From: Streptomyces sp. MZ04
GTDB taxonomy: Bacteria > Actinomycetota > Actinomycetes > Streptomycetales > Streptomycetaceae
Direction of reading: 5' to 3'
Assembly: GCF_004684775.1 (NCBI RefSeq)
Contig: NZ_SRIC01000019.1
Span: 1 to 58,249, forward strand
Length of the DNA stretch: 58,249 nucleotides
The position numbers and the translations under genes are program-made. The notes under the pieces are model-generated. The model had not been told where the DNA came from. It searched no databases and saw only the letters and a program-made list of their open reading frames with translations. Below are positions 1 through 58,249 of this stretch, piece after piece (positions within the stretch are counted from its first letter, which is position 1; every line of letters starts with the position of its first letter).

Positions 1-9
1 GGGAAACAT

Positions 10-26
10 CCGCCGCGAAGCGGCGG
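10..26. terminator. Hairpin downstream of hutF
   Basis: A perfect 7-bp stem (ccgccgc / gcggcgg) with a 3-nt loop lies 13 bp beyond the hutF stop codon. It is followed by no clear T-run. It probably ends or pauses the hut transcript, or separates it from a gene left of the window. Confidence 0.4.
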
Positions 27-38
27 TTCAGTCCGGAG

Positions 39-1400
39 TCAATCTCGCAGCGCCGCCACCGCCTCCGCCAACGCCCCCGGCACGTCCTCGACCAGGGTGT
101 GGGAACCGTCCCGTACGACATGACGGCCGCCCACCACCGTGTGGCGGACGTCCGCGGCGGACGCCGCGAAGACCGCCGTCTCCGCCGCCAGGCGCGGCAG
201 TGGGCCCGCCGTGCGGACCGAGTCCAGGGCCACGGTGGTGAGATCGGCCACCGCACCCGGCACGATGACCCCCGCGTCCGCCCAGCCCAGCGCCGCATGA
301 CCGTCCGCCGTCGCCGCGCGAAGCAGCGCCGCCGCCGTCCAGTGGCCCCGCGTGTGCGAGCGCAGGCGCTCGTTCAGTTCCATCGCCCTCGCCTCTTCGA
401 GGATGTCGATCACGGCGTGGCTGTCGCTGCCCAGGGAGAGGGGGCTGCCCGCCTGTTGGAGGCGGGGCGCCGGGCCGATGCCGTCCGCCAGGTCGCGCTC
501 CGTCGTCGGGCACATGCAGGTGCCCGTCGAGGAACCGCCGAGCAGTGCGATGTCCCCGTCCGTGAGGTGGGTGTTGTGGACGCCCGTCGTGCGGGGGCCC
601 AGCACCCCGTGGTCCGCAAGGAGCTGCGTCGGCGTGCGGCCGTGGACCGCCAGGCACGCTTCGTTCTCCGCCGTCTGCTCGGAGAGGTGGACGTGGAGGG
701 GGGCCCGGCGGGACGCGGACCATTCCGCCACCGTCCCCAACTGCCTTGCCGGGACCGCCCGTACGGAGTGGATCGCCGCGCCGATGCGCGCGTGGTCGCG
801 GTCCTTGAGCGCCGACGCCCGTTCCGCCCACGCCTCCGTCGTGCCGTCGGAGAAGCGGAGTTGGTGGCGGTTGGGGGGCTCGCCCCGTGACTCGGTGAGG
901 AGGCCCGACGCCACGTACGCCGTGTCGAGGAGCGTGATGCGGACACCCGCGTCCGCCGCCGCCTGGATCAGCGCCTCGCCCATCGCGTTGGGGTCGGAGT
1001 AGGCCGCGCCGCCCGGTCCGTGGTGGAGGTAGTGGAACTCGCCCACCGTCGTGATCCCGGCCAGCGCCATCTCCGCGTACACCGCCCGCGCGAGCGCGTG
1101 GTACGTCTCGGGCGTCAGGCGGTCCGCCACCGAGTACATGACCTCGCGCCACGTCCAGAACGTGCCGGAGCCGACCTGGACCGTGCCGCGCAGCGCGCGG
1201 TGGAAGGCGTGCGAGTGGGCGTTCGCGAGGCCCGGGAGCGTCAGGCCGCGCAGGACCGTCGCGCCGGGCGGGGGCGCCTCGACGTCCTTGCGGACCGCCG
1301 TGATCCGGTCGCCCGTCACCTCCACCGCCACGCCCGGCTCGACGAACGCGTCGAGCCAGGCATGCTCAAGCCAGTACGTCTCCGTCTGCTCCGTCGTCAC
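39..1400 (-). CDS. hutF: Formimidoylglutamate deiminase (amidohydrolase superfamily)
   Basis: A 453-aa cytosolic metal-dependent hydrolase expected to convert N-formimino-L-glutamate to N-formyl-L-glutamate and ammonia in histidine degradation. The metal-binding motif NAHSHAFHRALRG lies near the N-terminus, with HVHLSEQ and the GSDSHAVIDILEEAR segment further on, as in HutF. The start is GTG at 1400: the upstream gene's TGA overlaps it as GTGA, so the two are translationally coupled. It is the last gene of the minus-strand urocanase operon. Length and motifs are normal. Substrate assignment rests on family and on the neighbouring urocanase. Confidence 0.88.
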   Translation of the reverse strand: MTTEQTETYWLEHAWLDAFVEPGVAVEVTGDRITAVRKDVEAPPPGATVLRGLTLPGLANAHSHAFHRALRGTVQVGSGTFWTWREVMYSVADRLTPETYHALARAVYAEMALAGITTVGEFHYLHHGPGGAAYSDPNAMGEALIQAAADAGVRITLLDTAYVASGLLTESRGEPPNRHQLRFSDGTTEAWAERASALKDRDHARIGAAIHSVRAVPARQLGTVAEWSASRRAPLHVHLSEQTAENEACLAVHGRTPTQLLADHGVLGPRTTGVHNTHLTDGDIALLGGSSTGTCMCPTTERDLADGIGPAPRLQQAGSPLSLGSDSHAVIDILEEARAMELNERLRSHTRGHWTAAALLRAATADGHAALGWADAGVIVPGAVADLTTVALDSVRTAGPLPRLAAETAVFAASAADVRHTVVGGRHVVRDGSHTLVEDVPGALAEAVAALRD

Positions 1401-2620
1401 CTGCAAGCCAGCCCTTCCAGTACGTCGGCCAGTGCGGTCACCCCGGCCACGCAGTCGTCCTCGGCGGCGTACTCGGCCGGGGAGTGCGAGACGCCCGTGG
1501 GGTTCCGTACGAACAGCATGGCGGTCGGGATCGAGCCGGACAAAATACCCGCGTCGTGTCCCGCGCCCGTGCCGAGGACGGGGAGCGGCCGCTCCGAGCG
1601 AGCGCCCAGGATCGTGCCCAGTTCGTCGCGCAGGGCGTCCTCGAACTCGACCACCGGCGTGAAGGACTCGCGTACGACGTCGAGGTCGATGCCGTGCCGG
1701 TCCGCGTACTCGCGAGCCGCCTTCTCGACGCCCGTCACGACCGTGTCGAGGGTCGACTGGTCGGCGGCCCGCGAGTCCAGCCAGCCCCTGACCAGCGACG
1801 GGATCGCGTTGACGCCGTTCGGCTCGACCGAGATCTTGCCGAAGGTCGCCACCGCGCCCGCCAGTTCGGCCTCCCTGCGGGCCGCGAGCACCGTCTCCGC
1901 GTACGTCAGCATCGGGTCGCGGCGGTCGACCAGGCGGGTCGTGCCCGCGTGGTTGGCCTCGCCCCGGAAGTCGAAGCGCCAGCGGCCGTGCGGCCAGATG
2001 GCGGACGCGATGCCCACGGGGTCGCCCGTGAGGTCCAGGGCGCGGCCCTGCTCGACGTGCAGCTCCACGAACGCACCGATGCGGGCAAGGCGTTCGGGGT
2101 CGGGGCCGATCGTCGACGGGTCGTACCCTGCCGCCTCCATCGCCTGCGGGAGGCTGACCCCGTCGCCGTCCCGGAGTCTGTGCGCGGCCTCTACGGTCAG
2201 CTGTCCCGCGGTGAGCCGTGAGCCCACGCAGGCAAGACCGAAGCGCGCGCCCTCCTCGTCGCCGAAGTTCACGATCGCCAGGGGCCGGGTGAACGACACC
2301 CGCCTGGCGCGGAGTTCGTCCAGGGCGGCGAAGGAGGAGACCACGCCGAGCGGGCCGTCGAAGGCGCCGCCGTCCGGGACGGAGTCCAGGTGCGAGCCGG
2401 TGACGACCGCGTCGCCCCGGGCGGGGTCGCCGAGCCAGGCCCACTGGTTGCCGTTGCGGTCGACCTCGTGGTCGAGGCCGCGCGCCTCCGCCTGCGCCTG
2501 GAACCACAGGCGGCACTCGGCGTCGGCGCCGGTCCATGCGTAGCGGCGGTAGCCGCCCGAGGCGTCGCTGCGGCCGATGGGCCGCAGCGAACGCCACATG
2601 GCGTGGAACGTGTCGCTCAC
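1397..2620 (-). CDS. M20-family amidohydrolase (allantoate / N-carbamoyl-amino-acid hydrolase type)
   Basis: A 407-aa dinuclear-metal amidohydrolase of the allantoate amidohydrolase / L-carbamoylase group. Visible metal-site motifs are [19 protein letters not shown] (about residues 74-92), the DEEGARFG segment and ELHVEQG; the [11 protein letters not shown] segment fits the dimerisation/substrate domain. It starts at GTG 2620 overlapping the hutU stop by 4 nt and overlaps hutF by 4 nt, so it sits inside a three-gene hut operon. No HutG-type formylglutamate hydrolase is visible here, so this enzyme may hydrolyse N-formyl- or N-carbamoyl-L-glutamate rather than allantoate. That function is inference. 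Confidence 0.8.
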
Positions 2621-4296
2621 GCGCTGCCTTCCTCGCGCATCGGAATCCGTACGCCCTTCTCGTCCGCCACCGACTCCGCGATGTCGTAGCCCGCGTCCAC
2701 GTGCCGGATGACGCCCATGCCGGGGTCGTTCGTGAGGACGCGGCGGATCTTCTCGCCCGCGAGCTTCGTGCCGTCGGCGACCGAGACCTGGCCCGCGTGG
2801 ATGGAGCGGCCCATACCGACGCCGCCGCCGTGGTGGATGGAGACCCAGGAGGCGCCCGATGCGACGTTGACCATGGCGTTCAGGAGCGGCCAGTCGGCGA
2901 TCGCGTCGGAGCCGTCGAGCATGGCTTCCGTCTCGCGGTACGGGGATGCCACCGAGCCGCAGTCCAGGTGGTCGCGGCCGATGGCGAGGGGGGCGGCGAG
3001 GGTGCCGTTGCCGACCATGTCGTTGAACATGTCGCCCGCCTTGTCGCGCTCGCCCTGGCCCAGCCAGCAGATGCGCGCCGGGAGGCCCTGGAAGTGGACG
3101 CGCTCGCCGGCCATCTTGATCCAGCGGTGCAGGGACGCGTTCTGAACGGACTCAGCCTCCGGGAAGAGGTCGAGGATCGCCTTGTCCGTCTTGTGGATGT
3201 CGGACGCCTCGCCGGACAGCGCCGCCCAGCGGAACGGGCCTCTGCCCTCGCAGAAGAGCGGGCGGATGTAGGCGGGGACGAAGCCGGGGAAGGCGAACGC
3301 GCGGTCGTAGCCCGCCAGTTGGGCCTCGCCGCGGATCGAGTTGCCGTAGTCGAAGACCTCGGCGCCCGCGTCCATGAAGCCGACCATCGCCTCGACGTGC
3401 TTGGCCATGGACTCACGGGCGCGGGTGGTGAAGCCCGCCGGGTCCTTCGTGGCGTACGTCGCCATGTCCTCGAAGGCCACACCCGTCGGCAGATACGCCA
3501 GCGGGTCGTGGGCCGACGTCTGGTCCGTCACGATGTCGATGGGCGCGCCCTCGGCGAGCATCTGCGGAAGCAGGTCCGCCGCGTTGCCGAGCAGGCCGAT
3601 GGAGAGGGGGCGGCGGGCGTCGCGGGCCTCGACGGCCAGCTGGAGCGCGTGCCGCGGGGAGTCCGCCTGCACGTCCAGGTACTTGTGCTCGATGCGGCGC
3701 TCGATGGCGCGCGGGTCGACGTCGATACAGATCGCGACGCCGTCGTTCATCGTCACGGCGAGCGGCTGGGCGCCGCCCATGCCGCCGAGTCCGGCGGTGA
3801 GGGTGATGGTCCCCGCCAGGGTGCCGTTGAACTTCTTGGCGGCGACAGCGGCGAACGTCTCGTACGTGCCCTGGAGGATGCCCTGCGTGCCGATGTAGAT
3901 CCAGGAGCCCGCGGTCATCTGGCCGTACATGGTCAGGCCGAGCTGCTCCAGGCGGCGGAACTCCTCCCAGTTCGCCCAGTCGCCGACCAGGTTGGAGTTG
4001 GCGATGAGGACGCGCGGCGCCCACTCGTGGGTCTGCATGACGCCGACCGGGCGGCCGGACTGGACGAGCATCGTCTCGTCCTGCTTGAGGGTCCGGAGCG
4101 TACGCACCATGGCGTCGAAGGAGCGCCAGTCGCGGGCGGCCTTGCCGGTGCCGCCGTAGACGACGAGCTTGTCGGGGTGCTCGGCGACCTCGGGGTCGAG
4201 GTTGTTCTGCAGCATGCGGAGGGCGGCTTCCTGCTGCCATCCCAGGGCGCTCAGTTCCGTACCGCGCGGTGCCCGTACGGGGCGGGGTCCTGACAT
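2617..4296 (-). CDS. hutU: Urocanate hydratase
   Basis: A 559-aa NAD-dependent hydratase converting urocanate to imidazolonepropionate. Family blocks are clear: the [14 protein letters not shown] start, [32 protein letters not shown] for NAD binding, and the C-terminal block [14 protein letters not shown]. The start ATG at 4296 has a strong AGGAGG 8 nt upstream. It is the first gene of a minus-strand operon, overlapping the M20 hydrolase by ATGA. A TTGACT-N17-CAGGAT promoter-like sequence and an inverted repeat lie upstream. Length is normal. It could act on thiourocanate if the upstream lyase is ergothionase-like, but nothing in the sequence settles that. Confidence 0.93.
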
Positions 4297-4304
4297 GGCG
4301 ATTG

Positions 4305-4310
4305 CCTCCT
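4305..4310 (-). promoter_or_regulatory. Strong RBS of hutU
   Basis: AGGAGG lies 8 nt before the ATG at 4296, which fixes the hutU start. Confidence 0.7.
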
Positions 4311-4349
4311 CGCGTGAAGTGCTTCCGGTGGTGTGCCGCTGTGACCTTG

Positions 4350-4376
4350 CTATTCACATCCTGCGACGCTGAATAG
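4350..4376. promoter_or_regulatory. CTATTCA inverted repeat over the hutU promoter
   Basis: CTATTCA (4350-4356) and TGAATAG (4370-4376) form perfect 7-bp arms 13 bp apart and overlap the spacer and -10 of the candidate hutU promoter. This is a repressor-type position. The neighbouring RpiR regulator is the obvious candidate protein, by inference. Confidence 0.45.
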
Positions 4377-4386
4377 AACTAGTCAA
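4358..4386 (-). promoter_or_regulatory. Candidate hutU promoter
   Basis: On the minus strand TTGACT (4386-4381), a 17-nt spacer and CAGGAT (4363-4358) resemble a housekeeping promoter. Transcription would begin near 4350, giving a leader of about 54 nt. The TTGAC-N4-TCTATTCAG string recurs near the lyase/Opu divergent promoter at 8448. Confidence 0.45.
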
Positions 4387-4435
4387 TACATGGGTACGGC
4401 AGCGTTCTCGCGTCGCGGGTGATTGGCTGGAACGT

Positions 4436-5878
4436 ATGAGCGATCACGGCGCGGAGGCCGCACGCCTGTCCGAGGCGGGGAGCGACCCGGAATCCACCGT
4501 CCTGCTGGGGGCCGGGCCCCACGGTTCAGGGCCCGGCGCACCCCCCGGAGCCGAGTCCGCCGCCCGCCGCGACCAGGCCGTACGCGCCGCCGTCGAGCAA
4601 GGGATCGTCGGGCCCGCGTCCCCCATCGCGGGGCTCCTCGACATCACCGGCATCCGCGCGTCCGCCGCCGCCCTGCACGCCGCCTTCGACGCGGTCACGC
4701 CGGACGGCACCCCCGTCCTGCACGCCTTCGCGGTGAAGGCATCGCCCCTGGTCCCGGTCCTGCGGCTGCTGCGCGACGCGGGCATCGGCGCCGAGGTGGC
4801 GAGCCCCGGCGAGCTGGCCATCGCGCGGGCCGCCGGCGTCGCGCCCGCGCACACGGTCCTCGACTCGCCCGCCAAGACCCCGGCCGAGCTGCGCGAGGCC
4901 CTGGCGCTCGGCATCGCCGTGAACGCGGACAATCCGCAGGAGCTCGCCCGCATCGACGCGATGACCCAGTCGGCGCCCACCCGCTCCCCCGTCGGCCTGC
5001 GGGTGAACCCGCAGATCGGCGGCGGCTCCATCGGCGCCCTCTCGACGGCGACGGCGACCTCGAAGTTCGGGGTCGCGCTGCGCGACGAGGGCGCCCGCGA
5101 GTGGATCGTCCAGGCGTACCTCGACCGCCCCTGGCTGACCCGCCTGCACGCCCACTCCGGCTCGCAGGGCATGCCCCTGGAGCTGATGGTGCGGGGCGTG
5201 GCGGCGACGTACGAACTGGCCGAGGAGATCAACGAACGGGCCGGGCGGCGGCAGGTCGACACGATCGACATCGGCGGCGGACTGCCCGTCAACTTCGGTT
5301 CGGACGAGGAGAGTCCGACCCACGCGCAGTACGCGCGCCGCCTCAAGTCCCGTGTCCCGGGGCTGCTCGACGGGCGGTACGGCCTGGTCACCGAGTTCGG
5401 CCGCTCGCTGCTCGCCAAGCACGGCACGATCCTCGCCCGCGTCGAGTACGCCAAGTCGGCGGGCACCCGGCCCGTCGCGGTGACGCACGCGGGCGTCCAG
5501 GTCGCGGCGCGCACGGTGTACGCGCCCGCGTCCTGGCCGCTGCGGATCGCCGCGTACGACGCGAAGGGCCGCCCCAAGAGCGGCCCGCCGGTCGGCCAGG
5601 ACATCGCGGGCCCGGCCTGCTTCGCGGGCGACCTGCTGGCCGAGAACCGCCCCCTCCCCCTTCTCGAACAGGGCGACTACGCGGCGGCGCTCGACACCGG
5701 CGCGTACTACTTCGCGCACCACTACTCGTACAACAGCCTTGCCAGGCCCGGCATTTACGGCTTCGCGACACACGCCGACGAGGTGCGCTTCGCCGCCGTG
5801 CGGGAGCCGCAGACGCTGGACGAGATCGTGGCGGAGGCGGGCGGCGGCATCGCACGGGAGGCGCTGCGCCGTCTCTGA
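4436..5878 (+). CDS. Fold-type III PLP-dependent decarboxylase-like protein (diaminopimelate decarboxylase family)
   Basis: A 480-aa protein with the alanine-racemase/DapDC fold. The probable PLP lysine is in LHAFAVKASPL (about residues 99-109). Other family blocks are AEVASPGELAIARAAGV, HAHSGSQGM, the phosphate-binding IGGGLPVNFGSDEES, and VTEFGRSLLAKHGT. The usual C-terminal Cys-Glu-Ser-Asp substrate motif is replaced by GPACFAGDLLAE, so true diaminopimelate decarboxylation is doubtful and another diamino or D-amino substrate is possible. The N-terminal 45 residues are low-complexity. It is divergent from hutU and converges on the RpiR gene. Its link to the hut genes is only positional. Confidence 0.7.
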   Translation: MSDHGAEAARLSEAGSDPESTVLLGAGPHGSGPGAPPGAESAARRDQAVRAAVEQGIVGPASPIAGLLDITGIRASAAALHAAFDAVTPDGTPVLHAFAVKASPLVPVLRLLRDAGIGAEVASPGELAIARAAGVAPAHTVLDSPAKTPAELREALALGIAVNADNPQELARIDAMTQSAPTRSPVGLRVNPQIGGGSIGALSTATATSKFGVALRDEGAREWIVQAYLDRPWLTRLHAHSGSQGMPLELMVRGVAATYELAEEINERAGRRQVDTIDIGGGLPVNFGSDEESPTHAQYARRLKSRVPGLLDGRYGLVTEFGRSLLAKHGTILARVEYAKSAGTRPVAVTHAGVQVAARTVYAPASWPLRIAAYDAKGRPKSGPPVGQDIAGPACFAGDLLAENRPLPLLEQGDYAAALDTGAYYFAHHYSYNSLARPGIYGFATHADEVRFAAVREPQTLDEIVAEAGGGIAREALRRL

Positions 5879-5921
5879 ACCCCACGGCCCGCCGGCGGAC
5901 CGCCCCGCAGAGGTCTACATC

Positions 5922-5957
5922 CGGGCGGGCGCCCTCACTGAATCAGGCGGCCGCCCG
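5922..5957. terminator. Bidirectional hairpin between convergent genes
   Basis: Arms cgggcgggcgcc (5922-5933) and ggcggccgcccg (5946-5957) pair with one mismatch around a 12-nt loop. The element abuts the stop codon of the RpiR gene and lies 43 bp past the decarboxylase stop, so it can serve both. Confidence 0.5.
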
Positions 5958-6791
5958 CTACTCCACGAACAGCCCGCGCGCCGCCGCCCCCGTGTCGAAC
6001 TCCTCCAGGCGGGCCTGGGCGTCGGGGAGGCCGTCGCACATGGCCTCCAGGAGGACGCGGCCCAGGAGCATCGGGGCGCAGGCCGTGTCGAAGGCGAGGC
6101 CTGTGCCCACCGCCGCCGGGAGGAGGAGGTGGGAATGGGCCGCCACGGGGGCGAACGCCGAGTCGGCCACCGTCACCACCGTCAGGCCCGCCGACTGGGC
6201 GTAGGCCAGCGCGTCGAGCACCTCGCGCGGATGCCGCGGCAGGGCGAAGCAGAGCAGGGTCGAGGCCCCGGCACGTACCGCCGCGTCGATCCGGTCGGCC
6301 AGCATCGTGCCGCCCTCGTCCAGGAGGCGGACGTCCGGATGGACCTTCGACGCGAAGTACGCGAAGCCGTACGCCTGGGAGGCGGCGGCCCGCAGGCCCA
6401 GGACGGGGAGCGGGCGGGACGCGGCCAGGAGGCGGCCCGCGCGCTCCACCGGTGCCGGGTCCGCCAGGACCTCCGCCAGGTGCCGCAGGTTCGCGATCTC
6501 CGCCTCCACCGCCTGCTGGTACTCGTTGAGGGAGGACTCGCCCGCCTCCTCCGCGGGTGACAGTTCCCGCAGGTGCTTGCGCAGCGCGGGGTATCCGTCG
6601 AAGCCGAGCGCCACCGCGAAACGCGTCACCGAGGGCTGGCTCACCCCGGCAAGCTCCGCCAGTTCGACGCTGGAGAGGAAGGGGACGTCCGCCGCCCGGC
6701 GCACCATGCAGTGCGCGATGCGCCGCTGCGTGGGCGTCAGCCGGTGTCCCTCGAAGAGCACTTGCAGCCGTGCCGCAGGACTGTCACTCAT
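5958..6791 (-). CDS. RpiR-family (HTH + SIS) transcriptional regulator
   Basis: A 277-aa regulator with an N-terminal HTH_6 domain (TPTQRRIAHCMVRRAADV, then LAELAGVSQPSVTRFAVALG as recognition helix) and a C-terminal SIS domain (about residues 115-260) that normally senses a phosphosugar or other small metabolite. The ATG at 6791 overlaps the lyase stop by 4 nt (ATGA), so regulator and lyase are one transcriptional unit. It is the best candidate to bind the CTATTCA / TTGAC-GTCAA repeats in front of hutU and between the lyase and the Opu transporter. An upstream in-frame GTG would add 22 unconserved-looking residues and was not used. Confidence 0.85.
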   Translation of the reverse strand: MSDSPAARLQVLFEGHRLTPTQRRIAHCMVRRAADVPFLSSVELAELAGVSQPSVTRFAVALGFDGYPALRKHLRELSPAEEAGESSLNEYQQAVEAEIANLRHLAEVLADPAPVERAGRLLAASRPLPVLGLRAAASQAYGFAYFASKVHPDVRLLDEGGTMLADRIDAAVRAGASTLLCFALPRHPREVLDALAYAQSAGLTVVTVADSAFAPVAAHSHLLLPAAVGTGLAFDTACAPMLLGRVLLEAMCDGLPDAQARLEEFDTGAAARGLFVE

Positions 6792-8362
6792 ACCGTTCCC
6801 CTCACAACACCCTGGCCCTCGACGGCCGTTCCGCTTCCGGCCCCCAGGCCCGACCACAACTCGGTGAACCGGTCAAGGAGTCCGGCCGCCGCTGTGACAT
6901 CATCCGTCAGCGGGCGGTCGGCCAGCTCCGCGTCGAGGACCGAGTCCGCCAGTTCGAAGGCCCGCCCGACGGGCAGTTCGACGTCCAGGCGCATGTCCCG
7001 CTGGCGCAACGCCCTGATGGCCGCCACCAGTTCACAGCCCACCACCAGCCGGTACGCCTCGCACGCGCGCAGTGTCTGGCGGGCCGCCAGCGAGGCGAAG
7101 CTGGCCTGCTCCTCGACGCCTCGGGACAGGACGGCGTGGCCGAGCGACGCGGGCGCCGAGAAAGCGCGGAGGTCACCCAGGGCCGCCCCGGCCGCGTACT
7201 CGAGGATCATCACGCCCGACGACGCCGGTTCGCCGTCCGCGAGGAAGGGGCGCAGGCGGGTGAAGGCCGGTTCGTTCAGGGTCGACAGGCGGGACGTCGA
7301 GAGGCGGGCCGCCTGGGTCGTCGCCAGTCTGAAGTGGTCCAGGGACAGGGCGAGTTGGGCCAGGTAGAAGCCGCCGTGGTGGTACGCCGCCATGTCGTCC
7401 GGTGAGATCAGCGGGTTCTCCGCGGCCGCGTTGATCTCGACCGTGAGGACGTTCTCCAGCGCGTCCGCCGCGTCGTGCGCGGGGCCGTGGATCTGCGGGA
7501 CGCAGCGGAAGCCGTAGGGGTCCTGGATCCGGCCGAGCGGTGGGGTGGGGCGGTCGGGGGCGCCGAGGATCAGGCGCATGCGTTCCGCCACCGCGTACGA
7601 ACCCGCGTGGCGGCGTGCCTCGTGCACGGGCAGCGCGTACGCCTCGTACGAACCGTCGACCGCCATCAGGGAGAGCGCGGCCACCACCTGCGTCGCCGCG
7701 ATCAGGCCGCGCAGTTCGTGCAGGGCGAGCGCGGACTGGCCGAGGGTGAGGGCGTTGCTGCTGATCAGGGCCAGGGCGTCGTTGTTGTCGAGGGGCTGCG
7801 GGGCGGGGGCCGCGCCCGTTCCCTGCCAGGGGTGCTCGCCCGCAAGGGCGAGGCCCATCTGGGCGAGGGCCGCGATGTCGCCGGTGCCGACCGAGCCGAA
7901 CTCGTTCACCTTCGGGTACGCGCCCGTCTCCAGGGCCTCGCAGAGCGCCGTGACGACGGTCGGGCGCAGCCCCGCGCCGCCGGCGAGCAGCTGGTTGGCG
8001 CGGACCGCGAGCATCGCGCGGACCTCACGCGCAGGGAGCTCCTCGCCGATCGCGCCGGCGTGGCTACGCAGCAGGCGCAGGCCGTGGTCGGAGGCCGCCT
8101 CGGTCGGCACGGACTCATTCCGGTTCGCGCCCACGCCGGTGGAGCGGCCGTAGACGCGGCCCCAGGACGCGATCTCCCGCGCGGCGTTCCACGAGCTCTC
8201 CACGCGCTTCATCCCGTCCGTTCCCGGAACGGGCTTTGCGGTGGATTCGGCCAGGCGTACGACATCTGCGACCATCAGTCCGCGGCCGTCCAGGACGACG
8301 ACCGAGCCACTGTCGTCGGCCGCCCTGCCGGTCGCCGTGTCCGCGATACGAGACGACATCAC
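6788..8362 (-). CDS. Histidine/aromatic ammonia-lyase-fold protein with non-canonical MIO site
   Basis: A 524-aa member of the HAL/PAL/TAL fold. Family blocks are present: STGVGANRN near the N-terminus, QDPYGFRCVPQIHGP, INAAAENPL, and the EEQASFAS segment. The cofactor loop reads GSVGTGDIAALAQ. The Ala-Ser-Gly that cyclises to the MIO electrophile is Gly159-Thr160-Gly161 (codons at 7880-7888). The LALLNGT segment is LALISSN, losing the usual Asn position. So ordinary histidine deamination is unlikely, and a MIO-independent elimination is possible. GTG 8362 is preferred because GGAGG lies 8 nt upstream; ATG 8359 is the alternative. It is divergent from an OpuC transporter. Confidence 0.8.
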   Translation of the reverse strand: MMSSRIADTATGRAADDSGSVVVLDGRGLMVADVVRLAESTAKPVPGTDGMKRVESSWNAAREIASWGRVYGRSTGVGANRNESVPTEAASDHGLRLLRSHAGAIGEELPAREVRAMLAVRANQLLAGGAGLRPTVVTALCEALETGAYPKVNEFGSVGTGDIAALAQMGLALAGEHPWQGTGAAPAPQPLDNNDALALISSNALTLGQSALALHELRGLIAATQVVAALSLMAVDGSYEAYALPVHEARRHAGSYAVAERMRLILGAPDRPTPPLGRIQDPYGFRCVPQIHGPAHDAADALENVLTVEINAAAENPLISPDDMAAYHHGGFYLAQLALSLDHFRLATTQAARLSTSRLSTLNEPAFTRLRPFLADGEPASSGVMILEYAAGAALGDLRAFSAPASLGHAVLSRGVEEQASFASLAARQTLRACEAYRLVVGCELVAAIRALRQRDMRLDVELPVGRAFELADSVLDAELADRPLTDDVTAAAGLLDRFTELWSGLGAGSGTAVEGQGVVRGTV

Positions 8363-8447
8363 TCGCAATTCCTCCTCAACCCGGACGCTCCGTCTTGCCC
8401 TGCGATCACTCGTAACCAGCGATTTACGCCGGGGCGTGGACAAGCTA

Positions 8448-8467
8448 TTGACAATCTATTCAGTCAA
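8448..8467. promoter_or_regulatory. TTGAC-N10-GTCAA operator-like palindrome in the lyase/Opu divergent region
   Basis: TTGAC (8448-8452) and GTCAA (8463-8467) flank CTATTCA (8456-8462). The + strand string TTGAC-AA-TCTATTCAG matches the minus strand of the hutU promoter (TTGAC-N4-TCTATTCAG). It lies 45 bp before the Opu ATPase and about 85 bp before the lyase, so one regulator could control both. TTGACA at 8448-8453 is also a perfect -35 toward the Opu genes, but no convincing -10 was found. Confidence 0.45.
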
Positions 8468-8511
8468 CGAGAACTCTGCATGACGATATACAGCCGGGCA
8501 AGGGACTCCTC

Positions 8512-9558
8512 ATGATCCAATTCGATACGGTCCACAAGCGCTTCCCGAACGGCACAACCGCGGTCCACAACCTCACACTTGAGATGCCGGAAGGCGGCGT
8601 GACCGTCCTCGTCGGATCTTCCGGTTGCGGCAAGACGACGACGCTCCGGATGATCAACCGGATGGTCGACCCGACCTCCGGGACCATCCGGGTCGGCGGC
8701 CGCGACGTCCTGGAGCAGGACGCGGCCGAGCTGCGCCGCTCCATCGGGTACGTGATCCAGCAGTCCGGGCTGTTCCCGCACCGCACGGTCCTGGACAACA
8801 TCGCCACCGTGCCGCTGCTGCTCGGCTGGGGCCGCAAGAAGGCCAGGGCGCGGGCGGCCGAGCTCCTGGAGACGGTCGGCCTCACCGCCGACGCGGGCAA
8901 GCGGTACCCGCACCAGCTCTCCGGCGGCCAGCAGCAGCGCGTCGGCGTGGCCCGCGCGCTCGCCGCGGACGCGCCGGTGCTGCTCATGGACGAGCCCTTC
9001 GGCGCGGTCGACCCGGTGGTCCGCACCCAGCTCCAGGACGAACTCCTGCGCCTCCAGCGGGAGTTGAACAAGACCATCGTCTTCGTCACGCACGACATCG
9101 ACGAGGCCGTACGGCTCGGCGACCGCATAGCCGTCTTCCGCACCGGCGGCCATCTCGTCCAGTGCGCGTCCCCCGCCGAACTCCTGGCCCGCCCGGCGGA
9201 CGACTTCGTCGCGGACTTCCTGGGCGCCGAGCGCGGCCTCAAGCTGCTCTCCCTCAGCACCCTCGCCGACGTCCCGCAGGGGCCCGCTCCGGAGGGCGGC
9301 GCCTGGACACTGCGGCTCGACTCCGCGGGGGCCCCGGTGGCGTGGCGGCACAAGGACTCCGAGGCTGCGGACGTCCCCGTACGCCCCCTGCGCGACACCG
9401 ACTCCCTGCTCTCCGCGCTCAACGAATCCATAGCCGCCCCGAGCGGCCTCGTCGCCCGCGTCGACGCCGACGGCGTGCTGACCGGCGTCACCTCCCGCGA
9501 CGACATCCACGCCCACGCGGGCCGGGCGCACACCGACGCAAGCACGGTGGACGTATGA
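8512..9558 (+). CDS. Quaternary-amine ABC importer, ATP-binding subunit (OpuCA/ProV type)
   Basis: A 348-aa cytosolic ATPase. The Walker A is GSSGCGKTT, the signature is SGGQQQRVGVARA, and the Walker B is VLLMDEPFGAVDP, all typical of the glycine betaine/carnitine/choline class. The C-terminal 100 residues look like a CBS-type regulatory module (LVARVDADGVLTGVTSRDDI). Its TGA overlaps the next permease's ATG. With the two permeases and the binding lipoprotein it forms a complete importer. Quaternary ammonium specificity is a family expectation; the actual substrate is unknown. Confidence 0.88.
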   Translation: MIQFDTVHKRFPNGTTAVHNLTLEMPEGGVTVLVGSSGCGKTTTLRMINRMVDPTSGTIRVGGRDVLEQDAAELRRSIGYVIQQSGLFPHRTVLDNIATVPLLLGWGRKKARARAAELLETVGLTADAGKRYPHQLSGGQQQRVGVARALAADAPVLLMDEPFGAVDPVVRTQLQDELLRLQRELNKTIVFVTHDIDEAVRLGDRIAVFRTGGHLVQCASPAELLARPADDFVADFLGAERGLKLLSLSTLADVPQGPAPEGGAWTLRLDSAGAPVAWRHKDSEAADVPVRPLRDTDSLLSALNESIAAPSGLVARVDADGVLTGVTSRDDIHAHAGRAHTDASTVDV

Positions 9559-10202
9559 CCGTCGACTGGTCGTGGATATCCGACCACACCGGCGACCTCA
9601 CCACCCTCACGCTCTCGCACCTCCAGGCCGCCCTCACCGCCGTACTGCTCGGGCTGCTGATCTCGCTCCCGCTGGCCGTCCTCGCGCATCGCGTACGCCC
9701 CCTGCGCGGGCTGCTCCTCGGCCTCTCGAACGTCCTGTTCACCATCCCGTCCATCGCGGTCTTCGTGCTGCTCCTGCCGGTCAGCGGGCTCACCCGCACG
9801 ACCACCGTCATCGGCCTGACGATCTACACGCTCGTCGTGCTCCTGCGGAACACCGTCGAGGGCCTGGACTCCGTACCGGCCAAGACGAAGGAAGCCGCGA
9901 AGGCCATGGGCACCCGCCCCCTGCGCACCCTGCTCACCGTCGAACTCCCCCTCGCCCTGCCCGTGATCATGGCGGGCGTGCGGATCGCCACCGTCATGGC
10001 GATCTCCCTGGTCTCCGTGGCGACGTACATCGGCGACGGCGGTCTCGGACAGCTCTTCACGGACGGGTTCCAGCGCAACTTCCCGACCCCCGTCATCGTC
10101 GGCGTCGTCCTGACCCTGCTCCTCGCGCTCGTCGCGGACGCGCTCCTCGTCACCCTCCAGTACGTCCTGACTCCCTGGACCCGCCGCAAGAGGAGCGCGT
10201 GA
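9555..10202 (+). CDS. OpuC-type ABC permease 1
   Basis: A 215-aa inner-membrane permease with about five transmembrane segments and the cytoplasmic coupling motif around EAAKAMGTRPLRTLLTVELP, as in OpuCB/ProW. The N-terminus is short, as in split OpuC permeases. It starts by a 4-nt overlap with the ATPase and ends 1 nt before the second permease. Confidence 0.87.
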   Translation: MTVDWSWISDHTGDLTTLTLSHLQAALTAVLLGLLISLPLAVLAHRVRPLRGLLLGLSNVLFTIPSIAVFVLLLPVSGLTRTTTVIGLTIYTLVVLLRNTVEGLDSVPAKTKEAAKAMGTRPLRTLLTVELPLALPVIMAGVRIATVMAISLVSVATYIGDGGLGQLFTDGFQRNFPTPVIVGVVLTLLLALVADALLVTLQYVLTPWTRRKRSA

Positions 10203-10203
10203 C

Positions 10204-10875
10204 ATGTACGAACTCTTCAAGGACCTCGGCGCCTGGCTGGTCAGCGGCGACCAGTGGGCGGGGCCCGACGGCATCGGGCACCGCCTCGCCGAGCACCTCC
10301 AGTACTCGCTGCTCGCCACGCTCATCGCGGCCGCCATCGCGCTGCCGCTCGGCCTGCTCATCGGGCACACCGGACGCGGCGCCTTCCTCGCCATCAACCT
10401 CGCGAGCTTCGGCCGGGCGCTGCCCACCGTCGGCCTCGTCGTGCTCGTCTTCCTCGCGAGCGGGCTCTCCATGTGGCCCGTCTACATCGCGCTCGTCGCG
10501 CTCGCCGTGCCCTCCATCGTCACCAACACCTACGCCGGGATGACCGCCGTCGACCGTGAGGTGAAGGACGCGGCGAAGGGCCAGGGCATGCGCTGGCACC
10601 AGGTCCTCTTCCAGATCGAACTGCCCCTCGCGCTGCCGCTGATCATGACCGGGCTCCGGCTCGCGCTGATCCAGGTCGTGGCGACGGCCACCATCGCCGC
10701 GTACGTCTCCTTCGGCGGGCTCGGCCGGTACGTCTTCGACGGGCTCGCCCAGCGCGACCTGGTCCAGGTGCTCGGCGGTGCCGTGCTCGTGGCGGTCGTC
10801 GCCGTCGTACTCGATCTCGCGCTCTCCGGACTGCAGCGCGCCCTCTTCCGCCACCGCCCCGCCAAGTCGGCCTAG
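10204..10875 (+). CDS. OpuC-type ABC permease 2
   Basis: A 223-aa permease paralogous to the preceding gene, with EVKDAAKGQGMRWHQVLFQ as the EAA coupling loop and about five membrane helices. Together the two form the heterodimeric channel of the importer. It is separated from the binding-protein gene by only 11 nt. Confidence 0.87.
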   Translation: MYELFKDLGAWLVSGDQWAGPDGIGHRLAEHLQYSLLATLIAAAIALPLGLLIGHTGRGAFLAINLASFGRALPTVGLVVLVFLASGLSMWPVYIALVALAVPSIVTNTYAGMTAVDREVKDAAKGQGMRWHQVLFQIELPLALPLIMTGLRLALIQVVATATIAAYVSFGGLGRYVFDGLAQRDLVQVLGGAVLVAVVAVVLDLALSGLQRALFRHRPAKSA

Positions 10876-10886
10876 GAGCAAGCCAG

Positions 10887-11831
10887 ATGGCCCCCATGAA
10901 CCGCAGGACCCTCCTCGGCGGACTCTTCGCCGCCGCGTCCGTCCCCGCGCTCGCCGCCTGCAGCGGCGGCATCACCTCCCTCGACGGGGGAGGGTCCGGC
11001 GGTGGCGGCGGTGGCTCCAGCAAGAACGGCGTCACCATCGGCACCGCCAACTTCACCGAGAACCAGGTCCTCGGCTACCTCTACGCCGCCGCACTCGAAG
11101 CGGCCGGAGTGAAGACGAACGTCCGCCCCAACCTCGGCACCCGCGAGATCCTCATCCCCGCCCTCAAGGGCGGCGACATCGACCTGCTGCCCGAGTACCA
11201 GGGCGCGCTCCTGCACTACCTCGACCCCAAGGCGAAGGCCACCGAGGAGGGCGAGATGCAGAACGCGCTCGCCATGGCGCTGCCGCGCGGACTGCAGATC
11301 CTCCCCTACGGGATGGCCGAGGACTCCGACGCCTTCGCCGTCACGCGGGAGACCGCCGACGAGTACGGCCTCACGTCCCTCGCCGACCTGGCGAAGCACA
11401 ACGGCAAGCTCGTCATCGGCGCAGCCCCCGAGGTGAAGAAGCGCACGGTCGGCGCGGTCGGCCTCAAGGACGTCTACGGCGTGGAGTTCAAGGAGTTCAA
11501 GTCCCTTGATTCCTCGGGGCCGTTGGTGAAGGGCGCCCTGAAGAAGGGCGACGTGGACGTGGCGAACCTCTTCACCACCGACACCGACATCGCGGCCGAG
11601 AAGTGGGTGGTCCTCACCGACCCCAAGAACCTCATCCCCGGCCAGCACGTGGTCCCGCTCATCGCCGACCGCAAGGCCGACTCGACGGTGCGCAAGGCAC
11701 TCGCCCGGCTGGGCGGCGTACTGACGACCAAGCAACTCACCGAGCTCAACCGCCTGGTGGACAAGGACAAGAAGGATCCGGAGGACGTCGCGAACGACTG
11801 GGCGGCGCGCCACGGACTGACGAAGAAGTAA
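10887..11831 (+). CDS. OpuC-type substrate-binding lipoprotein
   Basis: A 314-aa extracytoplasmic binding protein. A twin-arginine-like signal (NRRTLLGGLF) leads to lipobox LAAC and a Gly/Ser-rich linker. The mature domain starts TIGTANFTENQVLGYLYA and contains LGTREILIPALKGGDIDLL and PEYQGALLHY, diagnostic of OpuCC/OpuBC-like quaternary amine binders. An ATG at 10896 is an alternative start. It completes the importer. Ergothioneine importers of the EgtU type belong to the same fold family, which matters for the neighbouring lyase. Confidence 0.87.
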   Translation: MAPMNRRTLLGGLFAAASVPALAACSGGITSLDGGGSGGGGGGSSKNGVTIGTANFTENQVLGYLYAAALEAAGVKTNVRPNLGTREILIPALKGGDIDLLPEYQGALLHYLDPKAKATEEGEMQNALAMALPRGLQILPYGMAEDSDAFAVTRETADEYGLTSLADLAKHNGKLVIGAAPEVKKRTVGAVGLKDVYGVEFKEFKSLDSSGPLVKGALKKGDVDVANLFTTDTDIAAEKWVVLTDPKNLIPGQHVVPLIADRKADSTVRKALARLGGVLTTKQLTELNRLVDKDKKDPEDVANDWAARHGLTKK

Positions 11832-11881
11832 CGCACGTACGGAACAGCGGACTTACTAAAAGAAGTAGCGGACTTACTGAA
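11813..11881 (+). repeat. Degenerate tandem repeats of the binding-protein gene tail
   Basis: The gene's last codons (cggactgacgaagaagtaa) are followed by two further degenerate versions. The core AGCGGACTTACT occurs exactly at 11846-11857 and 11867-11878, a 21-bp period. The spacer before the NCS1 permease therefore looks like local duplication of a 3' end. Confidence 0.5.
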
Positions 11882-11902
11882 GAAGCAGGGGAGTCGAGCG
11901 GC

Positions 11903-13348
11903 ATGGCAGCTGAGGACCTGGTGGAGCGGCGCTCCATCGACGTCGTCCCCGACGACGAACGGCACGGCACCGCGTTCAGCCAGTTCACCCTCTGGCTGGG
12001 CGCCAATCTGCAGATCACCGCGGTCGTGACCGGCGCACTCGCCGTCGTCTTCGGCGGCGACGTGGTGTGGTCGATCGTCGGCCTGCTGCTCGGCAATCTG
12101 CTCGGCGGCGCGGTGATGGCCCTGCACTCCGCGCAGGGCCCGAAACTGGGCCTGCCCCAGATGATCCAGTCCCGCGCCCAGTTCGGTGTGAAGGGCGCGG
12201 TCGTCCCGCTGCTCCTGGTCATCGTGATGTACGTCGGGTTCTTCGCGAGCGGCAGCGTCCTGGCCGGACAGGCCACGGCCGAGCTGACGCACACCGACCA
12301 CACCACCGGCATCATCATCTTCGCGGTGGTCACGGCGGTGACGGCAGCGGTCGGCTACCGCGTCATCCACACGCTCGGCCGGGTCGCGAGCGTGATCTGC
12401 GCGCTGGCCTTCGGCTACCTGGGCATCCGGCTCCTGGACCGCGTGGACCTCTCCACGCTCCTGAACGACGCGCACTTCGACCTGCCGATGTTCCTGCTCG
12501 CCGTCTCCCTCTCGGCGTCCTGGCAGCTCGCCTTCGGGCCGTACGTCGCGGACTACTCGCGCTATCTGCCGCGCACGACATCGGGCAAGGCGACCTTCTG
12601 GTGGACCCTGTCCGGATCCGCGCTCGGCTCGCAGTGGTCGATGACGTTCGGTGTCCTCGTGGCGGCGACCGCGGGCGACGCGTTCCTCGCCAACCAGGTC
12701 GGATACGTCGTCGGCCTGGGCGGCACCGGCCTGATCGCGTCGTTCCTCTACTTCGTGATCGCGCTCGGCAAGCTGACCATCAACGTGCTCAACACCTACG
12801 GCGGCTTCATGTCGATGGTGACCAGCGTCAGCGGCTTCCGCGGCCAGAAGGTCCTCTCGCAGCGGGGCAGGGCCGCGTACATCGCGCTGATCATGGTCGC
12901 GGGCACGGCGGTCGCGCTGCTCGGCAAGGACAGCTTCCTGACCTCCTTCAAGGACTTCCTGCTCTTCCTGCTGACCTTCTTCACGCCGTGGTCGGCGATC
13001 AACCTGGTCGACTTTTACCTGATCTCCAAGGAGCGCTACGACATACCGGCGCTCTCCGACCCGGCGGGACGGTACGGCGCGTGGCGCTGGGACGCGCTCG
13101 TCGTGTACGGGGTCGGCCTGCTCGCCCAGCTCCCGTTCCTGGTCACGCACTTCTACACCGGACCGCTTGTCGAGCCGCTCGGCGGCGCGGACGTGTCGTG
13201 GATCGTGGGTCTGGTCGTACCGGCGGCCCTGTACTGGCTGCTCGCACGGCGTGGCGCAGCGGATCTGGACCCCGATGAGAATGGGGGGATAGCCCCACTG
13301 TCAGAGGCGTCCGGGCTGCGTACGGTAAATGACTATGGAAGCCAGTGA
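11903..13348 (+). CDS. NCS1-family nucleobase/hydantoin-type permease
   Basis: A 481-aa polytopic membrane transporter of the purine-cytosine/allantoin/hydantoin (NCS1) family with roughly 12 hydrophobic segments. Family regions include LWLGANLQITAVVTGALAV near the N-terminus, the SRAQFGVKGAVVP segment and GPYVADYSRYLP. ATG 11903 is chosen over long upstream read-through because the conserved protein starts there and a purine-rich sequence precedes it. It lies 71 nt after the ABC importer, same strand, probably the same operon. Substrate unknown; NCS1 members include hydantoin carriers, which would suit the hut-like context. Confidence 0.85.
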   Translation: MAAEDLVERRSIDVVPDDERHGTAFSQFTLWLGANLQITAVVTGALAVVFGGDVVWSIVGLLLGNLLGGAVMALHSAQGPKLGLPQMIQSRAQFGVKGAVVPLLLVIVMYVGFFASGSVLAGQATAELTHTDHTTGIIIFAVVTAVTAAVGYRVIHTLGRVASVICALAFGYLGIRLLDRVDLSTLLNDAHFDLPMFLLAVSLSASWQLAFGPYVADYSRYLPRTTSGKATFWWTLSGSALGSQWSMTFGVLVAATAGDAFLANQVGYVVGLGGTGLIASFLYFVIALGKLTINVLNTYGGFMSMVTSVSGFRGQKVLSQRGRAAYIALIMVAGTAVALLGKDSFLTSFKDFLLFLLTFFTPWSAINLVDFYLISKERYDIPALSDPAGRYGAWRWDALVVYGVGLLAQLPFLVTHFYTGPLVEPLGGADVSWIVGLVVPAALYWLLARRGAADLDPDENGGIAPLSEASGLRTVNDYGSQ

Positions 13349-13757
13349 CGCCGAACTCAAGAAGGAACTCGACGCCACTCTGCACGCCCGCAGAGAGCTC
13401 GGCGAAGAGTACGAGTCCGCGCTGGTCGACTCGTTCCTCGGGAAGGTCGAGCAGCGCCTGGACGGCACCATAGACCGGCGGATGCGCCGGCACATGGCCG
13501 AGCAGCAGATGGTGGTCGCCCGCGGCTCCCGCGCGCCCAACAGCGCGGTGGACTCATGGGGCGAGCGCTTCGGCTTCGCCGTCGTCACGCTGATCCTCGC
13601 GATCCCGCTCTCGGCGATCGGCGCGGCCAACGCCGAACTGCCGGGCCTCTTGGTCACCTGGGCGGGCATCTTCGGGGTGAACGCGGTGCACTCGATGCGC
13701 GGCATGCGCTTCGGGCGGCGCGCGGACCGCGACCGGAAGTCGGAGTGGGACGACTGA
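13329..13757 (+). CDS. Small membrane protein, unknown function
   Basis: A 142-aa protein with a charged, probably helical N-terminal region (residues 1-75). Two adjacent hydrophobic segments follow (VVTLILAIPLSAIGAA and LPGLLVTWAGIFGV), then a basic tail. It begins inside the last codons of the NCS1 permease in another frame (ATG 13329 or 13335), so it is probably translated from the same mRNA. No recognised catalytic motif. Confidence 0.7.
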   Translation: MTMEASDAELKKELDATLHARRELGEEYESALVDSFLGKVEQRLDGTIDRRMRRHMAEQQMVVARGSRAPNSAVDSWGERFGFAVVTLILAIPLSAIGAANAELPGLLVTWAGIFGVNAVHSMRGMRFGRRADRDRKSEWDD

Positions 13758-13898
13758 GGCCGTCCGCTGCCGGGGCGACCACGGCTGCCGGTCATTCCGC
13801 CTGGCTATGACGGCGGGTATTGGACGCCGTCGCCCGCTCACCGTGACGCTGGATCCCTCAGCCGGTCCAGCATCACGAGCAGCGGGAAGCGGGAACCC

Positions 13899-14498
13899 AT
13901 GAAGATCGTCGTCATCGGTGCCACGGGCACCATCGGCTCCGTCCTCGCCGAGACCCTTGAGGCGGGCGGCGGCCACGAGGTCGTCCGGGCGTCACGGAGC
14001 GGGCCGGTCGCGGTGGATCTCGCGGACCCGAAGTCCATCGACGCGCTCTTCGTCACCGTCGGTACCGTGGACGCGGTCGTCGCCGTCGCGGGCAGCGGGC
14101 AGCTCGCGCGGATCGACGCGTCGTCCGACGACGACTACTTCCGGGGCCTGGAAGGGAAGTTGCTCGGCCAGGTCCACCTGGTCCGGCGCGCCGCGCGCCA
14201 CGTCACCGACGGCGGCTCGCTCACCCTCACCAACGGCGTCTCGGTGTTCTCCGAGCCCGGCCTCTCCTTCGCCGCCCTCGTCAACGGCGGCCTCGCCCAC
14301 TTCGTCCCGGCCGCGGCGGCGGAGATGCCCCGGGGCATCCGGCTGAACTCCGTGAGCCCTGGTTGGGTGTCGGAGACCCTTGAGCAGATGGGGCGCGACG
14401 GCTCCGCGGGGACGCCGGTCGCCGAGGTCGTCCGCGCGTACGTGGAGTTGATCGAGGGCACGGCACGAGGGCAGGTGATCGAGCCGGGAGTCGGCTGA
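13899..14498 (+). CDS. SDR-fold protein lacking the catalytic Tyr-Lys pair
   Basis: A 199-aa short-chain dehydrogenase-like protein. It keeps the Gly-rich nucleotide motif IGATGTIG (residues 6-13) and the later RLNSVSPGW block. Where YxxxK should stand the sequence is SFAALVNGGLAHF, without Tyr or Lys. This matches an atypical SDR subgroup (Lin1944-like) of unknown function in which active-site residues are absent. A role in nucleotide binding or a shifted chemistry is possible. It appears monocistronic, followed by a strong inverted repeat. Confidence 0.78.
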   Translation: MKIVVIGATGTIGSVLAETLEAGGGHEVVRASRSGPVAVDLADPKSIDALFVTVGTVDAVVAVAGSGQLARIDASSDDDYFRGLEGKLLGQVHLVRRAARHVTDGGSLTLTNGVSVFSEPGLSFAALVNGGLAHFVPAAAAEMPRGIRLNSVSPGWVSETLEQMGRDGSAGTPVAEVVRAYVELIEGTARGQVIEPGVG

Positions 14499-14520
14499 GT
14501 TCATGCGCGATGAGTTCATG

Positions 14521-14577
14521 CGCGGGGACCGCCGCACCCCCGGTTGCCCAGGGGGCGGGACGACGGCGGTCCCCGCG
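14521..14577. terminator. Long two-tier inverted repeat between SDR gene and cbs
   Basis: Perfect 14-bp arms (14521-14534 and 14564-14577) enclose a second small stem (ccccc 14537-14541 / ggggg 14551-14555). It sits between convergent genes, 23 bp after the SDR stop, and is likely a bidirectional terminator. Confidence 0.55.
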
Positions 14578-14779
14578 AGGGACGCGGGCCGGGTCAGGCC
14601 GGGCCTCGCGTCCAGGCGTTCAGAGGTCCGGGAGCCGCTCCGGAGTTCCTGTACGCCGACAACGACCAATGTGCCGGAGCCGTGTTAAGCGGGTGCTGCG
14701 CGGACGTGACACGCTCGTACCACTTCCGCGAAGTCCGGCCCACGGCAAGCGAACCGGCGGCTCACGGCACACCCGGTGG

Positions 14780-16171
14780 CTACTGCCCCTGCTGCTCCGC
14801 GAGGAACGCCAGCAGGTCCTGACGGCTCACCACACCCGTCGGCTTGCCCTCGACGAGCACGATCGCCGCGTCGGCCGCGCCGAGCACCGACATCAGGTCG
14901 CCGACCGGCTCGCCCGAGCCGACCTGCGGCAGCGGGTCGGACATGTGCTTCTCCAGCGCGTCGCCGAGCGAGGCGCGCTGCGCGAACAGGGCGTCCAGGA
15001 GCTCGCGTTCGACGACCGAGCCGATGACCTCCGCCGCCATCACATCGGGGTGGCCCGCGCCCGGCTTGACGATGGGCATCTGCGAGACGCCGTACTCACG
15101 CAGTACCTCGATGGCCTCGCCGACCGTCTCCTCCGGGTGCATATGAACGAGCGAGGGCAGCTTGCCGCCCTCCTTGCGGCTCAGTACGTCACCGACGCGA
15201 GGCGCGTCGCCGGCCTGCTCGAGGAAGCCGTAGTCGTTCATCCATTCATCGCTGAAGATCTTGCTCATGTAGCCGCGCCCGGAGTCGGGAAGCAGCACGA
15301 CCACGACGTCGTCGGGACCGAGCCGCTCGGCGACCCGCAGCGCCGCCACGACGGCCATGCCGCACGACCCGCCGACGAGGAGCCCCTCCTCCTTGGCGAG
15401 ACGCCGCGTCATCTGGAAGGAGTCCTTGTCCGAGACGGCGACGATCTCGTCGGTCACGTTCCGGTCGTACGCCGTCGGCCAGAAGTCCTCGCCGACGCCC
15501 TCGACGAGATACGGCCGCCCGGAGCCGCCGGAGTAGACCGACCCCTCGGGGTCGGCGCCGACGACGGTGACCGCGCCCTTCGAGATCTCCTTCAGATAGC
15601 GGCCGGTCCCGGAGATGGTGCCGCCGGTGCCGATGCCCGCCACGAAATGGGTGATCTTCCCTTCCGTCTGCTCCCACAGCTCAGGGCCGGTGGAGTGGTA
15701 GTGGGAGAGCGGATTGTTCGGGTTGGAGTACTGGTCGGGCTTCCAGGCACCGGGGGTCTCGCGCACCAGACGATCGGAGACGTTGTAGTACGAGTCCGGG
15801 TGCTCGGGATCGACGGCGGTGGGGCAGACGACGACATCGGCCCCATAGGCCCGCAGGACATTGATCTTGTCGAGGGACACCTTGTCCGGGCACACGAAGA
15901 TGCACTTGTAGCCCTTCTGCTGGGCCACGATGGCAAGGCCGACCCCGGTATTGCCGGACGTCGGCTCGACGATCGTGCCGCCGGGCTTCAGCTCACCGCT
16001 CTGCTCGGCCGCCTCGATCATGCGCAGCGCGATGCGGTCCTTCACCGATCCGCCGGGATTGAAGTACTCGACCTTGGCCAGGACCGTGGCCTGGATGCCC
16101 GCGGTCACGTTGTTGAGCCTCACCAGCGGGGTGTTGCCGACGAGACTGATCATCGAGTCGTGGAATTGCAC
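14780..16171 (-). CDS. cbs: Cystathionine beta-synthase
   Basis: A 463-aa PLP enzyme condensing serine and homocysteine in transsulfuration. PLP lysine motif is NPGGSVKDR (about residue 40), the Asn loop is EPTSGNTGVGLA, and the phosphate loop is GIGTGGTISGTGRYL. The C-terminal quarter carries a CBS pair (PSLVHMHPEETVGEAIEVLR to AIVLVEGKPTGVVSRQDLL), so this is the two-domain CBS rather than a simple cysteine synthase. Start GTG 16171 gives the conserved VQFHDSMISLVGNTPL beginning; the open frame upstream is not conserved-looking. Confidence 0.9.
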   Translation of the reverse strand: MQFHDSMISLVGNTPLVRLNNVTAGIQATVLAKVEYFNPGGSVKDRIALRMIEAAEQSGELKPGGTIVEPTSGNTGVGLAIVAQQKGYKCIFVCPDKVSLDKINVLRAYGADVVVCPTAVDPEHPDSYYNVSDRLVRETPGAWKPDQYSNPNNPLSHYHSTGPELWEQTEGKITHFVAGIGTGGTISGTGRYLKEISKGAVTVVGADPEGSVYSGGSGRPYLVEGVGEDFWPTAYDRNVTDEIVAVSDKDSFQMTRRLAKEEGLLVGGSCGMAVVAALRVAERLGPDDVVVVLLPDSGRGYMSKIFSDEWMNDYGFLEQAGDAPRVGDVLSRKEGGKLPSLVHMHPEETVGEAIEVLREYGVSQMPIVKPGAGHPDVMAAEVIGSVVERELLDALFAQRASLGDALEKHMSDPLPQVGSGEPVGDLMSVLGAADAAIVLVEGKPTGVVSRQDLLAFLAEQQGQ

Positions 16172-16326
16172 CGTTGTCTCCGGGCTGCCATGTAGTGCGA
16201 CGAATGGGTGTCCTAAGCGTAAGACTCCTGGTCGTCCGTTCACCTCCGATCGCGATTGGCCGACCGCCCTTACGGGGCAATGAGTGGATGTACGGCGTTA
16301 TGGCTACGAGGAGGTGGCTGCAGGGC

Positions 16327-17346
16327 ATGTCGAGGGCGAGGGTGGCGAGGCGGATCGCCGCGGGCGCGGCGTACGGCGGCGGAGGCATCGGGCTGCTCGG
16401 CGCGGCGACCGTGGGGGTGGTCCTCGCCGAGGTGCAGCTGGCGAAGCGTTCGGTGGGCAACAACGGGGAGCATGCGGCGGCGCCGCGGGCCGACGGGCGG
16501 TACGGCGGGGCGTTCGGGGAGCGGCCGGAGTGCGCCGAGCCCTTGCGGTTCGTGATGCTCGGCGATTCGACCGCGGCGGGGCAGGGGGTACACCGGGCCG
16601 GGCAGACCCCCGGGGCGCTGCTCGCCTCGGGGCTGGCGGCGGTGGCGGAGCGTCCTGTGGAGCTGCGGACCGTGGCGCAGCCGGGGGCCCAGTCCGACGA
16701 CCTCGACCGCCAGGTATCCCTGATCCTCTCCGACCCCTCGTCCTGGATCCCGGACGTCTGCGTCATCATGATCGGCGCGAACGACGTGACGCACCGGATG
16801 CCGGCGACACGGTCCGTCCGCTGCTTGTCGGCGGCGGTGCGGCGGCTGCGTACGGTCGGGGCGGAGGTGGTCGTGGGCACGTGCCCGGACCTCGGCACGG
16901 TGGAGAACGTCTACCAGCCCCTGCGCTGGATGGCCCGCCGGGTCTCCCGGCAGCTGGCGGCGGCGCAGACGATCGGCGTGGTGGAGCAGCGGGGCCGGAC
17001 CGTCTCGCTGGGCGACCTCCTGGGCCCCGAGTTCGCGGCGAACCCCCGGGAACTGTTCGGCCCCGACAACTACCACCCCTCGGCGGAGGGGTACGCGACG
17101 GCGGCGATGGCGGTCCTCCCGACCCTCTGCGCGGCGCTTGGCCTGTGGCCGGAGGAGGAGCGCCCCGACGTCTCCCGCCGCGAGGGCTTCCTCCCCGTCG
17201 CCCGCGCGGCAGCACAGGCCGCCTCGGAGGGCGGCACGGAGGTCGCGGCCGCGATGCCGACGGGGCCGCGTGGGCCCTGGGCCCTCTTGAAGCGCAGGCG
17301 GCGCCGCCGGATCCACGCCCCGGACCCGTCACCGCTTCCGCGCTGA
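16327..17346 (+). CDS. SGNH/GDSL-type esterase with N-terminal membrane anchor
   Basis: A protein of about 339 aa. An N-terminal hydrophobic stretch (GIGLLGAATVGVVLAEVQLA) probably anchors or exports it. The SGNH blocks are complete: FVMLGDSTAAGQG (nucleophile Ser), IMIGANDVT, and GPDNYHPSAEG (Asp-His). The C-terminus is a basic tail (LKRRRRRRIHAP). The start is uncertain between ATG 16327, 16300 and 16288; GAGGAGG at 16308-16314 favours 16327 although the spacing is long. Substrate unknown. It is divergent from cbs. Confidence 0.82.
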   Translation: MSRARVARRIAAGAAYGGGGIGLLGAATVGVVLAEVQLAKRSVGNNGEHAAAPRADGRYGGAFGERPECAEPLRFVMLGDSTAAGQGVHRAGQTPGALLASGLAAVAERPVELRTVAQPGAQSDDLDRQVSLILSDPSSWIPDVCVIMIGANDVTHRMPATRSVRCLSAAVRRLRTVGAEVVVGTCPDLGTVENVYQPLRWMARRVSRQLAAAQTIGVVEQRGRTVSLGDLLGPEFAANPRELFGPDNYHPSAEGYATAAMAVLPTLCAALGLWPEEERPDVSRREGFLPVARAAAQAASEGGTEVAAAMPTGPRGPWALLKRRRRRRIHAPDPSPLPR

Positions 17347-17368
17347 GGGGTTGTCGGGTCGTTTCGTC

Positions 17369-17487
17369 GTCTGCGGGTCGCGGGGGCTTGTCGCGCGGTT
17401 CCCCGCGCCCCTGAAGGGGCACGACTGGCCGGCGCCCCTGAAAGGGGCGCGGGGAACCGCGCGATCAGCCACAGACGGCCCGCAGAC
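17369..17487. repeat. Palindromic Streptomyces intergenic repeat, full copy
   Basis: Perfect 22-bp arms (17391-17412 / 17443-17464) around GCGCGGTTCCCCGCGCCCCT, plus outer 9-bp arms gtctgcggg / cccgcagac at 17369 and 17479, make a 119-bp palindromic element. Half copies of the same sequence occur near 40060 and 42706. It fills the spacer between two same-strand genes and may also act as a terminator. Confidence 0.65.
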
Positions 17488-17642
17488 AGAATCCGCACCC
17501 CACCGTCCAAGGCGCCCCCGCCAGAAATGAGCAAGCGCTTAGAAAAATGCGTCCCGCATCACAGTCCCCGCCCGATGACCGACAGCGATACGTGCAGGTA
17601 ACTTCCCAGTGAGTCCTGCCCCCTCGTCACAGGAGTGCCGTG

Positions 17643-18863
17643 ATGCCCGAAGCCGTGATCGTCTCTGCCGCCCGCACCCCGATCGGCCGCGCCTTCAAGG
17701 GCTCGCTGAAGGATCTGCGCCCGGACGACCTGACCGCCACGATCATCGAGGCCGCCCTCGCCAAGGTCCCCGAGCTCGACCCGAAGCAGATCGACGACCT
17801 GATGCTCGGCTGTGGTCTGCCCGGCGGGGAGCAGGGTCACAACCTGGGCCGCATCGTCGCCGTGCAGATGGGGATGGACCACCTCCCGGGGTGCACCATC
17901 ACCCGCTACTGCTCCTCCTCCCTGCAGACGAGCCGCATGGCCCTGCACGCCATCAAGGCGGGCGAGGGCGACGTCTTCATCTCCGCGGGCGTCGAGATGG
18001 TCTCGCGCAGCATCAAGGGCTCCAGCGACGGCCTTCCCGACACGCACAACCCCCTCTTCGCCGACGCCGAGGCCCGCACCGAGGCCGTGTCCAAGTCCGA
18101 GGGCTCCTCCTGGCACGACCCGCGCGAGGACGGGCTCATCCCGGACGCGTACATCGCGATGGGGCAGACCGCCGAGAACCTGGCCCGCGCCAAGGGCGTC
18201 ACCCGTCAGGACATGGACGAGTTCGGGGTCCGTTCGCAGAACCTCGCCGAGGAAGCCATCAAGAACGGCTTCTGGGAGCGGGAGATCACTCCGGTCACCC
18301 TCCCTGACGGCACCGTCGTCAGCAAGGACGACGGCCCCCGCGCCGGCGTCACCGTCGAGGGCGTCTCGGGCCTCAAGCCCGTCTTCCGCCCCGACGGCCT
18401 CGTCACGGCCGGCAACTGCTGCCCGCTCAACGACGGCGCCGCCGCCCTGGTGATCATGAGCGACACCAAGGCCCGCGAGCTCGGCCTGACCCCGCTCGCC
18501 CGCATCGTCTCCACCGGCGTCACCGGCCTCTCCCCGGAGATCATGGGCCTCGGCCCGGTCGAGGCCAGCAAGCAGGCGCTTCTGCGCGCCGGGCTCACCG
18601 TCGACGACATCGACCTCTTCGAGATCAACGAGGCCTTCGCCGCCCAGGTGATTCCCTCCTACCGCGACCTGAACATCCCGCTCGACAAGCTGAATGTGAA
18701 TGGTGGCGCGATCGCCGTCGGCCACCCCTTCGGCATGACGGGCGCCCGCATCACCGGCACGCTCATCAACTCCCTCCAGTTCCACGACAAGCAGTTCGGC
18801 CTGGAGACGATGTGCGTCGGCGGCGGCCAGGGCATGGCCATGGTCATCGAGCGCCTCAGCTGA
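17643..18863 (+). CDS. Acetyl-CoA acetyltransferase (thiolase)
   Basis: A 406-aa thiolase, either degradative (3-ketoacyl-CoA cleavage) or biosynthetic (acetoacetyl-CoA). Acylated Cys90 is in TRYCSSSL, the base His361 in GHPFGMTGAR, and the second cysteine Cys391 in CVGGGQGMA; NEAFAAQ is present. ATG 17643 is preferred over GTG 17640 because AGGAG (17631-17635) is 7 nt upstream. It is monocistronic as far as visible. The exact chain-length preference cannot be read. Confidence 0.88.
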   Translation: MPEAVIVSAARTPIGRAFKGSLKDLRPDDLTATIIEAALAKVPELDPKQIDDLMLGCGLPGGEQGHNLGRIVAVQMGMDHLPGCTITRYCSSSLQTSRMALHAIKAGEGDVFISAGVEMVSRSIKGSSDGLPDTHNPLFADAEARTEAVSKSEGSSWHDPREDGLIPDAYIAMGQTAENLARAKGVTRQDMDEFGVRSQNLAEEAIKNGFWEREITPVTLPDGTVVSKDDGPRAGVTVEGVSGLKPVFRPDGLVTAGNCCPLNDGAAALVIMSDTKARELGLTPLARIVSTGVTGLSPEIMGLGPVEASKQALLRAGLTVDDIDLFEINEAFAAQVIPSYRDLNIPLDKLNVNGGAIAVGHPFGMTGARITGTLINSLQFHDKQFGLETMCVGGGQGMAMVIERLS

Positions 18864-18930
18864 CCGCGCACGCCCCGGAGGGCCGCACACGCCCCGCGCG
18901 CCCCTCACGCCTCCACTGATTCGTGACTCA

Positions 18931-18967
18931 ATCTCCCCCAGGATGTGACCTATCTCCTGGGGGAGAT
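18931..18967. terminator. 13-bp perfect hairpin after the thiolase gene
   Basis: Arms atctcccccagga (18931-18943) and tcctgggggagat (18955-18967) with an 11-nt loop lie 68 bp past the thiolase stop. There is no T-run. It could equally be an operator for the gene at 19116. Confidence 0.45.
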
Positions 18968-19115
18968 GCATATGACCAGGTCAGAGTGCATCTGTGGATA
19001 CACACCGGGCCAAAAGACCTGTCCAGTTCGTGACGTAATGCACTGACAGGTGGATCGTGCAGGCTTCAAGCTGATGTAGGAAGTCGGGGGTCGACTTGAA
19101 ACCGGGAGTACGTCA

Positions 19116-19943
19116 GTGAGCGCCATGCCTCTTGCCCTGCTGCTCTCCACGGCTGCCGCCACGGCCGTGGGCGCCGCCGCCCTGCACGCCGTGCACGGGC
19201 TGCGGAAGCAGATAACGGCCCTGCGCACCGAGCTGGCCCAGAGCCAAGCCGCGACGGGGCAGCCCACCGTGCCCGCGGCACGCACCACTCCGGACACCGA
19301 CGAGATACGCGCGGCCGTGGCCGATGCGCTCGCCGAGGAGCGGGAGCGCGAGCTCGCCGAGGCGCGGGCCTTCTGGGCCGCCCAGGAAGCCCGCGACGCC
19401 TCGGACGCGCCGTCCCTGCTCAGCGGTCTGCCGGGTCTCGCCGACATGGCGGACGAGCTGTTCCTGCCGCGCCAGGCGGACCTCGCGGGCATCGAGGCGG
19501 ACAGCCTCGAGCCGGTGATCGAGCCCTACGCCGAGCAGAGCGACGAGTTCGCGGGCGACTCCCCGGAGCTGGCCGCGGCCCGCCGCAGGCACCCCTCGCA
19601 CCCGGACTTCGTACCGGTCCAGACGCCCCACACGGACGGCCACGGCGACCACGAGCGCACGGTCGCCTGCCTGGAGGAGCTGGCCGGCGCCCGCACGGCG
19701 CTCGCCGACGTCCGGCCGGGCCCGCTGGGCACCCTGGACGTCTATGTCTTCGCGGACGGTACGACGCTCTGTATGACGCCGGGCCACCGCGAGACCGCGG
19801 AGCAGCTCGCCGACGCCCTGCGCGACGGCCACACCCCGGTCCTCCTCGGCGGCTCCGGAGTCTCCGGTGCCTACGCCCTCACGTTCGAGTGCGGCACCGA
19901 GAACGTCTACATCCTGGCCGACCGCGTCATCGCCTCGGTCTGA
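19116..19943 (+). CDS. Membrane-anchored protein of unknown function
   Basis: A 275-aa protein starting at GTG 19116. Residues 5-28 are hydrophobic (LALLLSTAAATAVGAAALHA), followed by a short coiled coil (LRKQITALRTELAQ), a charged acidic middle and a compact C-terminal domain (LDVYVFADGTTLCMTPGH to ENVYILADRVIASV). No known motif. It converges on the small gene at 20043. Confidence 0.65.
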   Translation: MSAMPLALLLSTAAATAVGAAALHAVHGLRKQITALRTELAQSQAATGQPTVPAARTTPDTDEIRAAVADALAEERERELAEARAFWAAQEARDASDAPSLLSGLPGLADMADELFLPRQADLAGIEADSLEPVIEPYAEQSDEFAGDSPELAAARRRHPSHPDFVPVQTPHTDGHGDHERTVACLEELAGARTALADVRPGPLGTLDVYVFADGTTLCMTPGHRETAEQLADALRDGHTPVLLGGSGVSGAYALTFECGTENVYILADRVIASV

Positions 19944-19985
19944 GCGACGCCCGCTCCAAGACCCCCGGTCTGAGGGTCCCCACCC

Positions 19986-20050
19986 CTCAGACCGACCCGC
20001 TCAGACCGACCCCCTCAGACCGACCCGCTCAGACCGACCCGCTCAGACCG
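19986..20050. repeat. 14-bp tandem repeat (4.6 copies) between convergent genes
   Basis: The unit ctcagaccgacccg repeats at 19986, 20000 (one substitution), 20014 and 20028. A partial copy at 20042 contains the stop codon of the minus-strand gene. The adjacent + strand gene also ends in ggtctgagcg, the same sequence read in reverse. Confidence 0.75.
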
Positions 20051-20354
20051 CTGCGCGTTTCTGCGCCTTCTCCACCAGCGTCAGCGCTTCCGCCAACTGC
20101 CGCTCGTCCTCCAGTACGAGGGCCAAGTCCCGCCCCGCGACCGTGATCTGGTCGGCCGCCGCGAACATCCCGGCGTCCGGCATCTCCCGCGGCTCCTCCT
20201 CAGGCACCTCGATCCGCTGAGCCCACGCCGCCAATTCCCTGGCCAGAGCGAGCGCTTCGGTCGCCGCCCCGCGTTGCAGGCGACTCTGCGGGGCGGCCCG
20301 CAACCGGTCGGCGAAATGGTCCACTGCGGCCGTCAAAGGCGTCGTATCAAGCAC
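20043..20354 (-). CDS. Small helical protein, unknown function
   Basis: A 103-aa, Ala/Leu/Glu-rich, apparently all-helical cytosolic protein without a signal peptide or known motif. Its stop codon lies in the last unit of a 14-bp repeat array. Coding bias matches neighbours. Probably real but function unknown. Confidence 0.55.
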   Translation of the reverse strand: MLDTTPLTAAVDHFADRLRAAPQSRLQRGAATEALALARELAAWAQRIEVPEEEPREMPDAGMFAAADQITVAGRDLALVLEDERQLAEALTLVEKAQKRAAV

Positions 20355-20456
20355 CCGGCGACCCTATGCGCCGGGACGGGACTGTTGCCAACGCCCCAAC
20401 GCTCAGGCACGGTGTCGTGAAGGACGGAACACATCGCGACGCGTCCGGAGGCGCCG

Positions 20457-20687
20457 ATGTCCCAAGTCTTCTCCGAGGAGACCCACCGCAATCTGCTCGC
20501 CCGCATCCCCCACTGCACCGGTCGTGAAGTCTCCGACTGGCTTCGCGCCGTAGACGAAGGCCCTTCTCTCTTCCGCTTCGAGGAGAAGGTCAGCTGGCTC
20601 CGCGCCGAGCACAACCTCGCGTACGGACACGCCAAAGCAATCATTCACGAGTACGACTTGCGGAGGGCCGCGCGCAAGTTCCTCTGA
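20457..20687 (+). CDS. DUF4287 domain protein
   Basis: A 76-aa protein resembling the DUF4287 family, with the conserved TGREVSDWL and EKVSWLRAEHNLAYGHAKAIIHEY regions. The family's role is unknown. It is a single gene followed by a 40-bp palindromic terminator. Confidence 0.75.
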   Translation: MSQVFSEETHRNLLARIPHCTGREVSDWLRAVDEGPSLFRFEEKVSWLRAEHNLAYGHAKAIIHEYDLRRAARKFL

Positions 20688-20709
20688 CCCCCTGTCCCCT
20701 CACACACGG

Positions 20710-20749
20710 CGAAGGGCCCCGCGGAACATATGTTCCGCGGGGCCCTTCG
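20710..20749. terminator. 40-bp perfect palindrome, bidirectional terminator
   Basis: A perfect palindrome with no interruption, centred on GAACATATGTTC, lies between the convergent DUF4287 and Bax-inhibitor genes, 22 bp and 25 bp from their stops. Confidence 0.7.
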
Positions 20750-20774
20750 GCTGTCAGCCGTTGACCGACGTGCG

Positions 20775-21695
20775 TCAGTCGTTGCCCGAGAAGATCGCGA
20801 CCAGGCGCAGGAACTCCATGTAGATCCAGACCAGCGTCATCGTCAGACCGAACGCCGCGAGCCAGGCCTCCTCCTTCGGAGCGCCGTACGCGATGCCGTC
20901 CTCGACCTGCTTGAAGTCCAGGGCCAGGAAGCACGCGCCGAGCAGGATGCCGACGATGCCGAAGACGATGCCGAGGCCGCCGCTGCGGAAGCCGAGGCCG
21001 TCACCGCCGCCGAAGACCGCGAACAGCAGGTTCACGGCGGTCAGCAGCAGGAAGCCCATCGCCGCGGCCATCACGAAGCCGTAGAAGCGACGGTTGACGC
21101 GGATCCAGCCCGCCTTGTACGCCACGAGTACGCCGAGGAAGACGGCCATCGTGCCGAGCACGGCCTGCATGGCCGCACCGCTCGCGATGCGGTTGTCGAC
21201 GACGCTCGAGACGACGCCGAGGAAGACACCTTCCAGCGCGGCGTACGTCAGGATCAGCGCGGGCGAGGCCTTGCGCTTGAAGGCCTGGACGAGGCCGAGC
21301 ACCATCGCGATGAGGCCGGCGCCGATCGCGATGCCGTAGGACTTGCTGATGTTCGCGTCGTCCACCGGCAGCAGCGCCCAGGCGAGCGCGGCGGTCACCA
21401 CGAGGGTGCCGAGCGTCGTGGCCGTGCGCATGACGACGTCGTCCATCGTCATGCGGCCCGCGGTGGTCACGGGCGCCTGGGGCGCGCCGTACTGCAGGTC
21501 CTGCTGGGCGTACGGGTTGGTCGCGTACGGGTTGGTGGGGGCCTGCTGGCCCGCGCCCGCGTAGGGGTTCCCCTGCGCGTACTGGGTCTGCGTCCCGCCC
21601 GCGGGTCCCCCGGCCTGCGGCTGCCGGCCGAAGCCCGCGTAGCCGTTGTCGCGGCTGAACCCCCGTCGCGAGAAGACCGGGTTGCTGCTCCTCAT
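20775..21695 (-). CDS. Bax inhibitor-1 / YccA family membrane protein
   Basis: A 306-aa protein. About 85 N-terminal residues are Gln/Gly/Tyr/Pro-rich and probably cytoplasmic; seven hydrophobic helices follow from residue 95. The BI-1 C-terminal pattern is present (FLALDFKQVEDGI then FGLTMTLVWIYMEFLRLVAIF). ATG 21695 gives the MRSSNPVFSRRGF start. The family is implicated in proton/Ca2+ leak; the function here is not established. Confidence 0.85.
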   Translation of the reverse strand: MRSSNPVFSRRGFSRDNGYAGFGRQPQAGGPAGGTQTQYAQGNPYAGAGQQAPTNPYATNPYAQQDLQYGAPQAPVTTAGRMTMDDVVMRTATTLGTLVVTAALAWALLPVDDANISKSYGIAIGAGLIAMVLGLVQAFKRKASPALILTYAALEGVFLGVVSSVVDNRIASGAAMQAVLGTMAVFLGVLVAYKAGWIRVNRRFYGFVMAAAMGFLLLTAVNLLFAVFGGGDGLGFRSGGLGIVFGIVGILLGACFLALDFKQVEDGIAYGAPKEEAWLAAFGLTMTLVWIYMEFLRLVAIFSGND

Positions 21696-21761
21696 CTCAC
21701 TCCTCCATGGCCACCGGGCGTGGCATTGGCTCAAGAGTAATGCGTAGGCAAAAGGAAGACC

Positions 21762-23150
21762 CTAGTGCTTGGGGAGGATCTTTCCCCCGTTGTGACCAAG
21801 AACGATCGGTGCGGGGCTCTCTGTTCCCGCCGAGTCTCCCACCGCGGCCGGGGTCCGGCGGCTGCGCCGGACGAGCGGCACCAGGGAGATCGCCACTGCT
21901 CCGAGCACTGCGGCGACGGCGAACGTGGTGAATCCGAGGGAAGCGTTCCCGCCGGAGACGACGGCGCCTCCCAGCCACGGCCCGACGACCGCGCCGGTCC
22001 GCCCGACGCCGGTGATCCAGCCCAGCCCCGTGGCGCGCTGGGCCGGCGTGTAGACCGAGGGGGCCGATGCGTAGACCATGACCTGCGCCGAGAACAGCCA
22101 GATGCCGGTGACGAAGACGATCACGTACGCGACACCGAGCGGGAGCTGCGCCTTGAGCAGGAAGGCGCCGCACGCGGTGAGCAGGAACCAGATGGCGGAG
22201 ATCCGCATCGCGCCGAACTTGTCGGCGGCCCGGCCTGCCACCAGCATGCCGACGATGCCGCCCGCGTTGATCACCATGAGGAAGGTGACGGAGGAGGAGA
22301 GCGAGTAGCCGGAGGCGCGCATCAGCTCGGGGAGCCAGGTGGAGACTCCGTAGACGAGGAGCAGTCCGGCGAAGGAGGCGATCCAGAGGAGTGGGGTCGC
22401 GAGGCGCTGTCCCGGGGTGAAGAGGGACGCCACGGCGGAGAAGCGGCCCTTGGCGCCGGCCTCGGGGGCTTCGGCGAGGGCCGGGGACGGCAGCGAGAAG
22501 CGGGCGGCGACCGACTCGGCCTCGCTCGCCCGGCCCTGGTTGAGGAGCACCCCCGGCGATTCGGGCAGCCACTTCACCACGAGGGGGATGGCGACGAGCG
22601 CGGGGATCACACCCGCCCAGAAGACGACGCGCCAGCCGTGGTCGGGCCCGAGGGCGAGCCCGAGGCCCGTGGCCGCCATGCCGCCCGCGTGGTACGAGGT
22701 CATCATCAGGCCGGTGGCGAGCGCGGCCCTGCGCCTGGGCGCGAACTCGGCGACGATCGCGAGGCTGATCGGCATCAGACCGCCGAGTCCGAGCCCGGCG
22801 ATGAACCGTCCGGCGCCGAAGACGGCGGCGCTCGGCGCGAGCGCGCACACCGCTGAGCCCAGCGAGAACAGCGCGACGCTGCCCACCACCATCGGCTTGC
22901 GGCCGAGCCAGTCGGTGAGCGTGCCGCAGCCGAGGGCGCCGATCAGCATGCCGAAGGTGGTCCAGGAGCCGATGGTGCCCGCGGTCGACGCGGTGAAGCC
23001 GAAGCCCTTGTCGTCGATGAGGTGGGGCATCACGGCGCCGTAGATGTTGACGTCCATGCCGTCGAAGAAGACGACGAGCCAGCACAGGGCTATGACGGGG
23101 GCGACGGATCTGAAGGTGCGCTCGGGGGAAGCGCTCTGGGGAGCGGTCAC
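21762..23150 (-). CDS. Aromatic acid:H+ symporter (MFS, AAHS family), 4-hydroxybenzoate transporter type
   Basis: A 462-aa 12-TM major facilitator. The AAHS signature with an acidic residue in the first helix (FFDGMDVNIYGAVMP), the loop 2-3 motif GTLTDWLGRKP and the GRFIAGLGLGG segment are clear, as in PcaK/BenK. It lies 61 nt downstream of pobA on the same strand, so uptake of 4-hydroxybenzoate (or protocatechuate) is the likely role. Confidence 0.85.
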   Translation of the reverse strand: MTAPQSASPERTFRSVAPVIALCWLVVFFDGMDVNIYGAVMPHLIDDKGFGFTASTAGTIGSWTTFGMLIGALGCGTLTDWLGRKPMVVGSVALFSLGSAVCALAPSAAVFGAGRFIAGLGLGGLMPISLAIVAEFAPRRRAALATGLMMTSYHAGGMAATGLGLALGPDHGWRVVFWAGVIPALVAIPLVVKWLPESPGVLLNQGRASEAESVAARFSLPSPALAEAPEAGAKGRFSAVASLFTPGQRLATPLLWIASFAGLLLVYGVSTWLPELMRASGYSLSSSVTFLMVINAGGIVGMLVAGRAADKFGAMRISAIWFLLTACGAFLLKAQLPLGVAYVIVFVTGIWLFSAQVMVYASAPSVYTPAQRATGLGWITGVGRTGAVVGPWLGGAVVSGGNASLGFTTFAVAAVLGAVAISLVPLVRRSRRTPAAVGDSAGTESPAPIVLGHNGGKILPKH

Positions 23151-23211
23151 GGGGCTCTCACTTCTTTGTGGGACCTGGTGGGGACGGGGGTTTTCCTGCG
23201 ATGCGGTGGGC

Positions 23212-24390
23212 TCAGTCGAGGGGGAAGCCCGTGTAGCCCTCCGCGAGGTCGGTCTCGGCCGAGCGTGCGGTGGTGATGCGGTCCAGCTGAGCGAGCTGGA
23301 TGCGGTCGTCGAAGGGGGTGGCTTCGGGAGCGCGGTGGAGCATGGTCGTCATCGCGTACGAGAAGCGCTCGGCCTGCCAGACGCGGCGCAGGCAGGTCGC
23401 GGAGTACGCCTCGAGGCGGGCGTCGGAGCCGGTCTCGCGGAGGTCGACGAGCGCGCGGGCGAAGGTGACGACGTCGCCGACGGCGAGGTTGAGGCCCTTG
23501 GCGCCGGTGGGCGGGACGATGTGGGCGGCGTCCCCGGCGAGGAAGACCCGGCCGTGCCGCATCGGCTCGTGGACGTAACTGCGCATGGGGGTGACGGACT
23601 TGGCGGTGACGGGTCCGCGCTTCAGCGTCCAGGAGCGGTCGTCGGTCTCCAGGCGGCGGTCGAGCTCGTCCCAGATCTCCTCGTCGCTCCAGTCGGCGGC
23701 GTCCGTGCCCGCGGGGACTTGCAGGTACGCGCGCGTGACGGTCGGCGACCTCATGGAGAGCAGCGCGAAACCGCGGTCGTGGCGGGCGTAGACCAGCTCG
23801 TCGTGCGAGGGCGGTACGTCGGCGAGGATGCCGAGCCAGCCGAAGGGGTACGTCCGCTCGAAGACCCGGGAGACGTCGGCGGGCACGGCCTTGCGGGCCA
23901 CACCCCAGGAGCCGTCGCAGCCCACTACGTAGTCGCATTCGAGGACGTCCTCGCGGCCCTGGTGGCGGAAGCGGATGCGCGGACTCTCCGTCTCCGCGCC
24001 CTCGACGGCGAGCGCCTCGGCCTCGAAGAGCAGCGGTCCTCCGGCCGCGAGCTGGAGGGCTATGAGGTCCTTGCAGACCTCGGTCTGGGCGTACACCATC
24101 ACGGACCGGCCGCCGGTCAGGGCGGGGAAGTCGACGCGGTGCCTGCGGCGGTCGAAGCGCAGCTCGATGCCGTCGTGCGGGATGCCGTCGCGGTCCATGC
24201 GGGCGGCGACACCCGCCTCGCGCAGGACGTCCACGGTGCCCTGCTCCAGGATCCCGGCGCGCTGGCGTTGCTCCACGTAGGCGCGGTCCCGGGTCTCCAG
24301 GACGACGGAATCGATGCCGGCGTTGTGCAGCAGGCGGGCGAGGAGCAGTCCCGCGGGTCCGGCCCCGATGATTCCGACGGTGGTGCGCAT
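23212..24390 (-). CDS. pobA: 4-hydroxybenzoate 3-monooxygenase
   Basis: A 392-aa FAD monooxygenase making protocatechuate from 4-hydroxybenzoate. It shows the Rossmann GAGPAG (about residues 9-14), RQRAGILEQGTVDVL typical of PobA, the DG motif near GCDGSWG, and LAGDAAHIVPPTGAKGLN (second FAD motif). Length is exactly that of PobA. First gene of a two-gene operon with the symporter. A divergent double-IclR regulator with GTTC half-sites suggests induction by the substrate. Confidence 0.92.
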   Translation of the reverse strand: MRTTVGIIGAGPAGLLLARLLHNAGIDSVVLETRDRAYVEQRQRAGILEQGTVDVLREAGVAARMDRDGIPHDGIELRFDRRRHRVDFPALTGGRSVMVYAQTEVCKDLIALQLAAGGPLLFEAEALAVEGAETESPRIRFRHQGREDVLECDYVVGCDGSWGVARKAVPADVSRVFERTYPFGWLGILADVPPSHDELVYARHDRGFALLSMRSPTVTRAYLQVPAGTDAADWSDEEIWDELDRRLETDDRSWTLKRGPVTAKSVTPMRSYVHEPMRHGRVFLAGDAAHIVPPTGAKGLNLAVGDVVTFARALVDLRETGSDARLEAYSATCLRRVWQAERFSYAMTTMLHRAPEATPFDDRIQLAQLDRITTARSAETDLAEGYTGFPLD

Positions 24391-24456
24391 CGATCGTTCC
24401 CTTCACTCCCGAACGCGGTCACCGGGCGCGGACCGGGGCTCGGGCGAGCCGGACTT

Positions 24457-24480
24457 GTTCGCCTGGTGAACTTTCGTTCA
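24457..24480. promoter_or_regulatory. Candidate IclR operator in the pobA divergent region
   Basis: GTTC (24457-24460), GAAC (24468-24471) and GTTC (24476-24479) give three half-sites spaced about 10 bp. The last two form TGAAC-N4-GTTCA (24467-24480). GTTCG-type half-sites are typical of PcaU/PobR-like IclR regulators. Confidence 0.4.
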
Positions 24481-24577
24481 TAATGTGCTGACGGGAGTCT
24501 CCGACCGGACCCAGCGGCTGTCAACGGTTGCGGGGCGCCCATTTCGACGGCTTTCCACGGCCACGAGGAGCGGCGCC

Positions 24578-26206
24578 ATGCCCGAAGAGTCCGTACGCCC
24601 CCTGGAGCGCGGCCTCGCGGTGCTGCGCGCCCTCGCGGCCGCCGACCGGGCCAGGGCGGGCGATCTGGTCCGTGCCACGGGCCTGGCCCGCTCGACCGTG
24701 GACCGGGTGGTGGCGACCCTGGCCCGGCTCGGATACGTACGCGAGAGCGGCCAGGAGCTTCAGCTCACCCCGCGCCTCATGGAGCTCGGCAACGCCTATC
24801 TGGCGGCCAGCGGGCTGACCGGCGAGGTCGCGGCGCGCACCGCACGGCTCGCGGACGAGCTGGACGAGTCGGTGTCGCTCGCCGTGCCGGACGGCGACGG
24901 CGTCCGCTTCGTCACGCAGGCCGCGCGGCGCCGCGCGATGTCGGTGGCCTTCCGCATCGGCGATCTGCTGCCCGCCGAACGGTGCGCGCCCGGTGCGCTG
25001 TTCGCCGCCGAGTGGGACGAGGCGGGGTGGGCCGCGTGGCACGCGCGCGTGGCCGCCGATCCGGACGGCCACGCCTTCCCCGCGCTCCCGCCCGGGCCCG
25101 CGCCCCGCGTCCCCGACCTCGCGGACCGCACGGCGCACTCACGCGCCGCGGGGTGGGCCCTGGACGACCAGCTGATCGAGCCGGGCCTGATCGCGACGGC
25201 GGTCCCGGTGCGCGATGCCACGGGCCGCACGCGGTACGCCCTGTCCGCGGTGAGCCACACCAGCAGGCACACGGCGCAGGGCCTCGCGGAACTTGTCCTT
25301 CCGAGACTGCGCGAGGAGGCGGCGCAGCTGGAGGCGCTGCCGACCGCCCCATCGCCGTACGAGGAAGGAGAGTTGACGCCCGATCAGGCGCCGGACGCGG
25401 CCGACGCCAAGGCCGAGCTTGGCCCCGGCTTCCTGCGGTCGCTCGCCCGCGGCCTCGCCGTCCTGCGCGCTCTGGGCCGGGCCCGCGGCGGCGGACTGCC
25501 GCTCACCGCGATCGCCGAGGCCACCGGACTGCCCCGGGCCACCGCACGCCGCTGTCTGCACACGCTGGAACTGGAGGGGTACGCGGCGCACGACGGCCGC
25601 CTCTACCGCCCGCTCCCCCGCATCCTGGAGCTCGGCTACCCCCGCCTTTCCCGCCTTGGCTTCGCCGAGATCGCCGAGCCGCATCTGCGCGAACTGACCG
25701 GCCGCGTCCACCAGTCGGCGTCGGTGACGGTGCTCGACGGCGCGGACATCCTGTACGTGGCGCGGGCGGCGACGGTCCGCGTGATGAGCGTCTACATCAC
25801 GCTCGGCACGCGCTTCCCCGCCTACCCCACCGCCATGGGCCGGGTCCTGCTCGCGGGGCTGCCGAAGCCGGACCGCATCCGCCTCCTGAAGGCGGAGCCG
25901 CCCACAGCCCTCACCCGGCACACGGTCACGGACCCGGCGGAGCTGCACCGCGTCCTCGACCGGGCCGCGGCCGACGGTTACGCCACCGCGGACGAGGAGC
26001 TGGAGGAGGGCCTGCGTTCGGTCGCCGTACCGCTCAAGGGCGCGGACGGCCGCGTGGTCGCCGCCCTGAACGTGGCCCAGCACGCGGGCACCGCCCCGCT
26101 GGGCGAGACGATCGACGCGCTGCTTCCGGCCCTGCGCGAGACCGCGGCGGCGATCGAGACAGATCTGCACACCGCGGCCCGCTTCAACGCCGTACGCATG
26201 CCCTGA
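24578..26206 (+). CDS. Tandem double-IclR transcriptional regulator
   Basis: A 542-aa protein made of two complete IclR units. The first HTH is at about residues 6-65 (LERGLAVLRALAAADRARA, GLARSTVDRVVATLARLGY) with its effector domain to about 245. The second HTH begins at about residue 285 (LARGLAVLRALGRARGGG, GLPRATARRCLHTLELEGY) with its effector domain to the end (VAVPLKGADGRVVAALNV). The second unit looks the more PcaR/PobR-like. ATG 24578 has AGGAG upstream. It is divergent from pobA, so it is probably its activator or repressor. IclR proteins are usually single units of about 250 aa, so this is a fusion. Confidence 0.88.
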   Translation: MPEESVRPLERGLAVLRALAAADRARAGDLVRATGLARSTVDRVVATLARLGYVRESGQELQLTPRLMELGNAYLAASGLTGEVAARTARLADELDESVSLAVPDGDGVRFVTQAARRRAMSVAFRIGDLLPAERCAPGALFAAEWDEAGWAAWHARVAADPDGHAFPALPPGPAPRVPDLADRTAHSRAAGWALDDQLIEPGLIATAVPVRDATGRTRYALSAVSHTSRHTAQGLAELVLPRLREEAAQLEALPTAPSPYEEGELTPDQAPDAADAKAELGPGFLRSLARGLAVLRALGRARGGGLPLTAIAEATGLPRATARRCLHTLELEGYAAHDGRLYRPLPRILELGYPRLSRLGFAEIAEPHLRELTGRVHQSASVTVLDGADILYVARAATVRVMSVYITLGTRFPAYPTAMGRVLLAGLPKPDRIRLLKAEPPTALTRHTVTDPAELHRVLDRAAADGYATADEELEEGLRSVAVPLKGADGRVVAALNVAQHAGTAPLGETIDALLPALRETAAAIETDLHTAARFNAVRMP

Positions 26207-26228
26207 GCGCTCTCGCACAGGGCGGTGA

Positions 26229-26255
26229 AAGGTGCCCGGAGCCGGAGTCGAACCG
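26229..26255 (-). repeat. 3'-end fragment of tRNA-Leu (bldA-like), probable attachment-site remnant
   Basis: 27 nt (26229-26255) match 38744-38770, the 3' end of the bldA tRNA plus 4 nt of flank, with one mismatch (26247) and in the same orientation. It covers the acceptor 3' strand and most of the T-arm, then similarity stops. No 5' acceptor partner or anticodon arm is present, so it is not a functional tRNA. Confidence 0.65.
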
Positions 26256-26302
26256 CCGATCAGCCGGTCGGCAACGGTACGGAATCGATGAGCGCCTCCC
26301 CC

Positions 26303-26332
26303 TGCACAACGCTGGATACCGAACGGTAATGT
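26303..26332 (+). promoter_or_regulatory. Candidate promoter of the sigma factor gene
   Basis: TGCACA (26303-26308), an 18-nt spacer and TAATGT (26327-26332) predict a start near 26339, at the foot of the inverted repeat described next. Confidence 0.35.
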
Positions 26333-26336
26333 CGCG

Positions 26337-26368
26337 TCACCCGCCGGGAGGACAGAACCGGCGGGTGA
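26337..26368 (+). promoter_or_regulatory. 5'-leader hairpin ahead of the sigma factor RBS
   Basis: Perfect 11-bp arms tcacccgccgg (26337-26347) and ccggcgggtga (26358-26368) end 5 nt before the AAGGAG RBS (26374-26379). It may stabilise the mRNA 5' end, modulate translation, or be an operator. Confidence 0.4.
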
Positions 26369-26384
26369 GTGCAAAGGAGCCCTC

Positions 26385-27434
26385 ATGGCGACGGACATGC
26401 ACCCTGCGCATGCGGGCGGGGCGGCCGACGAGGCGGACCTCGACCGGTGGCAGCGCGCGTGGAGTCACCGCGAGGAACTGCTGCGGGTGGCCCGCCGCAG
26501 ATCCATGAGCGCCGAGGACGCCGAGGACGCCGTGCACGAGGCGATGCTGCGCGCCGCCGAGCGTCCGCAGCTCGACGACGAGCGGCTCGGCGCCTGGCTG
26601 ACGACGGTGACCATACGGCTGTGTGTCGACCGGTACCGGCAGGTCAGCCGCGAGGCCGAGGTGCGCAGCAGCCCCAGACTGGTCGCGCCGGGCCAGGTGC
26701 CCGTCGACGACGCGGTGTGCGACCGGGCGGAGGCTCGGTGGCTGGCCGCGCGGAGCGGGGAGCTGCCCGCGCGGCAGGCGGAGGCGATCTGGCTCAAGTC
26801 CGAGGACCTGGACGTCGGTCAGGTCGCCAAGAAGATGGGCCTGAGCTACCGGACGGCCGAGTCGCTGCTCGCCAGGGCCCGGCGCACGCTGCGCACGGCG
26901 CTTGCCGCCACCCTTGGTCTCGCCCTGTGGCTGTGCGGGCGCGGGCCGCGTCCGGGCGGGAACGTGCAAGTGGTGGGCGTGGCAGTGACGGCGGCGACCC
27001 TTGCCGTGGCGGGGTTCGTCCTGCCGGGCATCACCGACGGGGAACGGCCCGGACCGGCACGGCCCGCCCCTTCCGTCTCCTCCGGCTCCGATGGCGCCGA
27101 TGGGGCCGATGGGGCCGATGACGCACGGACCCCGGGGAGCGGGGCGACGCCCTCGGCCCGCTCCCGCCAGGCCCCGTCGACGACCGCACCCGGCACGGCA
27201 CCGGCCGACGGCTCGCTTCCCGTGCTGCCGTCCCTGCCCGATGTGCCGCTCCCGGCCCTGGAAACACTGCCCGCGGTGCCCGGCCCCGACGTCCCCGAGA
27301 TACCGGTCGAGCCGCCTGAGGTGTCCGTCCCCGCCGCCCCTTCTCCCTCCGCGACGGCCCCTTCGGTGCGTTCACGGGAAAGCTCCGGAACGGCCCCGGA
27401 GCTGCCCGGCGACGGCCTCACACAGGTCCCGTAG
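26385..27434 (+). CDS. Sigma-70-like (ECF) factor fused to a membrane-spanning Pro-rich tail
   Basis: A 349-aa protein. Residues 15-90 resemble sigma region 2 (EDAEDAVHEAMLRAAERP, then LGAWLTTVTIRLCVDRYR) and 115-165 region 4 (LPARQAEAIWLKSEDLDVG, GLSYRTAESLLARARRTLR). Two hydrophobic stretches follow (LAATLGLALWLCG; VVGVAVTAATLAVAGFVLP), then about 135 residues of Pro/Ser/Thr-rich low complexity. So the sigma factor may be membrane-tethered. It has a good RBS and lies 86 bp before the mce operon on the same strand; control of that operon is a reasonable guess. Confidence 0.75.
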   Translation: MATDMHPAHAGGAADEADLDRWQRAWSHREELLRVARRRSMSAEDAEDAVHEAMLRAAERPQLDDERLGAWLTTVTIRLCVDRYRQVSREAEVRSSPRLVAPGQVPVDDAVCDRAEARWLAARSGELPARQAEAIWLKSEDLDVGQVAKKMGLSYRTAESLLARARRTLRTALAATLGLALWLCGRGPRPGGNVQVVGVAVTAATLAVAGFVLPGITDGERPGPARPAPSVSSGSDGADGADGADDARTPGSGATPSARSRQAPSTTAPGTAPADGSLPVLPSLPDVPLPALETLPAVPGPDVPEIPVEPPEVSVPAAPSPSATAPSVRSRESSGTAPELPGDGLTQVP

Positions 27435-27520
27435 AAAAAACTTCGGTTTCTCCGCGACGGACGGGGCGCCCTCCCCCGTAGAGCAGATGACAGAGCTGCT
27501 CACGGCGAAGGGTGAACCGG

Positions 27521-28510
27521 ATGGGTGTCGAGATCTGCGTGGAAGGGCTGACCAAGTCCTTCGGCGACCAGGTCATCTGGCAGAACGTCTCGCTGACCCT
27601 GCCCGCCGGAGAGGTCTCGGTCATGCTGGGCCCCTCGGGCACGGGCAAGTCGGTCTTCCTCAAGAGCCTCGTCGGACTGCTCAAGCCGGAGCGCGGGTCG
27701 ATCCGGATCGCGGGCACGGACATCACCAAGCTCCGCGAGCACGACCTGTACGAGGTGCGGAAGCTGTTCGGCGTGCTGTTCCAGGACGGCGCCCTGTTCG
27801 GGTCGATGAACCTCTACGACAACATCGCCTTCCCGCTGCGCGAGCACACCCGTAAGCAGGAGAGCGCGATCAGGAAGATCGTGCTCGAGAAGATGGACAT
27901 GGTCGGCCTGATCGGCGCCGAGGACAAGCTGCCCGGCGAGATATCCGGCGGGATGCGCAAACGGGCCGGTCTGGCACGGGCCCTGGTGCTCGATCCGGAG
28001 ATCATTCTCTTCGACGAGCCCGACTCGGGCCTCGATCCGGTCCGTGTGGCCTACCTCAACCAGCTGATCGTCGACCTCAACGCGCAGATCGACGCGACCT
28101 TCCTGATCGTCACGCACGACATCGCGTCGGCCCGCCAGGTCCCCGACAACATCGGGCTGCTCTTCCGTCGCGAACTGGTGATGTTCGGCCCCCGCAAGCA
28201 GCTCCTGACCAGCGACGAACCCGTCGTACGGCAGTTCCTGAACGGCCGGATGCAGGGGCCGATCGGCATGGCCGAGGAGAAGGACGCCGCCACGATGGCG
28301 CGCGAGGCGGTGCACTTCGGCAACGGCGGCGCGGCCGACAGCGTGGGTGTCGCCGAGATGACCCCGCGGCTTCTTCCGGGGCCCGGCATCGACCGCCCGC
28401 CCCGCTGGCAGGCGATCGCCGAGCAGGAGGAGGCGCGAGGGGCGCGAGGGGCGCGAGGGGCGCGAGGGGTGCAAGAGGCTCAAGAGGCTCAAGAGGTGAG
28501 CGGCGCATGA
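27521..28510 (+). CDS. Mce-system ATPase (MceG/MlaF type)
   Basis: About 329 aa. The ABC ATPase has Walker A GPSGTGKSVF, a Q-loop FQDGALFGSMNLYDN, signature SGGMRKRAGLARA and Walker B ILFDEPDSGLDP, characteristic of the MlaF/Mkl/MceG group. The C-terminal tail carries a repeat of Ala-Arg-Gly then Gln-Glu-Ala units encoded by 9-bp tandem repeats. ATG 27521 is preferred; GTG 27512 is possible. It overlaps the first permease by ATGA and powers lipid import with the two YrbE permeases. Confidence 0.88.
   Translation: MGVEICVEGLTKSFGDQVIWQNVSLTLPAGEVSVMLGPSGTGKSVFLKSLVGLLKPERGSIRIAGTDITKLREHDLYEVRKLFGVLFQDGALFGSMNLYDNIAFPLREHTRKQESAIRKIVLEKMDMVGLIGAEDKLPGEISGGMRKRAGLARALVLDPEIILFDEPDSGLDPVRVAYLNQLIVDLNAQIDATFLIVTHDIASARQVPDNIGLLFRRELVMFGPRKQLLTSDEPVVRQFLNGRMQGPIGMAEEKDAATMAREAVHFGNGGAADSVGVAEMTPRLLPGPGIDRPPRWQAIAEQEEARGARGARGARGVQEAQEAQEVSGA
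28433..28495 (+). repeat. 9-bp in-frame tandem repeat in the Mce ATPase tail
   Basis: gcgcgaggg occurs four times (28433-28468), followed by gtgcaagag and two gctcaagag units. The period is 9 bp, seven units in all, coding for Ala-Arg-Gly / Gln-Glu-Ala triplets. It is a likely length-variable tract. Confidence 0.7.
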
Positions 28511-29277
28511 GTCTGTCGCCCAAGGGGGCGCTGCGGCACTCGGGCAGTCTCTTCGCGATGGGCCTTGACGTGCTGCGGACGCTGCCCAGGCGCCCGTTCC
28601 AGGTACGGGAGTTCATCCAGCAGGCCTGGTTCATCGCGAGCGTCACGATCCTGCCCACCGCGCTCGTCTCCATCCCGTTCGGCGCGGTGATCGCGCTGCA
28701 GATCGGCAGCCTGACCCGGCAGCTGGGCGCGCAGTCGTTCTCGGGCGCCGCCTCGGTGCTCGCGGTGCTCAGGGAGGCCTCGCCTATCGTCACCGCGCTG
28801 CTGATCGCGGGGGCGGGGGGCACCGCGATCTGCGCGGATCTCGGGGCGCGCAAGATCCGCGAGGAGATCGACGCGATGCAGGTCCTCGGCATCGACCCGA
28901 TCCACCGCCTCGTCGTGCCCAGGGTCCTCGCCTCGATGGTCGTCGCGGTCCTGCTCAACGGCCTGGTCTCGGTGGTCGGGGTGGCCGGCGGCTATTTCTT
29001 CAACGTGGTCCTGCAGAACGGCACTCCGGGCGCCTATCTGGCCTCGTTCACCACCCTCGCCCAGCTGTCCGACCTCTGGGCGGCGGAGCTCAAGGCCCTG
29101 GTCTTCGGCGCCATCGCCGCGATCGTCGCCTCGTACAAGGGGCTCACCGCCAAGGGCGGCCCCAAGGGCGTCGGTGACGCGGTGAACCAGGCCGTGGTCA
29201 TCACCTTCATGTTGCTGTTCGTGACGAACTTCGTGATGACCGCCGTGTACTTCCAAATCGTCCCGCAGAGAGGGTAG
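28507..29277 (+). CDS. MlaE/YrbE-type permease 1 of the mce system
   Basis: A 256-aa membrane protein of the MlaE family with about five to six helices. The conserved region around LREASPIVTALLIAGAGGTA and DLGARKIREEIDAMQVLGIDP (the coupling motif) is typical of YrbEA. Starts by ATGA overlap with the ATPase and is followed directly by the second permease. Confidence 0.9.
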   Translation: MSLSPKGALRHSGSLFAMGLDVLRTLPRRPFQVREFIQQAWFIASVTILPTALVSIPFGAVIALQIGSLTRQLGAQSFSGAASVLAVLREASPIVTALLIAGAGGTAICADLGARKIREEIDAMQVLGIDPIHRLVVPRVLASMVVAVLLNGLVSVVGVAGGYFFNVVLQNGTPGAYLASFTTLAQLSDLWAAELKALVFGAIAAIVASYKGLTAKGGPKGVGDAVNQAVVITFMLLFVTNFVMTAVYFQIVPQRG

Positions 29278-29280
29278 TTG

Positions 29281-30096
29281 ATGCGACTTCTCGACCGCCC
29301 GCTCCGCTCGCTCGAAGAGCTGGGCAGCCAACTGGCCTTCTACGGCCGCTCCCTGGCCTGGACCGGCCGCACCCTGCGCCGCTACAAGAAGGAGATCCTG
29401 CGCCTGCTCGCCGAGGTGAGCTTCGGCCGTGGCGCCCTCGCCGTCATCGGCGGCACGGTCGGCGTGATCGCCTTCCTGTCCTTCTTCACCGGCACCGAGG
29501 TCGGCCTTCAGGGCTACGCCGCCCTCAACCAGCTGGGGACCTCCAACTTCGTGGCGTTCCTCTCGGCGTACTTCAACACCCGGGAGATCGCGCCCCTGGT
29601 GGCGGGCCTCGCCCTGTCCGCGACGGTCGGGGCCGGGTTCACCGCGCAGCTGGGCGCCATGCGGATCAGCGAGGAGACCGACGCGCTCGAAGTGATGGGC
29701 GTCCCCTCGCTGCCGTTCCTGGTGACCACCCGGATGATCGCCGGTTTCGTCGCGGTGATCCCGCTGTACGTGATCGGCCTGCTGTCCTCGTACTTCGCCG
29801 CGCGCACCATCACCACCGGCTACTACGGACAGTCCGCGGGCACCTACGACCACTACTTCCAGCAGTACCTGCCACCGGTGGACGTGCTCTGGTCCTTCGG
29901 CAAGGTGATCGTCTTCGCCGTCGTGATCATCCTGGTGCACTGCTACTACGGCTACTACGCGAGCGGCGGTCCCGCCGGGGTCGGCGTCGCGGTCGGCCGT
30001 GCCGTGCGCACCTCCATCGTCGCCATCAACGTCCTGGACTTCTTCCTCAGCCTCGCGATCTGGGGCGCCGTCACGACCGTACGCATAGCGGGGTAG
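29281..30096 (+). CDS. MlaE/YrbE-type permease 2 of the mce system
   Basis: A 271-aa paralogue (YrbEB). Conserved blocks are EIAPLVAGLALSATVGAGF and MRISEETDALEVMGV. Start ATG 29281 lies 3 nt after the previous stop; the TTG just before it (29278) is less likely. Forms the heterodimeric permease pair of actinobacterial mce loci. Confidence 0.9.
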   Translation: MRLLDRPLRSLEELGSQLAFYGRSLAWTGRTLRRYKKEILRLLAEVSFGRGALAVIGGTVGVIAFLSFFTGTEVGLQGYAALNQLGTSNFVAFLSAYFNTREIAPLVAGLALSATVGAGFTAQLGAMRISEETDALEVMGVPSLPFLVTTRMIAGFVAVIPLYVIGLLSSYFAARTITTGYYGQSAGTYDHYFQQYLPPVDVLWSFGKVIVFAVVIILVHCYYGYYASGGPAGVGVAVGRAVRTSIVAINVLDFFLSLAIWGAVTTVRIAG

Positions 30097-30101
30097 GGCA
30101 G

Positions 30102-31370
30102 ATGAGAATTCCGGTCTCTCTCGCTTCGCGCGGCGCCAGGCTACGGCTGTACGGCATCGTGTTCATCACGGTCATCGCGCTGCTGCTCGCCCTCTCCGTC
30201 GCCGTGTACCAGCAGGTGTTCACGTCCGTCGTACGCATCACACTGCAGGCCGACACCCTGGGCAACCAGCTGGAGCCGCGCGCCGACGTCAAGCTGCGCG
30301 GCCTCCTGGTCGGCGAGGTCCGCGAGGTGCGGGCCGACGGGGAGAAGGCGACCCTCGGCATCGCCCTCAAGCCGGAGCACACCGCCAAGATCCCGTCCGA
30401 CGTCCACGCACGGCTGCTGCCCAAGACGCTGTTCGGCGAGAAGTACGTCGAGCTGGTCGAGCCCCGTAGGCCGTCGGACCGGCACATCCGCGCCGGTGAC
30501 GTCATCACGCAGGACCGCACCACGGTGGGCATCGAGGTGCAGCAGCTGATGAACGATCTGCTGCCGCTCCTGCGCACCGTGCGGCCCGCCGATCTCAACG
30601 CGACGCTCTCCGCGTTCGCCACCGCGCTCGACGGACGCGGCGACCGGATCGGCGCCAACCTCACCCGCGTCGAGCGCTATCTGCGCCGCCTCAACCCGCA
30701 TCTGCCGTCCCTGAAGGAGGACATCACGCGCTTCGCCGACGTCGCCGAGGTGTACGCCGACGCGGCGCCGGACCTGATGAAGATCCTGCGGAACTCCGTC
30801 ACCACCAGCCGCACCCTCGTGGAGAAGCAGGGCCAACTGGCCGCCGCCCTCACCGCGACCGCCACCGCGGCCGGAACCGGCGAGGACTTTCTCGACGACA
30901 ACGGCGAGCGCCTGATCACCCTCGGCCGGGTCTCCCGCCCGACCCTTGCGCTGTTCGACCGCTACGCCCCCCAGTACCCCTGCCTGCTCGAGGGCCTGGT
31001 GCGGCAGGACAAGGCGTCCGAAGAGACCTATCGAGGCGGAAAGATGCGTATCACCCTCGAATTCGTCCACCCGCAGCCCGCGTACGAGCCCGGCGAGGAA
31101 CCGCGGTACGCGGACCGCTCGGGCCCCAACTGCCGCGGGTTGCCCCATCCCCGGGTGCCCGCGGGGGACGACCAGCTCAACGACGGTACGAAGCCCAACA
31201 AGGTCGGCGGTCCTTCCGGCCCGGCCACGATGTCCTCGACCGCGGCCGAACAGCGGGCCGTCGGCTCCCTCGTGGCCCCGGTGCTTGGCGTGTCGGCGGA
31301 CCAGGTGCCCCCGGTCGCGACGCTCCTCTTCGGCCCGATGGCGCGCGGAACGGCGGTGAGCGTCGTATGA
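30102..31370 (+). CDS. Mce family lipid-transport protein, position A
   Basis: A 422-aa protein with an N-terminal membrane helix (VFITVIALLLALSVAVYQQVF) and an MCE domain (about residues 40-120: ADVKLRGLLVGEVREVRADG, LFGEKYVELVEP). A helical region and a Pro/Gly-rich C-terminal extension follow. The first of six Mce proteins that together form the extracytoplasmic lipid conduit. Overlaps the next gene by ATGA. Confidence 0.9.
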   Translation: MRIPVSLASRGARLRLYGIVFITVIALLLALSVAVYQQVFTSVVRITLQADTLGNQLEPRADVKLRGLLVGEVREVRADGEKATLGIALKPEHTAKIPSDVHARLLPKTLFGEKYVELVEPRRPSDRHIRAGDVITQDRTTVGIEVQQLMNDLLPLLRTVRPADLNATLSAFATALDGRGDRIGANLTRVERYLRRLNPHLPSLKEDITRFADVAEVYADAAPDLMKILRNSVTTSRTLVEKQGQLAAALTATATAAGTGEDFLDDNGERLITLGRVSRPTLALFDRYAPQYPCLLEGLVRQDKASEETYRGGKMRITLEFVHPQPAYEPGEEPRYADRSGPNCRGLPHPRVPAGDDQLNDGTKPNKVGGPSGPATMSSTAAEQRAVGSLVAPVLGVSADQVPPVATLLFGPMARGTAVSVV

Positions 31371-32404
31371 AGACGGCACGAGCCACGGACACCGCGGCAC
31401 CTTTGGTGAAGTTCCTGCTGTTCGCGCTGGTGACGGTGGTGGCAACAGCCCTGCTCGCGGCCACCATCGTCAATATCTCCTTCACCCCCGAGCACACCTA
31501 CCGCGCGGTGTTCAGCGATGTCACGAGCCTGGAGGAGGGCGACGACATCAGGGTCGCCGGGGTGCGGGTCGGCGAGGTCGAGGGCATCCGGATCAAGGAC
31601 AGGACCCGGGCCGAGGTCACCTTCACCGTCACCCAGGACCGCCCGCTGTTCACCAGCACCGGCGCCGTCATCCGCTACCGGAGCCTGGTCGGGCAGCGCT
31701 ACATCGCGCTGACCGAGGGCGCGGGCGGCAGCACACCGCTGCGGCCCGGCGGCCTGATCCCGCTGTCCCGGACGCAGCCCGCGCTCGATCTGAACGCGCT
31801 GCTCGCCGGGTTCAAGCCGCTGTTCGCCGCGCTGAGCCCCAAGGACATGAACCAGCTCGCCACCGAGATCGTCAAGACGCTGCAGGGCGAGGGCGGCACG
31901 GTCAACAGCCTCCTGGCCCACACGGCGTCGCTCACCACCACCCTGGCAGGACGCGACAAGCTCATCGGCTCCGTGATCACCAACCTCAACGAGGTGCTCA
32001 CGACCCTGGACAAGCGCGGCGGCCGCTTCTCCTCGCTGCTCAAGCAGTTGCGGCGGCTTGTCTCCGGACTGTCCGCGGACCGTAAGCCGATCGGCAGGTC
32101 ACTGGTGAACATCGGGCACCTGACCGAGGCCACCTCGGGTCTGATCGGGGAGGCACGGCCCCCGCTGAAGGACGACATCAAGGAGCTCGGCGAGCTCACC
32201 GGAACGCTGAACGACAACGAGAAGACCGTGGAGGGCGTGCTGAAGCGGCTGCCGAACAAGCTCAACAAGCTGACCGGGACCGCGTCCTACGGCTCCTGGT
32301 TCAACTTCTACCTCTGTGACTTCGACGGCCGGATCGTGCTGCCGAAGACCAACGAGGTGCTCACTCCCGAGCTGCATGTGGCACGAGCGAGGTGTGGCGC
32401 ATGA
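31367..32404 (+). CDS. Mce family lipid-transport protein, position B
   Basis: 345 aa. N-terminal helix (LLFALVTVVATALLAATIV), MCE domain with DDIRVAGVRVGEVEGIRI and LVGQRYIALTEG, then a long helical region rich in predicted coiled coil (residues 150-300). The C-terminus ends shortly after a Cys-containing FYLCDFDGRIVLP segment common in MceB. ATGA coupling on both sides. Confidence 0.9.
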   Translation: MKTARATDTAAPLVKFLLFALVTVVATALLAATIVNISFTPEHTYRAVFSDVTSLEEGDDIRVAGVRVGEVEGIRIKDRTRAEVTFTVTQDRPLFTSTGAVIRYRSLVGQRYIALTEGAGGSTPLRPGGLIPLSRTQPALDLNALLAGFKPLFAALSPKDMNQLATEIVKTLQGEGGTVNSLLAHTASLTTTLAGRDKLIGSVITNLNEVLTTLDKRGGRFSSLLKQLRRLVSGLSADRKPIGRSLVNIGHLTEATSGLIGEARPPLKDDIKELGELTGTLNDNEKTVEGVLKRLPNKLNKLTGTASYGSWFNFYLCDFDGRIVLPKTNEVLTPELHVARARCGA

Positions 32405-33417
32405 GGCTGCGTGTACGCATGAGGCTACGCAGGCGGATGACGCCCTTCCGTGAGCGGAACCCGGTGACGATCGGTGTCGTGGGTCTCACCACCCTCGCCC
32501 TCCTGACCGCCGCCGCGTTCAACGCCGAAAGCCTGCCGCTGATCGGCAACGGCGAGACGTACAGCGCGGCTTTCTCGGAGGCGGGCGGGCTCAAGCCGGG
32601 CGACGAGGTACGGATCGCCGGGGTGAAGGTCGGCAAGGTCGACGAGGTCGACCTCGACGGCGACCATGTGAAGGTCACCTTCAAGGTCAAGGGCGAGCCG
32701 AAGTTCGGCACCAGGACCGGCGCGTCCATCCGGATCAAGACGATCCTGGGCTCGAAGTACATGGCCCTGGAGCCCAAGGGGCCCGGCCAGTTGAAGCCGG
32801 GCGCCGAGATCCCGGTGTCCCGGACGACACCCGCGTACGACGTCGTGACCGCGTTCAGCGATCTGACCACCACCACGGAGAAGGTCGACACCGACCAGCT
32901 CGCCAAGGCCATGGACACCATCTCCACCACCTTCGAGGACTCTCCCGCCGAGGTGAAGGCGTCCATCAAGGGCCTGTCGAAGATCTCCCGCACGGTCGCG
33001 TCGCGCGACAAGGAGCTGCGCGAACTCCTCACCCACGCCAACGGCGTCACCAAGGTGCTCGCCGACCGCTCCGACGAATTCTCCACCCTGGTCAAGGACG
33101 CCGACAAACTGCTCACCGAGATCGCCAAGCGCCGCAAGGCCATCCACACCCTGCTCAAGAGCTCGGCCACGCTCGGCATCGAGCTCTCGGGCCTGGTGGC
33201 GGACAACCGCAAGGAGATCGGCCCGGCGCTCAAGGGCCTGAAGACAGTGGTGTCGATGCTGGAGCGCAACTACTCCAGCCTCGATCGCAGCGTCCAGCTG
33301 CTCGCGCCCTATGTACGGCTCTTCACCAACACCCTCGGCAACGGCCGCTGGTTCGACAGCTACATCCAGAACCTGGTCGCCACTCCGGTGGTCCCGCGGA
33401 CGGGAGACAAGCGATGA
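32401..33417 (+). CDS. Mce family lipid-transport protein, position C
   Basis: 338 aa. A very basic N-terminus (RLRVRMRLRRRM) precedes a membrane helix and the MCE domain (DEVRIAGVKVGKVDEVDLDG, ILGSKYMALEPKG). A long helical C-terminal region follows. ATG 32401 overlaps the previous TGA; an upstream GTG at 32392 is less likely. ATGA overlap with the next gene. Confidence 0.9.
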   Translation: MRLRVRMRLRRRMTPFRERNPVTIGVVGLTTLALLTAAAFNAESLPLIGNGETYSAAFSEAGGLKPGDEVRIAGVKVGKVDEVDLDGDHVKVTFKVKGEPKFGTRTGASIRIKTILGSKYMALEPKGPGQLKPGAEIPVSRTTPAYDVVTAFSDLTTTTEKVDTDQLAKAMDTISTTFEDSPAEVKASIKGLSKISRTVASRDKELRELLTHANGVTKVLADRSDEFSTLVKDADKLLTEIAKRRKAIHTLLKSSATLGIELSGLVADNRKEIGPALKGLKTVVSMLERNYSSLDRSVQLLAPYVRLFTNTLGNGRWFDSYIQNLVATPVVPRTGDKR

Positions 33418-34547
33418 GCAAGCACGCACGACTCCTGCGGCGGACGGCCCTGGTGACCGCCCTGGCCGTGGTGGCCGCCCTCACCGTGGCGCTGTGGCCG
33501 CGCGATGAACCGGTGCGCGTCACCGCGTACTTCCCGCGCACCGTCGGCATCTATCCGGGTTCGGATGTCCGGGTGCTCGGCGTCCGCATCGGCGAGGTCA
33601 AGGAGATCACCCCGGAGGGCGAGCGGGTGCGGGTGACCCTTGAGTACGACAGTGAGCGCAAGGTGCCCGCCGACGCACGGGCCGCGATCATCAACTCCTC
33701 GGTGGTCAGCGACCGTTACCTCCAGCTCCTCCCGGTGTACCGGAAGGGCCCGGCGATGCGGGACGGCGCCGTCATTCCGCAGAGCCGTACCGCCGTACCC
33801 GTCGAGCTCGACCGCGTCTTCGACAGTCTGCACACCACGTCGGAGGCGCTCGGCCCGCGCGGCGCCAACAAGAAGGGCTCGCTGTCCCGGCTGCTCGGGG
33901 TCGGCGCGGACAACCTCGAAGGGCAGGGCGGGAACCTGCATCAGACCGTGGAGGATCTCTCCACGGCCGTCACCACCCTCTCCGACGGCCGGGGCGACCT
34001 GTTCGGCACCGTACGGAACCTTCAGGTGTTCACGGCCATGCTCGCCAAGGACGACAAGAGCGTGCGGTCGTTCAACACCAGCCTCGCCAAGGTGGCGGGC
34101 CAGCTCGCCGGAGAGCGCAAGGACCTGGCGGCCGCCCTGAAGCACCTGGGCACCGCGCTCGGCGATGTGCAGCGGTTCGTCAAGAAGAACAAGAAGTCGC
34201 TGACCTCCAACGTGAAGGGGCTCAGCAAGGTCACCAAGGTGCTCGTCACCCAGAAGAAGGCGCTCGCCGAGATCCTGGAGACCACGCCGACCGGCCTGTC
34301 GAATCTGCAGAACGCCTACAACCCCGGCTCGGGCACCCTCGACACCCGTAACAACGCCGAACAGGCACAGGACCCGGCCGCGCTGCTCTGCTCCCTGCTC
34401 GGCACCACCGGCCAGAAGCAGGCCGCGGAGTGCAAGGACCTGAGGAAACTCTTCGACTCGCTGCCCAAGTTGTCGCAGCCACAAGGAGTTTCGGGCGCGA
34501 AGCCGAGCGACAAGACCCTCGGCGGAATCCTGGAGGCCGCGGCATGA
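33414..34547 (+). CDS. Mce family lipid-transport protein, position D
   Basis: 377 aa with an N-terminal helix (LVTALAVVAALTVALW) and an MCE domain (SDVRVLGVRIGEVKEITPEG, VVSDRYLQLLPVYRKG). It has a helical Lys-rich middle and a C-terminal part with paired cysteines (LLCSLLGTTGQKQAAECKD). ATGA overlap both sides keeps the six Mce proteins translationally coupled. Confidence 0.9.
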   Translation: MSKHARLLRRTALVTALAVVAALTVALWPRDEPVRVTAYFPRTVGIYPGSDVRVLGVRIGEVKEITPEGERVRVTLEYDSERKVPADARAAIINSSVVSDRYLQLLPVYRKGPAMRDGAVIPQSRTAVPVELDRVFDSLHTTSEALGPRGANKKGSLSRLLGVGADNLEGQGGNLHQTVEDLSTAVTTLSDGRGDLFGTVRNLQVFTAMLAKDDKSVRSFNTSLAKVAGQLAGERKDLAAALKHLGTALGDVQRFVKKNKKSLTSNVKGLSKVTKVLVTQKKALAEILETTPTGLSNLQNAYNPGSGTLDTRNNAEQAQDPAALLCSLLGTTGQKQAAECKDLRKLFDSLPKLSQPQGVSGAKPSDKTLGGILEAAA

Positions 34548-35884
34548 GCGCACTGCGCAAGGGCGGGGCGGCCGCCTGGGCCGCGATCGGTTCGCTGCTC
34601 CTGACCGGCTGTGAGTTCAACGGTCTGTACGACGTCGAACTGCCCGGCGGCGCCGCCAAGGACGCGGGCGCCTACCGGGTCACGGTCGAGTTCCGGGACG
34701 TGCTCGACCTGGTGCCGCAGTCGGCCGTGAAGGTCAACAACGTCACCGTGGGCTCGGTCGAGAAGGTGGAGCTCGACGGCTGGCACGCCAAGGTACGGCT
34801 GCGGGTGGCCGGTTCGGTGAAGCTGCCCGGCAACGCGTTCGCCGGTCTGCGGCAGACCAGCATGCTCGGCGAGAAATACGTGGCGCTGTCCGCCCCGCCG
34901 GACAGCGCCCCCGTCGGCAGGCTCAAGGACGGTGCGCGGATTCCGCTGTCCCGAAGCGGCCGCAACCCGGAGATCGAAGAGGTGCTCTCCGCGCTGTCGG
35001 CGCTGCTCAACGGCGGCGGTGTGGCCCAGCTCAAGACGATCACCACGGAGCTCAACAAGGCCCTGTCCGGGCGCGAGAACCGGGTCAAGTCGCTGCTGAA
35101 GGAGCTGAACAAGTTCGTCGGCGGCCTCGACGGCCAGCGCAAGGAGATCGTGCGGGCGCTCAAGGGCGTCGACCGCCTCGCCAAGCGCCTCAAGAAGGAG
35201 AAGAAGACGATCGGCAAAGCCGTCGACACCGTGCCGCCCGCCCTCAAGGTGCTCGCCGGCCAGCGACGCGATCTGACGAGAATGCTCACGTCGTTGTCGA
35301 AGCTGGGCAAGGCGGGCACCAAGGTGGTCAACGCCTCGCGCACCGACGTGATCGCCAATCTGAAGCACCTGCGGCCGATCCTGGAGCAGTTGAACAAGGC
35401 GGGCGACGATCTGCCGAACTCCCTTGAACTCCTGACCACTTATCCCTTCCCGCGCGGCACCACCGACGCCATCAAGGGCGACTACGTCAACCTCAAGATC
35501 ACCGCGGATCTCGATCTGGACAGCATCTACGGCAATCTCGCCGACGACCCCGAGAAGCCGGACGGCTCGGACGAGCCGCGGCTGCCCGAGGTGCCGAAAC
35601 CACCGAAGCTGCCGGACGTGCCCGGCGTTCCGGACGCCCCCGAGATCCCCGAGATCCCTGAGCTGCCCGACGACCCGAAACTGCCGGACACCTCCGACGA
35701 CCCGGGTGGCGACGGCGGGCAGCTGTGCCCGCCGGTGTGCACCGGCCAGTACGCCGCGTACGGGAACGCCACGTACGGGAACGCCACGTACGGGAACGCC
35801 ACGTACGGGAACGGGAACACCGAGGGCGTTCCGCCCGGGATCAACCTCGCTCTGGCCGAGCTCCTGCTGAGGGGGGTCTACTAG
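34544..35884 (+). CDS. Mce family lipoprotein, position E
   Basis: 446 aa. The signal peptide ends in lipobox LLTGC, making this the lipoprotein member (the LprK/MceE position). MCE domain around SAVKVNNVTVGSVEKVELDG and MLGEKYVALSAPP. The C-terminal 90 residues are low complexity: Pro-acidic repeats (LPDVPGVPDAPEIPEIPEL) and then YGNAT repeats encoded by a 15-bp tandem repeat (35758-35802). Its TAG shares one base with the next GTG start. Confidence 0.9.
   Translation: MSALRKGGAAAWAAIGSLLLTGCEFNGLYDVELPGGAAKDAGAYRVTVEFRDVLDLVPQSAVKVNNVTVGSVEKVELDGWHAKVRLRVAGSVKLPGNAFAGLRQTSMLGEKYVALSAPPDSAPVGRLKDGARIPLSRSGRNPEIEEVLSALSALLNGGGVAQLKTITTELNKALSGRENRVKSLLKELNKFVGGLDGQRKEIVRALKGVDRLAKRLKKEKKTIGKAVDTVPPALKVLAGQRRDLTRMLTSLSKLGKAGTKVVNASRTDVIANLKHLRPILEQLNKAGDDLPNSLELLTTYPFPRGTTDAIKGDYVNLKITADLDLDSIYGNLADDPEKPDGSDEPRLPEVPKPPKLPDVPGVPDAPEIPEIPELPDDPKLPDTSDDPGGDGGQLCPPVCTGQYAAYGNATYGNATYGNATYGNGNTEGVPPGINLALAELLLRGVY
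35758..35820 (+). repeat. 15-bp in-frame tandem repeat (YGNAT units) in MceE
   Basis: gtacgggaacgccac occurs at 35758, 35773 and 35788, with a degenerate fourth unit at 35803. It encodes repeated Tyr-Gly-Asn-Ala-Thr. Confidence 0.75.
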
Positions 35885-37158
35885 TGATCACACGTACGGT
35901 CAAGATCCAACTGCTCGCGTTCGCCGCCGTCACCGCCGTGGGCGTGAGTTACGTCGGCGCGCAGTACACCGGCATCCCCGACGCCCTGCTCGACCGCGGG
36001 TACACCGTGCGTGCCGAGTTCGCCGAGTCCGGGGGCATCTTCCAGGGGGCCGAGGTCACCTATCGCGGGGTGCCCGTGGGCCGGGTCGGGCAGCTCGAAC
36101 TCGCGGACGCCGGAGGGGTGTCGGTGGCGCTCGACATCGAGGACGGGGCGCGGATTCCGGCGGACACGCTCGCCGTGGTGGCGCACCGTTCGGCGGTCGG
36201 TGAGCAGTACGTCGATCTGCAGCCGCGCACCGGCTCCGGGCCGCTGCTCAAGGAGGGCAGCACGATCACCCGCGGCGACACCCGGGTGCCGCTGGCGAGC
36301 ACGGAGCTCGTCCTCAGCGTGGACCGCCTGGTCAACTCCGTCGGCAAGGAGGATCTGCGGGTCACGGTCGACGAACTGGGCAAGGCCTTCAAGGGGACGG
36401 GACCGCACCTGAGCCGCCTGGTGAACTCGGGCAACGAGCTGGTCGAGTCGGCCTCCGCATCGCTCCCCGAGACGATCAGGCTGATCGAGGACTCGCGCAA
36501 GGTCCTCAAGACCCAGTCGGAGCAGGGCTCGTCGATCAAGTCGTTCTCCGAGGACCTGGCGGCCCTCACCGCGGAACTCAAGTCCAGCGACGGGGACATC
36601 CGCAGGCTGATCGGGTCGGGCGCGCCCGCCGCGCACGAGGTGGACTCGCTGCTCAAGGCGAACAAGACCCAACTGCCGGTACTCCTCGGGAATCTGATCA
36701 GCGGCGGCCAGATCACGGTGGCACGACTGCCCGGGGTGGAACAGGCCCTGGTCACCTTCCCCCTGACCGTCGCGGGCAGCTACACGGTGGTGCCGGGCGA
36801 CGGCACCACGCACTTCGGCCTGGTCGCGGGCAAGGACGAACCGGCGCCCTGCCGCCAGGGGTACGACACCCCGCGGCGCGACCCCGCGGACACCGGCGAC
36901 CGCCCGGCCAACACCGGCGCACGCTGCACGGCACCACGCGGCGGCGGCACCTCGGTGCGCGGCGCGCAGAACGCCCCCGGCGCCCCGGCCCGCTCCGGCG
37001 GGGCGGACCGGGCGGCATACGTCACCCCGTACGACCCGGACACCGGCACCGCCGTCGGACCGGACGGAACGCCCGTCGAGATCGGCTCGACGGGCGGCGA
37101 ACAGAACGCGTTCGGAAAGGACTCGTGGCAATGGCTGCTCGTAGGACCGATGGCATGA
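35884..37158 (+). CDS. Mce family lipid-transport protein, position F
   Basis: 424 aa starting at GTG 35884, which overlaps the previous stop by one base. N-terminal helix (QLLAFAAVTAVGVSYVGA), MCE domain (AEVTYRGVPVGRVGQLELAD, AVGEQYVDLQPRTG), helical middle, and a Pro/Gly/Asp-rich C-terminal extension typical of MceF. ATGA overlap with the first Mce-associated gene. Confidence 0.9.
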   Translation: MITRTVKIQLLAFAAVTAVGVSYVGAQYTGIPDALLDRGYTVRAEFAESGGIFQGAEVTYRGVPVGRVGQLELADAGGVSVALDIEDGARIPADTLAVVAHRSAVGEQYVDLQPRTGSGPLLKEGSTITRGDTRVPLASTELVLSVDRLVNSVGKEDLRVTVDELGKAFKGTGPHLSRLVNSGNELVESASASLPETIRLIEDSRKVLKTQSEQGSSIKSFSEDLAALTAELKSSDGDIRRLIGSGAPAAHEVDSLLKANKTQLPVLLGNLISGGQITVARLPGVEQALVTFPLTVAGSYTVVPGDGTTHFGLVAGKDEPAPCRQGYDTPRRDPADTGDRPANTGARCTAPRGGGTSVRGAQNAPGAPARSGGADRAAYVTPYDPDTGTAVGPDGTPVEIGSTGGEQNAFGKDSWQWLLVGPMA

Positions 37159-37748
37159 GCGGGGGTCTGATCGCCCGCATCGCCCGCATCGCCCGCTCGG
37201 CCGGGGGCCTGATCTCCCGCCCCGTCCGGGCGCTGCTCCGCCTCGGTGCCAAGCTCACGGGCACCGCCCGCGGCGAGCGTGCCATGGCCGCGGGACTCGC
37301 CGTGGCCACCGCCGGGACGTCGGCGCTCGCCCTCTGGCTCGGCCTCCAGGTGTACGAGCAGCGTGCGACGGAGCAGCGGCACCAGGACATCCTGGCCGCG
37401 GCCAGGCAGTCGGCCCTGAACTTCACCTCGCTCGACTACCGGCACTACGGGCGGGACAGCGAGAACGTGCTCAAGGGCGCGACCGGTGACTTCAAGAAGC
37501 AGTTCACGGCGCAGACCGCGCAGTTGACGAAGCTGGTCGCCAAGAACAAGTCGGTCTCCAAGGGGCAGGTCCTCGAAGCGGGCATCACCCGGGCCGACGA
37601 GCACTCCGCCCGTGTCCTGGTGGTCGCCGACAGCAAGGTGACCAACACCGCCGCCCCCGACGGCCAGGCCCGCACCTACCGACTGCAGCTGGACCTCGAG
37701 CTCAAGAACGACAAGTGGCTGACGTCCGGCGTCGAGTTCGTCGGCTGA
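37155..37748 (+). CDS. Mce-associated membrane protein 1
   Basis: 197 aa. A basic N-terminus and one membrane helix (MAAGLAVATAGTSALALWLGL) lead to an extracytoplasmic domain with the pattern LNFTSLDYRHYGRDSENVL, then a C-terminal beta region, typical of Mce-associated proteins found after mceF. ATG 37155 overlaps the mceF stop. Likely stabilises the Mce complex. Confidence 0.82.
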   Translation: MSGGLIARIARIARSAGGLISRPVRALLRLGAKLTGTARGERAMAAGLAVATAGTSALALWLGLQVYEQRATEQRHQDILAAARQSALNFTSLDYRHYGRDSENVLKGATGDFKKQFTAQTAQLTKLVAKNKSVSKGQVLEAGITRADEHSARVLVVADSKVTNTAAPDGQARTYRLQLDLELKNDKWLTSGVEFVG

Positions 37749-37800
37749 CCGCACCACCCCGTGCTGACCGCACCACTCCGTGCTGACCGCACCACCCCGT
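37744..37800 (+). repeat. 19-bp tandem repeat (3 copies) starting at a stop codon
   Basis: gctgaccgcaccaccccgt at 37744, 37763 (one change) and 37782. The first unit contains the TGA of Mce-associated gene 1. Two decayed units continue to about 37837. Confidence 0.75.
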
Positions 37801-37850
37801 ACAGCGCATGACCCCGTAAGGCGCATCACCCCGCCGTAAGGAGAGACACC

Positions 37851-38726
37851 GTGGCGAACACCAGAACCCGAGGCCGCGGCACCGGACCCGGCTCACCGGG
37901 CCGGCGCTCCCTGACCGCGGCCGCCCGCGCCGCGGCCAAGCGGGCCGACGGCAGCCGCTCCGGGGCGCAGGACCCGCTCGACGGCGTACCGGAGGATCTG
38001 GTCAACGACCTGACGGGGCTGCCGCCCGTCGAGAAGGTCGTCGGGAAGGTCCTGCTCGCGCCGGCGGAGTCCGGTCCCGGGCCGGACCCGGAGGCCTCGG
38101 ACCGACCGGACCCAAAGGCACCGGACCCAAAGGCACCGGACCCAGAGGCACCGGACCCAAAGGCATCGGACCCAGAGGCCTCGGACGAAGAGGCCTCGGA
38201 CGAAGAGACCGCGCCCCGCGGGCGCCGGCGCGCACGGCTGAGCGCCGTCCTTGCCCTCCTGACCGTGGCGGGCCTCGTCGCGGTCGCGGTGCTCGGGTGG
38301 CAGTACCGGGACGGCCGCCGGGTCGAGGCGGCGCGGGCGCAGGCCCTCACGGCCGCGCAGCAGGCGGCGCCCCTCGTCCTGTCGTACGACTACCGGCATC
38401 TGGACCGGGATTTCGCCGCGGCGCACGGCCGGCTCACGGGCTCCTTCCGCGACGAGTACGGCAGGACGACCAAGGCGGTGGTCGCGCCGACCGCGAAGAA
38501 GTACAAGGGGGTGGTGAAGGCCTCCGTGGTCACGCCGCCCGACGGCGGTGCCCCGGCGGCCTCGGTGGCGTCGGCGTCGGCGGACAGCGCCGTCGTGGTG
38601 CTCTTCGTCAACCAGGTCACCAAGAGCACTCAGGTCTCCGGCTCGCGCGTGGATCTGAACCGGGTCCGGATGACCCTCACGCGCACGCCGGACGGCTGGA
38701 AGGTGAGCGCCGTCGACGCGCTGTGA
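37851..38726 (+). CDS. Mce-associated membrane protein 2
   Basis: 291 aa starting at GTG 37851 (GTAAGGAG upstream). The N-terminal cytoplasmic part is basic, then strongly acidic with repeated Asp-Pro-Lys/Glu-Ala units (about residues 80-120). One helix follows (LSAVLALLTVAGLVAVAVLGW), then a domain with LSYDYRHLDRDFAAAHGRL, paralogous to the preceding protein. Last gene of the mce operon, ending 22 bp before bldA on the opposite strand. Confidence 0.82.
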   Translation: MANTRTRGRGTGPGSPGRRSLTAAARAAAKRADGSRSGAQDPLDGVPEDLVNDLTGLPPVEKVVGKVLLAPAESGPGPDPEASDRPDPKAPDPKAPDPEAPDPKASDPEASDEEASDEETAPRGRRRARLSAVLALLTVAGLVAVAVLGWQYRDGRRVEAARAQALTAAQQAAPLVLSYDYRHLDRDFAAAHGRLTGSFRDEYGRTTKAVVAPTAKKYKGVVKASVVTPPDGGAPAASVASASADSAVVVLFVNQVTKSTQVSGSRVDLNRVRMTLTRTPDGWKVSAVDAL

Positions 38727-38747
38727 CGCGCACGGGGACAGCGAAGG

Positions 38748-38830
38748 TGCCCGGAGCCGGACTCGAACCGGCACGCCCCCGAGGGGCAGCGAGGTTTAAG
38801 CTCGCCGTGTCTGCATTCCACCATCCGGGC
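38748..38830 (-). tRNA. bldA: tRNA-Leu(UAA)
   Basis: Acceptor 5' GCCCGGA (38830 downward) pairs with 3' TCCGGGC, and the discriminator is A. The anticodon arm is GCGAG-CTTAAAC-CTCGC with anticodon TAA. A long variable arm (GCCCCTCGGGGGC region) and a T-arm GCCGG-TTCGAGT-CCGGC complete the class II fold. CCA is not encoded. The UAA anticodon reads the rare TTA codon; in Streptomyces this gene is bldA, which gates development and antibiotic production. Confidence 0.95.
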
Positions 38831-38859
38831 AGGCCGTGGGCTCCGCATCAAGTGATCCG

Positions 38860-38888
38860 ACCCTATCGGGAGGCGTCCCCCGAACAGC
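38860..38888 (-). promoter_or_regulatory. Candidate bldA promoter
   Basis: On the minus strand TAGGGT (38865-38860) is a good -10, with GCTGTT 17 nt upstream as -35. The predicted start near 38853 gives a leader of about 22 nt before the mature tRNA 5' end. Confidence 0.5.
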
Positions 38889-39251
38889 GGAACAACAGCC
38901 CGATGTTGTCTTATTTTATTGACGTCTGAGGGTGCATCAGTCACTGGAACGGGCCATCGGTACATGCCGCAGGCCATTTTGTTGGTTCTCGGCCTCCGGC
39001 ACGTAATGACGGAATTTAGCCGCAGCCGGAGCGCCCCCGGCGCGTGCCCGAGTCGTCCCCGAGTCACCTCTGAGCCAACCCCGAGCGCCGCCCGTCTCAG
39101 GGGCGGTCGTCATCCCCAGGTATGACGCAGGCGTCCGGGGTCCGACTGGAGAGGGCCCCCGGAACCGGAACAGCGGCTGACTACACGGCGCGGATCCGCC
39201 AGCACGATGGAGTACGTCCCCCACTCGTCGTACCGACAGGAGCACCGTCCC
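38889..39251. other. Intergenic region between bldA and the ABC exporter
   Basis: About 360 bp with no supportable gene. It holds an unusually AT-rich patch (about 38904-38920) next to the bldA promoter. No convincing promoter for the exporter was identified. Confidence 0.4.
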
Positions 39252-40022
39252 GTGACCACCACCCCCTTCGCCGCCCGCGCCACCGCCGTGGCAGCGCGCG
39301 CCACGGATCTCTCCAAGGTGTACGGACAGGGCGAGACGCAGGTGGTCGCCCTGGACCATGTCTCCGTCGACTTCGGGCAGGGCGAGTTCACCGCGATCAT
39401 GGGCCCCTCGGGCTCCGGCAAGTCGACGCTCATGCACTGTGTGGCGGGGCTCGACAGCTTCAGCGGCGGCTCCGTGCGGATCGGCGAGACCGAGCTGTCC
39501 ACCCTCAAGGACAAGCAGCTCACCAAGCTCCGCCGGGACAAGATCGGCTTCATCTTCCAGGCCTTCAACCTGCTGCCGACGCTGACCGCCCTGGAGAACA
39601 TCACGCTGCCGATGGACATCGCGGGCCGCAAGCCGGACAAGGCGTGGCTCGAGCAGGTCATCTCCATGGTCGGCCTGGCCGAGCGGCTCAGCCACCGGCC
39701 CACCGAGCTCTCCGGCGGTCAGCAGCAGCGTGTCGCCGTGGCCCGCGCGCTGGCCTCTCGGCCGGACATCATCTTCGGCGACGAGCCGACCGGAAACCTG
39801 GACTCCCGCTCGGGTGCGGAGGTCCTCGGTTTCCTGCGCAACTCCGTGCGGGAGCTGGGGCAGACCGTCGTCATGGTCACCCATGACCCGGTGGCCGCGG
39901 CGTACGCGGATCGCGTGATCTTCCTGGCGGACGGACGGGTCGTCGACGAGATGCTCTCGCCGACCGCCGAGGGCGTGCTTGACCGGATGAAGTCCTTCGA
40001 CGCCAAGGGGCGTACGAGCTAG
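39252..40022 (+). CDS. ABC exporter ATP-binding protein (MacB/LolD type)
   Basis: 256 aa from GTG 39252 (CAGGAG 9 nt upstream). Walker A GPSGSGKSTLMH, Q-loop FQAFNLLPTLTALEN, signature SGGQQQRVAVARALASRP, Walker B IIFGDEPTGNLDS. The LDS after Walker B and the short length fit the MacB/LolD/FtsE-like type VII group. It pairs with the FtsX-domain permease 112 bp downstream. Confidence 0.88.
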   Translation: MTTTPFAARATAVAARATDLSKVYGQGETQVVALDHVSVDFGQGEFTAIMGPSGSGKSTLMHCVAGLDSFSGGSVRIGETELSTLKDKQLTKLRRDKIGFIFQAFNLLPTLTALENITLPMDIAGRKPDKAWLEQVISMVGLAERLSHRPTELSGGQQQRVAVARALASRPDIIFGDEPTGNLDSRSGAEVLGFLRNSVRELGQTVVMVTHDPVAAAYADRVIFLADGRVVDEMLSPTAEGVLDRMKSFDAKGRTS

Positions 40023-40057
40023 CGCTCCGCAGGAAGCGTTGTCAGCCGCGGGTTCGT

Positions 40058-40101
40058 CGCGGCTGGTCGCGCAGTTCCCCGCGCCCCTTCAGGGCGCTCC
40101 T
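40058..40101. repeat. Partial copy of the palindromic intergenic repeat
   Basis: ggtcgcgcagttccccgcgccccttcagggcgc resembles the left arm of the element at 17391-17412. It lies between the ABC ATPase and permease genes. Confidence 0.5.
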
Positions 40102-40134
40102 CGCCCCGCCTCTCTTTCACCAGGACTCACACCC

Positions 40135-42645
40135 ATGTTCCGTACCGCCCTGCGCAACGTGCTCGCGCACAAGGCCCGGCTGTTGATGACCGTGCTCGCC
40201 GTCATGCTCGGCGTCGCCTTCGTCTCCGGCACCCTCGTCTTCACCGACACCTTCGGCAACGCCTACAAGAACAAGTCGGCGAAGAGCTTCGACCACGTCT
40301 CGGTCGCCATCCAGCAGAACGGCGGCTCCGACGACGAGACCAAGCAGCAGCCCCGGCTGACCGACTCCCTGCTCGCCAAGACCAAGGAGCTGCCCGGCGC
40401 CGCATCGGCGATCGGCGGTGTCTCCGGCTTCACCGCGCTCGCCGACAAGGACGGCAAGCTGGTCGGCGGCGAGTGGGGCACCACCGGCGCCAACTACTAC
40501 CCGGCCACGGACGGCAAGGACCCCCGGTACGACTTCACCGAGGGCGCCGCGCCCAAGTCCGCCGGCGATGTCGCCCTGGACGCGCGCACCGCCGAGCGCA
40601 CCGGCTACCAGGTCGGCGACACGGTCCGCTACTCCACCGAGGGTCCGGTGCGGGAGGCGAAGGTCAGCGGCGTCTTCGACACCGACGACGGCAGTGTCGT
40701 CGCGGGCGGCAGCCTGATGGTCTTCGACAACGCCACCGCGCTGAAGGCGCTGAACAAGACCGAGTACGACGAGATCGACGTGAAGGCCGCCGCCGGCACC
40801 TCCGAGACGGCGCTCAAGAGCTCGGTCGAGAAGATCCTGCCCAAGGACACGGACGCGGTCACCGGCACCCGGCTCTCCGACGACCAGGACGCGATGATCG
40901 AGCAGCAGACCAGCTCGATGAGCCAGGTCCTGCTGATCTTCGCCGGTATCGCGCTCTTCGTCGGCATCTTCATCATCGCCAACACCTTCACGATGCTGGT
41001 CGCCCAGCGCACCAAGGAGCTGGCCCTGATGCGGGCGGTCGGTGCCTCGCGCCGCCAGGTCACCCGTTCCGTGCTCATCGAGGCGTTCCTGGTCGGCCTG
41101 GTCGCCGCCGTGGCCGGCTTCGGGCTCGGCATCGGCGTCTCCACGGGCCTCGAGGCCCTGATGAACTCGGGCGGCGCCTCGCTGCCCAAGGGCCCGCTCG
41201 TCATCTCCCCGACCACGGTCGTCGTGGCGCTCGTGATCGGCGTGGTCGTGACCATGCTGGCCGCCTGGCTGCCGGGCCGCCGCGCCGCGAAGATCCCGCC
41301 AGTCGCCGCGATGAACAGCGTGCACGCGACGCCGACCATGCGCGGTCTCGTCGTACGCAACACGATCGGCTCGCTGATCGTCGCGCTCGGCATGGTCATG
41401 CTCTTCATGGACGACAACTACGTGATGGCGGGCGGCGCGGGTGTCATCCTCGTCGGCGTCATCGTCCTCACCCCGCTGCTCTCGCGCCCGGTCATCGCCG
41501 CGTCGGCCCCGCTCCTGAAGCCGTTCGGCGTCGCCGGCAAGCTGTCGCGCCTCAACTCGGTGCGCAACCCGCGCCGTACGGCGTCCACGGCGTCGGCCCT
41601 GATGATCGGCCTGACCCTCATCACGGCGATGACGGTCGTCGCGACCTCGATGAGCAGCGCCATCAACAAGATGGCGGTCGACTCCCTGAAGGCCGACTAC
41701 AGCGTCTCCATGGCGAACTTCCAGCCGCTGACCCCCGAGGTCCGAGAGAAGCTCGACAAGCTCCCCGACGTCGAGGCGAGCAGCCCGCTGCGCGCCGCGT
41801 ACGGCGAGGCCGACGGCAGCTACACCTCCATCTCCGGCGTCGACCCGAAGACCATCGGCAAGCTGGTCGGCCTCGACTTCTCCAGCGGTTCGATGGACGG
41901 CTTCCAGGGCAACGCCACGCTCGTGGACTCGGACACCGCCAAGGACAAGGGCATCAAGGCGGGCGACACCATTCCGGTGAAGTTCGACGAGGACAACAAG
42001 ACGGTCCGGCTGAAGGTGGCCGGCGTCTACGAGGCGAACGAGATGCTCAACGGCCTGTTCGCGCCGACGTCCGTCGTCGACCCGCACCTCGAGAAGATCG
42101 TCGACAAGCAGGTGCTCCTGAAGATGAAGGGCGGCGCGTCCGACAGCGCCGAGGACTCCATCGTCAAGACCCTGGGCGACAACCCGGCCATCACGATCCA
42201 GGACAAGCAGGCGATCAGCAACGCCATCGGCGGCGCCATCAACATGGTCCTGAACATGCTGTACGGCCTGCTCGCCATGGCGATCCTGATCGCGGTGCTC
42301 GGTGTCATCAACACGCTGGCCATGTCGGTCTTCGAGCGGAAGCACGAGATCGGCATGCTGCGGGCCATCGGCCTCGACCGTGCGAAGGTCAAGCAGATGG
42401 TGCGCCTGGAATCGGTCGTGATCTCGCTGTTCGGCGCGGTGCTCGGCATCGGCCTCGGCCTCTTCATGGGCTGGGCGGCGGGCGGCAGCATCGCCGACAG
42501 CGTGAAGACGTACTCCATGGAGATCCCGTTCGGCCGCATCGCGATCTTCTTGGTGATCGCCGCGGTGGTCGGCGTCCTCGCGGCGGTCTGGCCGGCCCGC
42601 AGCGCGGCGCGGCTCAACCCGCTGCAGGCGATCAAGAGCGAGTAG
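40135..42645 (+). CDS. ABC exporter permease with two FtsX domains
   Basis: 836 aa. An N-terminal helix (LLMTVLAVMLGVAFVSGTLV) is followed by a periplasmic-type MacB domain, three helices with QRTKELALMRAVGASRRQV, further helices, a second extracytoplasmic domain (about residues 515-690), and a last helix group with FERKHEIGMLRAIGLDRAKV. The duplicated FtsX module is typical of actinobacterial MacB-like exporters. ATG 40135 is chosen since the open upstream region lies in the repeat. Substrate unknown. Confidence 0.87.
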   Translation: MFRTALRNVLAHKARLLMTVLAVMLGVAFVSGTLVFTDTFGNAYKNKSAKSFDHVSVAIQQNGGSDDETKQQPRLTDSLLAKTKELPGAASAIGGVSGFTALADKDGKLVGGEWGTTGANYYPATDGKDPRYDFTEGAAPKSAGDVALDARTAERTGYQVGDTVRYSTEGPVREAKVSGVFDTDDGSVVAGGSLMVFDNATALKALNKTEYDEIDVKAAAGTSETALKSSVEKILPKDTDAVTGTRLSDDQDAMIEQQTSSMSQVLLIFAGIALFVGIFIIANTFTMLVAQRTKELALMRAVGASRRQVTRSVLIEAFLVGLVAAVAGFGLGIGVSTGLEALMNSGGASLPKGPLVISPTTVVVALVIGVVVTMLAAWLPGRRAAKIPPVAAMNSVHATPTMRGLVVRNTIGSLIVALGMVMLFMDDNYVMAGGAGVILVGVIVLTPLLSRPVIAASAPLLKPFGVAGKLSRLNSVRNPRRTASTASALMIGLTLITAMTVVATSMSSAINKMAVDSLKADYSVSMANFQPLTPEVREKLDKLPDVEASSPLRAAYGEADGSYTSISGVDPKTIGKLVGLDFSSGSMDGFQGNATLVDSDTAKDKGIKAGDTIPVKFDEDNKTVRLKVAGVYEANEMLNGLFAPTSVVDPHLEKIVDKQVLLKMKGGASDSAEDSIVKTLGDNPAITIQDKQAISNAIGGAINMVLNMLYGLLAMAILIAVLGVINTLAMSVFERKHEIGMLRAIGLDRAKVKQMVRLESVVISLFGAVLGIGLGLFMGWAAGGSIADSVKTYSMEIPFGRIAIFLVIAAVVGVLAAVWPARSAARLNPLQAIKSE

Positions 42646-42658
42646 CACCGGCGGTACG

Positions 42659-42700
42659 CGACAAGGGGCCCGGACGGCATGCAGTCCGGGCCCCTTGTCG
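42659..42700 (+). terminator. Strong terminator hairpin after the exporter permease
   Basis: Perfect 17-bp arms (42659-42675 / 42684-42700) with an 8-nt loop lie 14 bp past the stop. Confidence 0.7.
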
Positions 42701-42701
42701 T

Positions 42702-42762
42702 GCCCCGTAAGGGGCGCGGGGAACTGCGCGACCAGCCACGAAGGACCCGCAGACGAAGAGCC
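42702..42762. repeat. Second partial copy of the palindromic intergenic repeat
   Basis: ccccgtaaggggcgcgggg, then aactgcgcgaccagccac and acccgcagacga, matches the right half of the 17443-17487 element. It fills the gap between convergent genes up to the cfa stop. Confidence 0.6.
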
Positions 42763-42763
42763 G

Positions 42764-44059
42764 CTAACGCCAGTCTCGGGCCCGCAACGGCATCCCGGAT
42801 CCGCCGACCTCCGGCGTCTTCACGGCGAGAACCTGATTGACGCCGATCCGATTGCGCTCAAAGGCAAGAGCAGAGGCGGCCATATAGAGCCGCCAGATCC
42901 TCGCCCGCCCCGGCGAGGTCAGCCGCTGGCCCTCCTTCCAGTTCGCCTCCAGGTTGGCGACCCAGCGGCGCAGCGTGAGCGCATAGTGCTCACGGATGGC
43001 CTCCACGTCGCGCACCTCGAACCCGGCCCGCTCCAGGAGCCCCACCGTGCTCCCCAAGGGCGCGAGCTCCCCGTCCGGGAAGACGTAGGCGTCGATGAAC
43101 TCGTCCACCGCGTACGCGGACTCGTCCTCCTGCGGGCGGCGCGCGATCTGGTGGTTGAGCAACCGACCACCCGGTTTGAGGAGGGCGTGCAGGTCGTGTG
43201 CGTACTCCAAATAGCGCTCGGCGCCGACATGTTCGGCCATACCGATGGAGGAGATGGCGTCGTACGGGCCGTCGCGCACATCGCGGTAGTCCTGGACGCG
43301 GATCTCGATGCGGTCGGTCAGACCCTCCTCCGCGATGCGCTTCCTGGCGTACGCGGCCTGCTCGTGGGAGAGCGTGACGCCGACGACGGCGGCGCCGTGC
43401 TCGCGGGCCGCGTGGATCGCCATCGAGCCCCAGCCGCAGCCGACGTCGAGCAGCCGTATGCCGGGCTTGAGGGCGAGCTTGCGGGCGATCAGCTCGAGCT
43501 TGTCGCGCTGGGCGTCCTCGAGGGTGGAGTCGTCTGACTCCCAGTAGGCGCACGAGTAGACCATCGAGGGGCCGAGCACCAGCTCGTAGAAGTCGTTGCC
43601 CACGTCGTAGTGGTGGCTGATGGCCTGCCGGTCGCTGCCCTTGGTGTGCAGATGGAGCCGGCCGCGCCTGCGCATCTCCTCCCGCGGCGGAGAAGGCGGC
43701 AGGAACGGCGCGGCCAGCGCGATCAGCGAGCGGGCGGCGGCGCGGAACTCGGGGTCGCGCAGGGACTCCCTGAGGCCTCTGGCGTCGTCGGCGCGCTCCC
43801 AGATGAACTCGGCGAGCGCGTCGAGCAGGGCGTACAGGTCCCCGTCGACGTCCAGGTCACCGGCGACCCAGGCACGGGCCAGACCCAGCTCGCCCGGCCT
43901 CCACATCAGATGGCGCAGGGCCCTGCGGCTGCGCACGACAAGGGCGGGCGCACCCGGCGGGCCCGCTTCCGAACCATCCCAGGCACGAATACGTACGGGG
44001 AGCGGGGCTCCCAGCAACTGTTCGGCAAGCTTCTTCAGCCGCAGTGCGGCGCTTGGCAT
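42764..44059 (-). CDS. cfa: Cyclopropane-fatty-acyl-phospholipid synthase family methyltransferase
   Basis: 431 aa. The N-terminal half holds the phospholipid-binding region (MWRPGELGLARAWVAGDLDVDG). The C-terminal SAM methyltransferase has HHYDVGNDFYELVLGPSMVYSCAYW, the SAM motif LLDVGCGWGSMAIHAA, and SSIGMAEHVG. It would methylenate unsaturated acyl chains of membrane lipids. ATG 44059 is set by GGAGG 8 nt upstream; an in-frame GTG at 44068 is too close to that RBS. Confidence 0.88.
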   Translation of the reverse strand: MPSAALRLKKLAEQLLGAPLPVRIRAWDGSEAGPPGAPALVVRSRRALRHLMWRPGELGLARAWVAGDLDVDGDLYALLDALAEFIWERADDARGLRESLRDPEFRAAARSLIALAAPFLPPSPPREEMRRRGRLHLHTKGSDRQAISHHYDVGNDFYELVLGPSMVYSCAYWESDDSTLEDAQRDKLELIARKLALKPGIRLLDVGCGWGSMAIHAAREHGAAVVGVTLSHEQAAYARKRIAEEGLTDRIEIRVQDYRDVRDGPYDAISSIGMAEHVGAERYLEYAHDLHALLKPGGRLLNHQIARRPQEDESAYAVDEFIDAYVFPDGELAPLGSTVGLLERAGFEVRDVEAIREHYALTLRRWVANLEANWKEGQRLTSPGRARIWRLYMAASALAFERNRIGVNQVLAVKTPEVGGSGMPLRARDWR

Positions 44060-44164
44060 GGCGCACACCTCCGTGATGTCGGGATATCCCGGATGGGTTC
44101 AACACCACGTAAACACCAACGGAGCGCTCCCGCAGTCCCCCTGTGGCGTTACAGATCGGCAAAA

Positions 44165-44183
44165 TACATGTAACAGCCATGTA
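44165..44183. promoter_or_regulatory. TACATG-N7-CATGTA inverted repeat upstream of cfa
   Basis: Perfect 6-bp arms (44165-44170 / 44178-44183) in an AT-rich patch, about 105 bp before the cfa start. A possible operator for cfa. Confidence 0.3.
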
Positions 44184-44199
44184 AAAGGCGGCGGAAAAG

Positions 44200-44243
44200 C
44201 CGAAGGGGCCGCCCGCACCACGGATGGCGGGCGACCCCTTCGG
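44200..44243 (-). terminator. Terminator of ndh
   Basis: 17-bp arms (44200-44216 / 44227-44243) with one G-U wobble in the minus-strand RNA are followed on that strand by a TTTT run. Rho-independent. Confidence 0.65.
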
Positions 44244-44263
44244 GGTTGATCAATGACCGCGGG

Positions 44264-45667
44264 TCAGGAGGCCTTGGCCTTCTCCTCGGCCTTGGCGGCC
44301 GGGGCCTCGGCCTTGGCCGCGGCGGGCTTCGGGGCCGGCTTGGCGGCCTCGTAGAACTCCTCGCGCGGCGTCTCCATGGCGCCGAGCGAGACGACCTCGC
44401 GCTTGAGGAAGACCGCGAGGGTCCAGTCGGCGACGACACGGATCTTGCGGTTGAAGGTCGGCATGGCCATGCCGTGGTAGCCACGGTGCATGTACCAGGC
44501 GAGACGGCCCTTGAGCTTGATCTTCACCTTGCCCATGACGATCATCGCGACGCCCTTGTGCAGGCCGAGACCGGCGACCGCACCCTTGTTGGCGTGGCTG
44601 TACTCCTTCTGCGGGAAGCCCCGCATGCCGGAGATCACGTTGTCGCCGAGGACCTTCGCCTGACGCAGCGCGTGCTGGGCGTTCGGCGGGCACCAGGCGT
44701 TCTCGTTGCCGGCCTTGCGGCCCACGAGGTCCGGCACCTGGGCGTTGTCGCCCGCGGTCCAGATGTAGTCCGTGCCCTTGACCTGGAGGGTCGGCTCGGC
44801 GTCCACGTGGCCGCGCGGGCCGAGCGGCAGACCGAAGCGGGCGAGCGCCGGGTTCGGCTTCACACCGGCGGTCCACACGATGGTGTTGGAGTCGACCTCG
44901 AGGCCGTTCTTGAGCACCACGTGGCCGTCGACGCAGGAGTCCATGGAGGTGGAGAGGTAGATCTCGACCCCACGGCCCTCCAGGTGCTCCTTGCCGTACT
45001 GGCCCAGCTTCGGGCCGACCTCGGGAAGGATCTTGTCGGCGGCGTCGACCAGGATGAAGCGCATGTCCTCGCGCTTCACGCTGGTGTAGTACTTGGCCGC
45101 GTCGCGGGCCATGTCCTCGACCTCACCGATGGTCTCCGCGCCCGCGAAGCCACCGCCGACGAAGACGAAGGTCAGCGCCTTGCGGCGGACCTCCTCGTCC
45201 GTCGTGGAGTCAGCCTTGTCCAGCTGCTCGAGGACGTGGTTGCGCAGGCCGATGGCCTCCTCGATGCCCTTCATGCCGATGCCCTGCTCGGCGAGGCCGG
45301 GGATCGGGAAGGTGCGGGAGACCGCGCCCATCGCGATGACGAGGTAGTCGAAAGGCAGCTCGTACGCCTCACCCACGAGGGGGGCGATCGTGGCGACCTT
45401 GCGGTCCTGGTCGATGGTGGTGACCCGGCCGGTCAGAACTTCCGCCTTGGGCAGCACGCGTCGCAGCGGGACGACGACGTGCCGAGGCGAAATGCTGCCG
45501 GCGGCGGCTTCGGGGAGGAAGGGCTGGTAGGTCATGTACGACCGGGGGTCGACGACCGTGACGGTCGCCTCTCCGTAGCGCATCTTCTTGAGAATGCGCC
45601 GAGCTGCGTACAGGCCTACGTACCCACCGCCTACTACGAGGATCCTGGGACGCTCCGTGGTGCTCAT
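44264..45667 (-). CDS. ndh: Type II NADH dehydrogenase
   Basis: 467 aa, a membrane-associated flavoprotein passing electrons from NADH to menaquinone without proton pumping. First Rossmann VVGGGYVGLYAARRI (FAD), second FVFVGGGFAGAETIGEVED (NADH), and the C-terminal FAD block WTAGDNAQVPD. Amphipathic region near WYMHRGYHGMAMP; the tail is Ala/Lys-rich. ATG 45667 is the conserved MSTTERPRIL start. A Rex-type operator lies 310 bp upstream. Confidence 0.9.
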   Translation of the reverse strand: MSTTERPRILVVGGGYVGLYAARRILKKMRYGEATVTVVDPRSYMTYQPFLPEAAAGSISPRHVVVPLRRVLPKAEVLTGRVTTIDQDRKVATIAPLVGEAYELPFDYLVIAMGAVSRTFPIPGLAEQGIGMKGIEEAIGLRNHVLEQLDKADSTTDEEVRRKALTFVFVGGGFAGAETIGEVEDMARDAAKYYTSVKREDMRFILVDAADKILPEVGPKLGQYGKEHLEGRGVEIYLSTSMDSCVDGHVVLKNGLEVDSNTIVWTAGVKPNPALARFGLPLGPRGHVDAEPTLQVKGTDYIWTAGDNAQVPDLVGRKAGNENAWCPPNAQHALRQAKVLGDNVISGMRGFPQKEYSHANKGAVAGLGLHKGVAMIVMGKVKIKLKGRLAWYMHRGYHGMAMPTFNRKIRVVADWTLAVFLKREVVSLGAMETPREEFYEAAKPAPKPAAAKAEAPAAKAEEKAKAS

Positions 45668-46015
45668 GCCATCGAGTATCCACCTGCCCGACGGGGGTCG
45701 CTCGTGCGCCCCTTCACAAGCATGGGTGCACCCTCTGCTACACTTCGCCGCCCACGTGACGCAGGCCATAGCGCCCCAGGGGAACCACGACACAACCCGA
45801 GACGTTGTGCACCCCTGCTGAGCTGCCGCTCTGGCCCTTTTCGCACAGTGGACCAAGCGGTCGGTTCACACTCCGGACACGCAGCCGAACCTTCACTGTC
45901 ACGGGTCAAGAGGGCCTCGAGGGACACATTCAGGGGCTCAGAACCCAAGAACATCGTCCAACCGAGGCCAATTCCTTGTGAAGAACTTCACGAAGTTTCC
46001 CGACAGGACGTCGCC
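45668..46015. other. Long ndh upstream region
   Basis: About 350 bp without a supportable gene. It contains a Rex-like operator at 45977-45992. The ndh transcription start was not resolved. Confidence 0.4.
45977..45992. promoter_or_regulatory. Candidate Rex operator upstream of ndh
   Basis: TGTGAAGAACTTCACG matches 11 of 13 fixed bases of the Streptomyces Rex consensus TGTGAAC-N3-TTCACA. Rex senses NADH/NAD+ and controls respiratory genes including ndh in this genus, so position and target agree. Confidence 0.6.
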
Positions 46016-46036
46016 GAGGGGCCCTCAAGGCCCCTC
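46016..46036 (-). terminator. Hairpin after ppx
   Basis: 8-bp arms gaggggcc / ggcccctc with a 5-nt loop lie 30 bp past the ppx stop. Confidence 0.45.
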
Positions 46037-46065
46037 ACCAGGCGCTCAGACGCCGCGCCAACCGC

Positions 46066-46992
46066 TCACGCGAGGCTCCATCCGATCCCGTCGAGGATGT
46101 CGTGCTCGCTGACGACGACCTCCCGGGCCCCCGTCCGGTCCATGATCGCCAACAGCACGAGAGCGCCCGAAACGATCACGTCGACGCGGCCCGGGTGCAT
46201 CACCGGAATCGCGGCGCGCTCCGCGTGGGTGGACCGGGCGAGCCGCCCGACGGTCTCGGCGACCTGCTTGTAGGAGATGCGGGAGTGGTGGATCGCGGCG
46301 GAGTCGTACGCGTCGAGCCCGAGCGCTATCGCGGCCACGGTGGTCACCGAGCCCGCGAGGCCGACCAGGGTGCGGGCCTCGCGGATCGGCACCGTCTCCT
46401 CGGCGAGGTCGAGCGCGGCCTCGATGTCCGCGCGGACGGCGTCGAGTTCGGCGGCGGCGGGCGGGTCGCTGCGGATGTGCCGCTCCGTCAGGCGTACGCA
46501 GCCGATGTCGACGGAGCGGGCGGCGCGGACGTGGTCCTCGCCGACGACGAACTCCGTGGAGCCGCCGCCGATGTCGACGACGAGGTAGGGCTTGTCGAGG
46601 TGGTCGCTGCCGGCCAGCTCCTTCGTCGCGCCCAGGAAGGAGAACTCGGCCTCCTGGTCGCCGCTGATGACTTCCGGCTCGACACCGAGGATGTCCAGGA
46701 CTCCGCGTACGAAGTCGTCCCGGTTCTCGGCGTCGCGGGACGCGGAGGTCGCGACGAAGCGGAGGCGGTCGGCGCCGTGGGACTTGATGGCCTCGGCGTA
46801 CTCGCGGCAGGCCGCGAAGGTGCGGTCGAGTGCCTCGGGGGCGAGGCGGCCCGTCTTGTCCACGCCCTGGCCGAGGCGGACGATGGTCATCCTGCGGTCC
46901 AGGTCGAACAGTTCGCCGGTCGCGGGGTCGGCGTCCGCGACGAGCAGCCGGATGGAGTTGGTACCGCAGTCGATCGCGGCGACGCGGGTCAC
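46066..46992 (-). CDS. ppx: Exopolyphosphatase / GppA-type phosphatase
   Basis: 308 aa with the ASKHA actin-like fold: phosphate-1 motif AIDCGTNSIRLLVAD, phosphate-2 VVDIGGGSTEFV, and adenosine-type region GLAGSVTTVAAIALG. Hydrolyses polyphosphate or pppGpp. GTG 46992 is chosen because it overlaps the DUF501 stop (GTGA); the frame upstream is antisense-like. The short form without C-terminal domains is usual for actinobacterial Ppx1. Confidence 0.88.
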   Translation of the reverse strand: MTRVAAIDCGTNSIRLLVADADPATGELFDLDRRMTIVRLGQGVDKTGRLAPEALDRTFAACREYAEAIKSHGADRLRFVATSASRDAENRDDFVRGVLDILGVEPEVISGDQEAEFSFLGATKELAGSDHLDKPYLVVDIGGGSTEFVVGEDHVRAARSVDIGCVRLTERHIRSDPPAAAELDAVRADIEAALDLAEETVPIREARTLVGLAGSVTTVAAIALGLDAYDSAAIHHSRISYKQVAETVGRLARSTHAERAAIPVMHPGRVDVIVSGALVLLAIMDRTGAREVVVSEHDILDGIGWSLA

Positions 46993-47519
46993 TTGGACTC
47001 CTCCTCGGGGAGCGTCACGCAGGCGCCCTTGCGCCACCACTCCGGAAGCATCGCGATCGCCTCGTCGCCCAGGGGGTTCACGCCGGGGCCCGCGGCCAGG
47101 GAGTGGCCGACCAGGACGTGCAGGCACTTCACGCGGTCCGGCATGCCGCCCGCGCTCGGGAAGCCCTCAAGGACCTCGATGGCGTCGCGGCGCGCGATGT
47201 AGTCCTCGTGTGCCGCGCGGTACTTGGCGGCCAGCTCGGGGTCCGTCTTGAGGCGCTCCGACATCTCCTTCATGACGCCGTTCGCCTCGAGCGTGCCGAT
47301 CGCGGACGCGGCCCGCGGGCACGTCAGGTAGTACGTCGTCGGGAACGGCGTCCCGTCCGGAAGGCGCGGCGCCGTCTCGACGACGTCCGGCTGCCCGCAG
47401 GGGCAGCGGTGCGCGATGGCCCGCAGGCCACGCGGCGGACGGCCGAGCTGCTGCTTGAAGGCCTCGACGTCGGCGTCGGTGGGCTCGGTGCGCGGGGTGG
47501 TCGGCGGGGGCGTTTCCAT
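46989..47519 (-). CDS. DUF501 domain protein
   Basis: 176 aa. The DUF501 pattern is visible: FKQQLGRPPRGLRAIAHRCPCGQPDVVET, TTYYLTCPRAASAIGTLE, MPDRVKCLHVLVGHSLAAG. Conserved cysteines (RCPCG, LTCP, KCLH) hint at metal binding. The family is consistently between divIC/ftsB-like genes and ppx in Actinobacteria; function unknown. Overlaps ppx by 4 nt. Confidence 0.85.
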   Translation of the reverse strand: METPPPTTPRTEPTDADVEAFKQQLGRPPRGLRAIAHRCPCGQPDVVETAPRLPDGTPFPTTYYLTCPRAASAIGTLEANGVMKEMSERLKTDPELAAKYRAAHEDYIARRDAIEVLEGFPSAGGMPDRVKCLHVLVGHSLAAGPGVNPLGDEAIAMLPEWWRKGACVTLPEEESK

Positions 47520-47545
47520 GCCTGTCTTTCGATCGGTTCTCTACT

Positions 47546-47620
47546 AGGGGTACTGAAGTCAGGGGTACTGAAGTCAGGGGTACTGAAGTCAGGGGTACTG
47601 AAGTCAGGGGTACTGAAGTC
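47546..47620. repeat. Five exact 15-bp tandem repeats abutting the divIC stop
   Basis: aggggtactgaagtc is repeated without change at 47546, 47561, 47576, 47591 and 47606, ending at the base next to the stop codon (47621-47623) of the divIC-like gene. Identity of all units implies recent amplification. Confidence 0.9.
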
Positions 47621-48097
47621 TCAGTCGTCCGGGCGGTCGGCCTTGTCGACGCCGTCCCAGACGTTCGAGTACCAGGGCCTGGTGGCCGCCCCCTGGTCGG
47701 TGCGCTGGCGCTTCACCGCGTCGGGGTCGATCACCGTGTAGCCGGTCTCGCCCGGCATCACATAGTGCAGCCGGTCCCGGATGCGCTGCTCCGCGTACGA
47801 GTCGTCACGCCAGCGGGCCTTCTCGTCCTTCAGCTTCTCGACGTGTCCGCGGCGCTCGGCCTGCTCCCGGCGCTGATCGGCGATCTCGGCGCGCTGCGAG
47901 ACGTACTGCCTTATCGGGTACGCGAGCGCGACCACGAGGGAGCAGAGCACGAGCGCGAGGAGGGCCGCCCGGCCGGTCAGCCGGGAGCGGCGGGCCTGGC
48001 GCTTGGTCTGGGAGCGGTAGACGCGCTCGGCGGTCTGCTCGCCGAGCAGCCGCAGTCTGGTCGCGGTGGAGAACCGGTCCCGGTCCTTCACGGCCAT
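47621..48097 (-). CDS. Septum formation initiator (FtsB/DivIC-like)
   Basis: 158 aa bitopic division protein. Basic N-terminus, one membrane helix (AALLALVLCSLVVALAYPI), a coiled coil (AEIADQRREQAERRGHVEKL) and the DivIC/FtsB block WRDDSYAEQRIRDRLHYVMPGE. Sits between eno and DUF501 as usual in Actinobacteria. Confidence 0.88.
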   Translation of the reverse strand: MAVKDRDRFSTATRLRLLGEQTAERVYRSQTKRQARRSRLTGRAALLALVLCSLVVALAYPIRQYVSQRAEIADQRREQAERRGHVEKLKDEKARWRDDSYAEQRIRDRLHYVMPGETGYTVIDPDAVKRQRTDQGAATRPWYSNVWDGVDKADRPDD

Positions 48098-48206
48098 GTC
48101 CCCGCCTCCCGTTCACACGCGCGTACGTCCCCGCACACGGTACGGGACCGAGTACGGGGACGTACGTAACTACAGCGTGACTACGGCTCAGCCCTTGCTG
48201 TGCTGA

Positions 48207-49579
<1,373 letters not shown>

Positions 49580-49651
49580 CCGAGCGACCGCCCTGTGGAC
49601 AAACCGAGAGCAAAAAGTTTCCGAACGGAACAAAGCGCGGGATCAAAAGAA

Positions 49652-49694
49652 CCCCGCCCCGGTGCGTACGGGGGATACGCGCACCGGGGCGGGG
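49652..49694 (-). terminator. Rho-independent terminator of rpfA
   Basis: 15-bp perfect arms (49652-49666 / 49680-49694) are followed on the minus strand by TTCTTTT, 33 bp past the rpfA stop. Confidence 0.8.
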
Positions 49695-49727
49695 GGCCCG
49701 TGGGGACCGGGTGTCACCCGGTCAGGA

Positions 49728-50438
49728 CTAGCTCAGGTGGAGCTGCTGGCCCGGGAAGATCATGTCGGCGTTGTCGATGATGTCGCCGTTGAGCTTGTAC
49801 ACCTTGTGCCAGCCGCCCTTGACGTCGTGCTCGTCAGCGATCTTGGAGAGGGTGTCACCCTTCTTGACCTTGTACTCGCCGTCGCCCTTCTTGACCTTCT
49901 TGCCGGTCGGGGTCTCGACGGTCTTCTTGGACTCGGCCTTCGGGGCGGGCTTCGGGGCCTCGGCCTTGGGCGCGGCAGGCTGCTCGGTCTGCGCGCTGGG
50001 CTGGCTCTGCGGCTCCTGGGTCTCCTGCTGCGGAGCGGCTTCCTGCGTGCCGCCGCCCTCGTAGGAGGCGCCCGAGAGGCCCACGCCACAGCTCGGCCAG
50101 GCGCCCTTGCCCTGACCCGCGAGAACCTTCTCGCCGATCTCTATCTGCTGGGCCTTGGAGGCCTGGTCGGCGGTGGCCGCGTACTGGGTGCCGCCGTACG
50201 CGGCCCAGGTGGAGGCCGAGAACTGCAGGCCGCCGTAGTAGCCGTTGCCGGTGTTGATGGACCAGTTGCCGCCGGCCTCGCACTGGGCGACGGAGTCCCA
50301 CTCGGAACCGGTGGCGGCGGAGGCCGAGCCAGCGGCCATCAGCGGGGCGGCGACCGCGACACCGGTGACGCCGGCGAGCGTGGCGACGCGGGTGGCCTTG
50401 GACGGGCGGCGGTGCTTGCCCTTGCCGGAAAACAGCAT
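49728..50438 (-). CDS. rpfA: Resuscitation-promoting factor with LysM domain
   Basis: 236 aa secreted muralytic enzyme. Sec signal peptide ending near GSASA (about residue 41), then the Rpf lysozyme-like fold with catalytic Glu in [18 protein letters not shown] and [13 protein letters not shown] Gln/Pro/Ala-rich linker and a C-terminal LysM ([18 protein letters not shown]) follow. ATG 50438 (GAGGGG 7 nt upstream) is used; an in-frame GTG at 50453 overlaps the RBS. Cleaves peptidoglycan during spore germination. A c-di-AMP riboswitch precedes it. Confidence 0.9.
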
Positions 50439-50449
50439 GCGAGATCCCC

Positions 50450-50630
50450 TCACCGACGCCTGCGAGGTGAGCTGTCGGGTTCGGGCCGATGAAGTTGCCC
50501 GGCCGCGCTTCTCGAGCGCGACTTAACCCCTAGCCGGTCCCAACTCCGCTCGGCAGCTCTCTCGTTCTGCTGCTGTGCGGCGCCGGGCCCGGCGCAAACC
50601 TTGGGTCCCCCGCTCCTGCCTACGGCGCTT
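50450..50630 (-). ncRNA. ydaO/yuaA-type c-di-AMP riboswitch in the rpfA leader
   Basis: The minus-strand leader has conserved blocks of this class: GTAGGC-AGGAGCGGGGGACCCAAG at its 5' side, TTGGGACCGGCTAGGGGTTAAG in the middle, and CCCGAACCCGACAGCTCACC then TCGCAGGCGTC just before the RBS. Such riboswitches are established regulators of Streptomyces rpfA. Boundaries are approximate. Confidence 0.75.
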
Positions 50631-50830
50631 GACGCGACGACTGTTCCCGTACGGCCGTTGGCAGGACTAGGCGTACCGACCGGCGGGGCCCGCTGTGGCG
50701 AGCGGTCACGACCGTAGTCATGCGATCCGCGGAATTTCAAAGACGATCAGGGCTTCTGAGACCCATCTCTCACTTGCGCCAAACCGGACATTCAGCGCGA
50801 AGCGGCTGGCCGACCCTTCGTCAACTTCCC

Positions 50831-51820
50831 TTACTTTTCGCCCAAATCGAGGCTCTGACCGGGAAGGATGAGGTCGGGGTCGGACCCGACGGACTTCTTG
50901 TTCTCGTCGTAGAGCGCACTCCATCCGCCCTGCACGCCGAGGTCGTCGGCGATGGTCCAGAGGTTGTCTCCGGAGCGGACCGTGTACGTCCCGTCGGCGC
51001 CGTCCTTCGCGCGGTCGTCGCCGCGCGACGCGTGCCGGCCGGAGCCGTCGCGGTCGCCGTTCTTGGCCTGCCCGTCGTCCGCGCTGTCGCCGCGGTGCCG
51101 GCCGGAGCCGTCGCCTTCACCCGCGCCGGTGGAGGGGGTGGAGTCGGGGGCGGGCGAAGTGCTGCCCTTCTGCCCGGACTTGTCGGAGTCGTCGGATTCA
51201 CCCGAGTCGCCCGGCTCGTCGTGATTCTTGTCTCCCGAGTCGTCGCCGGTGCCGGGCCTCTCGGACGACTTCTCCGAGGGCTTCTCGTCGGCCTTCTCGC
51301 TCGGCTTCTCGGAGGGCTTGACGTCGTCCTTCGGCTCGGCGGACCCGTCCGGCTCGGTCGACCCGCTCGGGTCGGCCGGCTCGGTCGACTCGTCCGAGGG
51401 CACCGAGATGATCGGGGCGCCCGGGTCGACGTCGGCGGGGGCGTCGTGCTTGGTGAGCCCCGCGATCACTCCGCAGCTCGGCCAGGCGCCGGGGCCCTCG
51501 GCGGCGAGAACCTTCTCGGCGACGGCTATCTGCTGCGAACGGCTGGCCTGGTCGGCGTAAGGGGCGTAGTCGAGACCGCCGTACTCCTCCCACGTCTCCT
51601 GGGAGAACTGGAGCCCGCCGTAATACCCGTTGCCCGGGTCGAGACTCCAGGAGCCGCCGCTCTCGCACTCCGCGAGCTTGTCCCAGGTGGCGGTGTCCGC
51701 GGCGCTCGCGCTGGTGGCGCCGAGCAACGGGATCGCGATGGCTGATCCGGTGACACCTGCCGCGACGATGAGGGCCGGGGCTTGGCGGGGACGTCGGTGA
51801 CGACCATGACCGGAGAGCAT
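50831..51820 (-). CDS. rpfB: Resuscitation-promoting factor 2 with LysM domain
   Basis: 329 aa secreted protein. Signal peptide to about ATSASA (residue 40), Rpf fold with KLAECESGGSWSLDPGNG and [18 protein letters not shown] long Ser/Asp/Lys/Pro-rich spacer (about residues 120-275) leads to a C-terminal LysM (YTVRSGDNLWTIADDLGV). The spacer is far longer than in rpfA, so it may reach further through the wall. No riboswitch upstream. The symbol follows the gene order next to rpfA and is tentative. Confidence 0.88.
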   Translation of the reverse strand: MLSGHGRHRRPRQAPALIVAAGVTGSAIAIPLLGATSASAADTATWDKLAECESGGSWSLDPGNGYYGGLQFSQETWEEYGGLDYAPYADQASRSQQIAVAEKVLAAEGPGAWPSCGVIAGLTKHDAPADVDPGAPIISVPSDESTEPADPSGSTEPDGSAEPKDDVKPSEKPSEKADEKPSEKSSERPGTGDDSGDKNHDEPGDSGESDDSDKSGQKGSTSPAPDSTPSTGAGEGDGSGRHRGDSADDGQAKNGDRDGSGRHASRGDDRAKDGADGTYTVRSGDNLWTIADDLGVQGGWSALYDENKKSVGSDPDLILPGQSLDLGEK

Positions 51821-51889
51821 GCGGTTGCCTTTCAGGAGACGGCAGAGGCGACTGCGGCTGCTGCGACAGCGGATGCCGAGTCGTCGGTG

Positions 51890-51919
51890 AACGTAGCCGC
51901 AGTCGAACGCTTGTCACAA
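51890..51919 (-). promoter_or_regulatory. Candidate promoter of the second rpf gene
   Basis: TTGTGA (51919-51914), an 18-nt spacer and TACGTT (51895-51890) on the minus strand; the leader would be about 60 nt. Confidence 0.4.
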
Positions 51920-51970
51920 GTCGATGCAGCGGAGATCACGTGAAAGTCACAGTCTTGACGCACCGTCAGT

Positions 51971-52075
51971 TCAACGGTGCCTCAGGTGCTCTTCTGTGAG
52001 TCCGCCTCGCCATCGCAAGTCACCCGGTTCCGCCGCGAGGCACAGGTCAGGCAGGCGCGTCAGGAGGGCCGCGGC
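51971..52075 (-). pseudogene. C-terminal fragment of a cytochrome P450
   Basis: The frame ending at TGA 51973-51971 reads ALLTRLPDLCLAAE then DLRWRGGLTEEHLRHR. This matches the C-terminus of the intact P450 at 53.9 kb (LLTRLPDIQLAAA, ELRWRGGL) but on the opposite strand. No heme-binding region precedes it; similarity stops at about 52075 where the recombinase fragment begins. Confidence 0.6.
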
Positions 52076-52566
52076 GCAAAGGCCGGGGGCGCGGCCCCCT
52101 CCGACTCCCGAAGCTCGCCCGTCACCGTGAGCGGCGGAAGGGTCGGCCGCTTGTACGCGTCGACTCCAGTTGTGTTGGCGTCCAAGGTCTTCATGACCTC
52201 CGGCCACTGCTCGTCGTCGGGGTTCGGCGGCACCTTCGTGCCGGTCGTCCAGTGCCACTCGGTGACGGCGCACCTCCCGCCGGGCTTACCGAGGATGGTC
52301 GCATCACCGATGACGACCTTGACGTCGAACATGTCGACTACTTCCTTGCGCTCTTCCAACGTCAGGCTCTTCAGCCGCTCCTCGGCATTGATCGCGATGT
52401 CGACGAGATGGTGCGCCCGGCGTTCACGATCGGTGTACGCCTCCAGCCATTGCCGGGCGAACTCATGCTGCTTCCGGAGCTCCGCCAGTTCGGTCTCGAG
52501 CGACGTGATGGAAGCCTTGAGTACCGCCGGGTCTACACCGGCGCGTACGTACTCGGGGACGCGCAC
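52060..52566 (-). pseudogene. Serine recombinase C-terminal fragment
   Basis: 168 residues resembling the C-terminal coiled-coil part of large serine integrases (PEYVRAGVDPAVLKASI, ETELAELRKQHEFARQWLEA, LKSLTLEERKEVVDMFDVKV). The catalytic domain is absent and a TAG immediately precedes the first GTG (52566). Its stop lies inside the P450 fragment. It is therefore a remnant of an integrated element. Confidence 0.6.
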
Positions 52567-52732
52567 CTAGATCAGGTGCTCCTGTTCGGTGATTCTGGCC
52601 TCCTTTGCGCTACTGCAAGCGCTCTGGGGCCGGTGCCGTTTTGGGGAACTTCACCTGCCACTCTGTGCAGTTGAAGGGGAATTGCACAATTCGACGATCT
52701 CGCCCACGCGCGGCTCCCGGTACCGTCACCCC
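52567..52732. other. Junction region between recombinase remnant and P450
   Basis: About 165 bp, lower in GC than its neighbours, without a supportable gene. It probably contains the P450 promoter and possibly an old attachment junction. Confidence 0.35.
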
Positions 52733-53992
52733 GTGAGCGCCCCACATATCGAACCCGAACTCTTCACCTGGGAGTTCGCCACCGACCCCTACCCTGCCTA
52801 CGCGTGGCTCCGCGAGCATTCACCCGTGCATCGCACCACGCTCCCCAGCGGTGTCGAGGCATGGCTCGTGACTCGGTACACGGACGCCAAGCAGGCGCTA
52901 GCCGACTCGCGGCTCTCCAAGAACCCTGTGCACCATTCCGAGGACGCCCACGGCAAGAGCAAGACCGGCATCCCCGGTGAGCGCAGCGCCAACCTCATGA
53001 CCCACCTGCTCAACATCGACCCGCCGGATCACACGCGACTCCGACGGCTCGTCTCCAAGGCGTTCACACCCCGCCGGGTGGCCGAATTCGCGCCCCGGGT
53101 CCAAGAGCTCGCCGACCACCTCATCGACCAGTTCGCGCACACCGGAAGCGCCGACCTCATCCACGAGTTCGCGTTCCCCCTCCCCATCTACGCCATCTGC
53201 GACCTGCTCGGCGTCCCCCGCGAGGACCAGGACGACTTCCGGGACTGGGCAGGGATGATGATCCGGCACGGCGGAGGGCCGAGAGGCGGTGTCGCACGGT
53301 CCGTGAAGAAGATGCGCGGCTATCTCGCCGAGCTGATCCACCGCAAGCGGGAGGCGCTCCCGGACAACCCCGGCCCCGGCGAAGACCTCATCTCCGGGCT
53401 CATCCGCGCCTCCGACCACGGCGAGCACCTAACAGAGAACGAAGCCGCAGCCATGTGTTTCGTACTACTGTTCGCTGGGTTTGAGACGGTTATCAATCTT
53501 ATCGGCAACGGCATCTACGCGCTGCTGCGCAACCCCGCTCAGCGTTCCCTGCTTCAGGATTCCATTCAGCGGAAGGATCACAGACTCCTCGAAACCGGCA
53601 TCGAGGAGTTGCTTCGCTTCGACGGTCCCGTGGAAATGGCAACGTGGCGGTACGCCACGCAACCACTCGAAATCGGCGGGCAGCGAATCGCTCAAGGCGA
53701 TCCCGTCCTGGTCGTACTCGCCGCAGCGGACCGTGATCCCGCTCGATTCAGCGAGCCGGACACCCTCGACTTGGCTCGCACGGACAACCCGCACCTCGGC
53801 TACGGCCACGGCATCCACTACTGCTTGGGTGCCCCCCTTGCACGGCTGGAGGGGCGCATCGCGCTCGCCACCTTGCTCACGCGGCTGCCGGACATCCAGC
53901 TTGCTGCCGCACTGGATGAGCTTCGCTGGAGGGGCGGGCTGATCATGCGCGGCCTGCGTACGCTTCCCATCGATTTCACCCCACCCAAGTGA
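52733..53992 (+). CDS. Cytochrome P450
   Basis: 419 aa soluble bacterial P450 from GTG 52733. I-helix LLFAGFETVINL, K-helix ExxR in ELLRFDGP, heme loop YGHGIHYCLGAPLAR with the axial Cys. The usual Phe of FxxGxxxC is Tyr here. N-terminus HIEPELFTWEFATDPYPAYAWLREH is normal, so the gene is full length. No redox partner adjacent; substrate unknown. Codon use is slightly less GC-biased than in neighbours, consistent with its place beside an integration scar. Confidence 0.88.
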   Translation: MSAPHIEPELFTWEFATDPYPAYAWLREHSPVHRTTLPSGVEAWLVTRYTDAKQALADSRLSKNPVHHSEDAHGKSKTGIPGERSANLMTHLLNIDPPDHTRLRRLVSKAFTPRRVAEFAPRVQELADHLIDQFAHTGSADLIHEFAFPLPIYAICDLLGVPREDQDDFRDWAGMMIRHGGGPRGGVARSVKKMRGYLAELIHRKREALPDNPGPGEDLISGLIRASDHGEHLTENEAAAMCFVLLFAGFETVINLIGNGIYALLRNPAQRSLLQDSIQRKDHRLLETGIEELLRFDGPVEMATWRYATQPLEIGGQRIAQGDPVLVVLAAADRDPARFSEPDTLDLARTDNPHLGYGHGIHYCLGAPLARLEGRIALATLLTRLPDIQLAAALDELRWRGGLIMRGLRTLPIDFTPPK

Positions 53993-54049
53993 CTCTCGCC
54001 GCATGGGTTCGTCGGTGTCCGCGCCACTCCCCAAGGCGAGCACACCTCA

Positions 54050-55687
54050 TCACCAGTGCCGCTCCCTGTCCCGTTCTTCGAGCAGTACGTCGGAGAGGTT
54101 GTCGAGTTCGGGGGTGAGGTCGTGGATCAGCTCGGGCATCCCCTGTTCGTCAGGCGCGGTGACGTCGCCGGTGTCGAGCAGGCGCTGCAGCGGTCTCCAA
54201 GTAAGGCATCCCCGCCGCGTCAGCACCCCGTTCGGCGAGTCCGGCACCAGCAGCTCGGCTCCTTCGGACCGGACGGCGTCCACGACGAGCGAACCGTACG
54301 CCCGCAAGGTGTCCCTCGAGGCGCCGGACACGCACAGTCCGACCACTCCGAGCCGGGGCTCGACGGCCCAGCTCATCGCTGACTCGTACGCTTCGTCGCC
54401 GACATCGCCCGTATCGAAGTTGTACTCGATACACACCGAGCGCAGCAGCGACATCGGCACGTCTCCCTCGAGCCCGCATCGTGCGACGTCGATGGCCGCC
54501 CGTACCAGCGAATACCCCAGCGGATTCCGGCGTGCGGAGCGGCGCCACTCCTCCCACAGCTCAGGGCCGACCGCCAGGAACTCGGTGACGCCCCGCTCGC
54601 CGCGCCACCGCGCGGCGTCCACGAGGCGCGGGTCGTCGGACTCCGCGAGCCGCGCCAGTTCCGCCTCGCTCCAGCGGCAGCTCAGCTGGACCGAGCCCGC
54701 GCCGCTGAGGAGACGGGACGCGGGGCCGCGGCCGAACCGGTGGGTCTCGTACGCCTCGTCGCTCATGGTGGCCAGGACGAGCACCTTCTCGGCGGCGAGC
54801 CGGGCCAGCAGGCCCGCGGTGAGGCCGTGCTCGCCGAGGTGGCCGTCCAGGTCGTCGAGCCAGACGACGTACACGCCTGCGGGGTCGTGGCTCCGGAGTT
54901 GGGAAGGGATGTCCCGCAGGTCCGTGCCCGGGAGCGGGGCGTAGACCCGGGTGTCCTCGCTCAGGGTCTGGTGGAGTGCCGCCCAGGCCGCTGTCGTCTT
55001 GCCGGAGAGCGGTTCGCCCGTGACGACGACCAGGCCGCCCAGGCGCACGGCCTGCACGACCATGCCCTCCAGCTCCTCGTCGCAGTCACGCGGAACGTAG
55101 GGATGCTCGCCGGGCTCGTCGTCGAACTGCCGCGCGGGGCGGATACCGAGGGCCGGGGGACTCAGCTGGTCGATGCGCGACCAGCTGTCCGCGGCCGCGG
55201 GGGTGCTGGGCGGCGGGGTGCCGTAGTGGTGGTGCTGGACTCCCACCACCGAGCCGTTGAACGTGCCGTCGCTGAAGTCGACGTGGTCGTTGGCAGCCGC
55301 GGAAGTGCCCTGGAAAGTGAGCGAGTTGATGACACCGGCCTGCACCACCTTGTCGGCACTTCCCGCGGACACCGTGTTGCGGACCTGCGGGCGGCCGCCG
55401 GTCGGCTCCTCGAACTCGTCGATGATGCTGCGGAGTTCGCCGACGGACCCGGGATACTCGCGCAGCAGCCAGCGCAGGCGCATCTCCCAGTCGGACTCGA
55501 CCGAAGAAGCCTCCGAGTCCTCGAGGAGCAACGCCTCGCGGGACTCCTCGAGTTGCGTGACGCGCACCGAGCGCGGCGGGTAGAGCGCGGCCACGCGGTC
55601 CCGGAGGGAGATCCAAGCGTCTGTCACCAAGGCCTGCACGATTGCCGACGCCCCCGCGGATGCCAGCCCCGACAACTCCGGTTCCAC
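54050..55687 (-). CDS. NTPase with RHIM-like amyloid motif, putative conflict/signalling protein
   Basis: 545 aa from GTG 55687. N-terminal about 90 residues form a helical adaptor-like domain (SAIVQALVTDAWISLRDRV). Residues about 104-125 read NTVSAGSADKVVQAGVIN-SLTF, and about 142-157 GTFNGSVVGVQHHHYG, resembling bacterial RHIM-like amyloid motifs. An AAA/STAND-type NTPase follows: Walker A VTGEPLSGKTTAAW (Lys230) and Walker B VYVVWLDDLD. The rest is helical without clear repeats. Monocistronic, beside a recombinase remnant. Function unrecognised; a defence or programmed-death role is inference. Confidence 0.65.
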   Translation of the reverse strand: MEPELSGLASAGASAIVQALVTDAWISLRDRVAALYPPRSVRVTQLEESREALLLEDSEASSVESDWEMRLRWLLREYPGSVGELRSIIDEFEEPTGGRPQVRNTVSAGSADKVVQAGVINSLTFQGTSAAANDHVDFSDGTFNGSVVGVQHHHYGTPPPSTPAAADSWSRIDQLSPPALGIRPARQFDDEPGEHPYVPRDCDEELEGMVVQAVRLGGLVVVTGEPLSGKTTAAWAALHQTLSEDTRVYAPLPGTDLRDIPSQLRSHDPAGVYVVWLDDLDGHLGEHGLTAGLLARLAAEKVLVLATMSDEAYETHRFGRGPASRLLSGAGSVQLSCRWSEAELARLAESDDPRLVDAARWRGERGVTEFLAVGPELWEEWRRSARRNPLGYSLVRAAIDVARCGLEGDVPMSLLRSVCIEYNFDTGDVGDEAYESAMSWAVEPRLGVVGLCVSGASRDTLRAYGSLVVDAVRSEGAELLVPDSPNGVLTRRGCLTWRPLQRLLDTGDVTAPDEQGMPELIHDLTPELDNLSDVLLEERDRERHW

Positions 55688-55729
55688 GCACGCCCCCCAC
55701 GCATCTCGAACGGCCCTACCGCAACGGTA

Positions 55730-56710
55730 CTAAGCCTCCGCGCCCTCGGCCGAGCGAACCGCATCCCGATAAGCCCGCGCGGCAACCCGAAGCGCCGCCT
55801 CCGGATCGACACCCTCCGCCTCGGCCCGCAGGGCGAGAGCGAGCAGCTCGTAACCGACCCCCTTCCCGGAGGGGAGGTCCACCTCCAGCCCCGCCGTCCG
55901 CACCCGCGAGGCCAGCTTCGCGGTCAGCGCCAATCCCGGCTGACCCAGCGGGATGCCCTCCGTCACCGAAGAGCGCTGCTTCTCCTCCGCCTTCGTGCGC
56001 AGCCAGTGCGCCTTGACGTCCTCGGGGGTGTCCGCCGAGTCGTCGCCGAAGACGTGCGGGTGGCGGTGGATCAGTTTTTCGACGATGCCGCCCGCCACGT
56101 CGTCCACGGAGAAGGGGGACTCGGTGTCCTCCTCGGCGATACGGGCGTGGAAGACCACCTGGAGCAGGACGTCCCCGAGCTCCTCGAGCAGCTCGTCCCT
56201 GTCGCCCTCCTCGATCGCCTCGACCAGCTCGTACGCCTCCTCGATCGCGTACTTCGCCAGGCCCTTGTGCGTCTGCTGGGACGACCAGGGGCATTCGCCC
56301 CGGATCTGGTCCATGACCTGGACAAGGTCGAGGAGGCGCGCGCCCGGCAGGTCGTACGAGGCCGGGAGCAGTTCGAGGTCCGGCATCGCGACCCGGCCCG
56401 ATCCGGCGAGGCGGGCCAGGCCGTCCGTCAGGGGGCGGTCGCCCTCGGCCGTGGCGATGACCAGGACCGTGCGGCCGCCGGCGCAGGCGTCCACCAGCTC
56501 CTGGGCCGTGGGCGACGCCTGGTCCACGCGCACGCCCGCCTCGCGCAGATACGGCAGCTGCGGGTGCGTCGCGTCGGCGCACAGGACCTCGTCCGCCCCG
56601 TGCAGGGCCTGCCAGGCGGGCCAGGAGAGCAGGCCGGGGGCCACCCGATGACTGGTGGTGAGGAGGATGACGCGGCCGGGGCCGTCGGCCGGGGGTGTGG
56701 ATTCGTTCAC
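55730..56710 (-). CDS. mazG: Nucleoside triphosphate pyrophosphohydrolase MazG
   Basis: 326 aa starting at GTG 56710. The N-terminal about 110 residues form a separate domain (VILLTTSHRVAPGLLSWPAW) of the type found ahead of MazG in Streptomyces. The MazG core begins CPWSSQQTHKGLAKYAIEEAYE and has the metal motif EEAYELVEAIEEGDRDELLEELGD (ExxE...ExxD). Hydrolyses abnormal NTPs and may lower (p)ppGpp. The frame upstream of 56710 is an antisense shadow. Confidence 0.88.
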   Translation of the reverse strand: MNESTPPADGPGRVILLTTSHRVAPGLLSWPAWQALHGADEVLCADATHPQLPYLREAGVRVDQASPTAQELVDACAGGRTVLVIATAEGDRPLTDGLARLAGSGRVAMPDLELLPASYDLPGARLLDLVQVMDQIRGECPWSSQQTHKGLAKYAIEEAYELVEAIEEGDRDELLEELGDVLLQVVFHARIAEEDTESPFSVDDVAGGIVEKLIHRHPHVFGDDSADTPEDVKAHWLRTKAEEKQRSSVTEGIPLGQPGLALTAKLASRVRTAGLEVDLPSGKGVGYELLALALRAEAEGVDPEAALRVAARAYRDAVRSAEGAEA

Positions 56711-56748
56711 CCGTCGAACGTAACCCACGGCACTGACAGCATCACTGC

Positions 56749-57414
56749 CTACGCCTGCGTCGGCTCCGCCGCCCCGCCACCGGACACCTCGCGCACCCAC
56801 GGCGTCTTCGTGTCGGCGCGCTTGGACTTCTCCACGTCCCACGTGCCGTAGCGCGGGTTCAGGTCGACGTCCAGCTTCTTGGAGGCCGCGGAGAGCGCCT
56901 TCCAGAAGACCGCCTGGCCCTCGGGCGCGTTCATGTCCGCGCCCAGGGTCTTGGCCAGCTTCTGCGCCTCGATCTCCGTACGGAGGCTGTCCTCGAGTCG
57001 GGCAGGGGCGACGCTGTACTGCTGCAGCCAGCCCTGTTCGAGGGCCTTCTTGCCGCCCGCCTGCTGTTCGAGGCCCGCTCTCATCGTCTGGATCTCGCGG
57101 CGCGAGACGTCCACGCCCGCGTCGGCCGCCGCCTGGTGAAGCACCTTGTCCAGGACCATCGTGTGCAGCGTGCTGCGGGTGAGGCCGCCGGACTTGGCGA
57201 TGGCCTGCTCGTACTGCTGCTCGTCCGGGATCGCGGCGCGCTGCGCGTCGCGGACCTCGTTCACCCGGCCCTCCAGCTGCGAGACCGTGATCCGGTCGTT
57301 GCCCACGACGGCCGCGGCACCGGGGTGGGCCTCGCTGCCGCAGGCGGTGAGGAGAGGGGCCGCGGCGATGGCGGCTACGGAGAGGGCGAGCGCGGTGCGA
57401 CGACGGCGGTGCAA
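56749..57414 (-). CDS. SurA N-terminal domain lipoprotein
   Basis: 221 aa. The start is TTG 57414, fixed by GGGAGG (57425-57420) 5 nt upstream; no ATG or GTG fits the signal peptide. Signal sequence RRRRTALALSVAAIAAAPLL with lipobox LTAC, then VVGNDRITVSQLEGRVNEV and a helical SurA/trigger-factor-like chaperone region. No PPIase domain. Likely a surface-anchored folding factor. Confidence 0.83.
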   Translation of the reverse strand: MHRRRRTALALSVAAIAAAPLLTACGSEAHPGAAAVVGNDRITVSQLEGRVNEVRDAQRAAIPDEQQYEQAIAKSGGLTRSTLHTMVLDKVLHQAAADAGVDVSRREIQTMRAGLEQQAGGKKALEQGWLQQYSVAPARLEDSLRTEIEAQKLAKTLGADMNAPEGQAVFWKALSAASKKLDVDLNPRYGTWDVEKSKRADTKTPWVREVSGGGAAEPTQA

Positions 57415-57590
57415 GTGAGCCTCCCGAGGAGATTGTGCGGCGGTGCACAAAGTCTTGCGGTGATCGATGTTAGGGAGTGGCCGCGATTTAGGCCACCTTT
57501 CCCCAAGCACTTCGTGCAGGGGAGACCCCATGACCAACGATTCTCGGCAAGTTGGGGCACCCTCGCGAGCACCCGAGCGCCGAGCCGTCA
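57415..57590. other. Spacer upstream of the SurA-like gene
   Basis: 176 bp with no supportable gene; it should hold the promoter of the SurA-like/mazG pair. A possible -10 TAACAT on the minus strand lacks a clear -35. Confidence 0.3.
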
Positions 57591-58249
57591 CTACCCGCGC
57601 ACTTGTCCCAGCCACTGCAACGTACGCCGGATCTCCGCCGGGAACGGATGACCGACCCCGTGCATCCGCTCGGCGTCCAGGAGCAGCCGCGCCAGGGTGT
57701 CGTGCGCGGCGGGGCGGTCGCCGAGGGCCAGGAGCAGGTGGCCGATGCGGCGGCGGATCTCGAGGGGGCGTTCGCGGTCGTCGGAGGCGTAGCGGTTCTC
57801 GTAGTACGGGAGGAGCGCCCGGTACTCCGCGAGTGCCGCGGCCGGTTCGCCGAGCTGCTCCAGGCACTGCGCGGCCTCGTAGCGGAACTGGAGGGAGTGC
57901 GGGTCGGCCTGTCCCGACTCGGCGGCGCGTTCGTCGGCGAGGCGGCGCAGTTCGGGCAGGGCGCGGCGGTACTGGCCGTCGTCCATGAGCGTCGCCGCGT
58001 ACTGCTTGCGCAGGGAGCGGACCACCGGGGAGTGCTCGCCGTGCTTGGCGGCGGCCGCGGGCAGGATCGAGCCGAGGATGTCGACGGCCTGCGTGATGCG
58101 GCCCTCGCCGAGCAGCCGCTTGACCTCGTCGACCGCGTGGACGACGTCCTTCTGGCTGCCGGGGCCGCCGGGGCCCTGGCGCTGGTCGGGCTGGTTCGGC
58201 GGGAGGGCAGGGGCCGACGCCGGGGTCGCGGCGCGGTCGGGCCACGGGG
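57591..58249 (-). CDS. C-terminal part of a TPR-bearing Ser/Thr kinase-type protein (partial)
   Basis: The frame is open to the right edge of the window, so only the last about 219 residues are seen. A Pro/Gln-rich linker (ALPPNQPDQRQGPGGPG) is followed by VDEVKRLLGEGRITQAVDIL and tetratricopeptide-like helices (QYAATLMDDGQYRRALPELR, YEAAQCLEQLGEPAAALAEY). This C-terminal layout is common in Streptomyces serine/threonine protein kinases. The kinase domain itself lies outside, so the kinase call is inference. Confidence 0.65.
   Translation of the reverse strand, partial: PWPDRAATPASAPALPPNQPDQRQGPGGPGSQKDVVHAVDEVKRLLGEGRITQAVDILGSILPAAAAKHGEHSPVVRSLRKQYAATLMDDGQYRRALPELRRLADERAAESGQADPHSLQFRYEAAQCLEQLGEPAAALAEYRALLPYYENRYASDDRERPLEIRRRIGHLLLALGDRPAAHDTLARLLLDAERMHGVGHPFPAEIRRTLQWLGQVRG

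Follow-up and report, generated by a model that had tools for sequence, protein, structure and literature searches.

A hut operon beside an importer and an MIO-less lyase

Why would an operon for urocanate breakdown lie next to a quaternary-amine importer and a HAL-fold lyase with an abnormal cofactor loop? The locus in question occupies one end of the window, by which we mean the whole 58,249-nucleotide stretch analysed from Streptomyces sp. MZ04. An original prediction, made from the sequence alone, had proposed that the locus imports and degrades a histidine-derived betaine, either hercynine or ergothioneine. Our analysis supports this overall interpretation with two limits: the thio branch is less likely, and the NCS1 permease and the binding protein are weak props for it. 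Judging from sequence comparisons, the cluster probably encodes a hercynine trimethylamine-lyase pathway that feeds the ordinary hut route. Profile matches and coordinates place every gene named in the prediction in the window:

39-1400, minus strand: hutF, formimidoylglutamate deiminase (NF006681, 686 bits, cut-off 362; TIGR02022, 535.5 bits, cut-off 413; frame checked, start codon inferred)
1397-2620, minus strand: M20-family amidohydrolase (NF006770 'allantoate amidohydrolase', 662 bits, cut-off 372)
2617-4296, minus strand: hutU, canonical urocanate hydratase (TIGR01228, 884 bits, cut-off 375)
4370-4386, minus strand: motif TTGAC-N6-TATTCA in the hutU promoter, followed downstream by a TGAATA half
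4436-5878, plus strand: PLP-decarboxylase-like gene (scores below the lysA cut-off)
5958-6791, minus strand: RpiR/MurR-type regulator (PF01418, 43.5 bits)
6788-8359, minus strand: MIO-less HAL-fold lyase, predicted hercynine trimethylamine-lyase (PF00221, 365 bits)
8448-8462, plus strand: motif TTGAC-N4-TATTCA in the promoter stretch that separates the lyase from the importer
8512-9558, plus strand: importer ATPase, ProV/OpuCA type (PF00005; TIGR01186, 303 bits, below the cut-off of 326.6)
9555-10202, plus strand: importer permease 1 (PF00528, 85.7 bits; kept adjoining the lyase elsewhere)
10204-10875, plus strand: importer permease 2 (PF00528, 77.9 bits)
10887-11831, plus strand: substrate-binding lipoprotein-like protein, OpuAC family (PF04069, 184 bits)
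11828-13348, plus strand: NCS1-family permease (PF02133, 183.5 bits)

The trio of hutU, the M20 gene and hutF, in which adjacent genes overlap by 4 bp, matches the Streptomyces-type hut operon, which also occurs without the lyase; the window operon differs in having a promoter motif common with the importer/lyase promoter. The contig ends 38 bases past hutF, and hutI adjoins hutF in the related loci L125 and L126. The PLP-decarboxylase-like gene, absent from the original prediction, is present in 25 of 36 congener loci.

In the proposed pathway, the OpuC-type importer would bring in hercynine (trimethyl-histidine). By eliminating trimethylamine, the lyase would turn hercynine into urocanate, which HutU, HutF, the M20 enzyme and a HutI encoded past the contig edge would take to glutamate. 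The M20 enzyme, which scores 270 bits against the ErtE carbamoylglutamate model (below the cut-off of 520), would deformylate N-formylglutamate.

The lyase belongs to a clade of its own

Alignment confirms the abnormal cofactor loop. The MIO loop region reads GSVG-TGDIAAL in the window lyase and GSLGCSGDLAPL in Streptomyces HutH, so that the MIO tripeptide is lost by a one-residue deletion, and the same deletion is found in ergothionases. The Ala/Cys-Ser-Gly tripeptide occurs in 0 of 32 lyase-family rows and in 7 of 7 HutH rows. At the position of HutH Asn195, all 32 lyase-family rows and all 8 ergothionase rows have Ser. The equivalents of HutH His83, Glu414 and Arg283 are retained; following P. 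putida HutH, we take the first two to be imidazole contacts and the third to be the carboxylate contact. Two positions near the active site set the family apart: Glu (32/32) replaces the Gln of HutH (7/7) and ergothionases (8/8), and Tyr (31/32) stands where ergothionases have Lys (8/8).

Grouping with normal HutH, named in the original prediction as evidence against it, did not occur. The tree, from which the Burkholderia ergothionase was left out, contains three separate groups, namely the lyase family (support 100/100), the ergothionases (100/100) and HutH (92/93), and the branch uniting the two MIO-less groups has a support of only 83/95. The separate clade and the MIO-less loop rule out the window lyase as a canonical HutH. 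Its top NCBIfam matches are HutH models, both below their cut-offs (276 bits, cut-off 524; 275 bits, cut-off 539). The lyase has the fold and most substrate-contact positions in common with HutH, and both lie close to hutU, yet their identity is 29-33%.

The AlphaFold model of the lyase (pLDDT 88.6) has as its top Foldseek match the Treponema denticola ergothionase (PDB 6s7j), which is like the lyase in its HAL fold, loop deletion, Ser at Asn195 and His83/Glu414 equivalents and differs from it in sequence (about 25% identity); Foldseek comparison of folds does not separate ergothionase from HutH. A search for T. denticola-type lyases on plasmids returned distant lyases with different neighbours.

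Because trimethylammonium leaves more readily than ammonia, the electrophilic MIO would be dispensable for the predicted elimination. The Glu that replaces Gln may bind a protonated imidazole or serve as the base.

Hercynine or ergothioneine

The original prediction left the substrate between these two compounds. The lyase could instead be a trimethylamine-lyase for ergothioneine (or its oxidised or S-methylated form), with the importer taking up ergothioneine and HutU or other enzymes handling thio-urocanate. The MIO-less loop and Ser195 common to both lyase types, the Foldseek match to 6s7j, the EgtUC matches of the binding protein and the full egtABCD sets near some lyases fit this alternative. 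The clade of its own and the Tyr/Lys difference argue against it, as does the type of urocanase.

The window HutU scores 632 bits against the thiourocanate hydratase model NF058530, below the cut-off of 930, and was rejected as a thiourocanate hydratase; no other protein of the genome matches that model. Nothing exceeded the NF058530 cut-off in the source genome or in the 4 of 4 other genomes searched, and all urocanases in these genomes are canonical. The companion of the lyase is a canonical urocanase, whereas the ergothionase route has a thiourocanate hydratase. Since the sole urocanase of the genome is canonical, hercynine is favoured over ergothioneine: the hercynine half of the original prediction remains the more probable, and its thio branch becomes less likely.

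As predicted, a complete OpuC-type importer lies next to the lyase, its four genes in one operon: the ProV-like ATPase, two BPD permeases and the OpuAC binding protein. EgtUC structures are among the top PDB sequence matches of the binding protein (about 100 bits). The OpuAC-family binding domain is common to the window system and the ergothioneine importer EgtU of Streptococcus and Listeria (PMC9732360), and Glu375 and Arg379 of EgtUC have retained equivalents in the window protein; in the window, the binding component is instead a lipoprotein-like protein of its own, and there are two permeases. The pocket differs too: Lys242, Gly244 and the residues Asn339, Tyr341 and Tyr443 that go with the aromatic pentagon of EgtUC are replaced by Ala, Phe, Asp, Asp and Gln. 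Gly244 is reported to be invariant in EgtU (PMC9732360), and its loss also speaks against ergothioneine. The same paper reports very weak binding of hercynine by EgtUC. Asp at the Tyr341 site also occurs in OpuC-type proteins without a nearby lyase. Known betaine binders have an aromatic cage and a lysine, neither of which is preserved in the aligned window binding protein, and we therefore infer the ligand of this protein solely from gene context. Taken together, we regard ergothioneine as an unlikely substrate and retain hercynine.

The original prediction had also pointed to a neighbouring NCS1 permease. Its gene is present, but it lies near the lyase in just 11 of 36 congeners, and we dropped it as a fixed member of the cluster.

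Lyase, importer and hut genes recur together

Neighbour genes at related loci were identified by tblastn, as gene calls based on codon composition overlooked some. The lyase keeps company with hut genes and an OpuC-type importer beyond Streptomyces as well: the three occur together in the distant actinobacteria L112, L151, L158 and L185, and in L112 they form one gene run on one strand (rpiR-x-hutH-opuABBC-lyase-M20-hutU-hutF-hutI). Co-location with hut genes extends to the earliest-branching relatives (L112, L122 and L128) and to Thermomonosporaceae. Of 80 named loci, 6 have ergothioneine-biosynthesis genes near the lyase, among them egtD, which encodes the hercynine-forming methyltransferase; in L158, EgtA-D, the set that makes ergothioneine, all exceed their cut-offs. 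EgtD is also present in the source genome (377.5 bits, cut-off 290.9).

Among the matches listed, 40 of 51 lyase rows have a gene for an OpuC-type binding protein no more than 20 kb away, as against 0 of 84 HutH-like rows. This comparison omits three rows of ASD type together with other rows, G064, G086:C11 and G014:C297 at the least, and its HutH-like rows were typed by about 30% identity, with loops checked for some only. Within Streptomyces, and again among the matches listed, the binding protein is found in 32 of 40 lyase genomes, leaving 8 without it, and in none of 61 lyase-free genomes.

Some loci depart from this arrangement. Five of 29 importer-bearing Streptomyces lyase loci are relocated, keeping lyase and importer with no hut or rpiR genes nearby. 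Outside Streptomyces, 25 of 43 lyase loci, some with short flanks, have no importer, hut gene or OCT-like transporter; 16 of them belong to Lentzea. Together with the atypical binding-protein pocket, the relocated clusters and the solitary Lentzea lyases would suit a lyase acting on some other imported betaine or amine, the Streptomyces hut neighbourhood being a mere preferred insertion place. We consider this quite improbable, given the independent hut co-location in L112, L122, L128 and Thermomonosporaceae, with egtD added there, and the promoter motif described below, which the relocated loci keep.

A promoter motif links the hut operon to the lyase and importer

The motif common to the hutU and importer/lyase promoters, defined after viewing both, has five exact copies in 9.1 Mb. 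Of the 54 stretches upstream of hutU, the window and near-duplicates counted, 52 carry it without a mismatch; between the lyase and opuA, it is exact in 51 of 55 stretches and has at most one mismatch in all 55. At relocated lyase loci the hutU motif is kept, exact or with at most one mismatch. A palindrome, TTGAC...GTCAA, is confined to the window and does not recur elsewhere.

The stop codon of the lyase and the RpiR gene share an ATGA overlap, so the description of the RpiR gene as coupled to the lyase was correct. The gene is not specific to the lyase, being present in 99 of 101 genomes of the genus at E <= 1e-40. The RpiR protein may regulate both the hut genes and the lyase/importer genes.

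The missing hutH

A look for a separate canonical hutH, suggested with the original prediction, found none in this assembly. Of the DNA flanking the expected site, one side runs out at base 44 of contig C113 and the other picks up again at base 1181 of C171. Since the contigs break where hutH is expected, an assembly gap is likely, and we rejected genuine absence. L112, L151 and L158 each have an MIO-type hutH clustered with the lyase, and other lyase-bearing genomes also have a HutH-like match among the matches listed. A reading of the lyase as an atypical histidine ammonia-lyase, or as one for a less-methylated histidine, serving as a spare HutH without MIO, is very unlikely: the enzyme is encoded close to hutU, its top NCBIfam models are HutH (though below cut-off) and hutH is missing here, but the broken assembly, the hutH genes alongside other lyases and the poor leaving ability of ammonia without MIO all weigh against it.

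Implications for hercynine metabolism

Hercynine is known chiefly as an intermediate between histidine and ergothioneine. In the titles and abstract openings found, which cover subscription journals thinly, its bacterial breakdown is not described. On balance we favour a widespread actinobacterial route of hercynine utilisation, with a new lyase activity, an importer of new specificity, control joint with histidine breakdown and a cycle with egtABCD. If the lyase turns hercynine back into urocanate, this compound would gain a catabolic fate and a dedicated food route. In loci whose cluster also contains egtABCD, the cycle would close, the cell making and dismantling its own hercynine. If true, this activity would be the second case of trimethylamine elimination by an MIO-less HAL fold, would suggest a soil source of trimethylamine and would account for many proteins that lack the MIO motif and are now annotated either as HutH or as 'aromatic amino acid ammonia-lyase'.

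A lyase clade lacking the MIO tripeptide

The HAL-fold lyase of the window matches PF00221 at 365 bits (Pfam) and the NCBIfam HutH models with scores far under their cut-offs; the Treponema denticola ergothionase is within its top three PDB sequence matches. It is 97% identical to a Streptomyces protein.

6788-8359, minus strand: lyase, predicted hercynine trimethylamine-lyase
4436-5878, plus strand: PLP-decarboxylase-like gene, divergent from hutU, scoring below the lysA cut-off

As the original prediction noted, the cofactor loop is abnormal. The Ala/Cys-Ser-Gly tripeptide that forms MIO in HutH is missing from the window lyase and from all 32 aligned rows of its family, the loop reading GSVG-TGDIAAL in the window lyase, GSLGCSGDLAPL in Streptomyces HutH and SSIG-EGDITTL in ergothionase. 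All 32 rows carry Ser at the HutH Asn195 position, conserve the residues aligned with HutH Tyr53, His83, Arg283 and Glu414, and have Glu at a site occupied by Gln in 7 HutH and 8 ergothionase rows. Ergothionases also lack the tripeptide but carry a Lys where 31/32 family rows have Tyr; among the ergothionase rows, the T. denticola enzyme is the sole characterised one and the rest are homologues (58 to 90% identity).

Placed in a phylogeny with HutH and ergothionases, as had been proposed, the lyase family forms a branch of its own, apart from both, and is on sequence grounds a new clade. The family, the ergothionases and two more MIO-less groups are separate branches, each with 100/100 support, and HutH has 92/93. 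The split of HutH plus two long-branch rows from all others reaches only 83/95, so the tree does not establish a single loss of MIO.

The AlphaFold model of the lyase (pLDDT 88.6, pTM 0.89) was built on an alignment that also contained four ergothionase-type rows and one HutH. Its best structural match is the T. denticola ergothionase (6s7j; E 4.1e-31, TM 0.85/0.89), with HutH nearly equal (E 1.2e-27, TM 0.86/0.89); the model thus confirms the predicted HAL fold and not the function.

Linkage of the lyase to an importer and hut genes

The genes hutF, M20 (an amidohydrolase gene) and hutU lie at the left edge of the window, all minus-strand and each overlapping the next by 4 bp, as expected of the proposed operon. 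The proposed coupling of the RpiR regulator to the lyase is seen in the overlap of its ATG with the lyase stop codon (ATGA). Transcribed in the opposite direction from the lyase, the ATPase gene comes first, followed by those for two permeases, the binding protein and, last, the NCS1 permease, so that the importer is complete and divergent as described. The NCS1 permease, also assigned to the set, is present here but near the lyase in only 11 of 36 fetched congener loci, as against 29 for the importer, 25 for hutU and 31 for rpiR. The PLP-decarboxylase-like gene is kept in 25/36. Five of the 36 hold lyase and importer together with neither hutU nor rpiR within 18 kb.

Among 101 genomes of the genus, 40 encode the lyase at ≥68% identity. 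The binding protein (≥69% identity) was found among the matches listed in 32 of these 40, one a contig-end fragment, and in 0 of the other 61 (Fisher p about 4e-19, kinship of genomes ignored). Among the matches listed, a binding-protein gene lies ≤20 kb from 40/51 lyase rows (≥46% identity) versus 0/84 HutH-like rows, for which the nearest is 47 kb away. The lyases of a second group in Streptomyces (46-57% identity) have the binding-protein gene immediately upstream (e.g. G013, G014, G017, G020, G024, G045, G077 and G095). In loci of this group (L069:3347-6562; L095-L102) a divergent four-gene set also separates the second permease from the binding protein; its largest member in L069 carries HAMP and histidine-kinase ATPase domains.

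Outside Streptomyces, a locus from another class of the phylum (L112) carries on one strand rpiR, an unassigned gene, hutH of the MIO type, then opuA, a pair of opuB genes, opuC, the lyase, M20, hutU, hutF and hutI. Neighbouring genes there are <65 bp apart, save next to hutH and opuA, where the spacing is about 50 to 220 bp. In a scan of named genomes 429 relatives came up, and the analysis covered the best 80. Importer genes are nearby in 25/37 Streptomyces and 13/43 other loci of these 80, and hut genes in 25/37 and 8/43; 25 of the 43 (16 from Lentzea), some of them incomplete stretches, showed no importer, hut or OCT-like gene. Four of the 80 have in the importer's place an MFS protein that resembles the family of organic-cation transporters (OCT; TIGR00898, 168.5 bits, under the cut-off of 550.75). 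By tblastn, egt genes lie near the lyase in six of the 80 (L122, with egtB and egtD only, L151, L153, L158, L161, L171). Thermomonospora echinospora (L158) and Actinoallomurus (L151) hold hutF-M20-hutU-hutH-opuCBBA, the lyase and egtA-egtB-egtC-egtD within 10 kb; in L158 the four Egt proteins (A to D) all score above their model cut-offs.

A promoter motif shared by hutU and the importer

Alignment revealed a TTGAC...TATTCA block common to the lyase/opuA intergenic and hutU upstream DNA. In the window the motif occurs at exactly these two places (0 in 100 shuffles), and in the whole genome five times (reversed control, 0). Because the pattern was defined after inspecting the promoters, its weight comes from its conservation and its number of occurrences genome-wide rather than from the two sites in the window. 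It is exact in 51/55 lyase/opuA stretches and 52/54 hutU upstreams, sets that include the window and some near-duplicates; in the five relocated lyase-importer loci it is exact in four and has one mismatch in the fifth. TTGAC could belong to a -35 element. A TATTCA...TGAATA pair at hutU, present in 51/54 upstreams, looks like an operator, and our guess is that the RpiR protein binds it. The remaining three genome sites are at G000:C87:48555, C240:1060 and C409:16473.

Canonical hutH and other MIO-less lyases

A separate canonical hutH was sought in the window's genome (9.11 Mb in 630 contigs) and not found in the assembly; its expected place falls on the break between contigs C113 and C171 (G000:C113:1-44, G000:C171:1-1180), and other genes occupy the start of C171. 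A second HAL-family protein of this genome (L107:2154-3818, on C606) lacks the MIO tripeptide, with the loop GSLGTGDLQPM and an N-terminus rich in alanine, perhaps a signal peptide.

Different MIO-less lyases were seen elsewhere. One type (L092:6366-13639, L093 and L094, from G049, G091 and G087) has GSIGASDL and Lys at the ergothionase site, and sits in a set of three with genes for an ornithine cyclodeaminase/mu-crystallin-type protein and an unassigned protein of 300 aa, from which another opuABBC importer diverges; on a Polaromonas plasmid, too, a lyase adjoins an ornithine cyclodeaminase-type gene. A further type, GSVGQADL (L119:7980-9563 and L121:645-2189, from G300 and G488), neighbours hutU and opuABBC in L119 and rpiR-M20-hutU-hutF in L121. 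On Sinorhizobium meliloti pSymA (L203), a lyase resembling ergothionase but annotated as hutH, with about 37% identity to a clostridial homologue, is found near an ABC importer and near a gene carrying the annotation dimethylsulfoniopropionate lyase.

Hercynine as the predicted substrate

The binding protein of the window type has Ala, Asp and Gln where the ergothioneine-binding EgtUC has Lys242, Tyr341 and Tyr443, whereas those of L112 and L119 retain Lys, Asn, Tyr and Tyr at these positions. Asp also occurs in OpuC-type proteins with no lyase nearby and is therefore no mark of lyase clusters.

Against the thiourocanate-hydratase model, the window HutU is the one hit in its genome and scores well under the cut-off. 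The same holds in 4/4 related genomes searched, one only 60% complete and two (G300, G488) bearing a different MIO-less lyase type. HutU of L112 is likewise canonical (934.7 bits; thiourocanate model 680.6 against a cut-off of 930). With HutU canonical and no match above the thiourocanate-hydratase cut-off, the lyase would be expected to release plain urocanate, which points to hercynine as its substrate. The predicted import and breakdown of a histidine-derived betaine, originally put forward as hercynine or ergothioneine, is supported for hercynine, the HutU score disfavouring ergothioneine. Chemistry would be as in ergothionase and the downstream route that of ordinary hut. Since the genome encodes EgtD, hercynine could also be produced inside the cell.
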